DNA from: Desulfosediminicola ganghwensis
GTDB lineage: Bacteria; Desulfobacterota; Desulfobulbia; Desulfobulbales; Desulfocapsaceae
Reading direction: 5' to 3'
Length of the DNA: 64,000 nucleotides
Assembly (NCBI RefSeq): GCF_005116675.2
Contig: NZ_CP050699.1
Coordinates: 2,565,001-2,629,000, forward strand
Part shown: positions 1 through 64,000 of the stretch, piece by piece
How the letters are laid out: each line of letters starts with the position of its first letter
Numbering within the stretch: the stretch's first letter is position 1
Translations under genes and position numbers: made by a program
The notes under the pieces: generated by a model
Databases searched by the model: none
Told to the model about the DNA's origin: nothing
What the model saw: the letters and a program-made list of their open reading frames with translations, nothing else

Positions 1-2
1 AG

Positions 3-1133
3 TGGTCGCATTTTGCCGCAACGGCCAACATCGCAGAGACTCCAGCTCAGACTGATCAGACTATCCCTGTTGCCGCTATTTTTTCACGTACCGGTTTTGC
101 CGCTGTTCATAATACCTTGCTTATAGAAGTTACCAAAATGACGGTCGATCAGATCAATCAGCGAGGTGGCGTGTTGGGAAAGCAGCTTGAGCTGCTGCTG
201 CTTGATAACGCTTCGACACCTATAGGTTCGAAAAAGGCCGCACTGAAGGCTATCGAACTCGGGGCAGTTGCAGTGATCGGTGCCCATTGGAGTTCGCACT
301 CTCTTGCCATGGCTCCGACCTTGCAGAAAGCCGGTATACCCATGATCAGCCCTGCCTCCACACATCCTGAAGTTACCCTTGGCCGGGATTATGTGTTTCG
401 GGCCTGTTTTATGGATGTCATGCAGGGAGAAGCCATGGCGCGCTTTGCAACCAGCAATCTTGGTCTGGAATCAGTGGTGATTCTTAGAAATGTAGATGAG
501 GTGTATTGCACTAAACTGGCCGATTTTTTTCTCTACGCATTTTTAAATCAAGGCGGCGAGGTCCTTTACGATGCTTCCTATCGTGGCTTAGCCACAGATT
601 TTTCCGAGATCATCAGCGAAATATTAGAATTGCAACCTGACGCTGTGTATATACCCGGCTACACCAGGGATACTGCACTGTTTATGAAGCAGGCTCGAAA
701 ACAGGGGGTTAAAGCTATCTTTCTGGGTGGTGATGGTTGGGACATGCTCGAAAGGCTCATTGCTGATGCGGTGGAAGGCAGCTATCAGACCGTTCACTGG
801 CACCCCGACGTACCGTATCGGGTCAATAGTGATTTTAAGGAGTTGTACAAAGAAAACACCGGCAATGAGTTGAACAGTTTTACCGCTCCTCTTGCTTATG
901 ACTCTGTAAATATGTTGGCTACGGCAATTGAGAAGGCGGGGGAGGCTGATCCTGTCAAAATACGTGACGCCCTGGCAACCATGCAGGATTTTGAAGGGGC
1001 CACCGGAACATGGTCTTTTGATGAACAGGGAAATCCCAAGGGGAAGAAGGTTATAATCGCCACCTATAGAAATGGCGAAATTCAGTTTTTGGATGTCGTA
1101 GAGCCTTATGTTGTGCCGGGAGAACTTGAATAA
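3..1133 (+). CDS. ABC-type periplasmic binding protein (partial, 5' end outside window)
   Basis: The reading frame is open from base 3, so the true start and signal peptide lie upstream; a TTG at 117 is only an internal codon. The visible protein has the type I periplasmic binding fold of the Leu/Ile/Val-binding family (Peripla_BP_6). It begins with a P-V-A-A-I-F-S strand, then an INQRGGVLG segment and a conserved GAHWSSHS ligand-loop region. Stop at 1131-1133, 41 bases before a hybrid sensor kinase on the same strand. No permease or ATPase genes follow, so I infer it presents a ligand to the kinase rather than serving an importer. The ligand is unknown. Confidence 0.85.
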   Translation, partial: WSHFAATANIAETPAQTDQTIPVAAIFSRTGFAAVHNTLLIEVTKMTVDQINQRGGVLGKQLELLLLDNASTPIGSKKAALKAIELGAVAVIGAHWSSHSLAMAPTLQKAGIPMISPASTHPEVTLGRDYVFRACFMDVMQGEAMARFATSNLGLESVVILRNVDEVYCTKLADFFLYAFLNQGGEVLYDASYRGLATDFSEIISEILELQPDAVYIPGYTRDTALFMKQARKQGVKAIFLGGDGWDMLERLIADAVEGSYQTVHWHPDVPYRVNSDFKELYKENTGNELNSFTAPLAYDSVNMLATAIEKAGEADPVKIRDALATMQDFEGATGTWSFDEQGNPKGKKVIIATYRNGEIQFLDVVEPYVVPGELE

Positions 1134-1174
1134 GTTGTTCCCGGGGACTGGATTCTTTTATTGCATGTGAGGAT

Positions 1175-4100
1175 ATGAGGAAACCGACAATTTCACTGAG
1201 GTTGCCACTTAAAATCAACCTGGCAATGATCTCGACTATGCTGGCTATTGCATTGGTCTTCCTGGCTTTTGTCTATCCGCTTGAGGGGAGAAGAACAAAA
1301 GATCAGATCGGGCGAGTTCAAGTATTGCTGGAGACTATATATCAACAGCGAAAAGACGATTTTGCCAATGCCTTCTTCTCAGATCAGCACCTGATAATGG
1401 TGCTGACTATTCAGGAGATCAGTAAAACGGTCGAGGAGATAGATAATGTCTGTATTTATCTCGGTGAAGGGGCGGTGCAATATTGCACAGGTAAAAATCA
1501 AGGTCCTCCGGATGAGTTGAGTCGTCTGGCGTCAGGCAGCACTACCGCCTTTATGGAATATGATGTAGATGATCAGCATATGGCAGGTTTTCTCGGTGCG
1601 ATAGATGTGATTGGTGAACGGGCTGGTTACCTTGCTATCTACTACGATCTCACCGATATCAAGAGTGAAAATTTTCGCATGATGTTTATCTTCGGAGGGC
1701 TGTTTCTATTGGGGCTGGGCGGAGTTATCCTGCTTTTGAACCTGTTCTTGTTCAACTCAATTATCAGGCCATTAGAATATCTGGGCGAAGGTATTCGGCG
1801 GGTGGCAGACGGTGATCTTGGTAAAACTGTCCCCCTGCTGGGCAATGACGAAATCTGCAACATCGGAAAGTCGTTCAATAATATGTCGAGAAGACTGTTA
1901 AGCAGCCGTGTAGAGCTTGACCGGCACCAACTGCACCTGGCTGATCTGGTGCGGGATCGTACCGATGAACTGCAGTCGGCAAAGGATCAGGCTGAACAGG
2001 CCAGGGAAAAACTGCGTGAGCAATGGGATCTGCTGATGACGGTTATGGAGACCATTCCCAATCCGCTATTTTATAAAGATCTCAAGGGGAGATACGTCGG
2101 TTGCAACTTGGCCTTTGAAGAGTTTATGGGGAAGACCAGAGAGGCCATTATCGGCAAAACAGCGGCTGATATTAACACCACGGGTTATGAGGCGTACACA
2201 AGAGCTATGGACCGCGATCTGTATGCGAAAGGCGGAACCCAGAGCTATCAGCGCCATATCATGCGTGGGGACGGAGAGCTTCGGGATGTAACGTTTTCCA
2301 AAGCTGCTCTCACAGGGCCGACCGGTGAGGTCATGGGGATCGTCGGCATCATGTCTGATATCACCGAGCTTGTTCGCGCGCGCGAAGAGGCGGAACTTGC
2401 CAGCAGGGCCAAGAGTCAGTTTCTGGCTAACATGAGCCACGAAATACGTACGCCTATGAATGGCGTGATCGGTATGACCACTTTGCTGAAAGACACTCAT
2501 CTCGATGCCAGGCAAAACGTATTTGTAGAAACCATTGAGGCGAGTGGCAACTCTTTGCTGCGGGTTATCAATGACATCCTTGACTATTCCAAGATCGAGG
2601 CAGGTAAACTTGATTTGCAAAAGAGAGAGTTTGCCCCCCGCGCGCTGGCTGATAGTTGCATAGATCTGTTGCGGATTGATGCGGAACAAAAAAATCTCGA
2701 ATTGATCTTCGAGGTAAACCCCAATGTGCCTGTTACGGTCATCTCTGATAAAGACCGGCTCCAGCAGATTCTGCTCAACCTGGCCGGAAATGCCATCAAG
2801 TTTACCGAGCGGGGAGAAGTGGCGGTGGTAGTTGAGATGGTGAGCCGGATTGGTGATGATGCCGTCATCAGCTTTCTGGTCAGGGATACCGGTATCGGCA
2901 TTGCCGAAGCACAGCAGGAGAAGCTTTTTGAGAGTTTTGCCCAACTGGATGGATCGTATACCCGCAAGTATGGTGGCACCGGGCTTGGTCTGGCAATTTC
3001 AAAGCAGCTGGTGGAGTTGCTCGGCGGAAATATCAGCGTTAAAAGTGAGGTTGGTAAAGGCAGTGAATTCAGTTTTATGCTGAAACTGAAGGCGCAGCAG
3101 TCAGAGGCACAAAAGACTGCGGTTTACAGCCTGAATGGACATCGTATTGTGGTCGGTGTGGCAAATGATTCACTGTATTCGATGCTGGCGGGATATTTTT
3201 CGGGCCATGGTGCCGAAATTGAGCGATATGTCCCCGGGTCTGGTTCATCATTGAAGGCGGCATCTGATCGGGAAACTCCTGTAGTTCTTTTTATAGAGGC
3301 GGAGTTCTATTTTGCTGAAAAGTTCTCGCTGGCGGAGGTTTTTGGGAAAAATGGTGCAAAGGAATTGAACTCTATATTTCTCATAGATTCCGTGAAATCG
3401 GTTGAGAGGGAGCTGGATGACCAAATTTCAGGAAAGATGTTCAATCCTGTTAAGCAGGCAGACCTGAAACGTGTTGTGAGGGTGCTGAATGGGAAGGAGC
3501 AGGGGCCGGTAGCGGATGCTCCAGAGGCGGTAAACATGGGTGGGAAAAAAGGTGGCGGCAAATTGGACCGAATCCTTCTGGTTGAAGATAACAATATCAA
3601 TGTTCAGGTGACCGTTGGTATCCTGAATAAAATCGGCTATCGGCAGGTTGAAGTTGCAATGAACGGTAAGCAGGCCCTGGAGATGCAGGCGGCAAAAACA
3701 TATGATCTGGTGCTGATGGATTTATCCATGCCGGAACTGGATGGTTTCGAAACCACCAGAATTATCCGCAACGGCACTCATGGTGTGCTCAACTGTGAAA
3801 TACCCATAATTGCCTTGACCGCTCATGCGATGCAGGGAGACAGGGAACGATGTATCGCGGCAGGCATGAATGGCTATCTGGTTAAGCCGTTGGATGCAGG
3901 GGAACTCGAACACGAGCTTGAAACAGCCTTTCCGGAAATGGTATCGACCCCAGTTGAACAGCAGGCGCAAACCATCCATTCGACAGTTTCGAGGAAAGAA
4001 CCATTGATTATAAATCATGAGGAACTGTTTACCCGATTGATGGATGACCAGGAACTCATTCAACTGGTATTGCGTGAATCTTTGCGGGAACTCCCAAAAC

Positions 4101-4417
4101 AATTGGACGAATTTAAAGTAGTAATGGAAGAGGGTGATGCTGGCCAGATCAGCAAGCAGGCACACAAAATGAAAGGAGCAGCAATGAATTTGGGGGCTGA
4201 GCCTCTCTTTCAAATCATGCGAACTATGGAAAAAATGGGTGAAGATGGCGACCTTGCCAGCCTGAGAAGGCTCGCTTCCGTGGCGACAACCACCACCGGT
4301 GAAGCTGTGAATGAGATAGCACGTCTATTAGATCAGCTGCTAGAGCAGGAAGCAGCGGGAGCAGGTCCGGCTGCTGCTGATCTGCCTGACGAGGAGCAGG
4401 AAGAGCTGGTAGCCTAA
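1175..4417 (+). CDS. Hybrid sensor histidine kinase (HAMP-PAS-HisKA-HATPase-REC-HPt)
   Basis: 1080 residues, an inner-membrane multidomain phosphorelay kinase. Transmembrane segments at about 13-34 and 168-192 enclose a periplasmic sensor of about 130 residues. HAMP follows at about 198-250, then a coiled coil and a PAS domain at about 288-405. HisKA has phospho-acceptor His422 in a SHEIRTPMNG motif. The ATPase domain has N-box NLAGNAIKF, a DTGIGI box and GTGLGLA. About 645-790 looks like a degenerate receiver without clear acidic residues. The real receiver starts with LLVEDNNIN and has Asp849; a C-terminal HPt has His997 (AHKMKGAA). No DNA-binding output domain is fused, so a separate response regulator outside the window is expected. 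The binding protein just upstream is the likely sensory partner. Confidence 0.95.
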   Translation: MRKPTISLRLPLKINLAMISTMLAIALVFLAFVYPLEGRRTKDQIGRVQVLLETIYQQRKDDFANAFFSDQHLIMVLTIQEISKTVEEIDNVCIYLGEGAVQYCTGKNQGPPDELSRLASGSTTAFMEYDVDDQHMAGFLGAIDVIGERAGYLAIYYDLTDIKSENFRMMFIFGGLFLLGLGGVILLLNLFLFNSIIRPLEYLGEGIRRVADGDLGKTVPLLGNDEICNIGKSFNNMSRRLLSSRVELDRHQLHLADLVRDRTDELQSAKDQAEQAREKLREQWDLLMTVMETIPNPLFYKDLKGRYVGCNLAFEEFMGKTREAIIGKTAADINTTGYEAYTRAMDRDLYAKGGTQSYQRHIMRGDGELRDVTFSKAALTGPTGEVMGIVGIMSDITELVRAREEAELASRAKSQFLANMSHEIRTPMNGVIGMTTLLKDTHLDARQNVFVETIEASGNSLLRVINDILDYSKIEAGKLDLQKREFAPRALADSCIDLLRIDAEQKNLELIFEVNPNVPVTVISDKDRLQQILLNLAGNAIKFTERGEVAVVVEMVSRIGDDAVISFLVRDTGIGIAEAQQEKLFESFAQLDGSYTRKYGGTGLGLAISKQLVELLGGNISVKSEVGKGSEFSFMLKLKAQQSEAQKTAVYSLNGHRIVVGVANDSLYSMLAGYFSGHGAEIERYVPGSGSSLKAASDRETPVVLFIEAEFYFAEKFSLAEVFGKNGAKELNSIFLIDSVKSVERELDDQISGKMFNPVKQADLKRVVRVLNGKEQGPVADAPEAVNMGGKKGGGKLDRILLVEDNNINVQVTVGILNKIGYRQVEVAMNGKQALEMQAAKTYDLVLMDLSMPELDGFETTRIIRNGTHGVLNCEIPIIALTAHAMQGDRERCIAAGMNGYLVKPLDAGELEHELETAFPEMVSTPVEQQAQTIHSTVSRKEPLIINHEELFTRLMDDQELIQLVLRESLRELPKQLDEFKVVMEEGDAGQISKQAHKMKGAAMNLGAEPLFQIMRTMEKMGEDGDLASLRRLASVATTTTGEAVNEIARLLDQLLEQEAAGAGPAAADLPDEEQEELVA

Positions 4418-4683
4418 AAGAGGGTGGATTATGTTCTTTTTTGCATAGTCCTGCTTCGCTCATGCACCGGTCTAGCTCTTTTTTATTGAAAGAGGGTAAT
4501 GACCTCAGGTGTGTGAACGAAGTGAGACTACGATATCAGCCACATTGCTCCGCGTAATTTTCTGCTGATGCTTTGCCTATTTGCTTGGTGAAAAGGCAAT
4601 ACCCTGACATAACCGTGGTGGTAAAATTCCGGTTGTTACCGCCGAAGGCTTCTTCTTAGGTACAGTTCTGTTCCCAATTGTTG

Positions 4684-5550
4684 TCAATCTTTCTTGATTA
4701 CCTTAAAAGATGCAGAGAAGTCTTCCTCAGCATACCCTTTCTGCCTGGCTTTTATATAGATGCTGTTAGCGGCACTGGCGGTAAACAGTGGTTGGTCATG
4801 CTCGTCACCAAGCAGCAGCGCCAAACGCATATCTTTTTGCATATGTTTCAGCGGAAAGGCCGGACTGAAGTTGCCATTGGCCATCTGGGGACCTTTCAAC
4901 TGAAACATCGGGTTGTTGATGGCTCCCTGGGCCAGCACATCGATAATGTCGCTCATTTCAAGCCCAACCTTATCACCCAGAGCCAAACCTTCACCAAAGG
5001 CGGTCATCATCGAACCCATGATCATGTTGATCACCAGCTTCATCTGCGCGCCCTGGCCGATTTGATCGAAATAAAATGATTTTTTACCCATCACATCAAG
5101 CGCCGGCTGGGCATCGTCAAAAAGGGCTTTATCGCCGGAACATAAGAAAACCAGGGTGCCGTCTTCGGCTGGCTTCTTACTGCCGGAGACCGGTGCTTCT
5201 AAAAACCGGCCGCCTTTATCCTGTATTGCCTTGGCAATCTTGCCTGAAGTCTCCGGATCGACTGTAGATACATCCACATACGATTTACCGGCAGTGATAC
5301 CTGCCAATACTCCTCCTGCGTCAAAACAGAGCGCTTCTGCCGCTGCCGGGTCCGACACCATGGCAAAGGTGATATCAGAGGCAGCAACGACTTCTGCGGG
5401 GGTCTGATACTGCACCGCACCCTGACCGACAAGCGGGGCGCATCTCGATCCTGTCCTGTTCCATACATTCACTGCAAAGCCGGCCTTGAGTAAATTCTCG
5501 ACCATTGCTTTTCCCATAATGCCGATTCCTAGAAAGCCGTAGGTTGTCAT
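4684..5550 (-). CDS. Beta-hydroxyacid dehydrogenase (3-hydroxyisobutyrate dehydrogenase / glyoxylate-succinic semialdehyde reductase family)
   Basis: 288 residues. The N-terminal Rossmann motif GFLGIGIMGKAM binds NAD(P); APVSGSKKPAEDG is the family substrate loop, and the lysine in GAQMKLVINM is the expected catalytic residue. The length is normal. I chose the ATG at 5550 because GGAG lies 8 bases upstream; the longer frame from a TTG at 5565 would swallow this ribosome site. Cytosolic oxidoreductase. Whether it reduces glyoxylate or succinic semialdehyde or oxidises 3-hydroxyisobutyrate cannot be read from sequence, although the GLYR-like sequence favours semialdehyde reduction. A decayed copy of its first 45 or so codons lies at 6139-6265. 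Confidence 0.9.
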   Translation of the reverse strand: MTTYGFLGIGIMGKAMVENLLKAGFAVNVWNRTGSRCAPLVGQGAVQYQTPAEVVAASDITFAMVSDPAAAEALCFDAGGVLAGITAGKSYVDVSTVDPETSGKIAKAIQDKGGRFLEAPVSGSKKPAEDGTLVFLCSGDKALFDDAQPALDVMGKKSFYFDQIGQGAQMKLVINMIMGSMMTAFGEGLALGDKVGLEMSDIIDVLAQGAINNPMFQLKGPQMANGNFSPAFPLKHMQKDMRLALLLGDEHDQPLFTASAANSIYIKARQKGYAEEDFSASFKVIKKD

Positions 5551-5699
5551 GAGGTGTATCTCCAAAAGTGTTCATGAAATTATGTGGCGTTCGCGTGGAT
5601 ACTGTTGTGGAATTCCAGATGTATACTTAACAAAATATAGGGTAAGCCATGGTTAAAGATGTGCAATTAGTTTCTTTAACATTTGCTGTAAGTTGATGA

Positions 5700-5749
5700 A
5701 CGGCCTTCTAAGCCAGAGGTAGCAGGTTCGAATCCTGTCGGGCGTACCA
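5700..5749 (+). pseudogene. tRNA-Arg(TCT) 3' fragment, probable attachment-site remnant
   Basis: The segment contains an anticodon loop CTTCTAA (anticodon TCT), a variable loop, a T arm with stem GCAGG/CCTGT around TTCGAAT, the acceptor 3' strand CGGGCGT, discriminator A and encoded CCA at 5747-5749. The sequence before 5700 does not provide a D arm or the 5' acceptor strand expected to pair with CGGGCGT. The anticodon stem 3' side is degraded (GCCAG where GCCGT would pair). A 3' tRNA piece of this size is the usual product of integration by a tyrosine-recombinase element, with the intact tRNA at the far end, outside this window. Confidence 0.7.
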
Positions 5750-5760
5750 GATATGACAGG

Positions 5761-5795
5761 AGCTTAGCGATTGCGCTAATGGGCTGTTTTTGTTT
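5761..5795 (+). terminator. Intrinsic terminator after the tRNA fragment
   Basis: An inverted repeat TTAGCG/CGCTAA with a 4-base loop, extended by AGC/GCT on the outside, is followed by a T-rich run (GTTTTTGTTT). It sits 12 bases after the tRNA CCA, where the terminator of the original tRNA transcript would be expected. Confidence 0.5.
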
Positions 5796-6114
5796 GAGGT
5801 GTGTACAGGGTAACCTTTGGCCAACTTTTACATGCAATTACCTGTAATGCCGCAGGTAAGTTGAGAAAGTGTTGCAGGGGGGAGAATTTTCGAACTCTGG
5901 ATGAGGTTATTATTGGCCGAAGGTGGTTGGGTCTTGTTCGAGGGCTTGGATGCTTTGGCAGGATTTGAGTTCGAGTTCTTTGGTTTCCTGCAGGTGAAGC
6001 AGGTGAAGCAGGTGATAAGGTGTTGTTCGCCTGCTGTCATGACGGCTTCGAAGAGGTTGGCGATTATGCCTGGCCAGGTTCCTTCTAAGGCTTTCCAGCG
6101 GACGGTGTAGTCTG
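5796..6114. other. Decayed segment without a recognisable gene; 9-bp tandem repeat
   Basis: No protein family was recognised in any frame. A minus-strand open frame runs through here but reads as low-complexity and changes frame relative to any plausible coding pattern. Three tandem copies of GCAGGTGAA (the last ending T) occupy 5990-6016. This stretch separates the tRNA fragment from the IS30-end remnant and is best read as debris of an accessory region. Confidence 0.4.
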
Positions 6115-6141
6115 GAGGTGAATTCAAATTGCAAGTGCACC
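6115..6141. repeat. IS30-family end remnant (27-bp match to the IS30 end at 12092)
   Basis: The 27 bases here are identical to 12092-12118, where the same sequence forms the terminal end and last codons of an IS30-type transposase. It includes the core AATTCAAATTGCAAGTGCAC. No transposase lies beside this copy, so it is a solo end left by deletion or imprecise loss of an IS30 copy. It abuts the dehydrogenase pseudogene fragment. Confidence 0.65.
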
Positions 6142-6265
6142 CTGACTGACAAGAGGTGTTTGACTCGATTCCGTCCTGTTCCATTCACTCCCTGAAAAGC
6201 CGGCCTTGTGTAAATTCTCGACCATTGCCTTTCCCATAATGTCAATTCCTAGAAAGCCGTAGGAT
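6139..6265 (-). pseudogene. Duplicated, decayed 5' end of the dehydrogenase gene
   Basis: Bases 6139-6265 match 5420-5545, the start of the dehydrogenase gene, over almost their whole length with scattered substitutions and small gaps. One shared block is GTAAATTCTCGACCATTGC. The copy carries a small deletion where the intact gene has CATACATTCAC. It covers roughly codons 3-45, is disrupted, and has no downstream body. The rest was replaced on one side by the IS30-end remnant. Confidence 0.7.
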
Positions 6266-6762
6266 TTTATTTTATTCACCAATGAATTAAGGGGCGATTT
6301 TACATACGTTGGTTATGCGCGGTAGAGTTAATATTTGAAATAACTGATTAGAATATAAATAAAGTATTTAATAATGTATTTTCATGGTTGTTTGGTGTAT
6401 ATCGAAATGTTTTATATGATACTACATTGTGCCTTTTTAATCTTTTGTTGTTCTGGGGTAAAAATAATATTTTTTGCTAAAATAGGGAGTGAAATATCTG
6501 ATGAAATATAAGGTAAAATTTGTATTTCAGGTCTGATATTCCAGTGTTTCCCCATTGTCGATTGATATTTCAGTCTATCATTATGTGTGTTAGGTATTTG
6601 ATTTCACCTAACTTTTCACATAGTTAATATGTTGACAAATCAGTGTGTTAAGGTTTGATTCCTCCTTTGAGGAAGTGGCGGGATGTACAGTGCAATTTGA
6701 AATGGTTTTCATTGAATGATGCATATATTCATAGGCTGCTGAAAAATCTGGGGGGATTTTTG
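6266..6762. other. AT-rich non-coding stretch upstream of the RHS gene
   Basis: About 500 bases, noticeably AT-rich, with no convincing gene. It probably carries the promoter of the RHS gene; I could not assign a -35/-10 pair with confidence. The only firm element is the ribosome site GGGGGGA at about 6750-6756. Confidence 0.4.
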
Positions 6763-9700
6763 ATGAAGCGTTGGCTTGTAATTATTCTTGTGTGCATTGG
6801 TGTTGCTCTATCTTTTGTTTCTCTTTCTTATGCAGAAGAAGGTTCCGATGACCCAGGTGGCGGAGGTGAATGCCAAGGTGGTTCTCATGGTTGTGATGGA
6901 GGTGATGATGGTCCTTCACCACAGGAAGAGGCAGATTCCGAGGCGGCAAGCCACAACGCTGCAGCTAACGCGGCCCAAGATGCAGCAGAGAGTGCTCGCG
7001 CAGAGATGGATAGTGCCCGAAACGAGTTAGAAAGTGCAGCTCGTGCAACTAGTAGAAGCTATTCAGATGCAGCTCAGGCACGGGATTCCGTAAGTAGAAA
7101 CAACGATGATAGTGGAAATGCACTAGGAAACGCTAATAACAATGTTAACAGTGCCGAAGGATTAGAAGAACAACAAGCAGAGGCAGCGGCGGGAACCAAC
7201 GCAGCAGCGGAGAAAGATAACACTGCTACTCAGGGTCCCCAAGTAAATTGCCCTGTGGTTGTTGCAAGTGGTATAGAATGTTTTAGAACAATAGATTTTT
7301 CTTATAAAGCTTTAAACGAGCAAATTCTTGTTCAAAGAACCTATCGTAGTAACCTCAACGAAAAAGAATCTTCGTTTGGCCTTGGGTGGGCTTTTAATTA
7401 TGATACAAAGCTCGTGGTCGGCAGAAAACCATTTATCAAAGACAGAGAGATCCTTACTGCAAATCTGAATGAAGAGACGATAGAGCTGCAGGCCCTGGTT
7501 AACGAAAAACTCGAATCTAGTTCTCTTCTTCTTCAGTCCATAGAGGTGTCTGTTGCCGATGCTCATCTCCACGCATCAAAAGTAAAAGAGTTAGAAGCGA
7601 AGATTGCTGCTCTGGCACAAATAATTGAAGAGAAAAGTGCAATTGCTCAGGCTGCAGCTGATGCCGCAACAGCCGCCGCATCAAGAGGTACAAGTAAAGG
7701 CCGGGCCAGTGCGGCGAGTGCCAGAGCCATCGCAGCTGAGACTCAGCTTGAATCTGATTTGGCATTGGCTGATGCGGTGAGAGCTGCAGAGGCCGTTGAA
7801 ACAGCAGAACAAGAAGTTGCAGCTACGGAGCAGGCATTTCAGGAGAGTTCTGATCTTGTTGAGCAGATAACTCAAAAAAAGATTCTTGTAGACCATGCGG
7901 CTGCAAGAATTGCAGCCCATGCGGTAGAGGCTGAAGCAGAGGCTCGCCTTGAAGAAAAACTCTTTCCCAATGACCCTTACCCGACAGACCCTTCGGTCTA
8001 TTTCGGTAGAGGCTTTGTTAAGGTCATTGAGGCGGACAGTACTCCGGTCCTGTTTCAGGAGCAGGAAGAGGGCGTTTATCTACCTGTATCTGACAACAGC
8101 AGCTATACTTCGACTGTTTATCATAAGCCAAATGGTTATTCTCTTATTACCCAACATGGATACGAAACTTTTTACGCAAAGACCGGCACTGGGGTAACCG
8201 AGTTGGCATCAATGGTTGATACCAACGGTAACACCACCCATTTTGAACGTATAGGAGACAGCTTTACTATTACAGATCCTGTTGGTAGGAAAACTGTTGC
8301 TACATATAACCGCAATGACCATATTCAGCAGATTGTTGATCCGCAGGGTAACTTATACGCGTATGCCTATGAAAATGATCTGTTAACACGTTACATCGAT
8401 CCTCTGGGCTATGTATGGAAGTATGGCTATGATGAGAACAATCGTTTGATCTCACGCGCAGATCCGCAAGGAAATGTCTATCAATACGCATATGATGAAA
8501 ATGGCCGAGTAGTCCAGGAAATCGATAAGGCCGGGTATGTAATATCGTATGACTATGATCCGGACAATCAAGTAACCGTCGAAACAGACAGAAAAGGCAA
8601 TCAGCGGTATTTTTATTATAACGATGCTCACCGACTTGAGCGACTTGTCCAGCCAGATGGCGCAACGATCTTTTTTACTTATGATGAAAGGAACAATGTT
8701 TCCTCAAAAACTGATGAAAACGGCATAACTACCTACCTGACCTATAACGAGTTCAATGATGTAATTTCAGTGACAGATGGTTTGGGCGGTGTCACCAACA
8801 TTACTTATGAGCAGAAGTTTAATAAAGTAGCTTCCGTTACCGATCCGCTGGGTAGGACTCGTTATTTTGATTACGATATTCATGGTAATCTGACCACTAT
8901 CACGCATCCAGACGGGGCCACTCGCTCAATTGTTTATGACGCTCAGGGGCTACCAGTCAGTGTCATTGATGAAAACGGTAATCCAACCGAATTATTTTAT
9001 GATATGTATGGCCAGCTCAGTGATGTTAGAAATCCTGATGGAACGGCAAAATCATTGATGGCTGATATCTTGGGCCGCATTACATCGGCAACTGATGAAA
9101 ACGGTAATACCACTCAGTATCAGTACAATCCCGTAGGAAAGGTAGTGAGGGCTGTTGATCCGCTTGGAGCTGAAACCCTCATTGAATATGATTCGCGCAG
9201 GAAAATAATCAAGAGAACCAATGCCAAAGGGCAAAGCTATCTCTATTCGTATACTGCCCGAGGTAATCTTGCTCAGATCACGGACCCGATGGGGTATAGC
9301 GAATACCGCGAGTATGATGAGAGTGAAAAATTAAGCATGCTGACATATCCCAACGGTACTGGTGTTGCCTACGCATATGACAGCAGGGAAAATTTAGTTG
9401 CAGAAACCACTCTTCCTAGCAACAGGGAAACCCTCTATTTCTACGATGACAAGAAACAGAAAATCGCTGTTAATGATGCTAATGGCAATACCACATCCTA
9501 TGTCTATGATTCCCTAGGGCGTAAAGTCTCCACCAATGATGCGGAAGGCAATACAATAACCTCCGTCTACGATGCAGTCGGCAATCTGCTTGAACTGATA
9601 GATGCCAACGGTAACCCGATCAACTATGAATATGACAGTCGTGATAGGCTCGTTTATGAAACCGATGCCATCGGTAATGTTACCGCTTATCAGTATGATG

Positions 9701-11556
9701 GTGTTGGCAATGTTATCTCAAAGGTGAAACCTGACGGCAGCGCTATCAATAACAGTTACGATGCACGCAGTCGCCTTATGCAGGTGAGTTACCCGGATGG
9801 TACCACTAAAGAGTACGGTTACGATGGAGTTGGCAATATGACCTATATTGCCAACCAGGAGACCGAAGAAGTACGAGAGTATGATCCGCTTGGCCGTCTC
9901 CTGCTTACATCTGACGCATATAACGGCCAGATCGACTATGAGTACGACATTCTCGGTAATCGGGTTCGCATGGTAGACCCGGACAACGGTGTTATGCAGT
10001 ATAGGTATGATGTAAATAATCGTCTCACCAGTTTTATTGATCCCGAAGGCAAGAAAACAACCTATCAGTATGACTCCATGGGGCGTGTTGTTTCCAAGAC
10101 AATGCCGAATGGTGTCACTACCGAAAAGGTATATGACGATGAAAACCGTCTGGTGCGCATAGAATCATACAGCAGAAAAAATGGGGTAATATCGTCCTTT
10201 GCATACACGCATGATGCGGTAGGTAACAGAACATCAGTTCAGGAAGAGGATGCTGGTGTTACAACCTATGAGTATGACAATATTTACCAGTTGACCAAAG
10301 TCAATTATCCGCTGCGTGAAGGCATTGTAATTGCGGGTCCCAAAAATGCTGGTTCAGAAAAAGGTAAGGGCAAGAAAATCGGTCAAACTAGTGAAGAATA
10401 TCTTACTTTCGAAAGCTTTCTGTACGATCCGGCCGGTAATCGCCTGAGTATGACTAATGATGTTGAAACGATCAGCTATCAACATAATGCCGCAAACCAG
10501 ATGGTGCGGGCGGGTGAGACGCTGTTCAGTTATGACGCCAATGGAAATCGTATAAGTGAAACCACAGGAGAAGGAGCGACCTATTTCTCCTATACCTATG
10601 ACGATATGCTGGCACAGGTGGATAATCCTGATGGTGAATCAACAGCATATGGATATGATGCCTTGAGTCGTCGGATATACAAAGTCGATCAAGAAGGTGA
10701 TACCACGTCATACCTCTATGACGGGTTGGAGGTGTTGCAGGAGGTTTCCGGGCAAAACAGTCAGAAGATTACCGCATATTATCGAGCTAATGGCCAGATA
10801 ATCACCAGGCAGGAGTATAATGTTTCGCAGGGCTACAATGGTGCTTACCAGAATCGCCCTGAAGGGTTGCAGATATTTTATACCTATGATGCGCTGGGGA
10901 GTCTGGCATCAATTTCCAAGCATAACGGGCAACTGGAGAGTAGATATCGTTACAGTGTGTATGGTAGTTTGTTGCAGGGTGATATGTCTGATAATGTTTA
11001 TGGTTTTACAGGGAAACGGTTTGATGTTGAGAACGGGACATATCATTTTCACTTCAGGCAGTATGATCCGGTGAATGGGGTTTGGACCACGAAGGATCCC
11101 ATTGGGGTGTTTGGTGGGGTGAATTTGTATGGGTATTTGGGGAATGATCCGGTTAATTGGATTGATTGGTTGGGGTTGCATAGTTTTGAGGACCAGCCGC
11201 AAGGAGCTACAGCTATAACATCTTGTCACGCTTCGGAGAGAGGGGAAACTCCAAGGGCGACATTCGGTGTTTCGGGTACCATAGCTACTGCAACAACAAG
11301 TATAGATCAAACTTCTGGGATGACTGATAGTCATTCAACTTCTCATGCTGGATGGTCAGTTGATGTAACTATTGGAGAAAAGGGTACTACAGAGGCAGGC
11401 GTTGGTGCCAGGCACATTGGTGTTGGTGCTAATTTTGATAAAGAAGGGAACTTGGTAGGTGTGTCAGGACATGCGGGTTACTCTTGGCCCCCATCATTAG
11501 TTTACGGTTCTGTTTCATCTGAAGAAGAACCCTCTGCGAAGGAAGGGTGTGAATAG
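6763..11556 (+). CDS. RHS/YD-repeat protein, secreted, with variable C-terminal tip
   Basis: 1597 residues from ATG 6763, chosen because GGGGGGA lies 6 bases upstream and a signal peptide (about residues 1-24, ending SLSYA) starts here; an upstream TTG frame start lacks both. After a Gly/Asp/Ala-rich low-complexity stretch comes a DUF6531-like start (about 160-220). An Ala/Glu-rich coiled coil of about 170 residues (about 226-396) interrupts it, then several dozen YD repeats fill about 500-1390. The RHS core ends in the classic FRQYDPVNGVWTTKDPIG and NLYGYLGNDPVNW motifs near 1430-1470. The last 120 or so residues are a Gly/Ser/Thr-rich tip matching no toxin family I recognise. RHS proteins form a shell around a released C-terminal effector. 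No PAAR or VgrG gene is nearby, so export through Sec and surface display is inferred. Confidence 0.9.
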   Translation: MKRWLVIILVCIGVALSFVSLSYAEEGSDDPGGGGECQGGSHGCDGGDDGPSPQEEADSEAASHNAAANAAQDAAESARAEMDSARNELESAARATSRSYSDAAQARDSVSRNNDDSGNALGNANNNVNSAEGLEEQQAEAAAGTNAAAEKDNTATQGPQVNCPVVVASGIECFRTIDFSYKALNEQILVQRTYRSNLNEKESSFGLGWAFNYDTKLVVGRKPFIKDREILTANLNEETIELQALVNEKLESSSLLLQSIEVSVADAHLHASKVKELEAKIAALAQIIEEKSAIAQAAADAATAAASRGTSKGRASAASARAIAAETQLESDLALADAVRAAEAVETAEQEVAATEQAFQESSDLVEQITQKKILVDHAAARIAAHAVEAEAEARLEEKLFPNDPYPTDPSVYFGRGFVKVIEADSTPVLFQEQEEGVYLPVSDNSSYTSTVYHKPNGYSLITQHGYETFYAKTGTGVTELASMVDTNGNTTHFERIGDSFTITDPVGRKTVATYNRNDHIQQIVDPQGNLYAYAYENDLLTRYIDPLGYVWKYGYDENNRLISRADPQGNVYQYAYDENGRVVQEIDKAGYVISYDYDPDNQVTVETDRKGNQRYFYYNDAHRLERLVQPDGATIFFTYDERNNVSSKTDENGITTYLTYNEFNDVISVTDGLGGVTNITYEQKFNKVASVTDPLGRTRYFDYDIHGNLTTITHPDGATRSIVYDAQGLPVSVIDENGNPTELFYDMYGQLSDVRNPDGTAKSLMADILGRITSATDENGNTTQYQYNPVGKVVRAVDPLGAETLIEYDSRRKIIKRTNAKGQSYLYSYTARGNLAQITDPMGYSEYREYDESEKLSMLTYPNGTGVAYAYDSRENLVAETTLPSNRETLYFYDDKKQKIAVNDANGNTTSYVYDSLGRKVSTNDAEGNTITSVYDAVGNLLELIDANGNPINYEYDSRDRLVYETDAIGNVTAYQYDGVGNVISKVKPDGSAINNSYDARSRLMQVSYPDGTTKEYGYDGVGNMTYIANQETEEVREYDPLGRLLLTSDAYNGQIDYEYDILGNRVRMVDPDNGVMQYRYDVNNRLTSFIDPEGKKTTYQYDSMGRVVSKTMPNGVTTEKVYDDENRLVRIESYSRKNGVISSFAYTHDAVGNRTSVQEEDAGVTTYEYDNIYQLTKVNYPLREGIVIAGPKNAGSEKGKGKKIGQTSEEYLTFESFLYDPAGNRLSMTNDVETISYQHNAANQMVRAGETLFSYDANGNRISETTGEGATYFSYTYDDMLAQVDNPDGESTAYGYDALSRRIYKVDQEGDTTSYLYDGLEVLQEVSGQNSQKITAYYRANGQIITRQEYNVSQGYNGAYQNRPEGLQIFYTYDALGSLASISKHNGQLESRYRYSVYGSLLQGDMSDNVYGFTGKRFDVENGTYHFHFRQYDPVNGVWTTKDPIGVFGGVNLYGYLGNDPVNWIDWLGLHSFEDQPQGATAITSCHASERGETPRATFGVSGTIATATTSIDQTSGMTDSHSTSHAGWSVDVTIGEKGTTEAGVGARHIGVGANFDKEGNLVGVSGHAGYSWPPSLVYGSVSSEEEPSAKEGCE

Positions 11557-11698
11557 ATATTATTGAGAAATTCCGAGATTACCCGACATTGGCCTAAAGA
11601 ATACATGTCCCAAATTAAGCCAGATAGCTATTCCAAAAGCCCTACAATGCCGGGTAGTCGGAATTTATCTTAAAAATTGATAAAACAATATATAGGTT

Positions 11699-12049
11699 AT
11701 GAGTTTGCAACCGAATAAAAAAAATAGTGGCTCAGGTTCGCCCAAACAAACATTTTTAATTGAAACCACATGTATCTTATCGGTGGCTATATTGTATTTT
11801 GTCATTGATAAATTTTTTTTGAGTAATATTGAGGATATTGATTTAAGAAAATGGGTTGGTGCTAGTGTCTTTTTCGCGACTTTGGGGCTTTTACATATTC
11901 TTGGGAGCAATGTTCTGAGTTATTTGTACGGGTTGCAGGCAAAGATTGGTCCTGCGATAATAGCCGAACCCAAAAGTCTTAAACTTATTGGATGGATAGT
12001 TTTTGTTTTTAGTCTGCTCTTGTTGTTACTTTTATTATCTTATGAGTAA
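11699..12049 (+). CDS. Small membrane protein, candidate immunity partner of the RHS tip
   Basis: 116 residues, not recognised as a known family. Three hydrophobic segments are visible: about 20-38 (LSVAILYFVI), 52-75 (ASVFFATLGLLHILG) and 96-114 (a long Leu run near the C terminus). It starts 142 bases after the RHS stop on the same strand, is AT-rich, and has only a weak ribosome site (TAGG). Small orphan genes directly after an RHS C-terminal tip are often immunity genes; a membrane location would fit a membrane-acting toxin. That assignment is positional inference only. Confidence 0.55.
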   Translation: MSLQPNKKNSGSGSPKQTFLIETTCILSVAILYFVIDKFFLSNIEDIDLRKWVGASVFFATLGLLHILGSNVLSYLYGLQAKIGPAIIAEPKSLKLIGWIVFVFSLLLLLLLLSYE

Positions 12050-12091
12050 ATCTGATTACCCCTAAAGCTCAGCACGTAAAAAATCATTGGT

Positions 12092-12814
12092 GAGGTGAAT
12101 TCAAATTGCAAGTGCACCACGCACCTCTTTCCAGAACACTTCATATGGAGTCTGGTAATTGAGACATTTACGTGGCCGATGATTTATTCTCTTTACGGCT
12201 TTTGCTATTTCAACTTCAGTAATGCTTCGGAAGTCAGATCCTTTAGGAAAATACTGCCGCAATAGCCCATTGGTGTTTTCATTAGCACCACGTTGCCAAG
12301 GTGCATGTGGCTTGGCAAAATACACATCGAGACAAGCATTTTTCTCCAGCAGCTTATACTGGGCAAACTCTGTCCCGTTATCAACAGTTAACGTCTTACG
12401 TGCTTTGCGGGGAATATGGCTCAATGCATTTGTGGTTTGCTTCGCTAACCTAGCTGCCTGTTTATCTTGTAATTTCGTTGCCACTAAGTACCGACTTTTA
12501 CGCTCAACTAGCGTGACGATAAGCCCACTGCTTTTTTGCCCTTCCATTGTATCACCTTCCCAGTCGCCTAGGCGCTGACGGCTTTCTACGATTGGTGGCC
12601 TTTGGGTAATGCATTTCCGGTCAGAAAAGCGTCGGCCGGATCCATACCGTTTTTGCCTACGCCGTTTTTTTCGTCCTCTTCTCAGGTTACGGTGGAGTTG
12701 TCCACCTGAGTTGGCCTCCAGGTAGATCCAGCGATAGATAGACTCGTGACTGATACGCATCTGCTGATCGTCATGGTAATCAATGCGAATTCGTTGAGAA
12801 ATTGCCTCAGAAGC
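12092..12814 (-). mobile_element. IS30-family insertion sequence, truncated
   Basis: One terminal end is present at 12092-12118, overlapping the transposase stop codon. The other end and the first part of the transposase gene are missing. The IS30 sequence stops exactly where the RAYT-element terminal repeat (AAATAGGGGACAGACCACG) begins at 12815. The missing part does not reappear beyond the RAYT element, so this is a deletion or rearrangement junction rather than a simple insertion. Confidence 0.8.
12101..12814 (-). pseudogene. IS30-family transposase, N-terminally truncated
   Basis: About 238 residues remain of a DDE transposase that is normally longer than 300. The retained part starts in the HTH/linker region (MRISHESIYRWIY) and holds the whole rve catalytic domain. 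The first Asp is in GDWEGDT, the second in TVDNGTEF, and the Glu in ANENTNGLLRQYFPKG. The N-terminal DNA-binding HTH is lost at the RAYT junction, so it should be unable to bind its ends. The open frame continues a few codons into the RAYT terminal repeat (to 12832), which is not part of the gene. Confidence 0.85.
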
Positions 12815-12876
12815 AAATAGGGGACAGACCACGTTTTTATCCGTGATTTATCCACGGAATGTGTTAAAAATAACTT

Positions 12877-13575
12877 ATGCCAAGAAGACCACGAATCATA
12901 CTTCCCGGAACGCCTCTTCATATCATACAGCGTGGCAATAATCGACAAGCCTGCTTCTTCGCTGATGAAGATTATGTTATTTATCTCGATTGGCTGTATG
13001 AGTACGCTCGCCAGTCGGGTTGTGCCATTCACGCTTATGTGCTGATGAGCAATCATGTCCACCTTTTGCTGACGCTAAAGCGAAAAGAGAGTGCTGGCAA
13101 TCTCATGAAGTTACTGGGACAGCGTTATGTGCAGTATATTAATCGAACGTATAAACGCAGTGGTACGCTATGGGAAGGGCGCTTCAGATCAAGCGTTATT
13201 CAACAAAATAACTATTTTCTTGTTTGCCAGCGCTATATTGAGATGAACCCAGTGCGTGCAGGAATGGTCAAAAATCCTGTTGAATACAGGTGGTCCAGTT
13301 ATGGAGTAAATGGGCAGGGTGATTCGTCCAAATTGATAAAGCAGCACCAGATTTATAAAGAACTGGGGCAGGATGCTCAGGAACGTCAATTGGCTTACAG
13401 AGAGTTATTCCGTCATGAGTTGGAGCCTGGCGACATCGATAAAATTCGCAAAGCGACCAACGGGAACTTTGTCCTTGGCTCAAGTTGTTTTCAGGAGGAA
13501 ATCGAAACGATGCTTGGTCGTCGCGTTACCCCTGGCCGGCCAGGCCGTCCTAGAAAACGGATTAGCAAATCCTAA
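12877..13575 (+). CDS. rayT: REP-associated tyrosine transposase (RAYT, IS200/Y1 family)
   Basis: 232 residues. The HUH single-strand nuclease core is intact: the HUH pair is in SNHVHLLL (about residues 58-65). The catalytic tyrosine is expected in RYIEMNPVRAGMV near 121, with the surrounding WEGRF and YRWSSY motifs typical of Y1_Tnp proteins. The N terminus RRPRIILPGTPLHIIQRGNN is the standard RAYT opening. The C terminus is basic (GRPGRPRKR). RAYTs act on short palindromic repeats; here the gene is bounded by inverted ends with a GGGGACAGACC core. All key residues are present, so it may be active. Confidence 0.9.
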   Translation: MPRRPRIILPGTPLHIIQRGNNRQACFFADEDYVIYLDWLYEYARQSGCAIHAYVLMSNHVHLLLTLKRKESAGNLMKLLGQRYVQYINRTYKRSGTLWEGRFRSSVIQQNNYFLVCQRYIEMNPVRAGMVKNPVEYRWSSYGVNGQGDSSKLIKQHQIYKELGQDAQERQLAYRELFRHELEPGDIDKIRKATNGNFVLGSSCFQEEIETMLGRRVTPGRPGRPRKRISKS

Positions 13576-13590
13576 AACGTGGTCTGTCTC

Positions 13591-15157
13591 GAATGGCGCT
13601 AGTTTAAGCCCCTTTTTTAGCTCTATCTTGCTGATAATACACATGTGATTTGGTATAATAGCAGATGGAAAAATCACATCTTGCAAAACCAACACTACCA
13701 GGTTTTTACTTACCAAGGCGAGGTCGTAGACCTCACTCCCCCCAAAAAGTTCTAGCTGATAAAATCAACTCAATTAAGCAAAAATCGTTGAAGCAAATTG
13801 GGGAGATTTTTAATGGGTATTTTCCTGCCCATCTCTTAAAGCAGGACGTTTCTGGGCCAATGAGTCGGAAGCGATTCTTTACTAAAGAAAACACATTCTG
13901 GGCTTTTTTCGGGCAAGTATTAGATGCTGATGGAGGATGTAAAGAGGTTGTCAGAAAACTTCAATCGTATGCGTCTGTAAATTCACTCCAAATCCCTTCA
14001 TCGTCCTCTGCTTCATACTGCACCGCCAGGAAAAAATTGAGTGAAAATATGTTGTTTGACATTTTTACTCATACAACAACATGGGCGGAACAAGAATCTA
14101 CTGATATCGTTCTCAATCATCGCCGTATCATTGTTGTCGATGGAACAGGTGTCAGCATGCCAGACACCGTAGAAAATCAGCAGTGCTGGCCACAACCTGC
14201 GATGCAAAAATTAGGTTGTGGTTTCCCTGTAGCCCGTATTTGTGCATGCTTCTCACTCAATAGTGGAGCTTTACTCAGCTATGAAATCGGGAATAAAAAA
14301 AATCATGAATTACCGCTGTTACGTAAGCAATGGTCCACGTTCAAAAATGGAGACATTTTCTTAGCTGACAAAGGGTTTTACAGTTACTACGATCTCACAA
14401 AATTTCTTAATAAAGGGGTAGATAGCATTGTAGCTGTTGCTCGTAGAAAGCCTGCAACTAAATCCAATTGCATCAAAGAATTGGGTCCAGATGATTTGCT
14501 TATCGCCTGGAGTAGACCGACTTTTAACAAAAATCTCTCATATTCAAAAGAAACCTGGCAAGCGCTCCCACAAAAGATCTTTCTGCGACAAATACGAATT
14601 CGTGTAGATCAGCCTGGTTTCAGATCGAAAGAAATTTATATAGTTACCACTCTGTTGGATTCGGAAGTCTATTCAAAAGATGAACTCGCAGCAGCCTATC
14701 TCAAGCGGTGGGAGGTTGAACTCTTCTTCCGAGATATCAAAACAACAATGGGTTTTGACATACTTCGTTGCCGAACTCCTGAAATGGTAAGGAAAGAAGT
14801 TCTCATGCATTTTATAGCTTATAATTGCCTGAGAAGAATGATGCATGAATCCGCATCCAAGCAAAATAGTGAGTTGCGTGAAATTAGCTTTAAAGGAACT
14901 CTTCAGGCAGTCAGAAATTGGGAGCCAAGATTAACCAGTAAGAATCTCACCAACAAAGAACGATTTCGAATTATCAAAGATCTCATGACTGCAGTGGTAA
15001 GCAATAGAATCTCAATACGCCCTGGGCGAAGCGAACCGAGATGCAAAAAGCGAAGACCAAAACCATTCCAGCTAATGACTAAGCCCAGGGCCATTATGAG
15101 AGAGATTCCACACAGGAGTAAATATGTTGCTAAAAAGGGCTTAAACTAGCGCCATTC
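13591..15157 (+). mobile_element. IS4-family insertion sequence, copy 1
   Basis: 1567 bp with inverted ends: GAATGGCGCTAGTTTAAGCC at the left and its complement at the right. An 11-bp direct repeat TGGTCTGTCTC flanks it exactly (13580-13590 and 15158-15168), the target duplication size typical of IS4 elements. It inserted into the right terminal repeat of the RAYT element. The transposase is intact. Compare copy 2 at 21483-23046. Confidence 0.9.
13665..15149 (+). CDS. IS4-family transposase, copy 1
   Basis: 494 residues, a DDE transposase of the IS4 type. The catalytic acids are visible: first Asp in IIVVDGTGV (about 163), second Asp in IFLADKGF (about 231), and Glu in the YLKRWEVELFFRDIKTTMG block near 350, which is the YREK-like signature. 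The frame is complete and ends eight bases before the right end. A TATAAT box at 13654-13659 lies only six bases before the ATG and no ribosome site is visible. The message may therefore be leaderless or start further in; copy 2 keeps the same arrangement. About two thirds of residues agree with copy 2. Confidence 0.9.
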   Translation: MEKSHLAKPTLPGFYLPRRGRRPHSPQKVLADKINSIKQKSLKQIGEIFNGYFPAHLLKQDVSGPMSRKRFFTKENTFWAFFGQVLDADGGCKEVVRKLQSYASVNSLQIPSSSSASYCTARKKLSENMLFDIFTHTTTWAEQESTDIVLNHRRIIVVDGTGVSMPDTVENQQCWPQPAMQKLGCGFPVARICACFSLNSGALLSYEIGNKKNHELPLLRKQWSTFKNGDIFLADKGFYSYYDLTKFLNKGVDSIVAVARRKPATKSNCIKELGPDDLLIAWSRPTFNKNLSYSKETWQALPQKIFLRQIRIRVDQPGFRSKEIYIVTTLLDSEVYSKDELAAAYLKRWEVELFFRDIKTTMGFDILRCRTPEMVRKEVLMHFIAYNCLRRMMHESASKQNSELREISFKGTLQAVRNWEPRLTSKNLTNKERFRIIKDLMTAVVSNRISIRPGRSEPRCKKRRPKPFQLMTKPRAIMREIPHRSKYVAKKGLN

Positions 15158-15181
15158 TGGTCTGTCTCCTATTTACTATTT

Positions 15182-15673
15182 ATTTTCGACTTTGAAAATC
15201 CGGCTGACCTGCAGGATTGGCGGGTGGTGAATGACGGCGTGATGGGCGGATTATCGCGGGGTGAAAATATCAGAACCGACTCGGGCACCGCTGTGTTCCG
15301 GGGAACCCTCTCGCTGGAGAACAACGGTGGGTTCTCCTCGACCCGCACCCTGCCCCGTCCCCACAGACTGGATGGTTATGACGGCATCGTCCTGCGTGTC
15401 CGGGGCGACGGCAACACCTATCAGTTCAGGCTGCGGCTCGACTCCAGTTTCGACGGCGTAGCCTATCGCTACACGTTCCAGACTGAAGCCGACACGTGGG
15501 TGATGGTGGAGGTTCCTTTCAGCGAGTGCGTTCCTGTCTTCAGAGGACGCATGTTGAGCGGCGTGGACCCAGTCTCACCAGGGAAGATCCAGCAGATCGG
15601 CTTTCTCATTTCTGAAAAACAGGCTGGACCATTCAGGCTCGAGGTTGACCTGATCAGCGCCTACCGGCGCTGA
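15182..15673 (+). pseudogene. CIA30-domain protein, 5' truncated
   Basis: The frame reads IFDFENPADLQDWRVVNDGV and then VMGGLSRG, the classic opening of the CIA30 (NDUFAF1-like) beta-sandwich domain, and continues to a normal end (GPFRLEVDLISAY). No start codon or signal peptide precedes the domain: the frame runs upstream into the RAYT terminal repeat and IS4 DNA. The domain itself is complete, so only the 5' end was removed. A GTG at 15224 falls inside the first conserved motif and is unlikely to be genuine. CIA30 proteins bind carbohydrate-like or complex I assembly ligands; the role here is unknown. Confidence 0.75.
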
Positions 15674-15708
15674 TCACCATATCGGCCCGCCTTCATGGGC
15701 TGGTCACT

Positions 15709-17220
15709 TCACTTTTCGACCTCTTCTTTCTCCTCCAGGGCGCGATACAGCTTCAGTTGATCCAGCAGCTTTCTGAGCTGTTCGGTGGTCTGGTAGCGTC
15801 CGTTGGCAAAGACGGCATAATCGCCGCCGCCGGCCATGGCTGAGGCGAACCGGCTGGAATTGGCATAGAAGAGCCAGATGGTCGTCCACATTCTCTCGGT
15901 TTGTTCATCGAAGATGTTCTCGCCCTGGGGCAACCCCTTCTCGAAACCGCCGGCCCAAATATCGCTCAGTATCTTGGTTGCCTGATAGGTCATGCGGTTG
16001 GTGGTATGTATCGTGTTGTCGAGCCGCTTAAAGTGGTTTTCCACCCACTGGGTGGAGTGGCAGGTGAGACATACCGCCTTCATCCTGTTGTTGTTTTCCA
16101 GCTGCTGCTCTTTGCTGAGCACGAATTCGGCAACCGGTTCACCGTTCAGTTCCACGGCCAGCGGCAGCCCTTGTGAATTCACAACCTTTTCCAGGTTCGC
16201 ATCGATCGGGTGCGGGTGGGCATACGGCACACCGAAAAGACGCCAGCTGAGCCGATCGTTGTACTGATGGGTCCGTTCGGCGATGACCTCTCCCTCGGGC
16301 GAGACCAGCAGGCTGGCATGGCAGGCTGCACAGGTGGGCGCAGTGAAGTCGGTGCCCACCCGCCAGGGAACTTCGGTAAAATTGAAGTCGCTCATTTTCG
16401 CTTGGTAGATATTGCCGTGTTTACTGACCTCGTAGACTTTATATGCCGGCACGTCGGGCCCTTTGTGGCATTCCGAACAGGTTGACGGTTTTCGGGCGAT
16501 TTCGATGGAAAACGAGTGCCTGGTGTGACAGGATGAACAGGCTCCCAGGCTGCCGTCGGGGTTTATGCGGCCGACGCCCTGATTGGGCCAGCCCTCGAGG
16601 TCGGGAAATTCGAGTTCACCATAGTCGGTATCCCGGGTAACGAGCCCCTTGACTTCCACTTTGGTCCCGTGACAATAGAGGCAGGACTCGTATTCGGTGA
16701 GCATGTCGCCCTCGCCTATGGTCAGTTGCCCCTTCTCGTAGGTGTAATGATTGTTCACCACCTTGGTGAAATCCTGGTAGAGCGTATTGTCGACCAGGTT
16801 GCCGTAGGCGTGTGCCATGATATTCCTGCCGTACTGCTCGGCCTCGACGCTGTGACAGGTGGCACAGTCGGCCGAGCTGACGATCACGTTGATTCTGTAG
16901 CCGTTGTGCTCGAAGGCGTCGCTGTGCTCCTCGGTCCGGAGGCTGTGACACTCGTAGCAGCCCACCACCACCCGCTGAAGCTCGTCAGGGGTGTCGGGGG
17001 AAGAGACGCGGCGCTCCAGATCCGGTTTGGTCAGCCCTTGGGCAGGAGACACCCTGCTGTGCCGGCTGGCCTGCCAGGACGAAACCAGCCCCGGATGGAG
17101 CTCGGAGTGGCAGCCCAGGCAATCTTCGGTTTCATCGCTGAGCTTGAGGTCCTCGCCATAGAGATTCAAACTGATCAGACAGATAAAAACAGCTGTGACG
17201 AACTGGATCATGCGTTTCAT
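15709..17220 (-). CDS. Octaheme cytochrome c, hydroxylamine oxidoreductase (HAO)-like
   Basis: About 503 residues with a signal peptide (cleavage near SLNLYG). Eight CxxCH haem sites are visible, with the first Cys near residues 34, 88, 119, 180, 228, 248, 297 and 384, and the C-terminal half has the HAO pattern MWTTIWLFYANSSRFASAMAG. I chose the second ATG (17220) because AGGAGG is 5 bases upstream. Periplasmic. HAO-family enzymes either oxidise hydroxylamine or, in the reductive epsilon-HAO branch, reduce nitrite or hydroxylamine; in an anaerobe the reductive role is more likely. I cannot see the cross-linking tyrosine with certainty. No dedicated quinol oxidase (NrfH/cM552-like) gene is adjacent, so its electron donor is elsewhere. 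It ends 35 bases from the convergent CIA30 remnant. Confidence 0.85.
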   Translation of the reverse strand: MKRMIQFVTAVFICLISLNLYGEDLKLSDETEDCLGCHSELHPGLVSSWQASRHSRVSPAQGLTKPDLERRVSSPDTPDELQRVVVGCYECHSLRTEEHSDAFEHNGYRINVIVSSADCATCHSVEAEQYGRNIMAHAYGNLVDNTLYQDFTKVVNNHYTYEKGQLTIGEGDMLTEYESCLYCHGTKVEVKGLVTRDTDYGELEFPDLEGWPNQGVGRINPDGSLGACSSCHTRHSFSIEIARKPSTCSECHKGPDVPAYKVYEVSKHGNIYQAKMSDFNFTEVPWRVGTDFTAPTCAACHASLLVSPEGEVIAERTHQYNDRLSWRLFGVPYAHPHPIDANLEKVVNSQGLPLAVELNGEPVAEFVLSKEQQLENNNRMKAVCLTCHSTQWVENHFKRLDNTIHTTNRMTYQATKILSDIWAGGFEKGLPQGENIFDEQTERMWTTIWLFYANSSRFASAMAGGGDYAVFANGRYQTTEQLRKLLDQLKLYRALEEKEEVEK

Positions 17221-17438
17221 CATTTCCTCCTGATGTTGCAGCCACCAGACTCCGGTTCAGACCCTCATGACACCACTTTTCATCACGCAGAAACCTGGCA
17301 TACCTATTTTATCACGCGTTGTTTACCTACCTTAGAGTAGCATCAAAGTAGCCTCAAAAAGTACAACAAAGATCCTGCCGGACAGAGATGTGCAGCAGGT
17401 CAGAGGTACACGCCGCGGTGCTGAATGGTTCAATCGGC

Positions 17439-18359
17439 TCAGGTCTGTTCCCGAATGAACCGCTCAAGACAGGGGAGGACTCCGGGGGCCAGATGGGTAA
17501 ACGGCTCGGAAAGTCCCAGCACGATGTCGAAGTGATCAACACCCTCAAGCTCGAGGCGCGTCACCCTGCCGTTCTGATCATCCACCCGCTCCTGCAGGAG
17601 CTGGGAGTGAAGAGGCAGAACCACATTGTCATCGGTGCCGTGCAAAAGAAGCAGCGGCGGCGCATCGCCGCGGGCATAGGTTATCGGTCTGGAGATTTCC
17701 GGGGGGTGGGCCGTGGCAAATATCGCTCTGAAGCGCCGAAAATTTTCAGGTTCAAAGGCATAGGGCCCGGCCAGTCCGATCATGCCGCTGATGGTGCGCT
17801 CGGATATGCCCTCCTGTTCCAGGTAGCGGTTATCGAGAGCCAGCAGCGCTGCCAGATGCGCCCCGGCCGAATGGCCGATCAGCACGATGCCGTTTGCCGA
17901 TTCGGCGATATTGTCCTTTACCCAGGCCACGGATGCTGCTCCGTCTTCGATGAAGACTGGGAACTGCACCTCCGGGTAGAGCCTGTAATCGGGTATGACG
18001 GTCACATACCCGCGTGAGCTCAGGGCCTGGCCGACAAACCGATATTTTTGCCGATCCCCGCGCAGCCAGCTGCCCCCGTAAAAGAAGACCAGTACCGGTT
18101 TCTGGGGGGTACGGACCTCGGGGTAGTAGACATCGAGTTTCTGGCGTTCCAGCGGACCATAGCCGATAGCCCCGTCGAGGACGAAGCCGTCATCGGGGGC
18201 GATGGTGTTCACCATACTAAGCGGCGAACAGCCCCCCAGAAAAAAAAGCAGCATCACCAGCAGGGCGAGACAGACAGAATGAACAACCCGGCGTGCAGGG
18301 GAAGGGCTGGGCCCCTCAAGAGCCCGCTGATGTCGAGATCCACAATTCATAAACTTCAT
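17439..18359 (-). CDS. Alpha/beta-hydrolase esterase, probable lipoprotein
   Basis: About 306 residues. A hydrophobic segment ends in the lipobox LFFLGGC, which predicts a lipid-anchored periplasmic protein. The fold is the BD-FAE/carboxylesterase type: oxyanion motif FFYGGSW, nucleophile Ser in GHSAG, acid Asp in HGTDDNVV and His in GVDHFDI, so the triad is complete. The start is uncertain: in-frame starts exist at 18401, 18359 and 18350 and no clear ribosome site decides; 18359 leaves a reasonable n-region. It lies 219 bases upstream of the HAO-like gene on the same strand. Substrate unknown, probably a small ester. Confidence 0.8.
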   Translation of the reverse strand: MKFMNCGSRHQRALEGPSPSPARRVVHSVCLALLVMLLFFLGGCSPLSMVNTIAPDDGFVLDGAIGYGPLERQKLDVYYPEVRTPQKPVLVFFYGGSWLRGDRQKYRFVGQALSSRGYVTVIPDYRLYPEVQFPVFIEDGAASVAWVKDNIAESANGIVLIGHSAGAHLAALLALDNRYLEQEGISERTISGMIGLAGPYAFEPENFRRFRAIFATAHPPEISRPITYARGDAPPLLLLHGTDDNVVLPLHSQLLQERVDDQNGRVTRLELEGVDHFDIVLGLSEPFTHLAPGVLPCLERFIREQT

Positions 18360-18598
18360 TATAAGCAGTTTTGAGCCTTGATCGACCCGGCTTTCAATCA
18401 ATTCTGAGCGGTGGTTCCAGGCCGATTACCGTTTGGCCATCGACTTCTCAAAGGTTCAGTTCGGGCTCTTTTCCCAAGGATCCGCTGCGGTATCTGTATC
18501 GTTTTCATGCGACTGATAGCATAGCCTGGACACTGTATGGCAAGGTAAAAAATGTTAATTCGTGCCAGCCACCTCCGTTGCAGAAAGCTCTGGGGAGT

Positions 18599-18640
18599 AA
18601 AAAGGGGACAATACTTATCATGGATGTCCCCGATTTATTC
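18599..18640. repeat. RAYT-end-like palindromic remnant
   Basis: AAAAAGGGGACAATACTTAT and, a few bases on, GGATGTCCCCGATTTATTC put two GGGGACA cores in inverted orientation within about 40 bases. The second half recurs at 21132-21150 with one mismatch. These resemble, without being identical to, the GGGGACAGACC ends of the RAYT element, and look like a solo or internally deleted REP/MITE. Confidence 0.5.
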
Positions 18641-18657
18641 TCAGCAGGCCAGCCGGA

Positions 18658-20118
18658 CTATCCTATCTTTATGACCACCAGAGTGATGTCATCCTCCTGG
18701 GGAAGCCCGTCACGAAACCGTTCCACCTCAAGAACCACCTCTTGCTGAATTTCCCTGGCTGATCTGCTCGAGTTATGCTCAATCAGCTCCCGCAGCCGTT
18801 TTTTACCGAACAGGAGGTTTTGCCTGTTCATGGTTTCATGAATGCCGTCAGTGCCGATGACTACTATATCGCCTTCACTGAGGTTCTGCTCGACCTGGTT
18901 CTCAAACCTGAAATCGGCATCCACTCCGAGTACCAGCCCCTTGCCCCCCAGCTCTGTGAACTGGCCGGTTTCTCTCCGGTAATATACAGCCGGTTCGTGC
19001 CCCGCCCGGACCCATCGTATAACTTTGCTTGCTTGATCGATCTCCAGGAAGAACATGGTGGTGAAAACACCACTGATAGCACAGTCCTTGGTAAGGTTTT
19101 TGTTAACGGTGGCAAGTAGATCAGCGGGATTGGTGTACGTCTGGATAGCCGAGACCATATAAGCCCGGACGCTGGTCATCAGCATCGCAGCCCCGACACC
19201 GTGGCCGCATACATCGGCCACCGCGACACCAAACTTCTCATCGGGGAGCAGGAAGTAATCGTAATAATCCCCCCCAGTCTGATCACAGTAAAGAGAGAAT
19301 CCGCTGATATCATATCCCTTAAGATACGGGCTCTTCACTGGCAACAGGTTTTGCTGCACCTCCTCGGCGAGCCGCAGAGCGCTCATCAACTCGAAGCGGT
19401 GCCTGAGCCCGTCGATCATATGGTTGGTATGGCCGGCAATCACCCCGAACTCATCTCTGGTGGCCACCGCCACCTTGCGGCTGAGATCTCCTCTTTGCAC
19501 CTGCTCCAGGACATTGGTCTGGTTTTTGAACAGCAGCTTGAGGTTTCTGGAGTAGGAGACGATCAGGTTAGTGACCAGAATCAGCAATGCTCCAATAATA
19601 AACAATATCTCATAGATAACTGACAGTTTCGCATCCATGATAGCATCAGGATCCTTGGATGTCTCTGTGAGCCACTCCACATCACGCACAAATACCAGCA
19701 CGAGTACTATCCCAACCAGCACGGTGGTGATTACGGCCACCAGAGCGTATTTTCTGCTCAACGAAAAAAATCTGGTAGGTATCGGGATCTCCTGGTTTTC
19801 TTCCATGGCTTCCAGAATTCCCTTTCGTTCTGTAGCCAAGGAGGAATCAAGACCGATAAAAAAACCGGCGATGAAGCAACCGATAAAAAGGGAGAGCAGG
19901 CTGTAGATCGGTAAACCCAGCACCAGAAGAAAGTAGAGATTGGTAAGAAGTGCCGCCCCGAGGCAGATGCCGAAGTCGAGGATAAAGGCCCTGGCTGGTC
20001 GGTGAATATGGCTTGCACCAGCTAGGAAATGCTTTACCATTGGCCCCCTGATTAGGAGCAGGGGCAAAAAACCTAAACCGATCACCGTCCCCAGCCGCAC
20101 GGGGGACAAGGTTGCCAT
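18658..20118 (-). CDS. Membrane-bound SpoIIE-type PP2C serine phosphatase
   Basis: 486 residues. The N-terminal half is membrane protein, with hydrophobic segments near 8-24, 45-70, 72-95, 122-145 and 165-188. A HAMP-like linker (QVQRGDLSRKVAVATRDEFG) follows near 205-235. The C-terminal SpoIIE domain (about 250-486) has the metal-binding Asp in TGGDYYDY, the VADVCGHGVGAAMLM motif, VRAGHEP, the Asp in IVVIGTDGIHE and the final EDDITLVVIK. It should dephosphorylate an anti-anti-sigma or similar STAS protein. No STAS or anti-sigma kinase gene is adjacent, so the partner is elsewhere. No clear ribosome site precedes the ATG, so the start could be slightly different. Confidence 0.88.
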   Translation of the reverse strand: MATLSPVRLGTVIGLGFLPLLLIRGPMVKHFLAGASHIHRPARAFILDFGICLGAALLTNLYFLLVLGLPIYSLLSLFIGCFIAGFFIGLDSSLATERKGILEAMEENQEIPIPTRFFSLSRKYALVAVITTVLVGIVLVLVFVRDVEWLTETSKDPDAIMDAKLSVIYEILFIIGALLILVTNLIVSYSRNLKLLFKNQTNVLEQVQRGDLSRKVAVATRDEFGVIAGHTNHMIDGLRHRFELMSALRLAEEVQQNLLPVKSPYLKGYDISGFSLYCDQTGGDYYDYFLLPDEKFGVAVADVCGHGVGAAMLMTSVRAYMVSAIQTYTNPADLLATVNKNLTKDCAISGVFTTMFFLEIDQASKVIRWVRAGHEPAVYYRRETGQFTELGGKGLVLGVDADFRFENQVEQNLSEGDIVVIGTDGIHETMNRQNLLFGKKRLRELIEHNSSRSAREIQQEVVLEVERFRDGLPQEDDITLVVIKIG

Positions 20119-20727
20119 GAACGGTCAGACCTGACCGCCATAATAGGTCAGGGCCAGAATTGCAAAGAAGTAGTTCACCGCAATTTTCATAGGCTGCTTC
20201 AAAAGCTGAATGCGTTTTGTGAAAATATCCGTCTATTTTTTGATTAGTTTCAATAAGTAATCATCAACAACCCTAACTCATCACTGGCTCAATTACAATA
20301 CGAGTAGGAAGTTACCGAGTCATGAGACAAGAGGCCAGCACATTGGCGACCCTCTTTTACAAGAGTTCTCTGCCAAGAACATTATTCCACTGCAACCTGA
20401 CGACACTTTGTGCTGCATTTCTGCAATTACAACCTCAGCAATACAGCGAAGGAGTCGTGCAGTTCAATAACAGAATTAAATTTATAGACTCTACCCGGCC
20501 ATGAAAAGAGGCTATCTTCGACTAATGTGAGTAAAATTATTTTCACAGCCCAAAGAGGCAATAGCGACCAAACCTTCTGGGGAATTAAATTGTTTTCACT
20601 TGCCTTGAGCTCAAAACATACATAGCATCTATCTGAAATTGCGAATAACAATGAAGATGCAGCAGTTTTGCTCTGATGATACCTGCGACAAAATTCACCT
20701 GCCAACCTGTCCCGGAAAGGATTTGCC
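20119..20727. other. 609-base gap with no recognisable gene
   Basis: Short open frames occur on both strands but none has a family signature, ribosome site or plausible composition. It must hold the promoter of the phosphatase gene (leftward) and of the DUF2237 gene (rightward). GGAAAGG about 7 bases before 20728 is the ribosome site of the latter. Confidence 0.4.
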
Positions 20728-21102
20728 ATGACAGCACATAAGAACGTATTAGGGGTACCGCTCGAAACCTGCAGCCTTGATCCTCTGACAGGCTTTAGCC
20801 GAGAGGGAGACTGCAAAGTAACAGAAGAGGATATTGGAGTTCATGCCGTGTGTGTGGTGGTATCAGAGGAGTTTCTCAGCTTTTCAAAGGATATGGGGAA
20901 TGACCTCAGCACACCGATACCGATGTTCGGTTTTAAAGGATTGAAACCTGGGGATCGCTGGTGCCTTTGTGCCTCGAGGTGGAAAGAAGCCCTTGATCAT
21001 GGAATCGCCCCATCTGTTGATCTCATGGCGACCCATGAGTCCGCACTTGAGTATGTAGGCCTTGAGGATCTCCTGCGTCACTCTTTAGGCAAAGATCATT
21101 AG
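20728..21102 (+). CDS. DUF2237 family protein
   Basis: 124 residues, a full-length match in pattern to the DUF2237 family: VLGVPLETCS, DPLTGFSREG, GNDLSTPIPMFGFKGL and LKPGDRWCLCASRW, ending with THESALEYVGLEDL. Two conserved cysteines (ETCS and WCLCA) are retained. Cytosolic; no function is established for the family. GGAAAGG precedes the ATG with good spacing. It is a single-gene unit followed by repeat and mobile-element debris. Confidence 0.9.
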   Translation: MTAHKNVLGVPLETCSLDPLTGFSREGDCKVTEEDIGVHAVCVVVSEEFLSFSKDMGNDLSTPIPMFGFKGLKPGDRWCLCASRWKEALDHGIAPSVDLMATHESALEYVGLEDLLRHSLGKDH

Positions 21103-21130
21103 ATGAGGAGTTCAGCCATAATCTTGTGAG

Positions 21131-21150
21131 AGGATGTCCCCGATTTGTTC
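21131..21150. repeat. Short dispersed repeat (partner of 18622-18640)
   Basis: GGATGTCCCCGATTTGTTC differs from the copy at 18622 by one base and has the same orientation. Together the two copies flank the phosphatase and DUF2237 genes as direct repeats about 2.5 kb apart. Confidence 0.45.
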
Positions 21151-21217
21151 AATATTATCAATTGTGGTGTAGAAGAATGAATGAAAAAAACATTGGCATT
21201 TTCTTAGTCTTGTAAGT

Positions 21218-21358
21218 GTGTTGTGTGTTATGTCTTATGGTTATCGTGTGACCTATTATTGGTCAAATGATGATTTGACAAGAGCCTTGTTTAGTTTTGC
21301 TGTTATGTTTGGGTTCATTTATGTTTTTTTTCATTCACTTTCAAAATCAAAAAAATAA
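21218..21358 (+). CDS. Possible small membrane peptide (uncertain)
   Basis: A 46-codon frame starting at a GTG (or ATG 21230) encodes one hydrophobic segment (RALFSFAVMFGFIYVFF) and a basic tail. A short frame starting at the ATG at about 21177 (MNEKNIGIFLVL) precedes it and would join it if one base were added near 21211, so it may be a frameshifted relic of a slightly longer two-helix protein. No family recognised. Confidence 0.25.
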   Translation: MLCVMSYGYRVTYYWSNDDLTRALFSFAVMFGFIYVFFHSLSKSKK

Positions 21359-21427
21359 CTTTGCAAAAATAAAAGGGATCAGAGTGAGGCTCTCTAATTA
21401 ATCTGTCCGTTTTATTGAGGGAGCCTC

Positions 21428-21482
21428 AGGCCAGGCCGTCCTAGAAAAACGAATTAGTAAAGTCTAAAACATGGTTTGTCCC
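21428..21482 (+). pseudogene. RAYT gene 3' remnant and element right end
   Basis: The bases encode the last residues of a RAYT (the GRPRK-like basic tail) and then AAAACATGGTTTGTCCC, the right terminal repeat. They align closely with 13544-13590 of the intact RAYT. Everything upstream of the last 10 or so codons is gone. The right repeat is completed by CTATTT after the IS4 copy at 23058-23063. Confidence 0.7.
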
Positions 21483-23046
21483 GAATGGCGCTAGTTTAAG
21501 CGTGTTTTATAGGTGAAAAGCAACTGAATATATTGGCAAAAATTGGTATAATTTGCTATGCGAAACCAACACCAAATCATGCCAATGTTGCCCGGTTTTC
21601 ACCTTCCCAAACGAGGTAGAAAACCTCATAGCCAACAACAAAAATTTGCTCGAAAAATCACTTCCCTCAGACAGAACTCTTTTAAACAGATAGGAGAGAT
21701 TTTTGGGCAATTCATTCCCACGAAATTGCTCAAACAGGATCCTTCGGGAAAGATGAGCAGACGACGTTTGTTTACCAAGGAAAACACTTTTTGGTCCTTC
21801 TTAGGCCAAGTCCTTGATGCAGACGGTGGATGTAGAGAAGCTGTAAAAAAGTTGCAATCATATGCATCTAACCACGGCCTTCGGCTTCCATCATCATCTA
21901 CCGCTTCATATTGCTGTGCACGTAAGAAATTAGATGAAAATCTGCTTGTTGAGGTGTTTCAACATACTGCTAAATGGTCCGGAGCACGACGTGCATCTCA
22001 TTCATTAAATGATCGCCAGGTAATTGTTGTTGATGGGACAGGTGTTACAATGGCGGATACAGCAGAAAATCAAGAGCTTTGGCCACAGTCATCGAACCAG
22101 AAACCAGGATGCGGCTTCCCCTCAGCACGAATATGCGCATACTTTTCATTGCAAACCGGAACAATGCTCAGCTATGCCATCGGTAATAAAAAGAGTAACG
22201 AACTTCCATTGTTCCGTAAGCAGTGGTCCACCTTTGAGGCTGGTGATATCTTTCTTGGTGATAAAGGTTTTTGTAGTTACTTCGATTTAGCCGAGCTGAA
22301 AAAACGCTGTGTTGATAGTGTGATAACACTTGCTCGTAGAAAACCAGTCGGTAGGAAAAACTGCATTAAAGAATTCGCTCCTGATGATCTACTGATTGAA
22401 TGGAAAAAACCAGTATACAGGGAAATGGTGTCGTATTCGCGGAAAACCTGGGAGGACCTTCCCGACAAACTCGTTATGAGACAAATCAAAGTAAAGGTGA
22501 CTCAATCAGGGTTTAGAACAAAAGAATTTCATATTGTTACCACGCTAATCGATCAAGATCAGTACCTGAAAGACGAAATTGCAGCGTTATACCTTAAGCG
22601 TTGGGATGTCGAACTTTTCTTTCGTGATATCAAGACAACGATGGGATTTGATATCCTCCGGTGCCAATCGCCTGAAATGATAAAGAAAGAAATTTTAATG
22701 TACTTCATAGCGTACAACTGCATCCGGCGCATAATGTTACAAGCGACACAGCTGGTAGACATTGATATCCGGTCTATCAGTTTCAAAGGAAGTCTACAGG
22801 CTATTAGAAGTTGGGAACCACGGTTGGGGTCCTCTAGGTTGAGCACAAATGAAAGACAAAACATGCTCTCAGATTTATCCTTTGTCGTGGCTCGTTGCAA
22901 AGTTTTCGACAGGCCTGGACGAAGCGATCCGCGGTGTCTTAAGCGAAGACCAAAACCTTATCAGTTACTCAACAAACCTAGAAGTGAAATGGTCGAAATA
23001 CAGCATCGGAGCAGATATGAAAAAAAGGCTTAAACTAGCGCCATTC
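21483..23046 (+). mobile_element. IS4-family insertion sequence, copy 2
   Basis: 1564 bp bounded by the same kind of inverted ends as copy 1 (GAATGGCGCTAGTTTAAGC). An exact 11-bp direct repeat TGGTTTGTCCC lies on either side (21472-21482 and 23047-23057). It occupies the homologous position in a second, diverged RAYT right end. Because both the IS and its target have diverged from copy 1, the two insertions look independent. Confidence 0.9.
21558..23033 (+). CDS. IS4-family transposase, copy 2
   Basis: 491 residues, complete. Catalytic motifs match copy 1: Asp in VIVVDGTGVTM, Asp in IFLGDKGFCSYFDL, and Glu in LKRWDVELFFRDIKTTMG. About two thirds of residues are identical to copy 1, so these are different members of one IS group and not recent duplicates. 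As in copy 1, a TATAAT box (21547-21552) sits just before the assigned ATG and there is no ribosome site, which suggests leaderless translation or a different start. Confidence 0.9.
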   Translation: MRNQHQIMPMLPGFHLPKRGRKPHSQQQKFARKITSLRQNSFKQIGEIFGQFIPTKLLKQDPSGKMSRRRLFTKENTFWSFLGQVLDADGGCREAVKKLQSYASNHGLRLPSSSTASYCCARKKLDENLLVEVFQHTAKWSGARRASHSLNDRQVIVVDGTGVTMADTAENQELWPQSSNQKPGCGFPSARICAYFSLQTGTMLSYAIGNKKSNELPLFRKQWSTFEAGDIFLGDKGFCSYFDLAELKKRCVDSVITLARRKPVGRKNCIKEFAPDDLLIEWKKPVYREMVSYSRKTWEDLPDKLVMRQIKVKVTQSGFRTKEFHIVTTLIDQDQYLKDEIAALYLKRWDVELFFRDIKTTMGFDILRCQSPEMIKKEILMYFIAYNCIRRIMLQATQLVDIDIRSISFKGSLQAIRSWEPRLGSSRLSTNERQNMLSDLSFVVARCKVFDRPGRSDPRCLKRRPKPYQLLNKPRSEMVEIQHRSRYEKKA

Positions 23047-23089
23047 TGGTTTGTCCCCTATTTCTTCGCTTCGGAACAAGGAGCACGCA

Positions 23090-23974
23090 ATCAGAAAAAA
23101 TCACGCCTCAATTGTTTTGCTGGCGCTTGTGGCCTTAGTCGCCATCGCGGTGGAGTCGCAATCGAAAGACGCCGAACGAAGCGAAGATTGGGTGTACATC
23201 CAAAACGCTGAGTTGCGCGTTGGACTGTTACGCTCTCATGGCGGCGCTATAGGGTACCTTTCTGACCGAAACTCTAGATTCAACGCTCTCAACCACGACG
23301 ATCACGGCAGGTTAATCCAACAGTCGTATTACGGTGACAAAGACGGCTCACGTTGGGGTGACAAGCCGTGGCGTTATAATCCTGTGCAAGGCGGCGACTC
23401 CAAAGGCAAGGCTGCAAAACTCGTGAATTTCAAAGCCACGGGTACAACCGCATATGCCAAAACCGTCCCGCGCCATTGGGCATCTGGCCAATTGCTGGAA
23501 GATTGCACGATGGAACAGTGGGTCGAGCTGGACGGGCCTATTGTTCGAGTGCGCTTCAAATTCACTTACAACGGTTTGAAATCGCATAAACCTTGGTATC
23601 AAGAGATGCCAGCAGTGTTCGTTTCACCAAAATTATCCACGCTCGTCACCTACACTGGACAAAAACCGTGGACCGGTTCAGCATTGACGCGAAAGAAACC
23701 TGGCTGGCCCAACGAGCATGTCGCTCTTTCTGAAAGCTGGGCCGCCTTTGTTGATGAGTATGGAAACGGGATCGGTGTCTATGTGCCCGGCACGACAGAA
23801 GCGACAGCGTATCGGTTCAAGGGTGGCTCTGGCACCGACTGTTCGTATATCGCGCCATTGCGAACGTTCGCGCTCACCCCAGAACTGTCGTTCTCGTATT
23901 CCGCATATTTCACACTCGGTAACGTAGACACGATTCGCGATCGTTTCGCGCGGTTGCAAGCGCAAACAAAATAA
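23090..23974 (+). CDS. Secreted protein of unknown function, start codon apparently ATC
   Basis: About 295 residues with a signal peptide (ASIVLLALVALVAIAVES). A strong ribosome site AAGGAG at 23078-23083 stands 6 bases before an ATC codon at 23090 that begins a textbook signal peptide (IRKNHASIV), so the natural start was probably ATG. Upstream in-frame alternatives such as the TTG at 23051 fall inside the IS4 target repeat. The body shows conserved-looking blocks: RVGLLRSHGGAIGYLSD, WAAFVDEYGNGIGVYVPG and SYIAPLRTFALTP. It resembles uncharacterised secreted beta-sandwich proteins of myxobacteria and planctomycetes. Codon choice differs from neighbours, suggesting transfer. Confidence 0.7.
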   Translation: MRKNHASIVLLALVALVAIAVESQSKDAERSEDWVYIQNAELRVGLLRSHGGAIGYLSDRNSRFNALNHDDHGRLIQQSYYGDKDGSRWGDKPWRYNPVQGGDSKGKAAKLVNFKATGTTAYAKTVPRHWASGQLLEDCTMEQWVELDGPIVRVRFKFTYNGLKSHKPWYQEMPAVFVSPKLSTLVTYTGQKPWTGSALTRKKPGWPNEHVALSESWAAFVDEYGNGIGVYVPGTTEATAYRFKGGSGTDCSYIAPLRTFALTPELSFSYSAYFTLGNVDTIRDRFARLQAQTK

Positions 23975-24061
23975 GGCATAACAAGAAGTTAGTAGGTATG
24001 GGCAGGTTGAAATTCCCCCGGTTGTTGGTATTTGCATAACTGTTTCTCAGGCCGCAGTGAT

Positions 24062-24448
24062 TTAAAACAAAAAACGCAAGATTCGGTAACTTTCTATCAC
24101 CAGTATCACCGCCCAGAAAAAAATACATATCCCGGCGGCGGCAGCTGAAATATCTTTTATCACTTTGACCTTATGACTTTCCTTTGTTGTGATGAAGTCG
24201 CAAAGAGCTTCTATGGCGCTGTTGAACAGCTCTGCCATCAGCATCATGGTGGTTGCTGCAGCAAGAAGGAGAAAATCTATCCACTGGCGGAAAAAGAAAA
24301 AGGTGGAGAGGACAATCGCCGAGAGTACCAGTTTGTAGGTAACACTAAAGTCATAACGAACAGCATATTTCAATCCAGAAAGCACGACTCGCACTTTTTG
24401 CAGCGGATGATAGCCACCATCATCACTCTTTGAAAATTTATTTTTCAT
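24062..24448 (-). CDS. dgkA: Diacylglycerol kinase (prokaryotic DgkA family)
   Basis: 128 residues, the normal size. An amphipathic N-terminal helix leads into three membrane helices. The family signature is present: Glu and Asn in AELFNSAIEALCD and KVIKDISAAA, which carry the catalytic and metal-binding residues. It phosphorylates diacylglycerol (or undecaprenol) in the inner membrane for lipid recycling. It is 21 bases after the PAP2 phosphatase gene on the same strand, so the two are probably cotranscribed and act on related lipids. Confidence 0.92.
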   Translation of the reverse strand: MKNKFSKSDDGGYHPLQKVRVVLSGLKYAVRYDFSVTYKLVLSAIVLSTFFFFRQWIDFLLLAAATTMMLMAELFNSAIEALCDFITTKESHKVKVIKDISAAAAGICIFFWAVILVIESYRILRFLF

Positions 24449-24469
24449 TCTTCACCTCGTTTTTGAGCA

Positions 24470-24946
24470 TTATGCCTCAAAGAAGATCAAGATCCGGTGC
24501 AAAATAAATAGCCAGCCGATGCCCAACAGGCCTCCAGCAATAACATCCGACACATAATGAACCTGGAGATAAATCCTCGAATACCCAACAATAACAGCAA
24601 GAGTGATTAGGGCCAGCCAAAGTGGCAACACCATATGGGCAGGCATCTGCTTACTGAAGGTGATCCCACAGGCAATGGTAAAGGCGAAAATCTGGGCAGT
24701 GTGGGCGCTTGGGAAAGAGAAATCCGAGGGCATATCGACCAGAAGCCCTTCCGCCGGGGGGCGTGGCCTGGCAAAAAAAAGTTTGAGCGAATGGGAGAGG
24801 AAAGAGCTGCCGCAAAGCCCCCCAATAATGAGGAATACATCAACAATACCGTTTCTTTGCACGACAAGCAGGCCGAGTACTGCAGCAACCGGCAGGAGAA
24901 TGATCAGGGAACCACACCAGGTCACGGTTTTGAAAAAGATATCCAT
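24470..24946 (-). CDS. PAP2-family membrane phosphatase
   Basis: 158 residues with five or six hydrophobic helices. The three phosphatase motifs are complete: KLFFARPRP, PSAHTAQ with the catalytic His, and SRIYLQVHYVSDV. It should dephosphorylate a lipid phosphate such as phosphatidic acid or undecaprenyl diphosphate, facing the periplasm. Together with the downstream diacylglycerol kinase it forms a lipid phosphate turnover pair. Confidence 0.92.
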   Translation of the reverse strand: MDIFFKTVTWCGSLIILLPVAAVLGLLVVQRNGIVDVFLIIGGLCGSSFLSHSLKLFFARPRPPAEGLLVDMPSDFSFPSAHTAQIFAFTIACGITFSKQMPAHMVLPLWLALITLAVIVGYSRIYLQVHYVSDVIAGGLLGIGWLFILHRILIFFEA

Positions 24947-25280
24947 CTCACCTCCGGGATTACTCTTGAAAGCTAACGGGAACTCGCCGGATTAAAGTGG
25001 TTTTCACCATCCATAGTGATTGCCAGCTTTAATGCTGGCGATGTCAACTGTATGTTTTCTTGCAATTTCCACTACGGTCTTAAATGTCAGCAAAATTCGA
25101 AACACCCTTGCTGCCTCACGGCAGGAATATTACGCGAGGTGCCTGGAGTGGGGGGGACGTTTGTCAGGGAATCAAGCGAGCCAGTAACAAAAGCGGACAT
25201 CCATGAACGTATTATTAGTCTCCTTTAGTTTCGGTCGTCCTGCTGAACATTCCTCTGACATAGCGTAAGAATGACAATAA
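24947..25280. other. 334-base gap; small hairpin only
   Basis: No gene recognised. A perfect hairpin GCCAGC-TTTAAT-GCTGGC lies at 25022-25039 but has no T-run on either strand, so its role is unclear. The gap separates the lipid pair from the end of gltD, all leftward. Confidence 0.35.
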
Positions 25281-31203
<5,923 letters not shown>

Positions 31204-31479
31204 TTTTCTCCTCCATGGTCATACTTGAGCGAAATTTTCCGGTTCCCACCTTGTGGCTGTTATAATGATCATTCTCCAACAGATTATCAGACTTGCCAGA
31301 CCGAGAACAATCGTATTCTGCATATGCTCCGTTGCTCAGCGTGCAATGGCCACTTTCATAGTGCCTCAATAACCTGAGGCCTCTGCCCACAGCCGGCCTG
31401 TCAGAACGAAATATCGCCGTAGTAGATACAAAGAAGACTGCTGATTATTCTGAATTGAAACGGCAGGGGAATCGCGTCC

Positions 31480-31770
31480 GTGTTCAAGAGCGCTGGCGAT
31501 ACAACAAAGAGCTTAAGTAAATCGAGTTACTCTACCGGAGAAGAAGGTAAGGGTGTGGATGTGATTGCTCAAAAGGTGGCGCAATTGTTGGATATGGATG
31601 TCCATGAGATCTGGCAATCTGGTACGTATAAACGGTTGGTAACGGCCCGCTGCTTGCGCTCTTTTTGAGCCGTGCGGGAAAGGGGAGAGAGCATGGCTTC
31701 AATGGGTCGACGGCTGGGGATTTCAACTGTTGCAGTAAGTAAGTCTATTGCCAGAGGTGAGAAAATTTGA
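31480..31770 (+). pseudogene. RAYT C-terminal remnant with an in-frame stop
   Basis: The frame reads VDVIAQKVAQLLDMDVHEIW then a short loop, ARCLRSF, stop, AVRERGESMASMGRRLGIST and SKSIARGEKI. This is the DnaA/HTH-like C-terminal domain found on many RAYT transposases, where the consensus has a Trp (TGG) exactly where this copy has TGA (31666-31668). The catalytic domain is absent. It is a relic of a different RAYT subtype from the one at 12877, which lacks this domain. Confidence 0.65.
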
Positions 31771-31830
31771 GAAGAGCCAATCCCTGAAACCTTCACTTTG
31801 AAAGATATGTATAAAACTTGAATGTACCAA

Positions 31831-32431
31831 TTAGTCCTGGCTGGCTTCAGTCTTTCTGAATTCGTCCATTTTACTCTTGTACCCTTCAGCATCTCCGTAT
31901 TTCAGAAATTTCTGGTATCTTGAGTGAGGGTCTTTGGTTTTTTTGGCATGCTTGATCGGACACCAGTATTCCTCAGTTTTTGAACCAATTTCCAATGCAT
32001 AGGCAAGGAGTCCGTTGGCGTAGCCGCAGTACATGCAGTTCACTTTTTCGACAAGATTGAGGTAGGCAAGGTGTTGTCTGTCAATTATGACATATTCCTT
32101 TCTGGCAACTTTCGTTATCTGGTAAACAGGAAAACAGAAAACCTGGTAGAGGGTCAGGAATACGTCCAGCAAGATAAGCGGAACGAGAAGTGAATAGATG
32201 ACCGGAGTGGTCAGGACAAACATCAAATGTGATTCGCGAAAATAACGGTAGAGATTCTTTTTAAAGGTTTTCTGAGTGGCTAGGGCACTTTTCTGAAAAC
32301 GAACCTTACCCTGATCTATGGGTGTATCGAAATCGTTCCTGAATTTCGCGTAACTCATTATCCAGTTCAAATGATAACTCCCTTTCCAACTCTTTTATTC
32401 GCAAGATAAGATCGTCTATTCGTCTCTTCAT
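31831..32431 (-). pseudogene. Two-helix membrane protein gene interrupted by a one-base frameshift
   Basis: Two overlapping frames together make one protein. The first starts at ATG 32431 and encodes a charged coiled coil (RRIDDLILRIKELERELSF) through QERFRYT, then stops at 32306. The second, open from 32370, encodes IDQGKVRFQKSALATQ, two membrane helices, and the conserved DRQHLAYLN and MYCGYANGLLAYALEIG segments ending in YWCPIKHAKK. Removing one G from the GGG at 32320-32322 fuses them as FRYT-IDQGKVRF, the arrangement I expect for this uncharacterised family. A TTG at 32370 with GGGAG 7 bases upstream could still start the second part. Function unknown; the CxYC motif suggests metal or redox chemistry. 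Confidence 0.65.
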
Positions 32432-32935
32432 AGCACCTCGATAAAAAAGTTGAAAACCATATTGGTGTCACAGTTAATCTGCTATTAGATAACCCGTCTT
32501 GGGTAATCGGCTGGAAACTGTATGGTATCGGAAACCAGCTGGAGCGTGAACCGGTGTAAAGGTCCACCATCTTCCTGAACCAGCTTTCATGCAAAGCTGG
32601 TTCAGTTTGTCATGTTTTTCCTGCCATGGTTGAAACTCCAACTTGGCCCGGATACCTTGAGAACCCGGTAATATTGAAACTATATCATGTATTGTGTACA
32701 CGAGACACGTGAGGTGCATACATCGCAGTTAATTATGATGTCTTTGCTGGGTATTATACCTTGGGTTGGTAGTCTGTCTTTGGTGTTGGCTGGAATGCAG
32801 GATGTCGCCGGGAAAAGTTTTTCCCTCAAAGTGGATGCTCAGGTCAGTGTATGACTGTTGTGGTATATGTTGAGTTTGATCCCCGCAAGCCATTCCATGG
32901 GAATTACAGCGTGCGGAGATCAAAATGACTTCTAT
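32432..32935. other. About 500 bases without a recognisable gene
   Basis: Nothing supportable on either strand. It is bounded by the start of the frameshifted membrane protein gene and the end of the flavin oxidoreductase gene, and probably carries the promoter of the former. Confidence 0.4.
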
Positions 32936-34042
32936 TTACTCCTCGTTCTTCCTGTCCAGGATGCACATATTTTTATCTTTTCCCCAGCATCGATTGCAGG
33001 ATACGCACCGGGGACGGTCGTTGGACCCTTGCTGCCATTTATTGGGAAGATCCGGCTCAGAAAGCAACGTTCTTGAAAATGAGAAATACTTGATCGGTGT
33101 TGATCCAAGGATGTTTTCAAGAACCGCAACGCTGCGGTTTCCGCCCACCAGAATGACTGGGACCTCGACTGCCTCCGCTATCATAGCTGCCGGTTCACGG
33201 AAATAGGACTGATTGTTCTCATTGATGATTTTGGGTTTAATGGGCAGGGTCGATGGATCTTTGGATAGATGACCGCCTGAAAGTTCGAGAGCGGTGATGC
33301 CGCGGGCTTCCAGCTCCTTGGCAACAAGAACGCTTTCTTCAGGAGTTAGCCCCTGAGCTCCCCATTCATCCGTAGAGTGGATCTTGATGAGTACCGGATA
33401 TTCAGGTCCCACTTCTTTTCTGATGGCATCGAGTACTTCATAGATAATCCGCGCCCGGTTTTCAATGGGGCCGCCATATTCGTCGGTGCGTCTGTTGAAA
33501 TACGGGGTCAGGAATTGGCTGAGCAAATACCCATGTGCGCCATGGATTTGAAATCCGTCGAATCCGGCGGCCTTGGCCCTGCGGGCTGCCTGGGCATAAG
33601 AATCTATCAATGCCATGATATCCTCGTGGCTCATGGGCTCGGGAGTGACCTTGAATACAGGATGTTCTACGGCTGATGGCCCCCAGATGAGTCTGCCTTC
33701 GGGTTTGAAGTCGGTCTGGGATCCGCCGTAGCAGCCTTGCAGAACGATATTAGCGCCAAGTTCGTGTATCCTGTCTGTAAAGGTTTTGTATTCGGCAATG
33801 AAGGAATCATCGTAGATGCCCATCATACCCGCATTGGGCTGCTCCTCCTCACGGATGAACGCATAGCCGGTGATGATTGTTCCCACACCTCCTCTCGCGA
33901 GATCTTCATAGACCGCCTGAAGTTCAGGGGTCATGTGTCCTGTATCATCGGCCATTTTTTCCCATGTGGCTGAGCGCCATAGCCGGTTTTTGAGTGTCAT
34001 GGGGCCGAGGGTGGTTGTTTCAAAAAGAGATGGTACTGCCAT
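32936..34042 (-). CDS. NADH:flavin oxidoreductase, old yellow enzyme family
   Basis: 368 residues, an FMN TIM barrel. Visible features are LKNRLWRSAT near the start, the substrate-binding His pair in FQIHGAHGYLLSQFL, RRTDEYGGPIENRAR, and the phosphate-binding VGGNRS loop. The C terminus has a cysteine cluster CVSCNRCWGKDKNMC, placed like the [4Fe-4S] site of the 2,4-dienoyl-CoA reductase branch, but the protein ends there without the FAD/NAD module. A partner reductase or direct ferredoxin reduction is therefore needed. It is followed in the other direction of reading by no partner; the nitroreductase gene lies just upstream on the same strand. Substrate unknown (an enone is likely). Confidence 0.9.
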   Translation of the reverse strand: MAVPSLFETTTLGPMTLKNRLWRSATWEKMADDTGHMTPELQAVYEDLARGGVGTIITGYAFIREEEQPNAGMMGIYDDSFIAEYKTFTDRIHELGANIVLQGCYGGSQTDFKPEGRLIWGPSAVEHPVFKVTPEPMSHEDIMALIDSYAQAARRAKAAGFDGFQIHGAHGYLLSQFLTPYFNRRTDEYGGPIENRARIIYEVLDAIRKEVGPEYPVLIKIHSTDEWGAQGLTPEESVLVAKELEARGITALELSGGHLSKDPSTLPIKPKIINENNQSYFREPAAMIAEAVEVPVILVGGNRSVAVLENILGSTPIKYFSFSRTLLSEPDLPNKWQQGSNDRPRCVSCNRCWGKDKNMCILDRKNEE

Positions 34043-34123
34043 TGTGTACTCCGTGTTAATTATGCTGTGTAGATGCCCGTCAACTATTGGACGGTGTGGT
34101 CTAAAAAATGTCTTGCTGGATTT

Positions 34124-34633
34124 TTACCATGTCTCCTGATGCACACGGTCAACTTTGTACCGACTTACAGTCGTGGGGTGTTGGTCCGGTTGTCCGATAA
34201 CAATATATCCCAGAGGAATAACATGCTCCGGAAGCTTGAAGAGTTGGTTGAATCCCTCTTCTCGATCTTTCAGAGGATGGATGCCGGTCCAGACTGCACC
34301 CAGGCCAAGATCATGCACAGTCAGCAGAATGTTCTGAATCGCGGCTGAGCAGTCTTGAACCCAGAAGCCAGCGTGTTTTTCAAGGCTCAGGTCGCCGCAG
34401 ACGAGAATACCCACGGGAGCCTTATCTGACATAGCCGCATAGGGATTGATATCTTTGAGTTTGCCTTGAATTTCCTTGTTCCTGACAACGATAAATTGCC
34501 AAGGCTGCTGATTGCCGGCGCTGGGGGCCATCATGGCGGCCTCCAGAATGGTATTGATCTGTTCGTCCGTCACAGGCGCGTCGGTGTATTTGCGGATGCT
34601 TCGTCTTGTCAAAATTGCTTCAGGTACGTTCAT
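34124..34633 (-). CDS. Nitroreductase family protein
   Basis: 169 residues, a compact FMN-dependent nitroreductase. Motifs: RRSIRKYTDAPV at the N terminus (FMN phosphate contact), APSAGNQQPWQFIVV, WVQDCSAAIQNILL and GLGAVWTGI, ending with the PLGYIVIGQP strand. The family reduces nitro groups, quinones or enones with NAD(P)H. It shares strand and neighbourhood with the flavin oxidoreductase (81 bases away) and the small monooxygenase, suggesting one detoxification or redox unit. Confidence 0.93.
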   Translation of the reverse strand: MNVPEAILTRRSIRKYTDAPVTDEQINTILEAAMMAPSAGNQQPWQFIVVRNKEIQGKLKDINPYAAMSDKAPVGILVCGDLSLEKHAGFWVQDCSAAIQNILLTVHDLGLGAVWTGIHPLKDREEGFNQLFKLPEHVIPLGYIVIGQPDQHPTTVSRYKVDRVHQETW

Positions 34634-34710
34634 TCGTTTTACCTTATTGATTGTAGGGGGAATGGTTGCTCGTCAAGAACTCAACAAAAAACACTTTTGG
34701 CCGCGAAACT

Positions 34711-35010
34711 TTACATTGGTGTGTCAATTCCGGACCAGGTTGTCACTTCGCCTGAGACCAGCATGTCCGCGATTTTTTCCTGTAGGGCAGTCAGTGTGGG
34801 GGCGCTGGCATGAATATCAAGAGCCTCTTTGCTTTCCCATATTTCATAAAACAAAAAGGTGGACGTGTGGTCAGTGCACTTATGCAGGTCGTAGCGGAGA
34901 CAGCCTTTTTCACTGCGCACTCTGGAGACAACCGCGGCAAGTTCATGTTCCAGGGATTTTTCCATGCCAGGTTTGGCTTTCAATGTCGCGGTAACATAGA
35001 CGGTATTCAT
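34711..35010 (-). CDS. Antibiotic biosynthesis monooxygenase (ABM) domain protein
   Basis: 99 residues from ATG 35010, which has AGGA about 9 bases upstream; the longer frame from 35100 adds a low-quality N terminus and was not used. The ABM ferredoxin-like fold is recognisable in YVTATLKAKPGMEKSLEHEL, CLRYDLHKCTDHTSTFLFYE and the W-x-S-KEALD-x-H motif. Proteins of this type act on quinones or autoinducers, or simply bind them. It is the first gene of the leftward group with the nitroreductase and the flavin oxidoreductase. Confidence 0.88.
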   Translation of the reverse strand: MNTVYVTATLKAKPGMEKSLEHELAAVVSRVRSEKGCLRYDLHKCTDHTSTFLFYEIWESKEALDIHASAPTLTALQEKIADMLVSGEVTTWSGIDTPM

Positions 35011-35753
35011 CGTAGGTATCCTTTTGAAAAAAGTTTTTTTGGGAGACTTAGGCGCAGGTTCATCATCCACGATCTCTGTTGGTGCATGATCATCTACCAA
35101 CCAAGTACCTGACTGTAAGAGCTCAATGGCTTTTTCTAGATCGGTTACAGATATTCCATTATGGGAAATGCTTTTGGGTTGGCCTTTTTATCTCTTAGTC
35201 TTAGGGGCGTTCTATTGGTGTTTGAAACGGTTACATAATAACTATCAGGAATAATGGTACAAGAAGGCACAATTGCGTAAGATACGAACCATTTGGTATG
35301 AATTGCCAGAAATAGGGGATTGCCGGAGGATTATTTTTTAATCTTTTTTCTGAATCCCCTTAATCTTCAGCTTGAAAGGGTAAAGAGAGAGGCGTGAGGT
35401 GTGTCTGGCAAGTACCGGGCCTTGGCCCGCACATTGATGGAATCCGTCGACCGCTTTGCCTTTGTGGGAGAAATCGCTCGTTACCTGCGAAAACTTAACG
35501 GTCCTGGGTGCCAGGGCAGAGTGTACGGCTTTGAAAATATAGCTGAGGCGTGCGATTTTCTGCGAAACGAGGTAATAGCGGATGAGCTGAGCTATGCAAA
35601 ATCTGCCAAGAATGAGCACCTGGAGAGGGTGTGTACAGCCAGATCCATGACATGAGCTGTTTAAAAAACCTCTGTTTAAAAGAAGTCAGCTGCAACCTCT
35701 GCAAGAAAAATGGCTGTACCTCGCTTGGTTCAACGTAACAACACCGGCTCGCG
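35011..35753. other. About 740 bases without an assigned gene
   Basis: Open frames exist on both strands at 35338-35655 (93 codons minus, 84 codons plus) but neither shows a family motif, and no ribosome site supports either. AATAGGGGATTGCCGGAGGA at 35317 superficially resembles a RAYT-type end. The region is possibly a decayed element; I could not identify it. Confidence 0.35.
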
Positions 35754-36422
35754 TTACTTACCGAAGCCAGGCACATAGAGGCGTTGCTCCAGTTTTTTCA
35801 ACAGGAACATGGCCGCGCTCACCAGCGCCAGGTAATACAGACCGATGATTGCGAACACTTCGGTGAACCGAAAATATTCAGTGGCAATGGTCTTGCCCTC
35901 GCCGGTCAGTTCCATGCAGGTGACGACATAGGCCAGCGATGAATATTTGATGAGGTAGATGATCTCGTTGCCGCAGCCGTGCAGGGAACGCCTGAACGCC
36001 TGGGGAATGATAATCCAGAAGATGGTCTGGAAGTTGGTAAAGCCAAGGGCCTGGGCACCGAAGTACTGACCGCGTTTAATTGACAGCAGAGCTCCGCGCA
36101 CATATTCGGACTGGTACGCACCGGAGCAGAGCATAAAGCTGATTACTGCCGCAGCATAGGGGCTGAGGTAGATGCCGATGTTGGGCAGGCCGAAGTAGAG
36201 GATGAAGAGCTGTACTACCAGCGGTGTGCCGCGAAAGAGGGCGGCATAAAAGTCACCGAGTCGACGAACGGTTTTGCTGCCGAAAGAGCGTAAGGTGCCG
36301 GCGGCGATACCGATAGCTACCCCACTCAGGGCGGAGGGGATAATCAGCGCCACACTCATCACCAGGCCGCGGTTGAGGGCAGTGATCAGCTCCTGATAAA
36401 ATGGTGAGAGTTCCACGATCAA
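35754..36422 (-). CDS. Polar amino acid ABC transporter permease (HisM/GlnP type)
   Basis: 222 residues with about five membrane helices and the HisM-type permease EAA loop (YQSEYVRGALLSIKRGQYFGAQALG) that contacts the ATPase. The typical N-terminal FRGTPLVVQLFILYFG motif is present. It overlaps the upstream ATPase gene by four bases (ATGA), so translation is coupled. It should form the second half of a heteromeric channel with the permease at 37186-37869. Confidence 0.93.
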   Translation of the reverse strand: MIVELSPFYQELITALNRGLVMSVALIIPSALSGVAIGIAAGTLRSFGSKTVRRLGDFYAALFRGTPLVVQLFILYFGLPNIGIYLSPYAAAVISFMLCSGAYQSEYVRGALLSIKRGQYFGAQALGFTNFQTIFWIIIPQAFRRSLHGCGNEIIYLIKYSSLAYVVTCMELTGEGKTIATEYFRFTEVFAIIGLYYLALVSAAMFLLKKLEQRLYVPGFGK

Positions 36423-37183
36423 CTCTCCATTTGGGCGGTGTCGCTCAACATCTCGCAGAACGCACGGGTTCTCGACTCACGGCCCGGGGCAAGCAGTTCG
36501 GAAGGGGCACCATGTTCGATAATGCGGCCTGCCTCCATGAAAAGAATCTCGTTGGCCAGCGAGGAGATAAGTCCCATCTGGTGGGTGGCCAGAATCATGG
36601 TCATGCCTTTAGCGGCCAGATTCCTGATAACGGCCACAACCTCACCGATCAGCTCGGGATCGAGCGCGGAGGTAGGCTCGTCCAGGAGCAGGATCTTCGG
36701 GTCCATGGCCAGAGCCCTGGCAATGGCCACCCGCTGGCGCTGGCCGCCTGAGAGTTCTGCGGGGTAAAGATGCACTTTGTCCCCAAGGCCCACCTGGGTA
36801 AGCTCGCTCATGGCACGTTCATGTGCCTCTTTTTTGCTGACCTTTTTAACTTTCCTGAGCGACACGGTAATGTTGGCCAGCGAGGTGAGATGGTCAAACA
36901 GGTTGAAATCCTGAAAAATCATGCCGACCTGCTGGCGCAGCTCGCAGAGTGATTTTTTGTTGGCAAGATCTACCTCGTCGCCAAAGAGGCGGATGGTGCC
37001 GCTGTCCGGCTGCACCAGGCAGTTGATGCACTGCAGCAGGGTCGATTTGCCGCCGCCGGAAGGCCCAATCAGCACCTTTATTTCACCTGTGACCATCTGC
37101 AGACTGATATCGCGCAGGATGGTGGTGCCGTTAAAGCTCTTATTGAGGTTTTCGACCTCAAGGATAGGAGCGGAGAGTGTCAT
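36419..37183 (-). CDS. Polar amino acid ABC transporter ATPase (GlnQ/HisP type)
   Basis: 254 residues. Walker A GPSGGGKST, Q-loop in MIFQDFNLFDHLTS, signature LSGGQRQR, Walker B ILLLDEPTSALD and switch His in ATHQMG are all intact. It energises import by the two flanking permeases. It begins two bases after the upstream permease stop, within a tight four-gene cluster with the binding protein. Confidence 0.95.
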   Translation of the reverse strand: MTLSAPILEVENLNKSFNGTTILRDISLQMVTGEIKVLIGPSGGGKSTLLQCINCLVQPDSGTIRLFGDEVDLANKKSLCELRQQVGMIFQDFNLFDHLTSLANITVSLRKVKKVSKKEAHERAMSELTQVGLGDKVHLYPAELSGGQRQRVAIARALAMDPKILLLDEPTSALDPELIGEVVAVIRNLAAKGMTMILATHQMGLISSLANEILFMEAGRIIEHGAPSELLAPGRESRTRAFCEMLSDTAQMES

Positions 37184-37185
37184 GA

Positions 37186-37869
37186 TTACATTCCTTCTTG
37201 TGCATAACCGGGGATTCTGTACCGTTTCTCGAGTCGAGCGAGCAGCATGACTCCGGCCCAGGTCAGGATAAAGTAGATGATACCGGCGGTGATATAGAGT
37301 GGCAGATGTTGGTAGGTGCGAGAGGCGACGAACTGGGTTCGGGCCATAATTTCAGGGGCACCGATAACGAAGGCTAGGGCCGAATCTTTCAGTACGATGG
37401 AAAACTCGTTGGACCAGGCCGGGATCGAGACCCGCAGAACCTGGGGTAACACGATGCTGGTGATTGCCTGGCGCTCACTCATACCGAGGGCACAGGCCGC
37501 CTTGAACTGGCCTTTGGGCAAGGAGAGTATGGCGCCTTTGAAGATATTGGCCTGATAGGCTCCGGTGGTCATGCCGAGTACCAGGGCTACAGCCACCATG
37601 GCGCTGAAGTTGAAACCCAGCCAAGTGAAGAGACCGAAATAAAAGAGAAAGAGTAGTACCAGGAGCGGTACGCCGCGAAAGAACCAGATATAAAACCCGA
37701 AGATTGCGCGGGTGGCCTTGTTGCCAAAAACGATACCGACAGCCATGGTAAGCCCCAGGACAAGACCGATCAGCATGGCGGCGGTGACGATGGCCACCGT
37801 AATAAACGCTCCCTGCATCAGGTAGGGAAGCGATTCAGTAAGTATATTGATATATTCGAGCATGGTCAT
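37186..37869 (-). CDS. Polar amino acid ABC transporter permease
   Basis: 227 residues, about five membrane helices. The family motif FRGVPLLVLLFLFYFG and an EAA loop (YQANIFKGAILSLPKGQFKAA) are present. It is a paralogue of the permease at 35754 and probably pairs with it. It follows the binding protein gene after 105 bases that contain a strong stem-loop. Confidence 0.93.
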   Translation of the reverse strand: MTMLEYINILTESLPYLMQGAFITVAIVTAAMLIGLVLGLTMAVGIVFGNKATRAIFGFYIWFFRGVPLLVLLFLFYFGLFTWLGFNFSAMVAVALVLGMTTGAYQANIFKGAILSLPKGQFKAACALGMSERQAITSIVLPQVLRVSIPAWSNEFSIVLKDSALAFVIGAPEIMARTQFVASRTYQHLPLYITAGIIYFILTWAGVMLLARLEKRYRIPGYAQEGM

Positions 37870-37910
37870 GCCATATGCAGGCTGTGACGGCGCGCATCAG
37901 AGGAATCCAG

Positions 37911-37944
37911 GGTCCCGGCCGCTTACTTGCAAGCGACCGGGACC
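37911..37944 (-). promoter_or_regulatory. Intercistronic stem-loop between binding protein and permease genes
   Basis: GGTCCCGG-C-CGCTT pairs with AAGCG-A-CCGGGACC around a 6-base loop, a very stable hairpin with one mismatched pair. No T-run follows in the leftward direction, so it is more likely to protect the binding-protein message or reduce read-through into the permease genes than to terminate fully. Confidence 0.55.
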
Positions 37945-37974
37945 GATTTTAAAACCGGTTCTAACAGTGCACCA

Positions 37975-38727
37975 TTACTTGTTGAGGCCGTATTTCTGAA
38001 TGAGCTCAGCCCACTCTGGTGAGTCCATCAGTTTTTCCAGGGCTGCGTTCACTTTCTCAAGCAGTTCGGTGTCGTCTTTACGGACAGCATAACCGAAGGA
38101 TTCGCCGTGCATACCGAACTGGCCGACGATCTGAACGTCTTTCTTGGCGACAGCGTCTTTGGCTGGAGCGTCGTTCATGGCAGCTGCGGAGATGCGGCCG
38201 TTCAAGGTATCCTCAACCGCCAGGGGGGAGGAGTTATAGTAACGAAGTTCATAGTTCCAGCCGTTTTTCGCTTTTTCGTCCTTGAGCCACTTTGCCTCAG
38301 GGGTGCCCTGCTGTACACCGATAATCTTGTTACCGTTCAACAATTCGTCGATGGTGAGGGCGGAGCCCTTCTTGGTGACCATGACGTTTTCGATTTTCCA
38401 GTAAGGGATGGTGAAATTTACCATCTTCTCACGCTTTTCGGTAATGGACATGCCGGAGGCGATGATATCTATTTTCTTGGTGAGCAGGCTGGTGATAATG
38501 CCGTCCCACTCGGTGGGTTGGTGGGTTACCTCCATGCCGAGCTCGGCGGCGATCCACTCCATCGCCTCTACATCAAAACCGCTCGGGGTACCGGTCTTGT
38601 CGACATAGGCAAAGGGAGGGAAGTTGGCATCGATGCCGTTAGTGATTTTGGTAGCGCTGAAAACATTGCCGCCTGTGAGCGTAAGTGCCACAAGAATGGC
38701 CAGAACTGCAAGGTTTTTCCGAAACAT
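37975..38727 (-). CDS. Polar amino acid ABC transporter substrate-binding protein
   Basis: 250 residues with a signal peptide (LAVLAILVALTLTGGNVFSA). SBP_bac_3 fold: INFPPF-like opening (IDANFPPFAYVDKTGTPSGFDVE is split here by function only), the Arg/Asp ligand pair in SGMSITEKREKMVNF, and GVQQGTPEAKW. The conserved Arg of TEKREK contacts the amino acid carboxylate. It is first in the cluster, upstream of permease-ATPase-permease, so higher expression is expected. Exact amino acid unknown. Confidence 0.93.
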   Translation of the reverse strand: MFRKNLAVLAILVALTLTGGNVFSATKITNGIDANFPPFAYVDKTGTPSGFDVEAMEWIAAELGMEVTHQPTEWDGIITSLLTKKIDIIASGMSITEKREKMVNFTIPYWKIENVMVTKKGSALTIDELLNGNKIIGVQQGTPEAKWLKDEKAKNGWNYELRYYNSSPLAVEDTLNGRISAAAMNDAPAKDAVAKKDVQIVGQFGMHGESFGYAVRKDDTELLEKVNAALEKLMDSPEWAELIQKYGLNK

Positions 38728-38986
38728 TGTATTTCCTCTGATTATATGGGGCTGGCGAAAGACCGCTTCAGCCGTTGTCGCGGACTGCCGGAGTTTTGGT
38801 GAATCTCAGGCGGTCCAGAGTCTGCAGGAGAGGTGTATAAAGAAAATAGTTCGTAATGTCAATCTGGAAAGGGATGAGTGGAGGAATGAAGCACTATTTT
38901 TTTCCGGCAGATTATCCAGTGGTTAGCGAGGATCTCTGAAGGTGTTGTTGCAGAGAGGCTCTCAGAACGCCATCGGGGAGGTTGAT

Positions 38987-39340
38987 TCAGATACGAATAA
39001 CTGACAAGGGGTGTGAAAAAGGCCTGTGCAGATGTTCTTTCGAGAAATTGCCCCCAACACTGAGAACGACAAGTATAAAGAGCATCGCCGGGAAAAGGAT
39101 TTGAAAAAAGTGCACCGGTGCTATGAGCCCGCCCTCGGTCACTGTTGCAGCAGCGCCCGCCACCAAAAGCACGTTGAGTATATCAGCACCGATGACATTA
39201 CGTACCGCAGTCTCCTGGACGGCCGGAATCATAGCCCGGGAAGCGACGAGGATCAGACCAAGGGCAAGAATAAACCGTGAGGTGCCGATAAGCCCTGGTG
39301 TACAGTCCGGTTCCTCAAAACTCTCTTTACCAAAGTCCAC
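38987..39340 (-). pseudogene. Sodium/calcium exchanger (CaCA) gene remnant
   Basis: The frame keeps ETAVRNVIGADILNVLLVAG and FPAMLFILVVL, which match the second half of CaCA exchangers. The helix that should precede it, with the G-x-S-x-PE core of the alpha repeat, is missing between AVQE and TAVRNVIG. A further membrane-helix-like stretch (VVFLFLLLAYLGLSVLW) lies in another frame at about 39350-39405. Internal deletion plus frameshift indicates a dead gene. Confidence 0.55.
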
Positions 39341-39410
39341 ATCCCCCTAAACCAGAGAACCGAAAGCCCCAGGTAGGCCAGGAGAAGGAACAGGAACACA
39401 ACACCCAGGC

Positions 39411-39449
39411 CCTGTAGCATTCACGTTTGTGAGTGCTACAGGCTTTTTT
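39411..39449 (+). terminator. Orphan intrinsic terminator
   Basis: CCTGTAGCA and TGCTACAGG form a stem with an inner TCAC/GTGA pairing, followed by CTTTTTTG. It points rightward, but no rightward gene precedes it here, so it may be left over from a lost gene. Confidence 0.6.
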
Positions 39450-39556
39450 GCCTTCCTGGGGCGAGTGGTTTACTCAAGGGGTTGGTAGAGCGAAATCAGG
39501 CTGCTACGAAGTTGATGAGCACCTAAAATCTTAATCTGGCTCCCTCTGTTACAACC

Positions 39557-39958
39557 CTATTTACTGCTGAGCATTGATGCGGCATGTTGGGCAACCTGGT
39601 GGATGGCCGATTCGGTTATCTCAGTTGCTCCCTTGGTGTACCCGAGATCATCAAGGCAAAGGTGTGTAACTTGTGAAAAGCCCGCTTCCTGCATGGATTT
39701 CAGGCCACAATGGAGTTTGCAGCCATCGATTGCCAGGATACCGCTGGCTGCTTCTGCCGATTTGAGCAGACCAGTGACCCTGCCGCCTATGCCGGCGAGG
39801 CACGACATCTTACCGTGCCCCTCACGGCTCAGCTTTCTCGCGACCCTGTCACTGAGTTCTCCCACATCTGCAGAACCGGAACATGCATAAACCAATTTTG
39901 GTGCGATACCGTTACTGGTGCTGCAACTGCATTTACAATCAGTCTGCGGGGTACTCAT
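39557..39958 (-). CDS. DGC-domain putative zinc-binding protein
   Basis: 133 residues from ATG 39958, chosen because GGAGG precedes it; the longer frame to 40018 has no ribosome site and runs over it. The N terminus has a cysteine cluster (DCKCSCS). The domain shows LVYACSGSADVGELSDRVAR, MSCLAGIGGRV and the name-giving DGCKLHCG, with all conserved cysteines present. DGC proteins are often encoded beside DUF318 permeases and ArsR regulators; a metal or thiol role is likely but unproven. Last gene of the permease operon. Confidence 0.88.
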   Translation of the reverse strand: MSTPQTDCKCSCSTSNGIAPKLVYACSGSADVGELSDRVARKLSREGHGKMSCLAGIGGRVTGLLKSAEAASGILAIDGCKLHCGLKSMQEAGFSQVTHLCLDDLGYTKGATEITESAIHQVAQHAASMLSSK

Positions 39959-39971
39959 TGGCTTTCCTCCT

Positions 39972-40202
39972 TTAGCTGAGCATAGTTTTAATTTCATCAA
40001 CCGTAGGAACCTTTCCAACCACCTTCACTTCTCCTTCAATGGCGATGGCCGGAGTCATCATTACCCCAAAGCCCATCATTACATTGAAATCGGAAATTTT
40101 TTCTATCTCGTACTCAATCCCCAGCGCTTCAGCGGCCGCTTTGGCATTATCAGCGACCTGCTGGCATTTTGTGCATCCTGGACCAAAAACCTGAATTTTC
40201 AT
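39972..40202 (-). CDS. Small thioredoxin-family (redox-active disulfide) protein
   Basis: 76 residues, a glutaredoxin-sized thioredoxin fold of the MTH895/TM0996 type. The active site is GPGCTKCQQ (CxxC near residues 10-13) and the cis-Pro is in MMTPAIAIEG. It lies between the permease (21 bases) and the DGC gene (13 bases), clearly one transcript, preceded by a GAGGT ribosome site. It may hand electrons or a metal-bound thiol to the permease or DGC partner. Confidence 0.92.
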   Translation of the reverse strand: MKIQVFGPGCTKCQQVADNAKAAAEALGIEYEIEKISDFNVMMGFGVMMTPAIAIEGEVKVVGKVPTVDEIKTMLS

Positions 40203-40223
40203 AATGTTACCTCATTGTTGTAT

Positions 40224-41525
40224 TTATGCGAAAAATGACCCGAAGATCAGGCCGCTCAATGTTGCCATGGTGATGACAAGTGCAACAAAAACCGCTGTCT
40301 TTTTAGTGCCCATTACACTGCGGATGACCAGCATATTGGGCAGGCTGAGTGCCGGGCCCGCAAGCAGCAGCGCCAGCGCCGGGCCTTTGCCCATGCCGCT
40401 GCCAATCAACCCCTGGAGAATAGGTACCTCTGTCAGGGTGGCAAAGTACATGAACGCCCCGGCAAACGAGGCGAAAAAGTTTGCCCTGAGGGAATTGCCG
40501 CCAACTGCGGCAGCTACCCATTCGGAAGGGATCAGTCCTTCATTGCCGACACGGCCAAGCAGGGCACCGGCAATGAGCACACCGATCAGCAGGAGTGGCA
40601 GTATCTGTTTGGCAAAATCCCATGAAGAAGAGAACCATTTCCCTAATTCGCCGTTATCCATACTGGTGATGAGTGACAAGCCGATAAACCCTGCTGTGAA
40701 GGCGAGTGCCGGATGGTCGGGGGCAGCAAATGCCAAGAGAGCAACTACGGAGGTTACCAGTGCTATTTTCCAGGTACGTACCCCGAACCAGCGCACAAGG
40801 ATTGCGGCAAAGAGCAGGCCGAAGCCTGAGGTAATGAGCCATTTGATGTTATACAAGAATGCCCACAATCCATCTGCTGCCTGCGGTTTACCCCAATTAG
40901 CGAAAACCAGTATGCCGACCATGGAAAAAAAGTAGAGTGCGTTTTGCCATAACGGCCGGACATTTTCGTCTGCCATCATTGCAATAGGAACTGCGGGTTT
41001 GTTTTCTTCTTCATTGCGGAAGAAAAATGCCATGAGCAATCCGATAATGATGCTGAAGACCACCGCACCCACACCTCGTGCAATCCCCATGGTCGGGCCG
41101 AGAACGGTGGCGGTCAGAACAATGGCAAGTACATTGATGGCAGGCCCGGAATAGAGAAACGCGGTGGCAGGGCCAAGACCGGCTCCCATCTTGTAAATAC
41201 CTGCAAAGAGCGGCAGGATGGTGCAGGAACAAACGGCCAGGATGGTCCCGGAAACAGATGCGACCCCGTAAGCAAGCACCTTGTTGGCCTCAGCGCCCAG
41301 ATATTTCATAACGGAGGACTGACTGACAAAGACACCGATCGCACCCGCTATGAAGAAAGCGGGAACAAGGCAGAGAAGAACATGCTCCTGCGCATACCAT
41401 TTGACCAGGTGGAATGCCTCGAGCATAGCGTTGTCAAAGCGGGGGTACCCCACTGGCAGGAAATAACATCCAAGAAAAACGGCTATGATCCAGACCAGAT
41501 ACTTCCATTCAACTTTCCAGTTCAT
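40224..41525 (-). CDS. DUF318/ArsP-like permease
   Basis: 433 residues with about ten membrane helices. The family motif is clear in both halves: VSGTILAVCSCTILPLFAG, followed by YKMGAGLGPATAFLYSGPAI, and in the second half LTEVPILQGLIGSGMGKGPA with LLLAGPALSLPNML. The paired cysteines (VCSCT) lie in the putative translocation path. ArsP-type members export organoarsenicals, but many homologues have unknown substrates. It is the first structural gene after arsR, with a possible ArsR operator in the 58 bases between them. Confidence 0.9.
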   Translation of the reverse strand: MNWKVEWKYLVWIIAVFLGCYFLPVGYPRFDNAMLEAFHLVKWYAQEHVLLCLVPAFFIAGAIGVFVSQSSVMKYLGAEANKVLAYGVASVSGTILAVCSCTILPLFAGIYKMGAGLGPATAFLYSGPAINVLAIVLTATVLGPTMGIARGVGAVVFSIIIGLLMAFFFRNEEENKPAVPIAMMADENVRPLWQNALYFFSMVGILVFANWGKPQAADGLWAFLYNIKWLITSGFGLLFAAILVRWFGVRTWKIALVTSVVALLAFAAPDHPALAFTAGFIGLSLITSMDNGELGKWFSSSWDFAKQILPLLLIGVLIAGALLGRVGNEGLIPSEWVAAAVGGNSLRANFFASFAGAFMYFATLTEVPILQGLIGSGMGKGPALALLLAGPALSLPNMLVIRSVMGTKKTAVFVALVITMATLSGLIFGSFFA

Positions 41526-41545
41526 TGTTCATCCTTACGAATTGT

Positions 41546-41567
41546 CACTTGGCAAAATAACCAAATG
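41546..41567 (-). promoter_or_regulatory. Candidate ArsR operator before the permease gene
   Basis: The 22 bases share 17 positions with 41923-41944 when read on the opposite strand. Both have half-sites of the form CANNTGGY around a 6-base AT-rich spacer, ending GCCAAGTG. One copy sits before the permease gene and the other before arsR, as expected for the regulator's own sites. Confidence 0.5.
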
Positions 41568-41583
41568 ATTGCGAAAAAAAATT

Positions 41584-41904
41584 TCAGCCCAGGAGTCCAT
41601 TCCTCTCTTCGATGCCTGCCTGGATAACCGCTTCCACGCAGGGCATAAAGTTCAGGATGCATGGAACCTTGAGTCTGTAGTAGACCATCTTGCCCCGTTT
41701 TTCATCTGCAACCACACCGGCCTGCTTGAGTACGGAGAGATGTTTGGAAATGGTAGAAAAATCTGCATCGATGGTTTCTGCGAGTTCGCAAACGCATTTT
41801 TCTCCATCGGCGAGCTGCTCGGCCATCCAGAGCCTGGTCGGATGCCCCAGGGCTTTTAATACATTGGCTTTCGCCTCAATCAATGCTCGTTGTTTACCTT
41901 TCAT
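41584..41904 (-). CDS. ArsR-family metalloregulator
   Basis: 106 residues, a winged-helix repressor: LKALGHPTRLWMAEQLADG opening, CVCELAETID, and recognition helix FSTISKHLSVLKQAGVV. The ArsR-type CVC pair is in helix alpha-3 (EKCVCEL), and two further cysteines are in the C-terminal region (VPCILNFMPC), which may complete the inducer site. It should repress its own operon and release it on binding a thiophilic metal(loid). GAGGT precedes the ATG. Confidence 0.93.
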   Translation of the reverse strand: MKGKQRALIEAKANVLKALGHPTRLWMAEQLADGEKCVCELAETIDADFSTISKHLSVLKQAGVVADEKRGKMVYYRLKVPCILNFMPCVEAVIQAGIEERNGLLG

Positions 41905-41910
41905 AGTATT

Positions 41911-41948
41911 ACCTCACTGGGTCATATGGTAAAATGGCCAAGTGAGGT
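41911..41948. promoter_or_regulatory. Candidate arsR promoter-operator region
   Basis: ACCTCACT and AGTGAGGT form an outer inverted repeat 22 bases apart, and inside it lies CATATGGT...GCCAAGTG, the better-conserved counterpart of the site at 41546. The position is 7 to 44 bases before the arsR start codon, overlapping where its promoter and ribosome site must be. Confidence 0.55.
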
Positions 41949-42127
41949 TGTCAACAAAAAAATGTATGTTACCTGCTTCTTATCAGCACTCATGCTCAGT
42001 TTCACTACACGAGGCGTGAGGCCCCAAAGGGGGAGGGCAACAGCTTACAGCTCAGGAGTAGCGTCATTGTGGTCTTGATTAATGTCATACCCTGTGAGTT
42101 CGTTAAAGTGAGCCTGCTGTAACATGC

Positions 42128-43522
42128 TCACATTTTACCAGCAGGTTTTTTGAATCTCCCGACAGAGCACAGCACACCAAGGCAGCTTATACCTGCGAAA
42201 CATGCCATTCCCCATTGCATACTGTTCATGAATGGTTCATGGGTATCGGCTCGCAGCAGCGAGTGTCCCATAAAGTGCTCCACCAGAAAAGTTGAAATTG
42301 CCATGCTGACCAGCATGCCGAGGTTACGCATGATGGCGGTGAGACTCGATGCCATACCGTATCTCTCTTTCGGCACCGAATTCATGATCAAGGTGGTGTT
42401 TGGTGATGAAAACAGAGCAAAGCCCAGGCCCATAATGATAAAAACGATAATTATAAAGCTGAGTGAGCTGTTCGCCTCTATCCGCGTTGCCATAAAAAGT
42501 GATAGAGCGCAAAGCCCCATGCCAACGGTGGCGAGCTTTCCCGGGTAAATACGGTCGGCAAGCTTACCGGCACTGGGGGAGAGGATGCACTGAATAAGGG
42601 TCTGTATCATCAGCAGCAAACCTGCATTTTGCGGTGACAGTCCTTTTATACTCTGCAGGTAAAGGCTGAAGAAAAAGATAATGCCGAAACTTGCGGCGTA
42701 GTTGAGTAATGCTGCCAAGGCGCTCAAGCTCAGAGACCTGTTTGAGAGCAGGAAGTTGACGGGGAGGACAGGGGAGGAGACCCGGCGCTCAATTATGATG
42801 AATAGGCCAGCTCCGATGACACCGCTTATCATCAGTAGAGTTGCCCAGTCCCCAACCCATTCTTTTCCTGTAATGCTCACTGTCAGGCATGAGATGACCA
42901 GAGCAAAGAGCAGGCTCCCTGTGAAATCAAATCTCTGGGTTCTATCTCCCCACCATTCACCGCGTAATACTGCTATACTCAGGCAGAGTCCAACGATACC
43001 GAAAGCTGCAGTAAACCAGAATAGGAATTGCCAGTTGAAATAATCGACCAGAAAGCCACCTAAAGCAGGCCCGGCTGACAATCCGGCATAAACGAAGGCT
43101 ATAATTATTCCCATGCTTCTTCCCCTCTTTTCGGGAGGAATAACCGAGGAAAGAATGGCAAAAGAAGCTGTGGTAATTAGAGCGGTAGCCATTCCCTGGA
43201 TAAATCTCAGGATGAGAAAGATTGTTATATCAGGGCTGAAGGTAATGATTATGGAGGTACAGCAAAAACCAATAATGCCGCTCAAAAATATTTTTTTCCG
43301 GCCATAAAGGTCGGAGAGTTGACCGGATGGCAGCAACAGACAGCCAAGGCCGAGAATATAGAGCATGGCTGCCAGGCTGAGTTGAAAAGTGGATGCCTGG
43401 TAATATTCACCGATAGCGGGCAGGGCGACGTTTACTCCAGCGGCCATGAAAGGGGTGATAAACTGGACGATACAAATAATAAGAAGAATCAGGTTATGAT
43501 TTTTTTGCCGGGTGTCATTCAT
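42128..43522 (-). CDS. MFS drug transporter, DHA2 (14-helix) type
   Basis: 464 residues with about 14 hydrophobic helices. MFS motif A is GQLSDLYGRKK, and the DHA2-type antiporter motif C appears near GLSAGPALGGFLVDYFNW. Proton-driven export of hydrophobic or cationic compounds is the usual role. It follows the marR-type gene by 97 bases on the same strand, so MarR probably represses it. Confidence 0.92.
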   Translation of the reverse strand: MNDTRQKNHNLILLIICIVQFITPFMAAGVNVALPAIGEYYQASTFQLSLAAMLYILGLGCLLLPSGQLSDLYGRKKIFLSGIIGFCCTSIIITFSPDITIFLILRFIQGMATALITTASFAILSSVIPPEKRGRSMGIIIAFVYAGLSAGPALGGFLVDYFNWQFLFWFTAAFGIVGLCLSIAVLRGEWWGDRTQRFDFTGSLLFALVISCLTVSITGKEWVGDWATLLMISGVIGAGLFIIIERRVSSPVLPVNFLLSNRSLSLSALAALLNYAASFGIIFFFSLYLQSIKGLSPQNAGLLLMIQTLIQCILSPSAGKLADRIYPGKLATVGMGLCALSLFMATRIEANSSLSFIIIVFIIMGLGFALFSSPNTTLIMNSVPKERYGMASSLTAIMRNLGMLVSMAISTFLVEHFMGHSLLRADTHEPFMNSMQWGMACFAGISCLGVLCSVGRFKKPAGKM

Positions 43523-43619
43523 TACTGCGATCTCGGAAGGCTTTAAAAGGTAACTGTGTTATGGCAGGGTTGGGTAGAGTAGCGTGACAGATCTGCCGAA
43601 AGCGTTTAATGCATTGTGT

Positions 43620-44066
43620 CTATTGCGTTTTTTGGTAATAGTGAATTTGATTATGGAGTGCTTTGGCAAGAAGTTTGGTGAACTGCTGACATTCCTGTTG
43701 GCTCAAACCATCAAGGGAGCGCTGGTTACTCTCGCTCAGCATCTGCCAGAACTCAGCCTCTTTTGAAAGAGCGTGTTCAGTGGGGAAGACCTGTTTTTTT
43801 CTGCGATTAGCAGGATCTGTCTTTCGCACAATGAAGTCAGATTCTTCCAGCTTACTGAGTTGACGCGCTGTTGCCGCTTTATCAATATAGTGGATAGCTG
43901 AAATTTCGTCCTGGTTTATGCCCGGGCTCTTGAAAATGGAGGCCATAAAGGGGATTTGGCTCCCGGTTAAGCCCAAAGTCCGGGCCAGGGGTTCAATGTT
44001 GGTTCGGCTCAGTCGAAAGAGCATTGCGATGTAAAAGCCGAATGGTTGTTTGTCGATGTATTTCAT
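43620..44066 (-). CDS. MarR-family transcriptional regulator
   Basis: 148 residues. The winged helix is recognisable: GLTGSQIPFMASIFKSPGI, then DEISAIHYIDKAATARQLSKLEES as recognition helix, and the wing TDPANRRKKQVFPTE. It should bind the palindrome directly upstream and control itself and the MFS exporter. Inducer unknown. Confidence 0.93.
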   Translation of the reverse strand: MKYIDKQPFGFYIAMLFRLSRTNIEPLARTLGLTGSQIPFMASIFKSPGINQDEISAIHYIDKAATARQLSKLEESDFIVRKTDPANRRKKQVFPTEHALSKEAEFWQMLSESNQRSLDGLSQQECQQFTKLLAKALHNQIHYYQKTQ

Positions 44067-44085
44067 AACCTTCCCAGGATTGTCT

Positions 44086-44100
44086 GGTCAACAGTTGACC
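44086..44100. promoter_or_regulatory. Candidate MarR operator
   Basis: GGTCAACAGTTGACC is a perfect 15-base palindrome 20 bases before the marR start codon. Size, symmetry and position fit a MarR dimer site. Confidence 0.65.
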
Positions 44101-44335
44101 TGTCAACGATAGTGCTATGGCCGTCAAAAAACAAGATTCTTTTTAAGAAAAGTACAGGTATCATCGATTCTGTGCGATCAGACAATGGGTTACCGGTTAT
44201 AGTTGTTTTTCAGGCTCTCTGTAATCAGATGTGGAAATAGTTAGGACTTTGGCCGCAAAAAAGGTAGATTGCCGACGCCCTGCACATGCATGATAGTATG
44301 AGCGACACGTTGACCAGACCCTATCTTTCGAGAGT

Positions 44336-45262
44336 ATGATGAAAAAGACCAGAACACGAACCCGGCCAGAGAAAAAGACAAAAAAATCCGACACTTTTAC
44401 TGTTACCAGCCAAGGTCCGCTGCTTGAAAGCCTTGTTACCGCCTTTCCCGGTAAAAGTCGTAAACTCCTCAAAGCGGTTTTGCGTGATAGTCAGATAAAG
44501 GTAAATAACAGAACAGTTACCCAGTTCGACCATCCCTTAAAGCCAGGCCAGGTGGTAGAGGTGAGCTGGGACAAATCGTCTCCGCAGAAGCGTCCTCACG
44601 GACTCAACATAATCTTTGAGGATGATGATATTATCGTCGTCAACAAACCTGCGGGTTTGCTCACCGTCGCAACAGACAAGGAAAAGCGTAAAACCGCTTA
44701 TTCTCTGCTCAGTGAATATGTGAAAACTGAAGATCCTGATAATAAAATTTTCATAGTCCACCGGATTGACAGGGAAACATCAGGCCTGCTGCTTTTTGCC
44801 AAGAACGAAAAAATAAAGCTCAAGATTCAGGAAACATGGATCTCGACTATCAAGGAGCGTACCTATATAGCCGCTGTAGAAGGTGAAGTTAAACGTGAAA
44901 GCGGAACAATCACCTCCTACCTGAATGAAAGTAAAGCCTTTATCGTCTACTCTTCACAAAATCCGCGAGTAGGCAAGAAAGCTGTCACCCATTATAAGAC
45001 GCTCAAAAGTAACAAAGATTTCTCTCTGCTGCAGGTGAATCTCGAAACCGGCAGAAAACATCAGATTCGTGTGCACATGCAGGATATCGGACACCCGGTT
45101 GTTGGCGATATAAAGTATGGTTCTAGAATAAAACCTATCGGACGTCTCGGCCTGCACGCCCAGGGACTTGTTTTCACCCATCCGAAAACCAATGAACTGT
45201 GCAGTTTTGAGACAGGGATCCCGGAAAAATTCAATCAACTCTTCAAGCAGAATCAGAAATAG
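44336..45262 (+). CDS. RluA-family pseudouridine synthase
   Basis: 308 residues. A basic N terminus and an S4-like RNA-binding domain (LLKAVLRDSQIKVNNRTV) precede the synthase domain. The catalytic Asp is in HRIDRETSGLLLF, supported by NKPAGLL and GRKHQIRVHMQDIGHPVVGD. It converts uridines in rRNA or tRNA to pseudouridine; the exact target (RluC/D class) is not readable. It is followed by the RNA helicase 50 bases later. Confidence 0.93.
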   Translation: MMKKTRTRTRPEKKTKKSDTFTVTSQGPLLESLVTAFPGKSRKLLKAVLRDSQIKVNNRTVTQFDHPLKPGQVVEVSWDKSSPQKRPHGLNIIFEDDDIIVVNKPAGLLTVATDKEKRKTAYSLLSEYVKTEDPDNKIFIVHRIDRETSGLLLFAKNEKIKLKIQETWISTIKERTYIAAVEGEVKRESGTITSYLNESKAFIVYSSQNPRVGKKAVTHYKTLKSNKDFSLLQVNLETGRKHQIRVHMQDIGHPVVGDIKYGSRIKPIGRLGLHAQGLVFTHPKTNELCSFETGIPEKFNQLFKQNQK

Positions 45263-45312
45263 CCTGTTCATATCCCCGACCAGCTGTCTCTAATGCGATT
45301 TGTATAAATTTT

Positions 45313-46746
45313 ATGTCATTTTCTTCACTAGAGCTCTCTGAGCCTCTTCTTCGTGCTATTGATGAACAGGGTTACACGACACCGACCCCAGTTCAGAATA
45401 AGGCCATTCCAGCTGTTCTTTCAGGCAGGGATGTTATGGCCGCTGCCCAGACCGGTACCGGTAAAACTGCAGGTTTTACGCTGCCGATCATGCAACTGTT
45501 AGCCACCGGGCCAGGTGTGCGATCGAACCACATTCGCGCATTGATACTGGTTCCCACCCGCGAACTTGCCATGCAGGTTGGTGAAGCTCTTGCCGACTAC
45601 GGCAGATATCTGCCGCTGAGCAGCGCTGTTGTGTACGGCGGCGCAAAAATTAATCCGCAGATGATGAGACTGCGCCGCGGTATTGACATTCTTGTCGCCA
45701 CACCCGGCCGCCTGCTCGATCTTTATCGCCAGAATGCGGTGAAGTTTGATCAGCTTCAGGTACTGGTTCTGGATGAAGCGGATAAGATGCTCAACCTCGG
45801 CTTTAAAGATGAGATTGATGAAATCCTCGCGCTGTTACCACGAAGACGACAGAATCTTTTGTTCTCAGCGACCTTTTCAGCAGAAATCCGGGCGCTCTCC
45901 ACAACACTTCTCCACCGCCCGGTTCAGATAGAAGTCAACCAGCGTAATTCAGCGGCCAAGAGTGTCAAACAGTGGTTGATCGAGGTCGACAAGAGCAAAA
46001 AGCCCGATCTGCTCTGCCATCTCCTGCAAAACAATGACTGGGATCAGGTACTGGCATTCAGCCGGACTAAAAAAGGCGCTGATCAATTGGTCAGAAAACT
46101 CACGGGGAAAGGTGTTTCCGCCCTGGCGATTCATGGTGATAAAAGCCAGGGAGCGCGTAACCGGGCTCTTGCTGATTTTAAAGATGGGTCAATCCGTGTT
46201 CTGGTAGCCACGGATATTGCCTCGCGAGGTATTGATATCACGGAACTCAGTTGTGTTATCAATGTCGATCTGCCGAAGGTGGCCGAAGACTATGTTCATC
46301 GCGTCGGTCGTACCGGTCGTGCTGGTAAAGAAGGTGTTGCGATATCTCTGGTCAGTGCCGATGAAGTCCAGCTTCTTACCGCAATCGAGACCCTTATTCG
46401 CCAACTCCTGACCCGTGAGGTTACAACCGGCTTTGTTCCCCACCACGGTGTCCCTCTGACCCATTTGCAGCAACCGAAGCCTAAAAAGCCCAAAAAACCG
46501 AAAAAGCAGGGTGTAAAGAGTCAGGCCCAGAATCAAAAGGGCAGTTCCGCAAAAAGCGGAGGGAGCCGGGAAAACAGTTCCGAAAAAGAAAACCCGCGGC
46601 AACGAGGCAGGGCAGCACGGGGGGCGGGGAGCCCGCAGGGCAAATCAGGGGGGAGACGAAACAGTAAATCCCAGGATGAGGTCACAATAGCCAAATCCTG
46701 CAAGCCCGGTTCAGGTAGGCGTAACACGCGAAGGAAAAAACGGTGA
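45313..46746 (+). CDS. rhlE: DEAD-box RNA helicase
   Basis: 477 residues. Helicase motifs in order: Q motif (YTTPTPVQNKAIP), motif I AAQTGTGKT, Ia PTRELAMQV, Ib TPGRLLDL, II DEAD (VLDEADKMLN), III SAT (FSATFSA), V ATDIASRGIDI and VI HRVGRTGRAG. The domain arrangement and short basic tail place it in the RhlE group. The final 100 residues are Lys/Arg/Gly/Ser-rich (KKPKKPKKQG), an RNA-binding tail. It probably remodels rRNA during ribosome assembly, fitting the adjacent pseudouridine synthase. Confidence 0.93.
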   Translation: MSFSSLELSEPLLRAIDEQGYTTPTPVQNKAIPAVLSGRDVMAAAQTGTGKTAGFTLPIMQLLATGPGVRSNHIRALILVPTRELAMQVGEALADYGRYLPLSSAVVYGGAKINPQMMRLRRGIDILVATPGRLLDLYRQNAVKFDQLQVLVLDEADKMLNLGFKDEIDEILALLPRRRQNLLFSATFSAEIRALSTTLLHRPVQIEVNQRNSAAKSVKQWLIEVDKSKKPDLLCHLLQNNDWDQVLAFSRTKKGADQLVRKLTGKGVSALAIHGDKSQGARNRALADFKDGSIRVLVATDIASRGIDITELSCVINVDLPKVAEDYVHRVGRTGRAGKEGVAISLVSADEVQLLTAIETLIRQLLTREVTTGFVPHHGVPLTHLQQPKPKKPKKPKKQGVKSQAQNQKGSSAKSGGSRENSSEKENPRQRGRAARGAGSPQGKSGGRRNSKSQDEVTIAKSCKPGSGRRNTRRKKR

Positions 46747-46946
46747 TAAATGAGTGGCAGTCAGTTTGACTGCTCCAGACCCCGATTTCTCAGGAACATT
46801 TTTTCAAAAGGCTAATCAACCTCAGCAATTGCTAGTCCGGAACAGATACGTCGCCAGAATGTTACACGTGCGTTGTGGAAATCTGATTATCACGCACTCA
46901 TCTGCTCAACTGTCCGTACAGCAAGGTGGGCAGTATAAAGGATATT

Positions 46947-47624
46947 ATGAAACCCTGGGTAACACTTGATCGAGCCCGAATTCCCGATGAAGAGGGCGAG
47001 CTCATCTTAAGAAAGCGTGACACGGAATACTCAATCCGTACTGAAACCACTGAATTGATGAACAGCCGCCTCCACGGCTCTGAAGAGGCTCTGGCCAGGC
47101 TTGCCTGTGAGCGCCTTTCGTATCAAAGGGATGTGAACATCCTTATCGGCGGTCTTGGCATGGGATACACGCTTGGAGCAGCACTTGAAAATTCCGGCCC
47201 GGATGCCCACCTGACCGTTGCAGAATTTGTACCGGCAGTGATCAGCTGGAACCGTGAATTTCTCGGCCACCTTGCAGGGTTTCCGCTTAATGATCCCAGG
47301 GTGGCTGTTTGGCAGGGAGATGTCGTTCAGGCAATCAAGAGTAAGAAATCCGCCTGGAACGCGATACTACTCGATGTGGACAACGGCCCCGATGGACTTA
47401 CCCGTGAGGCGAATGATCAACTCTATGGTCTGCCGGGTCTACATGCCGCCTTTGCAGCGCTCAGGCCCGGTGGTATTCTCGCTGTCTGGTCCTATGCGCC
47501 AGACGATGGTTTTACCCGACGTCTGAAAAAATGCCGATTTCGCACAGAAGTTGTCACAGCTCACGCCAACAGCTCCGGCAAGGGTCGCAAACATACTATC
47601 TGGCTTGCTGTAAAACCGGGCTAA
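46947..47624 (+). CDS. Spermidine synthase-like class I methyltransferase-fold protein
   Basis: 225 residues from ATG 46947, preceded by AAAGGA; a frame start at 46926 lacks a ribosome site. The SAM-fold glycine motif is ILIGGLGMGYTLGAAL, followed by the acidic VAEFVPAVISWN and the ILLDVDNGPDGL strand typical of spermine/spermidine synthase-like proteins. It lacks the N-terminal beta domain of true SpeE, so polyamine synthesis is doubtful; a methyltransferase or aminopropyl transfer role is possible. Same strand as the helicase, about 200 bases on. Confidence 0.85.
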   Translation: MKPWVTLDRARIPDEEGELILRKRDTEYSIRTETTELMNSRLHGSEEALARLACERLSYQRDVNILIGGLGMGYTLGAALENSGPDAHLTVAEFVPAVISWNREFLGHLAGFPLNDPRVAVWQGDVVQAIKSKKSAWNAILLDVDNGPDGLTREANDQLYGLPGLHAAFAALRPGGILAVWSYAPDDGFTRRLKKCRFRTEVVTAHANSSGKGRKHTIWLAVKPG

Positions 47625-47808
47625 GAGGATGTCCGGCAATGGCTTTCCCCCAAATTCTGCGGAATTTTCAAAAAATAATGCTCGCAATATCAAGCATATG
47701 AATTTGCTTGATATTTCTTCGATATCTCGAATTGTGAAAAAAATGCATATCTGACAGGATTCCGGCTCACTATTCTGATGAATCTTCCTGTAATGAAGAA
47801 GGCGGGAT

Positions 47809-48315
47809 TCAAATGAAATCGATTTCTTCATCCCGTAACCGATGAATTATCTCGATTCCATCCGGGGTAACAGGTTCCTTTTTACTGATTTCGAGGATCT
47901 GGCTGAGAGAATGAAACTCCCCGTATTCAATTTCCTCTGCCTGAAGGGTGAACGGTCCTTCATGGCGACACCAATATATTCGCCCCCAGACACGGTTGTC
48001 CTCCCGGTCATAGAAGTGGTCGAATAGAACGTTGAGGGGAGCGGTGATGCCAAGTTCCTCAAAAAGTTCCCTTCTGGCAGAATCTTCATACGATTCTCCT
48101 GCCTGCACCACGCCTCCTGCCGCAACACTCCAGTAACCGGGGTAGATATCCTTGGTCAAGGTACGTTTCTGGAGAAAAAGTTCGTCCGCTCTGTTGAGCA
48201 CCAGGATGTAGCATGCCCGATGAATAAGCTTCTGTGCCCGCATAATTGAGCGTGGTACCGCATCAATGGGAATGTTGTTTGAATCAACGATCTGTACTAT
48301 TTCTTCTTGTGTCAT
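47809..48315 (-). CDS. Nudix hydrolase (YfcD-like)
   Basis: 168 residues. The Nudix box is complete as G-x5-E-x7-RE-x2-EE-x-G (GGVVQAGESYEDSARRELFE then ELG). Upstream, HRACYILVLNRADELFLQKR is the domain core shared with IPP isomerase and YfcD proteins, which often open with a short lead-in like VPRSIMR. Hydrolyses a nucleoside diphosphate derivative; substrate unknown. It lies 34 bases downstream of the EamA transporter gene. Confidence 0.92.
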   Translation of the reverse strand: MTQEEIVQIVDSNNIPIDAVPRSIMRAQKLIHRACYILVLNRADELFLQKRTLTKDIYPGYWSVAAGGVVQAGESYEDSARRELFEELGITAPLNVLFDHFYDREDNRVWGRIYWCRHEGPFTLQAEEIEYGEFHSLSQILEISKKEPVTPDGIEIIHRLRDEEIDFI

Positions 48316-48349
48316 CTCGGTGTGTTGTCGAAAGTATTTTTGAAAATGG

Positions 48350-49228
48350 CTATATTCTCGTCTTGAGCCTGCTCATAAGTCGGTCAACATTTACCGAAAC
48401 CAGCAGAATACCAAGCAGGGTTATCGTACCCCCGACAATAAGCTTCCAGCCGATCTCATCCCCAAACCACCAGATACCGAATATTGAAGCAAGAACCGGA
48501 GCCAGAAGTAACAGCGGTGTCACTATCGAAACAGGGTAACGGCCAAGGAGATAGTAGACGATGCCGTGCCCGAGAACAGATGCGCCGATGGCTGAATAGA
48601 GCGGAGACCATAACTGAATAATTTCGAGATCTGCCAAGGTCTGCAGTTGGCCGGATTCAAATATCAAACTGAGCAGCAACAAAGAAGGCGCAGCGATTGC
48701 GGCGATCCACGCCTGCAATTTAAAAACACCCATATTGGGAAACTGGCGCATCATGATGGTGGCCACGGCCATTGCAAAGGCAGCTCCCATTACCCAGAGA
48801 ACCGCATCCAGATGACTGAAAACTATGGGGTCAAAACCGATTACCAGTATTCCGATGAAAGCTATAAAAATAGCCACAACTCGTATCGCGGAGAAGCTCT
48901 CTTTTAAAAAAATGGCGGCGAGGATAGCGGAAAACGGCACATAGAGCTGGGTGGTAATGGCTACTGAGGCGATGTTGCCGCCTGCGTTCAGGCCGATAAA
49001 CATCATGCTGAAATGAATAACACCCAGCAGAAAAGCGACCTTTAGAAGGGGTTTCATGTGGCCGGGTGCGGGCCGTAGCCAGGGCAGCATGATCAAAAGC
49101 AGGAAAAAAAAGCGGATACTGGTGAAAAAGAGGGGCTGAAAGGTGAGCGTCCCTATTTTGCCGGCAATAAAATTAAAGCCCCAGGCACAGTTGGCTACCA
49201 GGGCGAGTGCTAAGTGAATGACGCTCAT
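48350..49228 (-). CDS. EamA-family (DMT) transporter
   Basis: 292 residues with ten hydrophobic helices in two EamA repeats (WGFNFIAGKIG in the first, SVLGHGIVYYLLGRYPVS in the second). Family members export amino acids or other small metabolites. Same strand as, and just before, the Nudix gene. Confidence 0.9.
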   Translation of the reverse strand: MSVIHLALALVANCAWGFNFIAGKIGTLTFQPLFFTSIRFFFLLLIMLPWLRPAPGHMKPLLKVAFLLGVIHFSMMFIGLNAGGNIASVAITTQLYVPFSAILAAIFLKESFSAIRVVAIFIAFIGILVIGFDPIVFSHLDAVLWVMGAAFAMAVATIMMRQFPNMGVFKLQAWIAAIAAPSLLLLSLIFESGQLQTLADLEIIQLWSPLYSAIGASVLGHGIVYYLLGRYPVSIVTPLLLLAPVLASIFGIWWFGDEIGWKLIVGGTITLLGILLVSVNVDRLMSRLKTRI

Positions 49229-49479
49229 ATCTTTTGATTACAATTCAGTATGTGGTTAACGGACGGGATACTCTAAGCAGGTTTTCTGTTCTACATCAAC
49301 CCGTAACCGTATAGCCACACTAAACTGCATGACAGGGAAAAAGAATTGGGTAGCGCATCATGTCAACTGACGCACTCTCAGGCTTGCATGCATTTTTATT
49401 TTGATTCCAGAATGTTCCGGAGGCGCTGGCGTGTGGTTCTCCGGTAACTTCTGACCTGCCACTTGCTGACAGGGCAAAG
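49229..49479. other. Non-coding stretch before the trpR terminator
   Basis: No gene seen. The promoter of the EamA-Nudix unit should lie in the first 100 bases or so. Confidence 0.35.
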
Positions 49480-49511
49480 AGGGGAAGCTGCGATGTGTCA
49501 GCTGCTCCCCT
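49480..49511 (-). terminator. Probable terminator of trpR
   Basis: GAGGGGAAGCTG pairs with CAGCTGCTCCCC around a short loop (one bulge). It begins 34 bases after the trpR stop in the leftward direction and is followed by TCTTTG, a weak T-run. Confidence 0.5.
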
Positions 49512-49544
49512 TCATCGTATTCACCAGTCAGGAACAGTTTTTCC

Positions 49545-49796
49545 TTATTTTTCCCGACTCTTCTTTAAAGCATTCGAACCACGTGTCACCGTGGCGATGC
49601 CCACGCCAAGCTCTTCGGCGATCTTGCGTTGCGGGATTCCTTTTTTCAACATTTTTATTATTTGCAGCCGGTTAACTATTTCGTCCAACTCGCTTGCAGT
49701 TAGCAGTTCGTTGAGGGACTGCTCCATCTCTTCGGGATTCTTCTTGGCCAGCAAATAATTGACTAAACTTGAAATGTTCTTTATTTTTGTATCCAT
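49545..49796 (-). CDS. trpR: Trp repressor family regulator
   Basis: 83 residues. The core matches TrpR throughout: LLTASELDEIVNRLQIIKML, GIPQRKIAEELGVGIATVTR and GSNALKKS, which hold the helix-turn-helix and the residues around the tryptophan pocket (in E. coli [23 protein letters not shown]). It should be a tryptophan-responsive dimer. The start has no ribosome site; instead an operator-like palindrome touches the ATG, so a leaderless message and tight autoregulation are likely. It is divergent from the ior/liv operon with 126 bases between the start codons, which makes it the natural regulator of that operon. Confidence 0.85.
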   Translation of the reverse strand: MDTKIKNISSLVNYLLAKKNPEEMEQSLNELLTASELDEIVNRLQIIKMLKKGIPQRKIAEELGVGIATVTRGSNALKKSREK

Positions 49797-49814
49797 GTAC
49801 TAGTACGATAGTGC
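49797..49814. promoter_or_regulatory. TrpR-type operator at the trpR/liv-ior divergent region
   Basis: GTACTAGTACGATAGTGC matches the layout of the E. coli trp operator (8-base half-site, 2-base centre, 8-base half-site). The left half GTACTAGT fits the CTAG-containing consensus; the right half is weaker. It abuts the trpR ATG and lies 109 bases before livH. Confidence 0.6.
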
Positions 49815-49922
49815 AAATTTGGTTTGGGTAAAGCTATTTTTTGTCGTGTTTGCCCTAAAGCCCTGTGGTACAGAGGCTGAACACACGGCGATAGTGTTGT
49901 TATGTAGGAGCCTGTTTGCTGT

Positions 49923-50783
49923 ATGTTTGCCGATCTACTGCAATATACCTTTTCAGGGCTGACAAGTGGCGCAATTTATGCGCTGATAGCTCTGGGTTTC
50001 TGTGTGGTCAATAATACCATGAAGATCGTCAATTTCGTACAGGTGGATTTTGTGACCCTGGGTGGAATGTTGATGTTCTCATGTCTCTTTGGTGCCGGAT
50101 TGCCTATGATTCCAGGCATTTTTCTTGCTGTGGCCGGAGTGGCATTAGTGGCGATGATTGTGGAACGCTTCGGGCTTCGGCCTGCGAGATCGAACCATCA
50201 TCTGGTACTGATCTTTCTCACCGTGGGGCTTTCCATAATATTGCGGGGAATCATCAAGTTGATCTGGGGCACGAACCGGATGGCTCTGCCGCCTTTGACA
50301 CCTGATGTGCCTATCGCTTTTATGGGGGCGAGCCTTTTGCCCCAGGCGCTCTGGGTGATGGTGCTAACCATTGGCGCGATCAGTCTGCTCACCTGGTTTT
50401 TCTATCGAACATCGCTCGGATTGTCAATGCGGGCTGTTGCTTCCAACCCCACAGCGGCCGCTGTAGTTGGTATCCCGGCCGGTCGAATCCGTCTGACCAG
50501 TTACGCCATTGCCGGTGCTTTGGGTGGTCTGGCGGGTGTACTTGTCACACCGATTACCACCCTCAATTACGATGTTGGGGTGCTGCTGGGGTTAAAAGGT
50601 TTTGCTGCGGCCATCCTGGGCGGTTTCGGCTCATTTCCCGGGGCAATTGTGGGAGGTCTCTGTCTTGGTCTGCTAGAGTCCCTTTCAGCCGGCTATCTTT
50701 CCAGCGCCTATAAGGATGTGGTGGCTTTTGTGGTGTTGTTGCTGGTGCTTTTTGTGCGGCCTAAGGGATTGTTTGGAGAGTGA
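49923..50783 (+). CDS. livH: Branched-chain/aromatic amino acid ABC permease, LivH type
   Basis: 286 residues with eight or so membrane helices. LivH features: GLTSGAIYALIALGFCVVNN at the start, the conserved GLRPARSNHHLVLIF, and the ATPase-contact loop AVASNPTAAAVVGIPAGRI. It is the first gene of the operon, preceded by AGGAG with long spacing. It forms the channel with LivM. Because the operon encodes aromatic 2-oxo acid metabolism, the imported amino acids are more likely aromatic than aliphatic. Confidence 0.93.
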   Translation: MFADLLQYTFSGLTSGAIYALIALGFCVVNNTMKIVNFVQVDFVTLGGMLMFSCLFGAGLPMIPGIFLAVAGVALVAMIVERFGLRPARSNHHLVLIFLTVGLSIILRGIIKLIWGTNRMALPPLTPDVPIAFMGASLLPQALWVMVLTIGAISLLTWFFYRTSLGLSMRAVASNPTAAAVVGIPAGRIRLTSYAIAGALGGLAGVLVTPITTLNYDVGVLLGLKGFAAAILGGFGSFPGAIVGGLCLGLLESLSAGYLSSAYKDVVAFVVLLLVLFVRPKGLFGE

Positions 50784-50801
50784 CTGTAAGGGGAACTGCA
50801 G

Positions 50802-50841
50802 GTTGGATGTTGGACGTGGGACGTTGGACGTGGGATGTGGG
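50802..50841. repeat. 14-bp tandem repeat between livH and iorA
   Basis: GTTGGACGTGGGAC is followed directly by GTTGGACGTGGGAT (50809-50836), with a degenerate GTTGGAT before and GTGGG after. It lies in the only long gap (146 bases) of the operon. Confidence 0.7.
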
Positions 50842-50929
50842 AACTGAGAGTTGGGTTATAGAGATAAATACAGCGTTTCAGGCTAGTCGCTGAAGATGTG
50901 GCGTGTGGCATTAGACAATAGAGGAGAGT

Positions 50930-52750
50930 ATGACAACTGAATTATTGATGGGTAATGATGCCATTGGCCGCGGGCTGATAGAGGCTGGTTGCCAGGTTGC
51001 GGCGGCGTACCCCGGAACACCTTCTACTGAGATTTTACAGTCGGTGATCAATAGGCGGGATGAAGCTGTCGATCCACTGCATGTGGAGTGGTCGGTAAAT
51101 GAGAAGATCGCTTTTGAAGTGGCGCTGGCGGCAAGTTACACCGGCAAGCGTTCTGCAGCGGTAATGAAGCAGGTTGGCCTCAATGTTGCGGCCGACCCCT
51201 TTATGCGCACCGCCTATCTCGGTGTGAAAGGCGGCATGCTCACCATTGTGGCTGATGACCCTGGCCCCCATAGCTCCCAGAACGAGCAGGATACCAGATT
51301 ATTCTGTCTGCAGGGCAGGGTGCCGGTGCTTGACCCGTCGAGCCCGGCCGAGGCCAAGGCGATGGTTGAACCAGCTTTTGCCTTATCTGAAAAATATGAG
51401 ATGAATGTGGTTCTCAGGCCAACGACGAGGGTCTGCCATTCTCGCCAAAGTGTTGCGCTTACAACTCCTTTGGGGCCTGATCGAAAATCGGAATTCGTAC
51501 CGGATACCGGCCGGTTTTGTGCCACACCAGCGTTTTTGCCGGGGCTTCATAAAGCACTGAATGCAAAACTGGAGCAGATAGCCAAAGAGCCTGACTGGCA
51601 GCCGAAAATGGTAGAGGGGGACGGCAGTAATAAAGGTTTGGCCCTGGTAGCTTCCGGTATCGCCTATGCGAACCTGGTCGATCTGCTGGCAGAACTCGAA
51701 CTGACTGGTACTGTCGATCTGTATCAGGTGTTGATGCCATACCCGCTGAACCCGGATTTCATTGATACGCTGCAAAACTCGTATACAAAAGTCCTGGTAC
51801 TGGAAGAGACCTACCCGGTGATTGAGATGCAACTTGCTCACCCGGGGGCTGCAGGCAAACTGAGTGGTGCGGTCCCGAAGGAAGGGGAGTTGACTCCTGA
51901 TGTCCTGTACACCGCACTGGCAGATTTTCTCGGCTTGGAGAGGCAGCAAAACGAAGCTGTACAGGCACGTGGTCAGCGTCCGTCACTCTGCCCGGGGTGC
52001 CCGCATCGAGCCGCGTTTTACTCTATCAAGAAAACCTTCCCCGATGGCATCTTTCCCTCCGATATCGGCTGTTACACCCTCGGCATGAATCTCGAGGCGG
52101 TACATACCGTCCATTGCATGGGGGCCTGTATCAGCCAGGGGGCCGGGTTTTATCAGGCGTACCGGCAGGATGGTGGAGCAACACCGACTGTGGTGGTGAC
52201 CATTGGCGACTCAACCTTCTTCCATGCAGGAATCCCGGCGCTTATCAATGCTGTAGTACAGGATGCGCGCATTATCGTGGTGATTCTCGATAATGCCACC
52301 ACAGCCATGACCGGTGGTCAGCCGGTACCGCATATGGGGATTGCTGCAGGTGGCAGGAAGACCAAGGCAATTGCCATCATGCCGTTAGTGAAGGCCGCCG
52401 GGGTTGAATTCATTGAAAGTTGCGACCCATATCACCAGGCACGTTTCGAAGAACTGCTGCGTAAGGCGGATGAACATACTCGTCATGAAAATGGTGGAGT
52501 GGCGGTGCTGATTGCAAAGCATGGCTGCCTGATGGACCCGGCGGTACGAAAAGCGCAGGAGGCTGCACCGGTGCAAATCACCGAAGATTGCCTGGGGTGT
52601 GGTCAGTGCGTTGAGATCTTTGAGTGTCCAGCACTTTCCATGGACAAGGAAAATGAGACAGCCCGGGTGGATGGGGATCGCTGTCATGGTTGCGGCACCT
52701 GTATCGCAGTTTGCCCGGCCCAGGCCATTGTAGAGGGGGGAATGATATGA
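50930..52750 (+). CDS. iorA: Indolepyruvate:ferredoxin oxidoreductase alpha subunit
   Basis: 606 residues, full length. The pyrimidine-binding domain is N-terminal (GNDAIGRGLIEAGCQVAAAY and PGTPSTEI), the thiamine diphosphate domain has GDSTFFHAGIPALINAV and DNATTAMTGGQP, and two ferredoxin-type [4Fe-4S] sites close the protein (CLGCGQCVEIFECP and CHGCGTCIAVCPAQA). It oxidatively decarboxylates aryl pyruvates (from Trp, Phe, Tyr) to aryl-acetyl-CoA, reducing ferredoxin. The stop overlaps the iorB start (ATGA). Cytosolic complex with IorB. Confidence 0.96.
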   Translation: MTTELLMGNDAIGRGLIEAGCQVAAAYPGTPSTEILQSVINRRDEAVDPLHVEWSVNEKIAFEVALAASYTGKRSAAVMKQVGLNVAADPFMRTAYLGVKGGMLTIVADDPGPHSSQNEQDTRLFCLQGRVPVLDPSSPAEAKAMVEPAFALSEKYEMNVVLRPTTRVCHSRQSVALTTPLGPDRKSEFVPDTGRFCATPAFLPGLHKALNAKLEQIAKEPDWQPKMVEGDGSNKGLALVASGIAYANLVDLLAELELTGTVDLYQVLMPYPLNPDFIDTLQNSYTKVLVLEETYPVIEMQLAHPGAAGKLSGAVPKEGELTPDVLYTALADFLGLERQQNEAVQARGQRPSLCPGCPHRAAFYSIKKTFPDGIFPSDIGCYTLGMNLEAVHTVHCMGACISQGAGFYQAYRQDGGATPTVVVTIGDSTFFHAGIPALINAVVQDARIIVVILDNATTAMTGGQPVPHMGIAAGGRKTKAIAIMPLVKAAGVEFIESCDPYHQARFEELLRKADEHTRHENGGVAVLIAKHGCLMDPAVRKAQEAAPVQITEDCLGCGQCVEIFECPALSMDKENETARVDGDRCHGCGTCIAVCPAQAIVEGGMI

Positions 52751-53247
52751 AGCAGCAGATAGTGGTAAGCGGAATCGGTGGCCAGGGCGTGCTCTTTCTT
52801 ACCCGGGTGATTGCCCAGGTTGCCGTGGACCAGGGAATACCTGTATTGACCTCAGAGAGCCACGGTATGGCCCAGCGTGGCGGTACCGTGCTCTCGACCC
52901 TGAAGATCGGTAATTTCGCAGCTCCCTTGATCCGCACAGGGCAGGCCGATGTGGCGCTGTTTCTCTGGGATGCCAATTTACCGGTGCATCAGCCGTTGAT
53001 GAAAGAGGGAGGTGCACTTTTCATAAATTCCAATACTGAAGGGGTTGGCGAGCGTATCGACGCTTCGGCTATAGCCAGGGAAATGGGTAAGGCGGTACTC
53101 TCAAACCTGGTGCTGCTGGGCAGGGCAGTCAACAGTAACGCCCTGTTCTGTACGGAGGGGCAGTGTCTTGAGGCTATCGAAAAACTTGCCCCACCAAAGT
53201 TTGTAGAGCAGAACCTGCAGGCATTTCAGGCCGGGCTGAGAAACTGA
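52747..53247 (+). CDS. iorB: Indolepyruvate:ferredoxin oxidoreductase beta subunit
   Basis: 166 residues from ATG 52747, overlapping iorA by four bases; the frame from 52690 inside iorA is not used. The gamma-type fold shows VVSGIGGQGVLFLTRVIA, ESHGMAQRGGTVLSTLKIG and NLVLLGRAV. It completes the IOR heterodimer with IorA. Length is a little under the usual 180-200 residues but no conserved block is missing. Followed two bases later by livM. Confidence 0.95.
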   Translation: MKQQIVVSGIGGQGVLFLTRVIAQVAVDQGIPVLTSESHGMAQRGGTVLSTLKIGNFAAPLIRTGQADVALFLWDANLPVHQPLMKEGGALFINSNTEGVGERIDASAIAREMGKAVLSNLVLLGRAVNSNALFCTEGQCLEAIEKLAPPKFVEQNLQAFQAGLRN

Positions 53248-53249
53248 GT

Positions 53250-54338
53250 ATGTCGGCTAGAGAAAAACTATTTTACTCTGTCTATCAGCACCGAACCGGG
53301 CTGACTGTCTTGCTGGTATCTGCGGTATTACTGGTTTACCCGCTTTTTGAGGACAATCCCTATACACTGGGTATTTCCAACCTGATCGCCATTAACGTCA
53401 TCGTGGTGTTGGGGCTCAACCTGTTTATTGGCTATGCGGGCCAGATTTCGCTGGGGCATGCCGCGTTTTTCGGGCTTGGTGCCTACGGATCTGCCATCGC
53501 CACCACCACTTTTGGCATATCACCCTGGCCTGCCATGTTGCTGGTGGCAACGGTTGTTGGCCTGATGGCACTGGTGCTGGGTATTCCTATATTGCGGCTC
53601 TCAGGTCATTATCTGGCCATGGCCACGCTCGGCTTTAATTTTACGGTGCACGCGGTTTTTCTGGAGTGGGATGAGCTCACCGGCGGGCCCAGCGGTTTCT
53701 ACGGCATCCCTTATCTTGGTTTTGGTGATTTTCGTTTTGATGATGAGGTGCGGCTTCATTATTTGCTCTGGGGCTGCGCCATACTCTGTCTGCTGCTCTG
53801 CCTGAATCTGGTTCGAAGCGGTGTTGGCCGTGGCTTTGCAGCATTGGCTGAGGATGAGACCGCCGCCGCGGCGCTTGGAGTCGATACCCGTAGCGCCAAG
53901 GTGAAAGTGTTTGTGCTGTCAGCGGTGATGGCCTCGTTTGCAGGTTCACTCTTTGCCCACTGTTACTCGTTTATCAGCCCGGACTCGTTTGGCATTTTCA
54001 CCTCTACAGATATGGTCATCATGGTGGTTGTCGGCGGTATGGGCTCTATATGGGGGTCTCTCTTGGGAGCCGGGTTGATCACCATCCTTCCGGAGTTCAT
54101 GGACATATTCGAAACCTATAAGGATTTCGTGCACGGTGCGATTCTGGTGCTGGTGCTGATGTTTCTGCCCCAGGGGCTGGTAAGCGGTATCGCTCATGAG
54201 TTCAGGGTGAGAATGACTTTGCGAAAACATGCAAAAGACCAGGCAGCCGGGAAGAAGGTGGAACACAACACTCAATTGAAAAACAGTGATATGTCCCGGA
54301 GCATTTATAAGGAGGGGCAGAAAAATGTTGCAGCTTGA
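53250..54338 (+). CDS. livM: Branched-chain/aromatic amino acid ABC permease, LivM type
   Basis: 362 residues with about nine membrane helices. LivM motifs: LNLFIGYAGQISLGHAAFFG, GHYLAMATLGFNFTVHAVF, GGPSGFYGI and the EAA loop AALAEDETAAAALGVDTRSAKVK. The C terminus is an extended polar tail (after SGIAHEFRVR) that overlaps the livG start by 14 bases, so translation is coupled. Pairs with LivH. Confidence 0.95.
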   Translation: MSAREKLFYSVYQHRTGLTVLLVSAVLLVYPLFEDNPYTLGISNLIAINVIVVLGLNLFIGYAGQISLGHAAFFGLGAYGSAIATTTFGISPWPAMLLVATVVGLMALVLGIPILRLSGHYLAMATLGFNFTVHAVFLEWDELTGGPSGFYGIPYLGFGDFRFDDEVRLHYLLWGCAILCLLLCLNLVRSGVGRGFAALAEDETAAAALGVDTRSAKVKVFVLSAVMASFAGSLFAHCYSFISPDSFGIFTSTDMVIMVVVGGMGSIWGSLLGAGLITILPEFMDIFETYKDFVHGAILVLVLMFLPQGLVSGIAHEFRVRMTLRKHAKDQAAGKKVEHNTQLKNSDMSRSIYKEGQKNVAA

Positions 54339-55089
54339 TGGTCTCTCAAAAAACTTTGGCGGCCTGCCTGCCCTGTCTCAAGTCTCGTTTACGGTGCCTG
54401 AGGCAAAATTAACAGCGCTGATCGGTCCCAACGGAGCAGGGAAATCGACCCTGATACATTGCATAACAGGGGTGTTGCCCTCATCCGGTGGCTCTATTTT
54501 TTTCAAAGACCAGGAGATTACAGGATTATCGGCTCACCAGATCAGTCAACTGGGGATAAGCCGCACCTTCCAGAATCTGAGGCTCTTTCCCAGGCTGGAT
54601 GTACTGAACAATGTGCTGACGGGTCTGACCAACCAGGGCGGAACCTCAATGCTGATGGCCATGCTGCGACTGCCGTATCTCAGGCATCGTGAGCGACAGT
54701 TGAAACTCAAGGCGCTGGAAGCGCTGGATCGCTTCGAGCTCGGCGAAAAGGCGAGCTGGCCTGCTGAGGTGTTGGCCTATGGAGATAAAAAGCGGGTGGA
54801 ATTGGCCCGGGCAATAGTCGGTAAACCCGATTTGTTACTTCTCGATGAACCGGTGGCTGGGCTGAACAGCCAGGAAACGGCCGCAGTGGGTGAACAGCTG
54901 AAAATGCTTCGACGCAAAGGCCACACCATCCTGCTGGTGGAGCACGATATGGAACTGGTGATGGATATCGCCGATCAGGTGGTGGTGCTGGACAGCGGTC
55001 GCTGCATTGCAATCGGTACCCCTGAAGAGGTGCGGAAAAATCCACTGGTGCTGGAAGCGTACCTGGGGAAAATGGAGGCCACTGCATAA
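54325..55089 (+). CDS. livG: Branched-chain/aromatic amino acid ABC ATPase, LivG type
   Basis: 254 residues from ATG 54325, which has GGAGG upstream; the frame from 54286 lies in livM. Walker A is GPNGAGKST, the Q-loop is in GISRTFQNLRLFPRLDVLNN, the signature region reads VLAYGDKKRVELAR (LAYG replaces LSGG, normal for LivG), Walker B is LLLLDEPVAGLN and the switch His is in VEHDMELV. The stop overlaps the next start (TAATGA). Confidence 0.95.
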   Translation: MLQLDGLSKNFGGLPALSQVSFTVPEAKLTALIGPNGAGKSTLIHCITGVLPSSGGSIFFKDQEITGLSAHQISQLGISRTFQNLRLFPRLDVLNNVLTGLTNQGGTSMLMAMLRLPYLRHRERQLKLKALEALDRFELGEKASWPAEVLAYGDKKRVELARAIVGKPDLLLLDEPVAGLNSQETAAVGEQLKMLRRKGHTILLVEHDMELVMDIADQVVVLDSGRCIAIGTPEEVRKNPLVLEAYLGKMEATA

Positions 55090-57185
55090 TGACGCCGATG
55101 TTGAAAATAGAAAATCTCACAGCTCACTATGGTGCAGCCCAGGCACTTTTCGGGGTTGATCTCGATGTTGCAGCGGGCGAGACCGTCTCGCTGGTTGGTG
55201 CCAATGGTGCCGGTAAGTCAACGCTGCTTAAATGTCTGCTCGGCCTGGAGAAGCCCACCGGTGGCCGGATACTGCTGGATGGTGAGGATATCACCAGAAC
55301 CGGCCCTGCCAGGATGGTACGACTCGGTGTCAGCCTTTCTCCTGAAGGTCGCGAGGTCTTTGCCGAGCTTTCAGTGCTCGAGAACCTTCGGCTCGGAGCG
55401 GTTCCTCTAAAGCTCTCCCGCAGGGAAGAAGAGCGACGGCTGGCAGGGGTGTTTGATCGGTTTGCCAAGCTTTACGAGCGAAGGGAACAGAGCGCAGGCA
55501 CACTGTCCGGCGGTGAGCAGCAGATGCTCGCCATGGGCCGAGCGTTGATGGCGAAACCGCGGTTGTTGTTGCTGGATGAGCCAAGCCTGGGATTGGCACC
55601 GCTTATCGTCGATGACATTTTCGCCATAATCCGCCAACTCGCACGTGCAGGTACCACCATTCTGCTGGTGGAGCAGAATGCAGCACGGGCACTGTCGTCT
55701 TCTGACAAGGCCTACCTGCTGGCCAACGGAAAAGTAGTTGAGCAGGGAGAAAGCGCCGCGCTGCTCAATGATCCCGCTCTACGCTCTGCATTCTTAGGAG
55801 CGGCAAGTGATGAAAAGCCTGCAGCCAGCCGTCTTGGGGCTGCGGGTCTGACTAATATACGTTTGGAGAAACCCGCAATGCATACCAGAAATTTTATGCC
55901 TGACTTTGCCGGCAGGGAGGAACTCGAGGCCCATCAGCTGAAAGGGTTGAAGTGGACCGTTTCCCACGCCTACGAGGGTTCGGCCCATTATCGAAAAGCA
56001 TTTGAAGAGGCCGGGGTGACGCCGGCCGATATTGAAAGCCTTGCCGACCTGCAGAAACTCCCCTTTACCACGGCCGACGATCTGCGTGATGGCTACCCGT
56101 TTCCGCTCCGTTCGGTGCCGTTCGAGCAGCTGGTACGGGTTCATGCCAGTTCCGGCACCACCGGTAAACGCAAGGTGCTTTGTTATACGCAAAAAGATCT
56201 CGATGACTGGATCTACTTTTTTGCCCGCTGCTATCAGATGGCGGGCGTGACGCCTCTGGACAGGGTGCAGATTGCTGTTGGTTATGGTGTCTGGACCGCT
56301 GGTATGGGTTTTCAGTTGGGGGCAGAAAAAATAGGTGCTTTGGCAGTTCCAATCGGGCCTGGCAATATCGATATGCAGATTCAGTTTCTGCTCGATTTCC
56401 AGTCGACTGTATTTTGTTCGACGGCATCCATGGCTCTGCTCATGGCCGAAGAGATCCATAAACGGGGTATTGCCGACAAGATCGCGGTGAATAGGATTAT
56501 TTACGGTTCAGAGCGCTCCAGCCGCTCCATGCGACAGAAGATCTCTGACCTTTTTGGGGGTGCAGAGCTGTTTGATATTACGGGGTTAACCGAGTTGTAT
56601 GGGCCTGGTACCGGGATAGAGTGCTCCGATCACGACTGCATTCACTACTGGGGTGACTATTATCTGCTGGAAATTCTTGATCCGCAGACACTGCAACCAG
56701 TGGTTGACGGTGAATGGGGTGAGATGGTCATTACCACCCTCTGCAAGGAGGGATCACCTCTCATTCGCTATCGAACCAGAGATATCACCAGAAAGATACC
56801 GGGGGCATGTACCTGCGGTTCTGTCCTGCCACGTCATTCACGTATCAGGGGGCGGTCCGACGATACCATCAAGTTTCGAGGGGTGAATATTTACCCCTCC
56901 GGCATCGACACTATCCTGTCGGCGGTGCCCGGATTGGGTTCGGAGTACCAGATCCATCTGCGACGGGACGACTCGGGCCGTGATCACATGAATCTGGTGG
57001 TAGAGCGGGCTGAAGGGGTAGGGAATATACGTGTTCATGACCTCATTCAGGAAGTGGTCCATCAGGTTAAAAAGCAGTTGCTGGTTTCGGTAAAGGTAGA
57101 GGTAACGGAATATGGTGGTTTGCCGCGCTCGGAGCGGAAGAGTCAGCGCGTGTTCGACAATAGAATACAGGATGAAATCGTCTGA
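55089..57185 (+). CDS. Fusion of LivF-type ABC ATPase with phenylacetate-CoA ligase-like enzyme
   Basis: 698 residues in one frame. Residues 1-235 are a complete LivF ATPase: Walker A GANGAGKST, signature LSGGEQQ, Walker B LLLLDEPSLGLAP, switch His position read in LLVEQNAARAL (Gln/Asn, normal for LivF). A short linker (about 236-262) leads to a PaaK-type ligase: adenylate loop HASSGTTGKRKV, ITGLTELYGPGTGIEC, YRTRDITR and IRGRSDDTIKFRGVNIYPSG. Both halves look intact. An internal ATG at 55878 (residue 264) has GGAG 9 bases upstream, so a separate ligase could also be made. PaaK-type enzymes activate aryl acetates to CoA thioesters with ATP, matching or reversing the IorAB product. The fusion ties uptake ATPase and CoA ligase together. 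Confidence 0.9.
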   Translation: MTPMLKIENLTAHYGAAQALFGVDLDVAAGETVSLVGANGAGKSTLLKCLLGLEKPTGGRILLDGEDITRTGPARMVRLGVSLSPEGREVFAELSVLENLRLGAVPLKLSRREEERRLAGVFDRFAKLYERREQSAGTLSGGEQQMLAMGRALMAKPRLLLLDEPSLGLAPLIVDDIFAIIRQLARAGTTILLVEQNAARALSSSDKAYLLANGKVVEQGESAALLNDPALRSAFLGAASDEKPAASRLGAAGLTNIRLEKPAMHTRNFMPDFAGREELEAHQLKGLKWTVSHAYEGSAHYRKAFEEAGVTPADIESLADLQKLPFTTADDLRDGYPFPLRSVPFEQLVRVHASSGTTGKRKVLCYTQKDLDDWIYFFARCYQMAGVTPLDRVQIAVGYGVWTAGMGFQLGAEKIGALAVPIGPGNIDMQIQFLLDFQSTVFCSTASMALLMAEEIHKRGIADKIAVNRIIYGSERSSRSMRQKISDLFGGAELFDITGLTELYGPGTGIECSDHDCIHYWGDYYLLEILDPQTLQPVVDGEWGEMVITTLCKEGSPLIRYRTRDITRKIPGACTCGSVLPRHSRIRGRSDDTIKFRGVNIYPSGIDTILSAVPGLGSEYQIHLRRDDSGRDHMNLVVERAEGVGNIRVHDLIQEVVHQVKKQLLVSVKVEVTEYGGLPRSERKSQRVFDNRIQDEIV

Positions 57186-57215
57186 TAAACACAATTGAGA
57201 AAGAGGGGAACGAGT

Positions 57216-58367
57216 ATGAAACGATTACTGGCAGCATTGACCATGATACCGTTGCTGGCCCCCGCGGCTTTTGCCACGGAGACCATCAAGCTCGGTGCGT
57301 TTTTCGATCTTTCCGGCCGGGCGGCTTTTATCGGAACGCCGACGAAGCTGGTCGCCGAGATGGTGGTGGAGAAAATAAACGGAGAAGGCGGTATTAACGG
57401 CAAAAAGCTGGAGCTGATCATTGCCGATACCGAGGCTAACCCGGCTAAAACTGCCTCCATTGCCAAGAAATTCATCCACAAAGAGAATGTGGTTGCCATT
57501 ATCGGTCCAACCCTGACCGATACAGGTATGAATGTAAAAAAGGTTGTGGATAAGGGCCAGACCCCGATCTTTATGACCGTTGGCGGTGATCCGGTGATTA
57601 TGGGTGGTAAGTTCGGCCCATATAAGTACGTTTTTAAGTCACCACAGCGTTCAAGTATCGCCGTAGGACGACTCTTTAATTATTTGCAGGAAAAAGGGCT
57701 GAGCAAAATCGCGCTACTTTCAGCCGCAGATGGTTTTGGTAAAGATGGTGCCCGCTGGATGGATAAACTGGCTGCAGAATATGGAATCGAGATCGTTGCC
57801 CGCGAATCGTTCGGTACCCGGGACACTGACATGACCGCCCAGTTGACCAAGGTGAAGAATGCTCAACCACAAGCCATTGTTGCCTGGACAATCGGCCCGG
57901 CAGGCTCCATTATTGCCAAAAACAAGGCACAGTTAGGTATTGAACTTCCACTTTTTCAGTGTCATGGTCTGCCTGATCCCAAGTATATCGAGCTTGCCGG
58001 CAGCGCCAGTGAAGGAGACCGGATGCCTGCCACCAAGCTGATGGTGGTGGACGAACTGCCGGATAGTGACCCGCAGAAAGCCATTATTCAGGAATTTGTA
58101 ACTCTTTATAAAGAAAAAGGGTACGATACACAGTTCCCGATCAACACGCACTCCGGTTACGCCTGGGACGCTATTATGATGGTGGCAAACGCGATTGAAA
58201 AGGTGGGTACCGATCGAGAGGCGATTCGGGCTGAGATTGAAGGGACGAAAAACTATATTGGTATCTCAGGTATCTATAATATTACCGAAGAAGACCATAA
58301 CGGACTGGGAGTGGACTCCATGGTCATGGTGCAGGTGAAAAATGGTCAGTTTGTAATGGCCAGATAA
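57216..58367 (+). CDS. Branched-chain/aromatic amino acid ABC substrate-binding protein
   Basis: 383 residues from ATG 57216, preceded by GAGGGG; a start at 57195 would add seven residues over the ribosome site. The signal peptide is MKRLLAALTMIPLLAPAAFA. Peripla_BP_6 fold: IKLGAFFDLSGRAAFIGTP, INGEGGINGKKLELI, and VVAIIGPTLTDTGMNVKK, which contain the ligand loops. Ligand is probably an aromatic or branched-chain amino acid, or an aryl acid given the ligase. Last gene of the operon, followed by a terminator 24 bases on. Confidence 0.94.
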   Translation: MKRLLAALTMIPLLAPAAFATETIKLGAFFDLSGRAAFIGTPTKLVAEMVVEKINGEGGINGKKLELIIADTEANPAKTASIAKKFIHKENVVAIIGPTLTDTGMNVKKVVDKGQTPIFMTVGGDPVIMGGKFGPYKYVFKSPQRSSIAVGRLFNYLQEKGLSKIALLSAADGFGKDGARWMDKLAAEYGIEIVARESFGTRDTDMTAQLTKVKNAQPQAIVAWTIGPAGSIIAKNKAQLGIELPLFQCHGLPDPKYIELAGSASEGDRMPATKLMVVDELPDSDPQKAIIQEFVTLYKEKGYDTQFPINTHSGYAWDAIMMVANAIEKVGTDREAIRAEIEGTKNYIGISGIYNITEEDHNGLGVDSMVMVQVKNGQFVMAR

Positions 58368-58391
58368 CCTGCGATTCTCTTCGAGTTAAAA

Positions 58392-58431
58392 AAATGCCCC
58401 GGTCGCATATGCGGCTCGGGGCATTTTTTTT
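58392..58431 (+). terminator. Intrinsic terminator of the ior/liv operon
   Basis: AAATGCCCCG and CGGGGCATTT pair with an inner GCATATGC turn, followed by eight T. A textbook terminator; its A-rich left side could also serve the convergent symporter gene. Confidence 0.9.
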
Positions 58432-58443
58432 GTATGGCCCTGT

Positions 58444-60324
58444 TTAATGAGGTGCTTCTGCACTTTGCATGATTTCATCGTACGCACGTGCCAGCTCACG
58501 TTTCAGCTCATGGACCGGCCTACCGTAGCCTTCAATCTCAAGGTAACCTTTCTGCACAGTTTCCCCGCAGGTGAAAGAGACGCAGGATTGGATCTCGGCT
58601 TCCGTACATCTCCGTATCGAATCCTGACCAGAGAAAACGATCCAGTGGGCAAAGCCCTGTGGAATGAGATTTACAATGCTCTGCCAGGTAAGATCCCGGG
58701 GCAGAATGACCTGGGCGCGAAGGTAAATCTGGTCCTCCTCGACGCGTTCAGTAATAGTCATTTCACGGGGGAAGACCGGCTCAGGGAAATTGTTTTGAGG
58801 GGCTGCTGCTGCCAATACTTTACCCTCATCGGCAAAAAATGGTGCCAGCCTGAATGTCGGCGATGGAGCGGTAACGAGAGATACACCAACATAAACGAGT
58901 CCACTGACAGCCATGGCGACTATAACGCCATGTCCCATCAGGATTGGATGCACAGCCTCAAGTGCGGGTGGCGCTCCGGGCAGGGTGTTGAACAGATCAT
59001 AGGCTACAAAAGCGCACTGACTTAAAAAGCCGGTGCACATGGAAGCCCCTGCTCCTGCTGCGGTTCCTCCTTTCCAGTACATACCTCCCATCAACGCGAA
59101 AAAATATGAGGCACTGGCTATGAAGGTGGCGATATGGATGGCGTCGATAATCGAGTCAATCAGAAAAGAGCCAATGGTGGCGCAGGCGATGATAAGGAGC
59201 ACACTCAGCCTGTTGACCAGCATCATTTCACTCATCGATGCTGCGGGATGGAAGAGTCGTTGATATATATCACGGGCCACGCATGAGGCACCAGACGCAG
59301 CAAAAGTGTCGGCGCAGGACATGGCAGCAGCAGCAAGCGCTACAGCGCAGAGGGCCACGATAATATCTGAATAGTTCTGACTGACGATGAAATGCAAAAG
59401 AGCAGGCTCTGCCTGGGCCATTCCCATGGGAAAGCCGGCCGCGGCAATATCAGGATAGATGTTTCTCAGGCCCAGAGCTATGAAGGCACAGCCTCCGAAA
59501 ACAAGAGTGACCAATAAAGAGCCGAAGAGCATGCCGTTGCGTGCTGACCGGGAGTCTCTTGCTGCCCATACTTTCTGCCAGGGGTCTTGTTCAGTTATCC
59601 AGCCGGGGATGATGGCAACGCTAAAGATGAGTACCATAGGCAACCCGATTGAGAGTGGGTTCCACCAGTCCGCACCTGTGGTTGTAACCATGGTTGATAT
59701 CGCCTGGCTGCTGGTTTCAGCGCCATTGCCCATGACCAGGACCGAGAAAATCAGCACGAAGAATGACAGGCAGAGAAACTGCACAGTATCGGAGGCAATG
59801 ACCGCAGACAGGCCACCCAGAGTAACATAGACCGCGACGGATAATCCTACTATCAATGCAGCCTGCAGGTTGGATATGCCATAAAAGATTTGCAGCACCA
59901 TGGCAAAGCCCTTGATGTCGGCCACGGCAAAGAGGATCATTACCACGATGATGATCATAGCCACAGGAGTGCGGATAAATGAACCATAGCGGATTTCCAG
60001 CAGTTCGGGCTGGGTCATGGCTGGGATTGATCTGATCTTTTTGACCAGAAGAGCGATAATCAGGAGTGCGATAATATTTGGGGCCACAAATCCCCAGACA
60101 GAGCCCATGCCAAGAAGGATAAAAAAGCCGATAACCGCCAGCATGGCTCCGGCGGTCAGCCAGGATGCGGCTGCGGAAAAACCAATGGAGAACGTTCCGG
60201 CGCTCTTGCCGGCCAATAGAAAATCCCTCACGGTTTTTTGCCTCCGGTTAAAGTAGTAACCCGTGGCGATGAGGAAAAAAATGTAGGCTCCAAAAAGAAC
60301 CAGAAATATCGAATAGCTGCTCAT
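58444..60324 (-). CDS. Sodium:solute symporter (SSS family) with C-terminal soluble extension
   Basis: 626 residues from ATG 60324, chosen because GGGAGG is just upstream and a longer frame (to 60504) would run through the riboswitch and its terminator. About 13 membrane helices. The SSS core shows FLLAGKSAGTFSIGFSAAASW, GGLSAVIASDTVQFLC and PGWITEQDPWQKVWAARDSR. After the last helix (near 510) there is a soluble C-terminal domain of about 115 residues (TERVEEDQIYLRAQVIL onwards) with a paired Cys motif (SCVSFTCGE). It is not part of typical SSS proteins. Sodium-driven uptake of an organic acid or amino acid is likely; its control by cobalamin suggests a B12-linked substrate. Confidence 0.9.
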   Translation of the reverse strand: MSSYSIFLVLFGAYIFFLIATGYYFNRRQKTVRDFLLAGKSAGTFSIGFSAAASWLTAGAMLAVIGFFILLGMGSVWGFVAPNIIALLIIALLVKKIRSIPAMTQPELLEIRYGSFIRTPVAMIIIVVMILFAVADIKGFAMVLQIFYGISNLQAALIVGLSVAVYVTLGGLSAVIASDTVQFLCLSFFVLIFSVLVMGNGAETSSQAISTMVTTTGADWWNPLSIGLPMVLIFSVAIIPGWITEQDPWQKVWAARDSRSARNGMLFGSLLVTLVFGGCAFIALGLRNIYPDIAAAGFPMGMAQAEPALLHFIVSQNYSDIIVALCAVALAAAAMSCADTFAASGASCVARDIYQRLFHPAASMSEMMLVNRLSVLLIIACATIGSFLIDSIIDAIHIATFIASASYFFALMGGMYWKGGTAAGAGASMCTGFLSQCAFVAYDLFNTLPGAPPALEAVHPILMGHGVIVAMAVSGLVYVGVSLVTAPSPTFRLAPFFADEGKVLAAAAPQNNFPEPVFPREMTITERVEEDQIYLRAQVILPRDLTWQSIVNLIPQGFAHWIVFSGQDSIRRCTEAEIQSCVSFTCGETVQKGYLEIEGYGRPVHELKRELARAYDEIMQSAEAPH

Positions 60325-60396
60325 ACTCCCTCCCGGCAACCGAGGGCGACGCTCAATACTGTTATCAGACGCCGCGATGCTGTTGCCAATCTGGTG

Positions 60397-60450
60397 CCGG
60401 AGGGAGATAGAAAAATCCCCGAACCGACAAGTGTCAGCCCGGGGATTTAC
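60397..60450 (-). terminator. Riboswitch-controlled intrinsic terminator
   Basis: Read leftward, AAATCCCCG and CGGGGATTTTT form a stem followed by T-rich bases, and the flanks GGAGAGAT/ATCTCCCTCC extend the pairing. It lies between the aptamer and the symporter start, 73 bases before the ATG, as the expression platform. Confidence 0.8.
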
Positions 60451-60454
60451 CATC

Positions 60455-60700
60455 TCTCCGAGAACAATAGGCTTGGCTGGCAGATATTCTGACTCGTGGA
60501 TCACCCTACTTACCGCACCTTCCCGTACCGTTTACCCGATTTCAACCTGAAATTACAGCACAGTGGTATATGCGGTGTTCGTCCTCACTCACAGCGGCGG
60601 GTCCGTTCCGGAATTACACCGGATTCCCTGCGGGAACTGACCAATGGTTGATCAGCTACCCGGATCATTTAAAGATCACCAGTAAGCATTTGTAGTGTTT
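60455..60700 (-). promoter_or_regulatory. Cobalamin (AdoCbl) riboswitch
   Basis: On the minus strand the conserved core reads GGGAATCCGGTGTAATTCCGG split as GGGAATCC, GGTGTAA and TTCCGGAAC, then GGACCCGCCGCTGT, and after about 95 bases the B12 box AGTCAGAATATCTGCC (complement of 60479-60495). These are the invariant blocks of cobalamin riboswitches in correct order and spacing. It would sense a cobalamin and set the terminator state for the symporter gene. The 5' limit is approximate. Confidence 0.92.
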
Positions 60701-61100
60701 GTTGCTAAGCCCTTGATTCTGATTATTATGTTTCCGGAACCCGGCCTATTTATCCTGCAGAAATAGTGTATAAAAAAAAAATAGTCAAGCCGGTTTGTTG
60801 CCTGATATGTTAAAGGATTAATTGAACTCTTCGGGGATTATAGTCATCTTTATTACGGGCGCTGCCGGGTTATGGGAAAATGGTATCGTCGATTTTTGGA
60901 AAAAAATAGTGTTTTCAGGGTTTTGATAGATTTTTTTCAGGAGATGCTGATAAGGAGAAAGGGACCATGTTTCTGTTGTTGACTGCTGGGGAGTAGTTTA
61001 CATTCAACTCCAGTTTGTCGATAAAAGCTGCGATGACAGTCTGATGTGGCAATGGTTTCGTGTAGGTAGGCTTCTCTTTTATTTAAATGAGTAGAGCGTT
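60701..61100. other. Divergent intergenic region
   Basis: About 400 AT-rich bases with no gene. It should contain the promoters for the riboswitch transcript (leftward) and for the binding protein-kinase pair (rightward); no confident boxes were assigned. Confidence 0.4.
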
Positions 61101-62228
61101 ATGATCTCTGTATATGGGCATAAGGTTTTGTCAGGATTGAGAAAAAAAGCAAATGTAAGTTTGGTGTGTTCCCTTTGGGTGCTGGTACTTTTTTTGCCGC
61201 ATGAGGGGGCCGCTCAACTCTCAGCATCTTCTCTGGCGATAAAGAAACTCTTTATCGTCCACAGTTATGAAGCGGGGCACCTCTGCGGTCAGCCCCAGCA
61301 TGACGGTGCAATAGCGGGCCTGGCCAGATCAGGCTGGATTGTGGATGAAAATCTGGTTGTGCGCACCTATTATATGGATACCAAGCGTACCAATAATAGG
61401 CCAGCTCTTATTCAGCAGCAGGCAATGCTGGCCATGCAGGAAATAGAGCAATATCAGCCTGATGTTGTTCTCACCCTTGACGACAACGCGTTTAAGACTA
61501 TTGCTCTTTCACCTAGGATGAAAAACCGGATCTTTGTCTTCAGCGGGATGAACGCTCAGCCGGAAGAATATAACCTCCGACTTAACTTTATGGTTAGCCG
61601 CGAAAAGCCAGGTGGCAGGATTACCGGTGTGTATGAAAAGCTTTATTTCTTTGAAGCGGTGCGAGTGATGTCGATCATGCATGGATATAACAAAATTCTG
61701 GTGCTGGAGGACCTTTCGCCGACAGGTAAGGCTATTTCCCGGCAGGTTGATCTTGAGTTGTCCTTGCCTGGAGATCAGTCGGAGCGAAACGTTGTCGGCG
61801 AGGTGGCCAGGAAAAAAGTTCATTCCTGGGAAGAGTTTCAGGAAATTATTGCCGAGGTAAACGATGATCCGGAGATTGGTGCAATATATCTGGGCACGCT
61901 GTTACTCCACGATAGTGCCGGGGAGACCTATGCTGCAGAGGAAATTATCGATTATTATATATCCCATTCTAAAAAACCTGCCATAGCCTTGAATTATGCC
62001 TTCATCAAGCAGGGATTGTATGGTGGTGCGACTGTCGACTTTTTTGCCATGGGCAAGCTTGCGGGGGAGAAAGTTGCGAGAATCTTGAGCGGAGTGGAAG
62101 CCGGTGTGCTGCCCATCGAAGATGCACCAAGAGTGGCGCTGGTCTTCAACCTTCAACGGGCTGAATCGCTTGGTTTGGAGATTCCTTCAGATATCCTGAT
62201 GGCGGCGGACGAGGTATTCAGAAAGTGA
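61101..62228 (+). CDS. ABC-type periplasmic binding protein (ABC_sub_bind family)
   Basis: 375 residues with an N-terminal signal segment (VCSLWVLVLFLPHEGAAQ). The fold is the ABC_sub_bind (PF04392-like) type: LFIVHSYEAGHLCGQPQHDG at the start, PDVVLTLDDNAFK, and GATVDFFAMGKLAGEKVARIL near the end. It overlaps the downstream kinase start by four bases (GTGA), so the two are translationally coupled and no transporter genes intervene. I infer that it is the sensory binding protein for that kinase. Ligand unknown. Confidence 0.88.
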   Translation: MISVYGHKVLSGLRKKANVSLVCSLWVLVLFLPHEGAAQLSASSLAIKKLFIVHSYEAGHLCGQPQHDGAIAGLARSGWIVDENLVVRTYYMDTKRTNNRPALIQQQAMLAMQEIEQYQPDVVLTLDDNAFKTIALSPRMKNRIFVFSGMNAQPEEYNLRLNFMVSREKPGGRITGVYEKLYFFEAVRVMSIMHGYNKILVLEDLSPTGKAISRQVDLELSLPGDQSERNVVGEVARKKVHSWEEFQEIIAEVNDDPEIGAIYLGTLLLHDSAGETYAAEEIIDYYISHSKKPAIALNYAFIKQGLYGGATVDFFAMGKLAGEKVARILSGVEAGVLPIEDAPRVALVFNLQRAESLGLEIPSDILMAADEVFRK

Positions 62229-64000
62229 TACGAGAATTGCAATCCTCTGGATTGGGCTCCAGAAAAGCGTCAACCCTGGTCACATGGACAATTATCGGTC
62301 TGGTAATCGTCTCTATTGTCGCTGTCTACGGGATTCTGTATTTCAGTTTTGCAAAAAGTCTCACCAGTGAGTTCGAAGACCGGGTTGCTGCAGAGGCAGG
62401 CAAGGCCGGGCTTGCTATCGATAATCGTCTCAACAGGGTCAAGACCCGTTTAAAAGCTCTGTCGCTTGATAATACCGTGCGCGTAACCCTGATGCTTGGA
62501 GCCACCAGACAGCTGGATGAGTATCTGCGGGAAGTCTACTCATATGATAATGAACTGCATTTTGTTGTTCAGGACAATGACGGCAATACCTACAGGGCCT
62601 TTGAGGAAAACTACTGTGCTGTACCCTTTAAAAAAGTTTTTACCAAACCTGCCGGCAGCTTCGGTATTGTAGATATTCTGGAAAAGGGCGAGGTGCTCAT
62701 AAGCTATCATCTTCCGGTGATGCGACAGAGGAAAAAAATTGGTGCGGCGGCAGCGGTGTATCATCTGCAACGTGATATTTTTCTCAAAAATATCATCCAG
62801 AATCTGAAGGACCAGCAGTTGGTCATGGTGAGAGACGGTGTGGTCTGGGATGCCCTGAATGGCAAGGTCACTGACTTTACAGTTCAGTCGATGCAGGGGG
62901 CAGAGAACTTCATCGGGGCACATTATCTCGATGATGGTGACCATGTTGCGATGTCGATCAGCCATTTGCCGGGGCTGTTTTTCGTCTCCAGTCTTGATCA
63001 GCTGGAACAGGCCAAAGCAAAGGTCATCCTGAGTTTTTTGCTGACCGGGATAGCCCTGACGATAATTGCCCTCGTCGTCTCACGTTTACTGAGTTACATC
63101 CTGGTTCAGCCCATGCAGAAGCTCTCCTCGCTGGCGTTGAAGATCTCTGAAGGGAAGGGCGGGTTCTCAGAAGAGATCGGCCATACGGGTATCGTGGAAG
63201 TCGAGCAGTTGAAAGACTCTCTGAATCGGATGGTCAACTATCTCCAGCAGGCCAGGGAAAGTGAGCGTTATCAGACCCTTTTTGAGGGTGTAGCGGACAT
63301 GGTTTTTATCCACAACCTTCATGGGGAACTGGTTGAGTTAAACGGGGTGACGTTGAAAATGCTGGGTTACTCCCGCGAGACCCTGCTCAAGAAAAATTTC
63401 CGGGAACTGGTCCCCGAATCTGAGCGTGACGCCATTGATGAAACGTTCGGACAGATCCTTCCTCTTCAAAGTGAGTTGTTTTTTACCACCAGGCTGTTGG
63501 ATCAAAATAATTTGGCAATAGACGTGGAGTGTCATGCCAGGCGCATACAATATAACGGTCAGGATGTGGTGCTCAATGTGGTCAGGGATATTTCTGCCCG
63601 GGTCAGAGCGGTTAAGGCGCTGAACGAGTCGCAGCAGAGACTGCTGACTGTTATGGATAGTATTCATGCCACGATTTATGTCGCCGATCTCGATACCCAT
63701 GAAATTCTGTTCATGAACAGACAAATGAAGCAATCCTATGGTGAGAATTTAGAGGGCCGCAAATGCTACCAGGTCACCCGCCGCTTATCGGAGCCCTGTA
63801 AGCACTGTACCAGCAGTGCCCTGAGAAAAATGCACGATGATGGTAAACGGGAAATTATCTGGGAGGGGCAGAACCCGATAAGCAACATCTGGTATGTCAA
63901 TTATGACCGCATCGTCAACTGGATTGATGGACGTGAAGTGAAGATGCAGATTTCATTTAACATTACGCAAATGAAAGAGCTTGAAATCAAGCGTGCACAG
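62225..64000 (+). CDS. Sensor kinase, N-terminal part (partial, 3' end outside window)
   Basis: 592 residues visible with no stop, starting at GTG 62225 inside the preceding stop codon. A helix at about 17-40 and another at about 263-290 enclose a periplasmic sensor. HAMP follows (VQPMQKLSSLALKISEG), then a PAS domain at about 355-460 (FEGVADMVFIHNLHGELVEL), and a second PAS at about 475-590 with a cysteine group (GRKCYQ, EPCKHC). The kinase core lies beyond 64000. The PAS cysteines could bind metal or sense redox. The arrangement, a binding protein followed by a two-helix kinase with HAMP and PAS, repeats that at the window start. Confidence 0.88.
   Translation, partial: MIRELQSSGLGSRKASTLVTWTIIGLVIVSIVAVYGILYFSFAKSLTSEFEDRVAAEAGKAGLAIDNRLNRVKTRLKALSLDNTVRVTLMLGATRQLDEYLREVYSYDNELHFVVQDNDGNTYRAFEENYCAVPFKKVFTKPAGSFGIVDILEKGEVLISYHLPVMRQRKKIGAAAAVYHLQRDIFLKNIIQNLKDQQLVMVRDGVVWDALNGKVTDFTVQSMQGAENFIGAHYLDDGDHVAMSISHLPGLFFVSSLDQLEQAKAKVILSFLLTGIALTIIALVVSRLLSYILVQPMQKLSSLALKISEGKGGFSEEIGHTGIVEVEQLKDSLNRMVNYLQQARESERYQTLFEGVADMVFIHNLHGELVELNGVTLKMLGYSRETLLKKNFRELVPESERDAIDETFGQILPLQSELFFTTRLLDQNNLAIDVECHARRIQYNGQDVVLNVVRDISARVRAVKALNESQQRLLTVMDSIHATIYVADLDTHEILFMNRQMKQSYGENLEGRKCYQVTRRLSEPCKHCTSSALRKMHDDGKREIIWEGQNPISNIWYVNYDRIVNWIDGREVKMQISFNITQMKELEIKRAQ

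Follow-up and report, generated by a model that had tools for sequence, protein, structure and literature searches.

The window, which is the whole stretch of 64,000 nucleotides of Desulfosediminicola ganghwensis that was analysed, includes an operon with the gene order livH-iorA-iorB-livM-livG-livF::paaK-livJ, in which the sixth of the seven genes is a fusion (Table 1). The stop codon of livG, a gene whose start was taken at ATG 54325, overlaps with the start codon of the fusion in the sequence TAATG (55087-55091). The genome from which the window was obtained is assembled as one contig of 5.65 Mb.

Table 1. Coordinates (window positions) of the genes of the livF::paaK operon and of the features found within the fusion
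Feature	Position	Strand	Basis
livH-like permease	49923..50783	+	Pfam BPD_transp_2; NCBIfam LivH 131.8 bits, cut-off 379
iorA-like 2-oxoacid:ferredoxin oxidoreductase alpha subunit	50930..52750	+	TIGR03336 614 bits, below equivalog cut-off 650.9
iorB-like subunit	52747..53247	+	Pfam POR; best NCBIfam NF004916 187.3 bits, cut-off 227
livM-like permease	53250..54338	+	Pfam BPD_transp_2; NCBIfam LivM 189.7 bits, cut-off 366
livG-like ATPase	54325..55089	+	Pfam ABC_tran, BCA_ABC_TP_C; NCBIfam LivG 255 bits, cut-off 362
livF::paaK fusion gene	55089..57185	+	698 codons, uninterrupted frame; start overlaps livG stop
LivF-like ATPase part, residues 1-240	55089..55808	+	Pfam ABC_tran 22-166
Conserved junction, residues 247-262 (SRLGAAGLTNIRLEKP)	55827..55874	+	Entropy, pN/pS, restriction to fusion genes
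GGAG, possible Shine-Dalgarno of internal start	55865..55868	+	Nine bases before ATG 55878
PaaK-like AMP-forming CoA ligase part	55878..57185	+	Pfam AMP-binding, AMP-binding_C_2; PDB ligases; possible free product from ATG 55878
livJ-like periplasmic binding protein	57216..58367	+	Pfam Peripla_BP_6

The initial annotation of this DNA had proposed that LivF and PaaK are joined in one frame of 698 codons, and this was confirmed by the open frame and by unbroken homologues found elsewhere. Three Pfam domains were detected in the product, i.e., ABC_tran (residues 22-166, 4e-31), AMP-binding (342-549) and AMP-binding_C_2 (598-692), the last two being the pair expected of a PaaK; the LivF half shows the Walker A, signature and Walker B motifs of an ABC ATPase, and it is encoded together with LivG, LivH, LivM and a binding protein. 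Residues 4-239 of the LivF half align with the solved chain 1ji0 (240 amino acids, matched from 6 to 240), and residues 273-692 of the ligase half align with the solved chain 4r1l (436 amino acids). Each half is complete when compared with these chains, and therefore the extra stretch corresponds approximately to residues 240-263, close to the linker of about 27 residues described previously. The ABC residues K43, S140, E164 and Q196 are identical in the 28 distinct fusion genes that were aligned, and the same is true for the ligase motif residues 356, 357, 360, 502, 565, 597 and 680. Residue K684, which we regard as the catalytic lysine in the C-terminal ligase domain, is kept in 27 of these 28 genes and replaced by threonine in the remaining one, from genome G337. 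This position aligns with a lysine in three solved ligases (4r1l, 2y4o and 2y27).

Neither half of the fusion reaches its NCBIfam equivalog cut-off (259.5 bits with the LivF model NF008626, cut-off 441; 400.2 bits with TIGR02155, cut-off 646.3), and for this reason the halves are referred to here as LivF-like and PaaK-like. Given that LivF, PaaK and the IOR alpha subunit all fall below the nearest equivalog cut-off, the earlier assignment of amino acids as the substrate of the importer is doubtful. Likewise, the suggestion of an ADP-forming chemistry found no support, as the Pfam and PDB matches are with domains of the AMP-forming PaaK type. All five subunit types of the HAAT/Liv importer (LivFGHMJ) are present in the operon and its LivF half is complete; however, the LivF of the window carries a C-terminal CoA ligase, and LivF, LivG, LivH and LivM are below the NCBIfam equivalog cut-offs. 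The similarity with PaaK (PDB 4r1l, 2y4o, 2y27) extends across the whole ligase half, whereas the window ligase differs by its fusion to an ATPase and by its score below the TIGR02155 cut-off. An oxidoreductase and a ligase are also encoded together in the iorAB-paaK clusters of anaerobes, as well as in the case of the Bacteroides IOR and ligase (PMC13285125), but in the window the ligase is tethered to an importer ATPase and the pair is combined with an importer. A separate iorAB-paaK-paaK cluster is located outside the fusion operon in the window genome, and the IorA of the operon is 35% identical to the other IorA of this genome.

The fusion is not private to the window genome, which is a correction to the initial annotation, where LivF and PaaK were regarded as separate proteins in characterised systems. 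The search for LivF-PaaK architectures in relatives and the alignment of the junction that had been proposed there revealed other fusions, with a conserved junction. A first search of relatives gave matches in 17 of 58 genomes (E <= 1e-110), which comprise five unbroken fusions, including that of the window, one ligase fragment at a contig end, and 11 cases in which livF and paaK are neighbours (41-45% identity) that share a frame interrupted by one to four stops. In the order search, carried out on the same 257 genomes as the class search, 13 genomes matched at E <= 1e-214 and all 13 carry an unbroken fusion, contrary to what would be seen if all close relatives were split with a conserved stop. 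In the phylum sample, 196 of 395 genomes matched at E <= 1e-120; among the matches listed, at least 16 genomes have an unbroken fusion (in G369 the last residues are lost at the contig end), one further fusion has its ligase cut by a contig end (G288), and most of the others cover the ligase part alone. The unbroken homologues of the order and phylum searches show 66-84% identity, and according to taxonomic labels they span eight families. The distribution is patchy, and the fusion is absent from two of three congeners (G002 and G003). At least three fusions were present in the best 80 named loci, i.e., those of Desulforhopalus sp. IMCC35007, a Desulfuromonadales MAG and a Deltaproteobacteria MAG, in a scan that used two ABC motifs and is not a census. 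No paper on a LivF-PaaK fusion was found in the open-licence PMC literature, which does not imply its absence from print.

The most conspicuous feature of the fusion is the peptide that joins its two halves. An alignment of 29 fusion loci (28 distinct genes) was used, without L055, L056 (judged from its length of 16185 to be the contig of L030) and the fragments L024 and G288. The mean entropy of residues 247-262 is 0.196 bits, versus 0.81 for LivF, 0.585 for PaaK and 1.93 for residues 263-268, and the conservation of this stretch is similar to that of the ABC signature; chance is ruled out, since among 673 windows of sixteen residues it ranks 14th in conservation. The same motif is present in L055, outside the alignment. 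The pN/pS value of the junction is 0.109, in comparison with 0.331 for LivF and 0.226 for PaaK, with a similar pS throughout, indicating strong purifying selection at the protein level. A query of 49 residues around the junction matched 17 of the 395 genomes, which are the same 17 that have the fusion, and always at the fusion gene. From its conservation, its low pN/pS and its matches solely at fusion genes, it follows that the junction is a constrained peptide present only in fusion genes within the genomes searched.

Two other explanations for this conservation were discarded. The junction is not the tail of an ordinary LivF; among the matches listed, for which 53 loci were scanned, the motif appeared in 20 fusion loci and once by chance in a different frame (L024). 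An RNA-level cause for the whole junction was also rejected, given that synonymous variation at residues 247-258 is near expectation except at 247 and 256 (0.64 and 0.44 of expected, respectively); the synonymous-constraint windows that start at 253, 255 and 256 rank 45 to 361 of 670-676, which is nothing exceptional. The junction would not be a passive spacer, and most likely it would dock the ligase or relay the state of the ATPase to it. The union of the importer ATPase and the probable trapping enzyme in one protein, through a short peptide that hardly varies, points to a physical coupling between uptake and chemical activation.

The neighbourhood of the fusion was surveyed in the DNA around 29 fusion loci and around six loci with separate ligases (35 in total). 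Thirteen of these 29 fusion loci (L159-L165, L167, L168, L171-L173 and L055) have, like the window, the complete order livH-iorA-iorB-livM-livG-fusion-livJ. Approximately 2 kb separate livG from the fusion in L178, L182 and L184, and 4.4-5.3 kb in L179 and L191; L177, L180, L181 and L183 showed no livG within the 2.5 to 8 kb examined upstream, and contig ends restrict the neighbourhoods of L166, L169, L170 and L174-L176. In L185, from G337, the order is livH-livM-livG-fusion-livJ without adjacent iorAB. Seven genomes have their best livG apart from the fusion, and in six of them no livF is found for at least 2.1 kb after livG; the seventh is L206, where 154 bases of contig follow livG. The fused ATPase may therefore be the only partner of this lone livG, although other LivF paralogues may serve, and the assemblies are mostly fragmented. 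The fusion is kept even where the gene has left the operon.

Regarding the origin of the fusion, a branch with a support of 100/100 sets the LivF halves of the 29 fusion rows apart from the rest of the LivF tree. In the PaaK tree, three separate ligases, from G215, G347 and G306, are placed inside the fused group, although the data are compatible with a single fused clade (p-AU 0.448); a fission of the fusion in these three genomes is one possibility. The simplest reading is a single origin, possibly by the loss of a stop between adjacent genes. It had been proposed previously that the fusion either tethers the ligase to the inner face of the importer or simply reflects the loss of a stop; the first option gained from the conserved and selected junction and from the rearranged loci, whereas stop loss lost ground as a neutral event and may hold as the origin.

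The mechanism that fits best with the gene context and the conservation, and to which we give about an even chance, is that of a HAAT-type ABC importer for an arylacetate, with an ATPase that carries a trapping CoA ligase. The product of the fusion gene would be the LivF-side ATPase of a HAAT-type (LivFGHMJ) importer with a C-terminal AMP-forming arylacetate-CoA ligase. The binding protein and LivH/LivM would import an aromatic acid, the best candidate being indole-3-acetate or another arylacetate, and the ligase, located near the cytoplasmic exit, would adenylate the acid and join it to CoA, leaving it trapped. The aryl-acetyl-CoA could then be reductively carboxylated to an arylpyruvate by the ferredoxin oxidoreductase of the operon, for amino acid synthesis; for an IOR beside an AMP-forming arylacetate-CoA ligase, the biosynthetic direction has been argued in Bacteroides (PMC13285125). 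The recurrence of unbroken fusions, the conserved and selected junction, the catalytic motifs that are kept, the importer genes of the operon, the context of G337 and the lone livG without livF speak for this mechanism; the scores of both halves below the equivalog cut-offs and the patchy spread speak against it, as do three features of G337, i.e., that its setting is found in one genome, that its operon lacks iorAB and that its ligase carries K684T.

The clearest clue to the substrate comes from G337. Upstream of its fusion operon, Pfam domains were detected for a CoA-transferase III, an acyl-CoA dehydrogenase, an ETF, a B12-binding domain, a methylmalonyl-CoA-mutase type protein, hydantoinases A and B, a PaaK-like ligase, a 2Fe-2S protein and a molybdopterin-binding subunit. 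This set of genes resembles the anaerobic indoleacetate degradation (iaa) pathway. In the Aromatoleum pathway, as described in PMC8360864, uptake with IaaM is followed by the ligase IaaB, the transferase IaaL, the mutase IaaGH and the dehydrogenase IaaF, and the predicted 2-oxoindoleacetyl-CoA lactamases belong to the hydantoinase family (PMC5214803). The likeness to Aromatoleum (IaaB ligase, IaaM binding protein; PMC8360864) is one of gene types beside the G337 fusion operon, and these gene types were not seen beside the window operon; a setting of this kind was seen in G337 only among the fusion genomes, and the one hydantoinase B found in the window genome is distant from the fusion. In G337 the CoA ester would instead enter a pathway similar to that of indoleacetate degradation. 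However, K684 is replaced by threonine in G337, and therefore the fused ligase may be inactive in the very genome that gives the clearest clue, where the chemistry would be left to the separate one. Separate ligases akin to the fused one were found in 12 loci (L041, L042, L044-L053), and the neighbours were scanned in six of them (L045, L046, L049, L050, L051 and L053); genes for a Mo-hydroxylase, a hydantoinase or a CoA-transferase III lie nearby in each of the six, a result that is not a rate because these loci were chosen for looking informative. For L041, L042 and L044, whose flanks are short, inspection by eye revealed no such neighbours.

The same genes could also work in reverse, which we consider unlikely: aromatic amino acids or related compounds would be imported, the oxidoreductase would convert the arylpyruvate to aryl-acetyl-CoA, and the ligase would run backwards to give arylacetate and ATP from AMP and pyrophosphate. 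The importer does belong to an amino acid transporter family, and according to PMC13285125, IOR is fermentative in Pyrococcus and has been reported to participate in the conversion of phenylalanine to phenylacetate in B. thetaiotaomicron; nevertheless, the same source indicates that AMP-forming ligases typically favour the synthesis of the CoA ester, and the fusion operon of G337 does not include iorAB. Another explanation, quite improbable in our judgement, is that the ligase domain serves mainly as a sensor or regulatory partner for the ATPase, gating transport when the acid or its CoA ester is bound, while other ligases take care of turnover. A junction as conserved as catalytic motifs would be compatible with this role, and so would the two further PaaK-like ligases encoded in the window genome and the presence in G337 of K684T with a separate PaaK-like ligase nearby, but the lysine in 27 of the 28 distinct fusion genes, together with the other ligase motif residues checked, which are invariant, argues against it. 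That the fusion is a neutral loss of a stop codon, in which the joined proteins are tolerated and the joining has no function, seems very unlikely: livF and paaK are often adjacent in relatives, and in 11 of 58 genomes they share one frame interrupted by stops, but the low pN/pS of the junction relative to both domains, as well as the persistence of the fusion in eight families and where the operon is rearranged, stand against it. Finally, a sequencing or assembly error that hides a stop or a frameshift has practically no chance of being correct, since the same unbroken architecture recurs in many other genomes, the three named records included, and the same junction is present in the 29 aligned loci and in L055.

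A more demanding version of the import-coupled ligase, which we regard as possible but rather doubtful, is that the 16-residue junction connects the ABC cycle with the CoA activation, the aryl acid (e.g., indoleacetate) being passed from the importer exit to the ligase and released only as the CoA ester; this would be a bacterial vectorial acylation in one polypeptide, powered by an ABC importer. In the case of the peroxisomal ABC transporter Comatose, transport is coupled with synthetases, and the partners are separate proteins. The resemblance is in principle, i.e., ABC transport with CoA thioester chemistry (PMC6642094), and no homology is claimed. The fusion is a natural construct in which an importer and an activating enzyme are inseparable, and hence the mechanical coupling of uptake and CoA activation could be tested in one protein, where a short junction peptide is conserved like a catalytic motif. 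The importer is also a candidate for the high-affinity uptake of arylacetates by anaerobic sediment bacteria, and its substrate could be the auxin indoleacetate.

Another aspect of the fusion gene is the internal start of the ligase. The ATG at 55878 and the GGAG upstream, noticed in the initial annotation, are present, this ATG being residue 264. Among the 29 aligned loci, codon 264 is ATG in 24, TTG in three and neither in two, one of which has an ATG one codon earlier; the stretch around this codon is otherwise freely variable. In split relatives the ligase begins at about this position, and for this reason the internal ATG may be the old start of the ligase. At this place, 24 of the 28 distinct fusion genes pair a start codon with four or more bases that match the Shine-Dalgarno sequence, and in three others the start codon is preceded by a match of 3 bases; L039, from G337, has no internal start and no match of at least four bases. 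The other internal ATGs of the same genes show a match of at least four bases in 75 of 466 cases, and this comparison lends support to the previous idea of two products from one gene. The conserved start with its Shine-Dalgarno makes a second, free ligase plausible, and the internal start probably also produces some of it, although the unremarkable synonymous constraint of the wider window speaks against this. Codons 259-261 favour the spelling that matches the Shine-Dalgarno sequence (27/28, 22/24 and 24/27, versus 17.3, 13.2 and 12.6 expected), in genes that are related and hence not independent.

In the genome G337, a gene set resembling that for indoleacetate degradation lies immediately upstream of the liv-fusion operon (G337:C38:8000-31961; loci L221 and L185). 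The fused ligase encoded there has threonine at the position of K684, the residue that we take to be the catalytic lysine, and the fusion gene is without the internal start codon from which a free ligase could be made. At three other fusion loci an insert separates livG from the fusion; those of L178 and L182 hold frames that, by eye, resemble an A/G-specific adenine glycosylase and a DsrE-like protein.

Unfused ligases related to the fused one adjoin a TRAP-type DctM permease in L051 (Pfam match) and in L052 and L053 (by eye), and therefore this ligase subfamily is seen with differing types of carboxylate importer. In G128 (L187, 9326-11149, minus strand), matches to LivM (39%) and LivG (40%) fall within a single open frame, so that permease and ATPase appear, from sequence, to be fused; a PaaK-like gene follows.

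The genome of the window carries another iorAB cluster, followed by two PaaK-like ligases (L212, G000:C1:2869000-2888000; locus positions 6044-11634), with a small protein, ACT-like by eye, between the ligases. Within the window, a symporter-family frame is convergent with livJ and has a C-terminal part that extends beyond the Pfam match.

Coordinates of the livG-fusion inserts and of the symporter-family frame
Feature	Location	Strand	Remarks
livG-fusion insert	L178 6264-8236		~2 kb
livG-fusion insert	L182 9966-11967		~2 kb
livG-fusion insert	L184 6990-9082		~2 kb
Sodium:solute symporter-family frame	window 58444-60504	minus	686 codons; Pfam match; start uncertain
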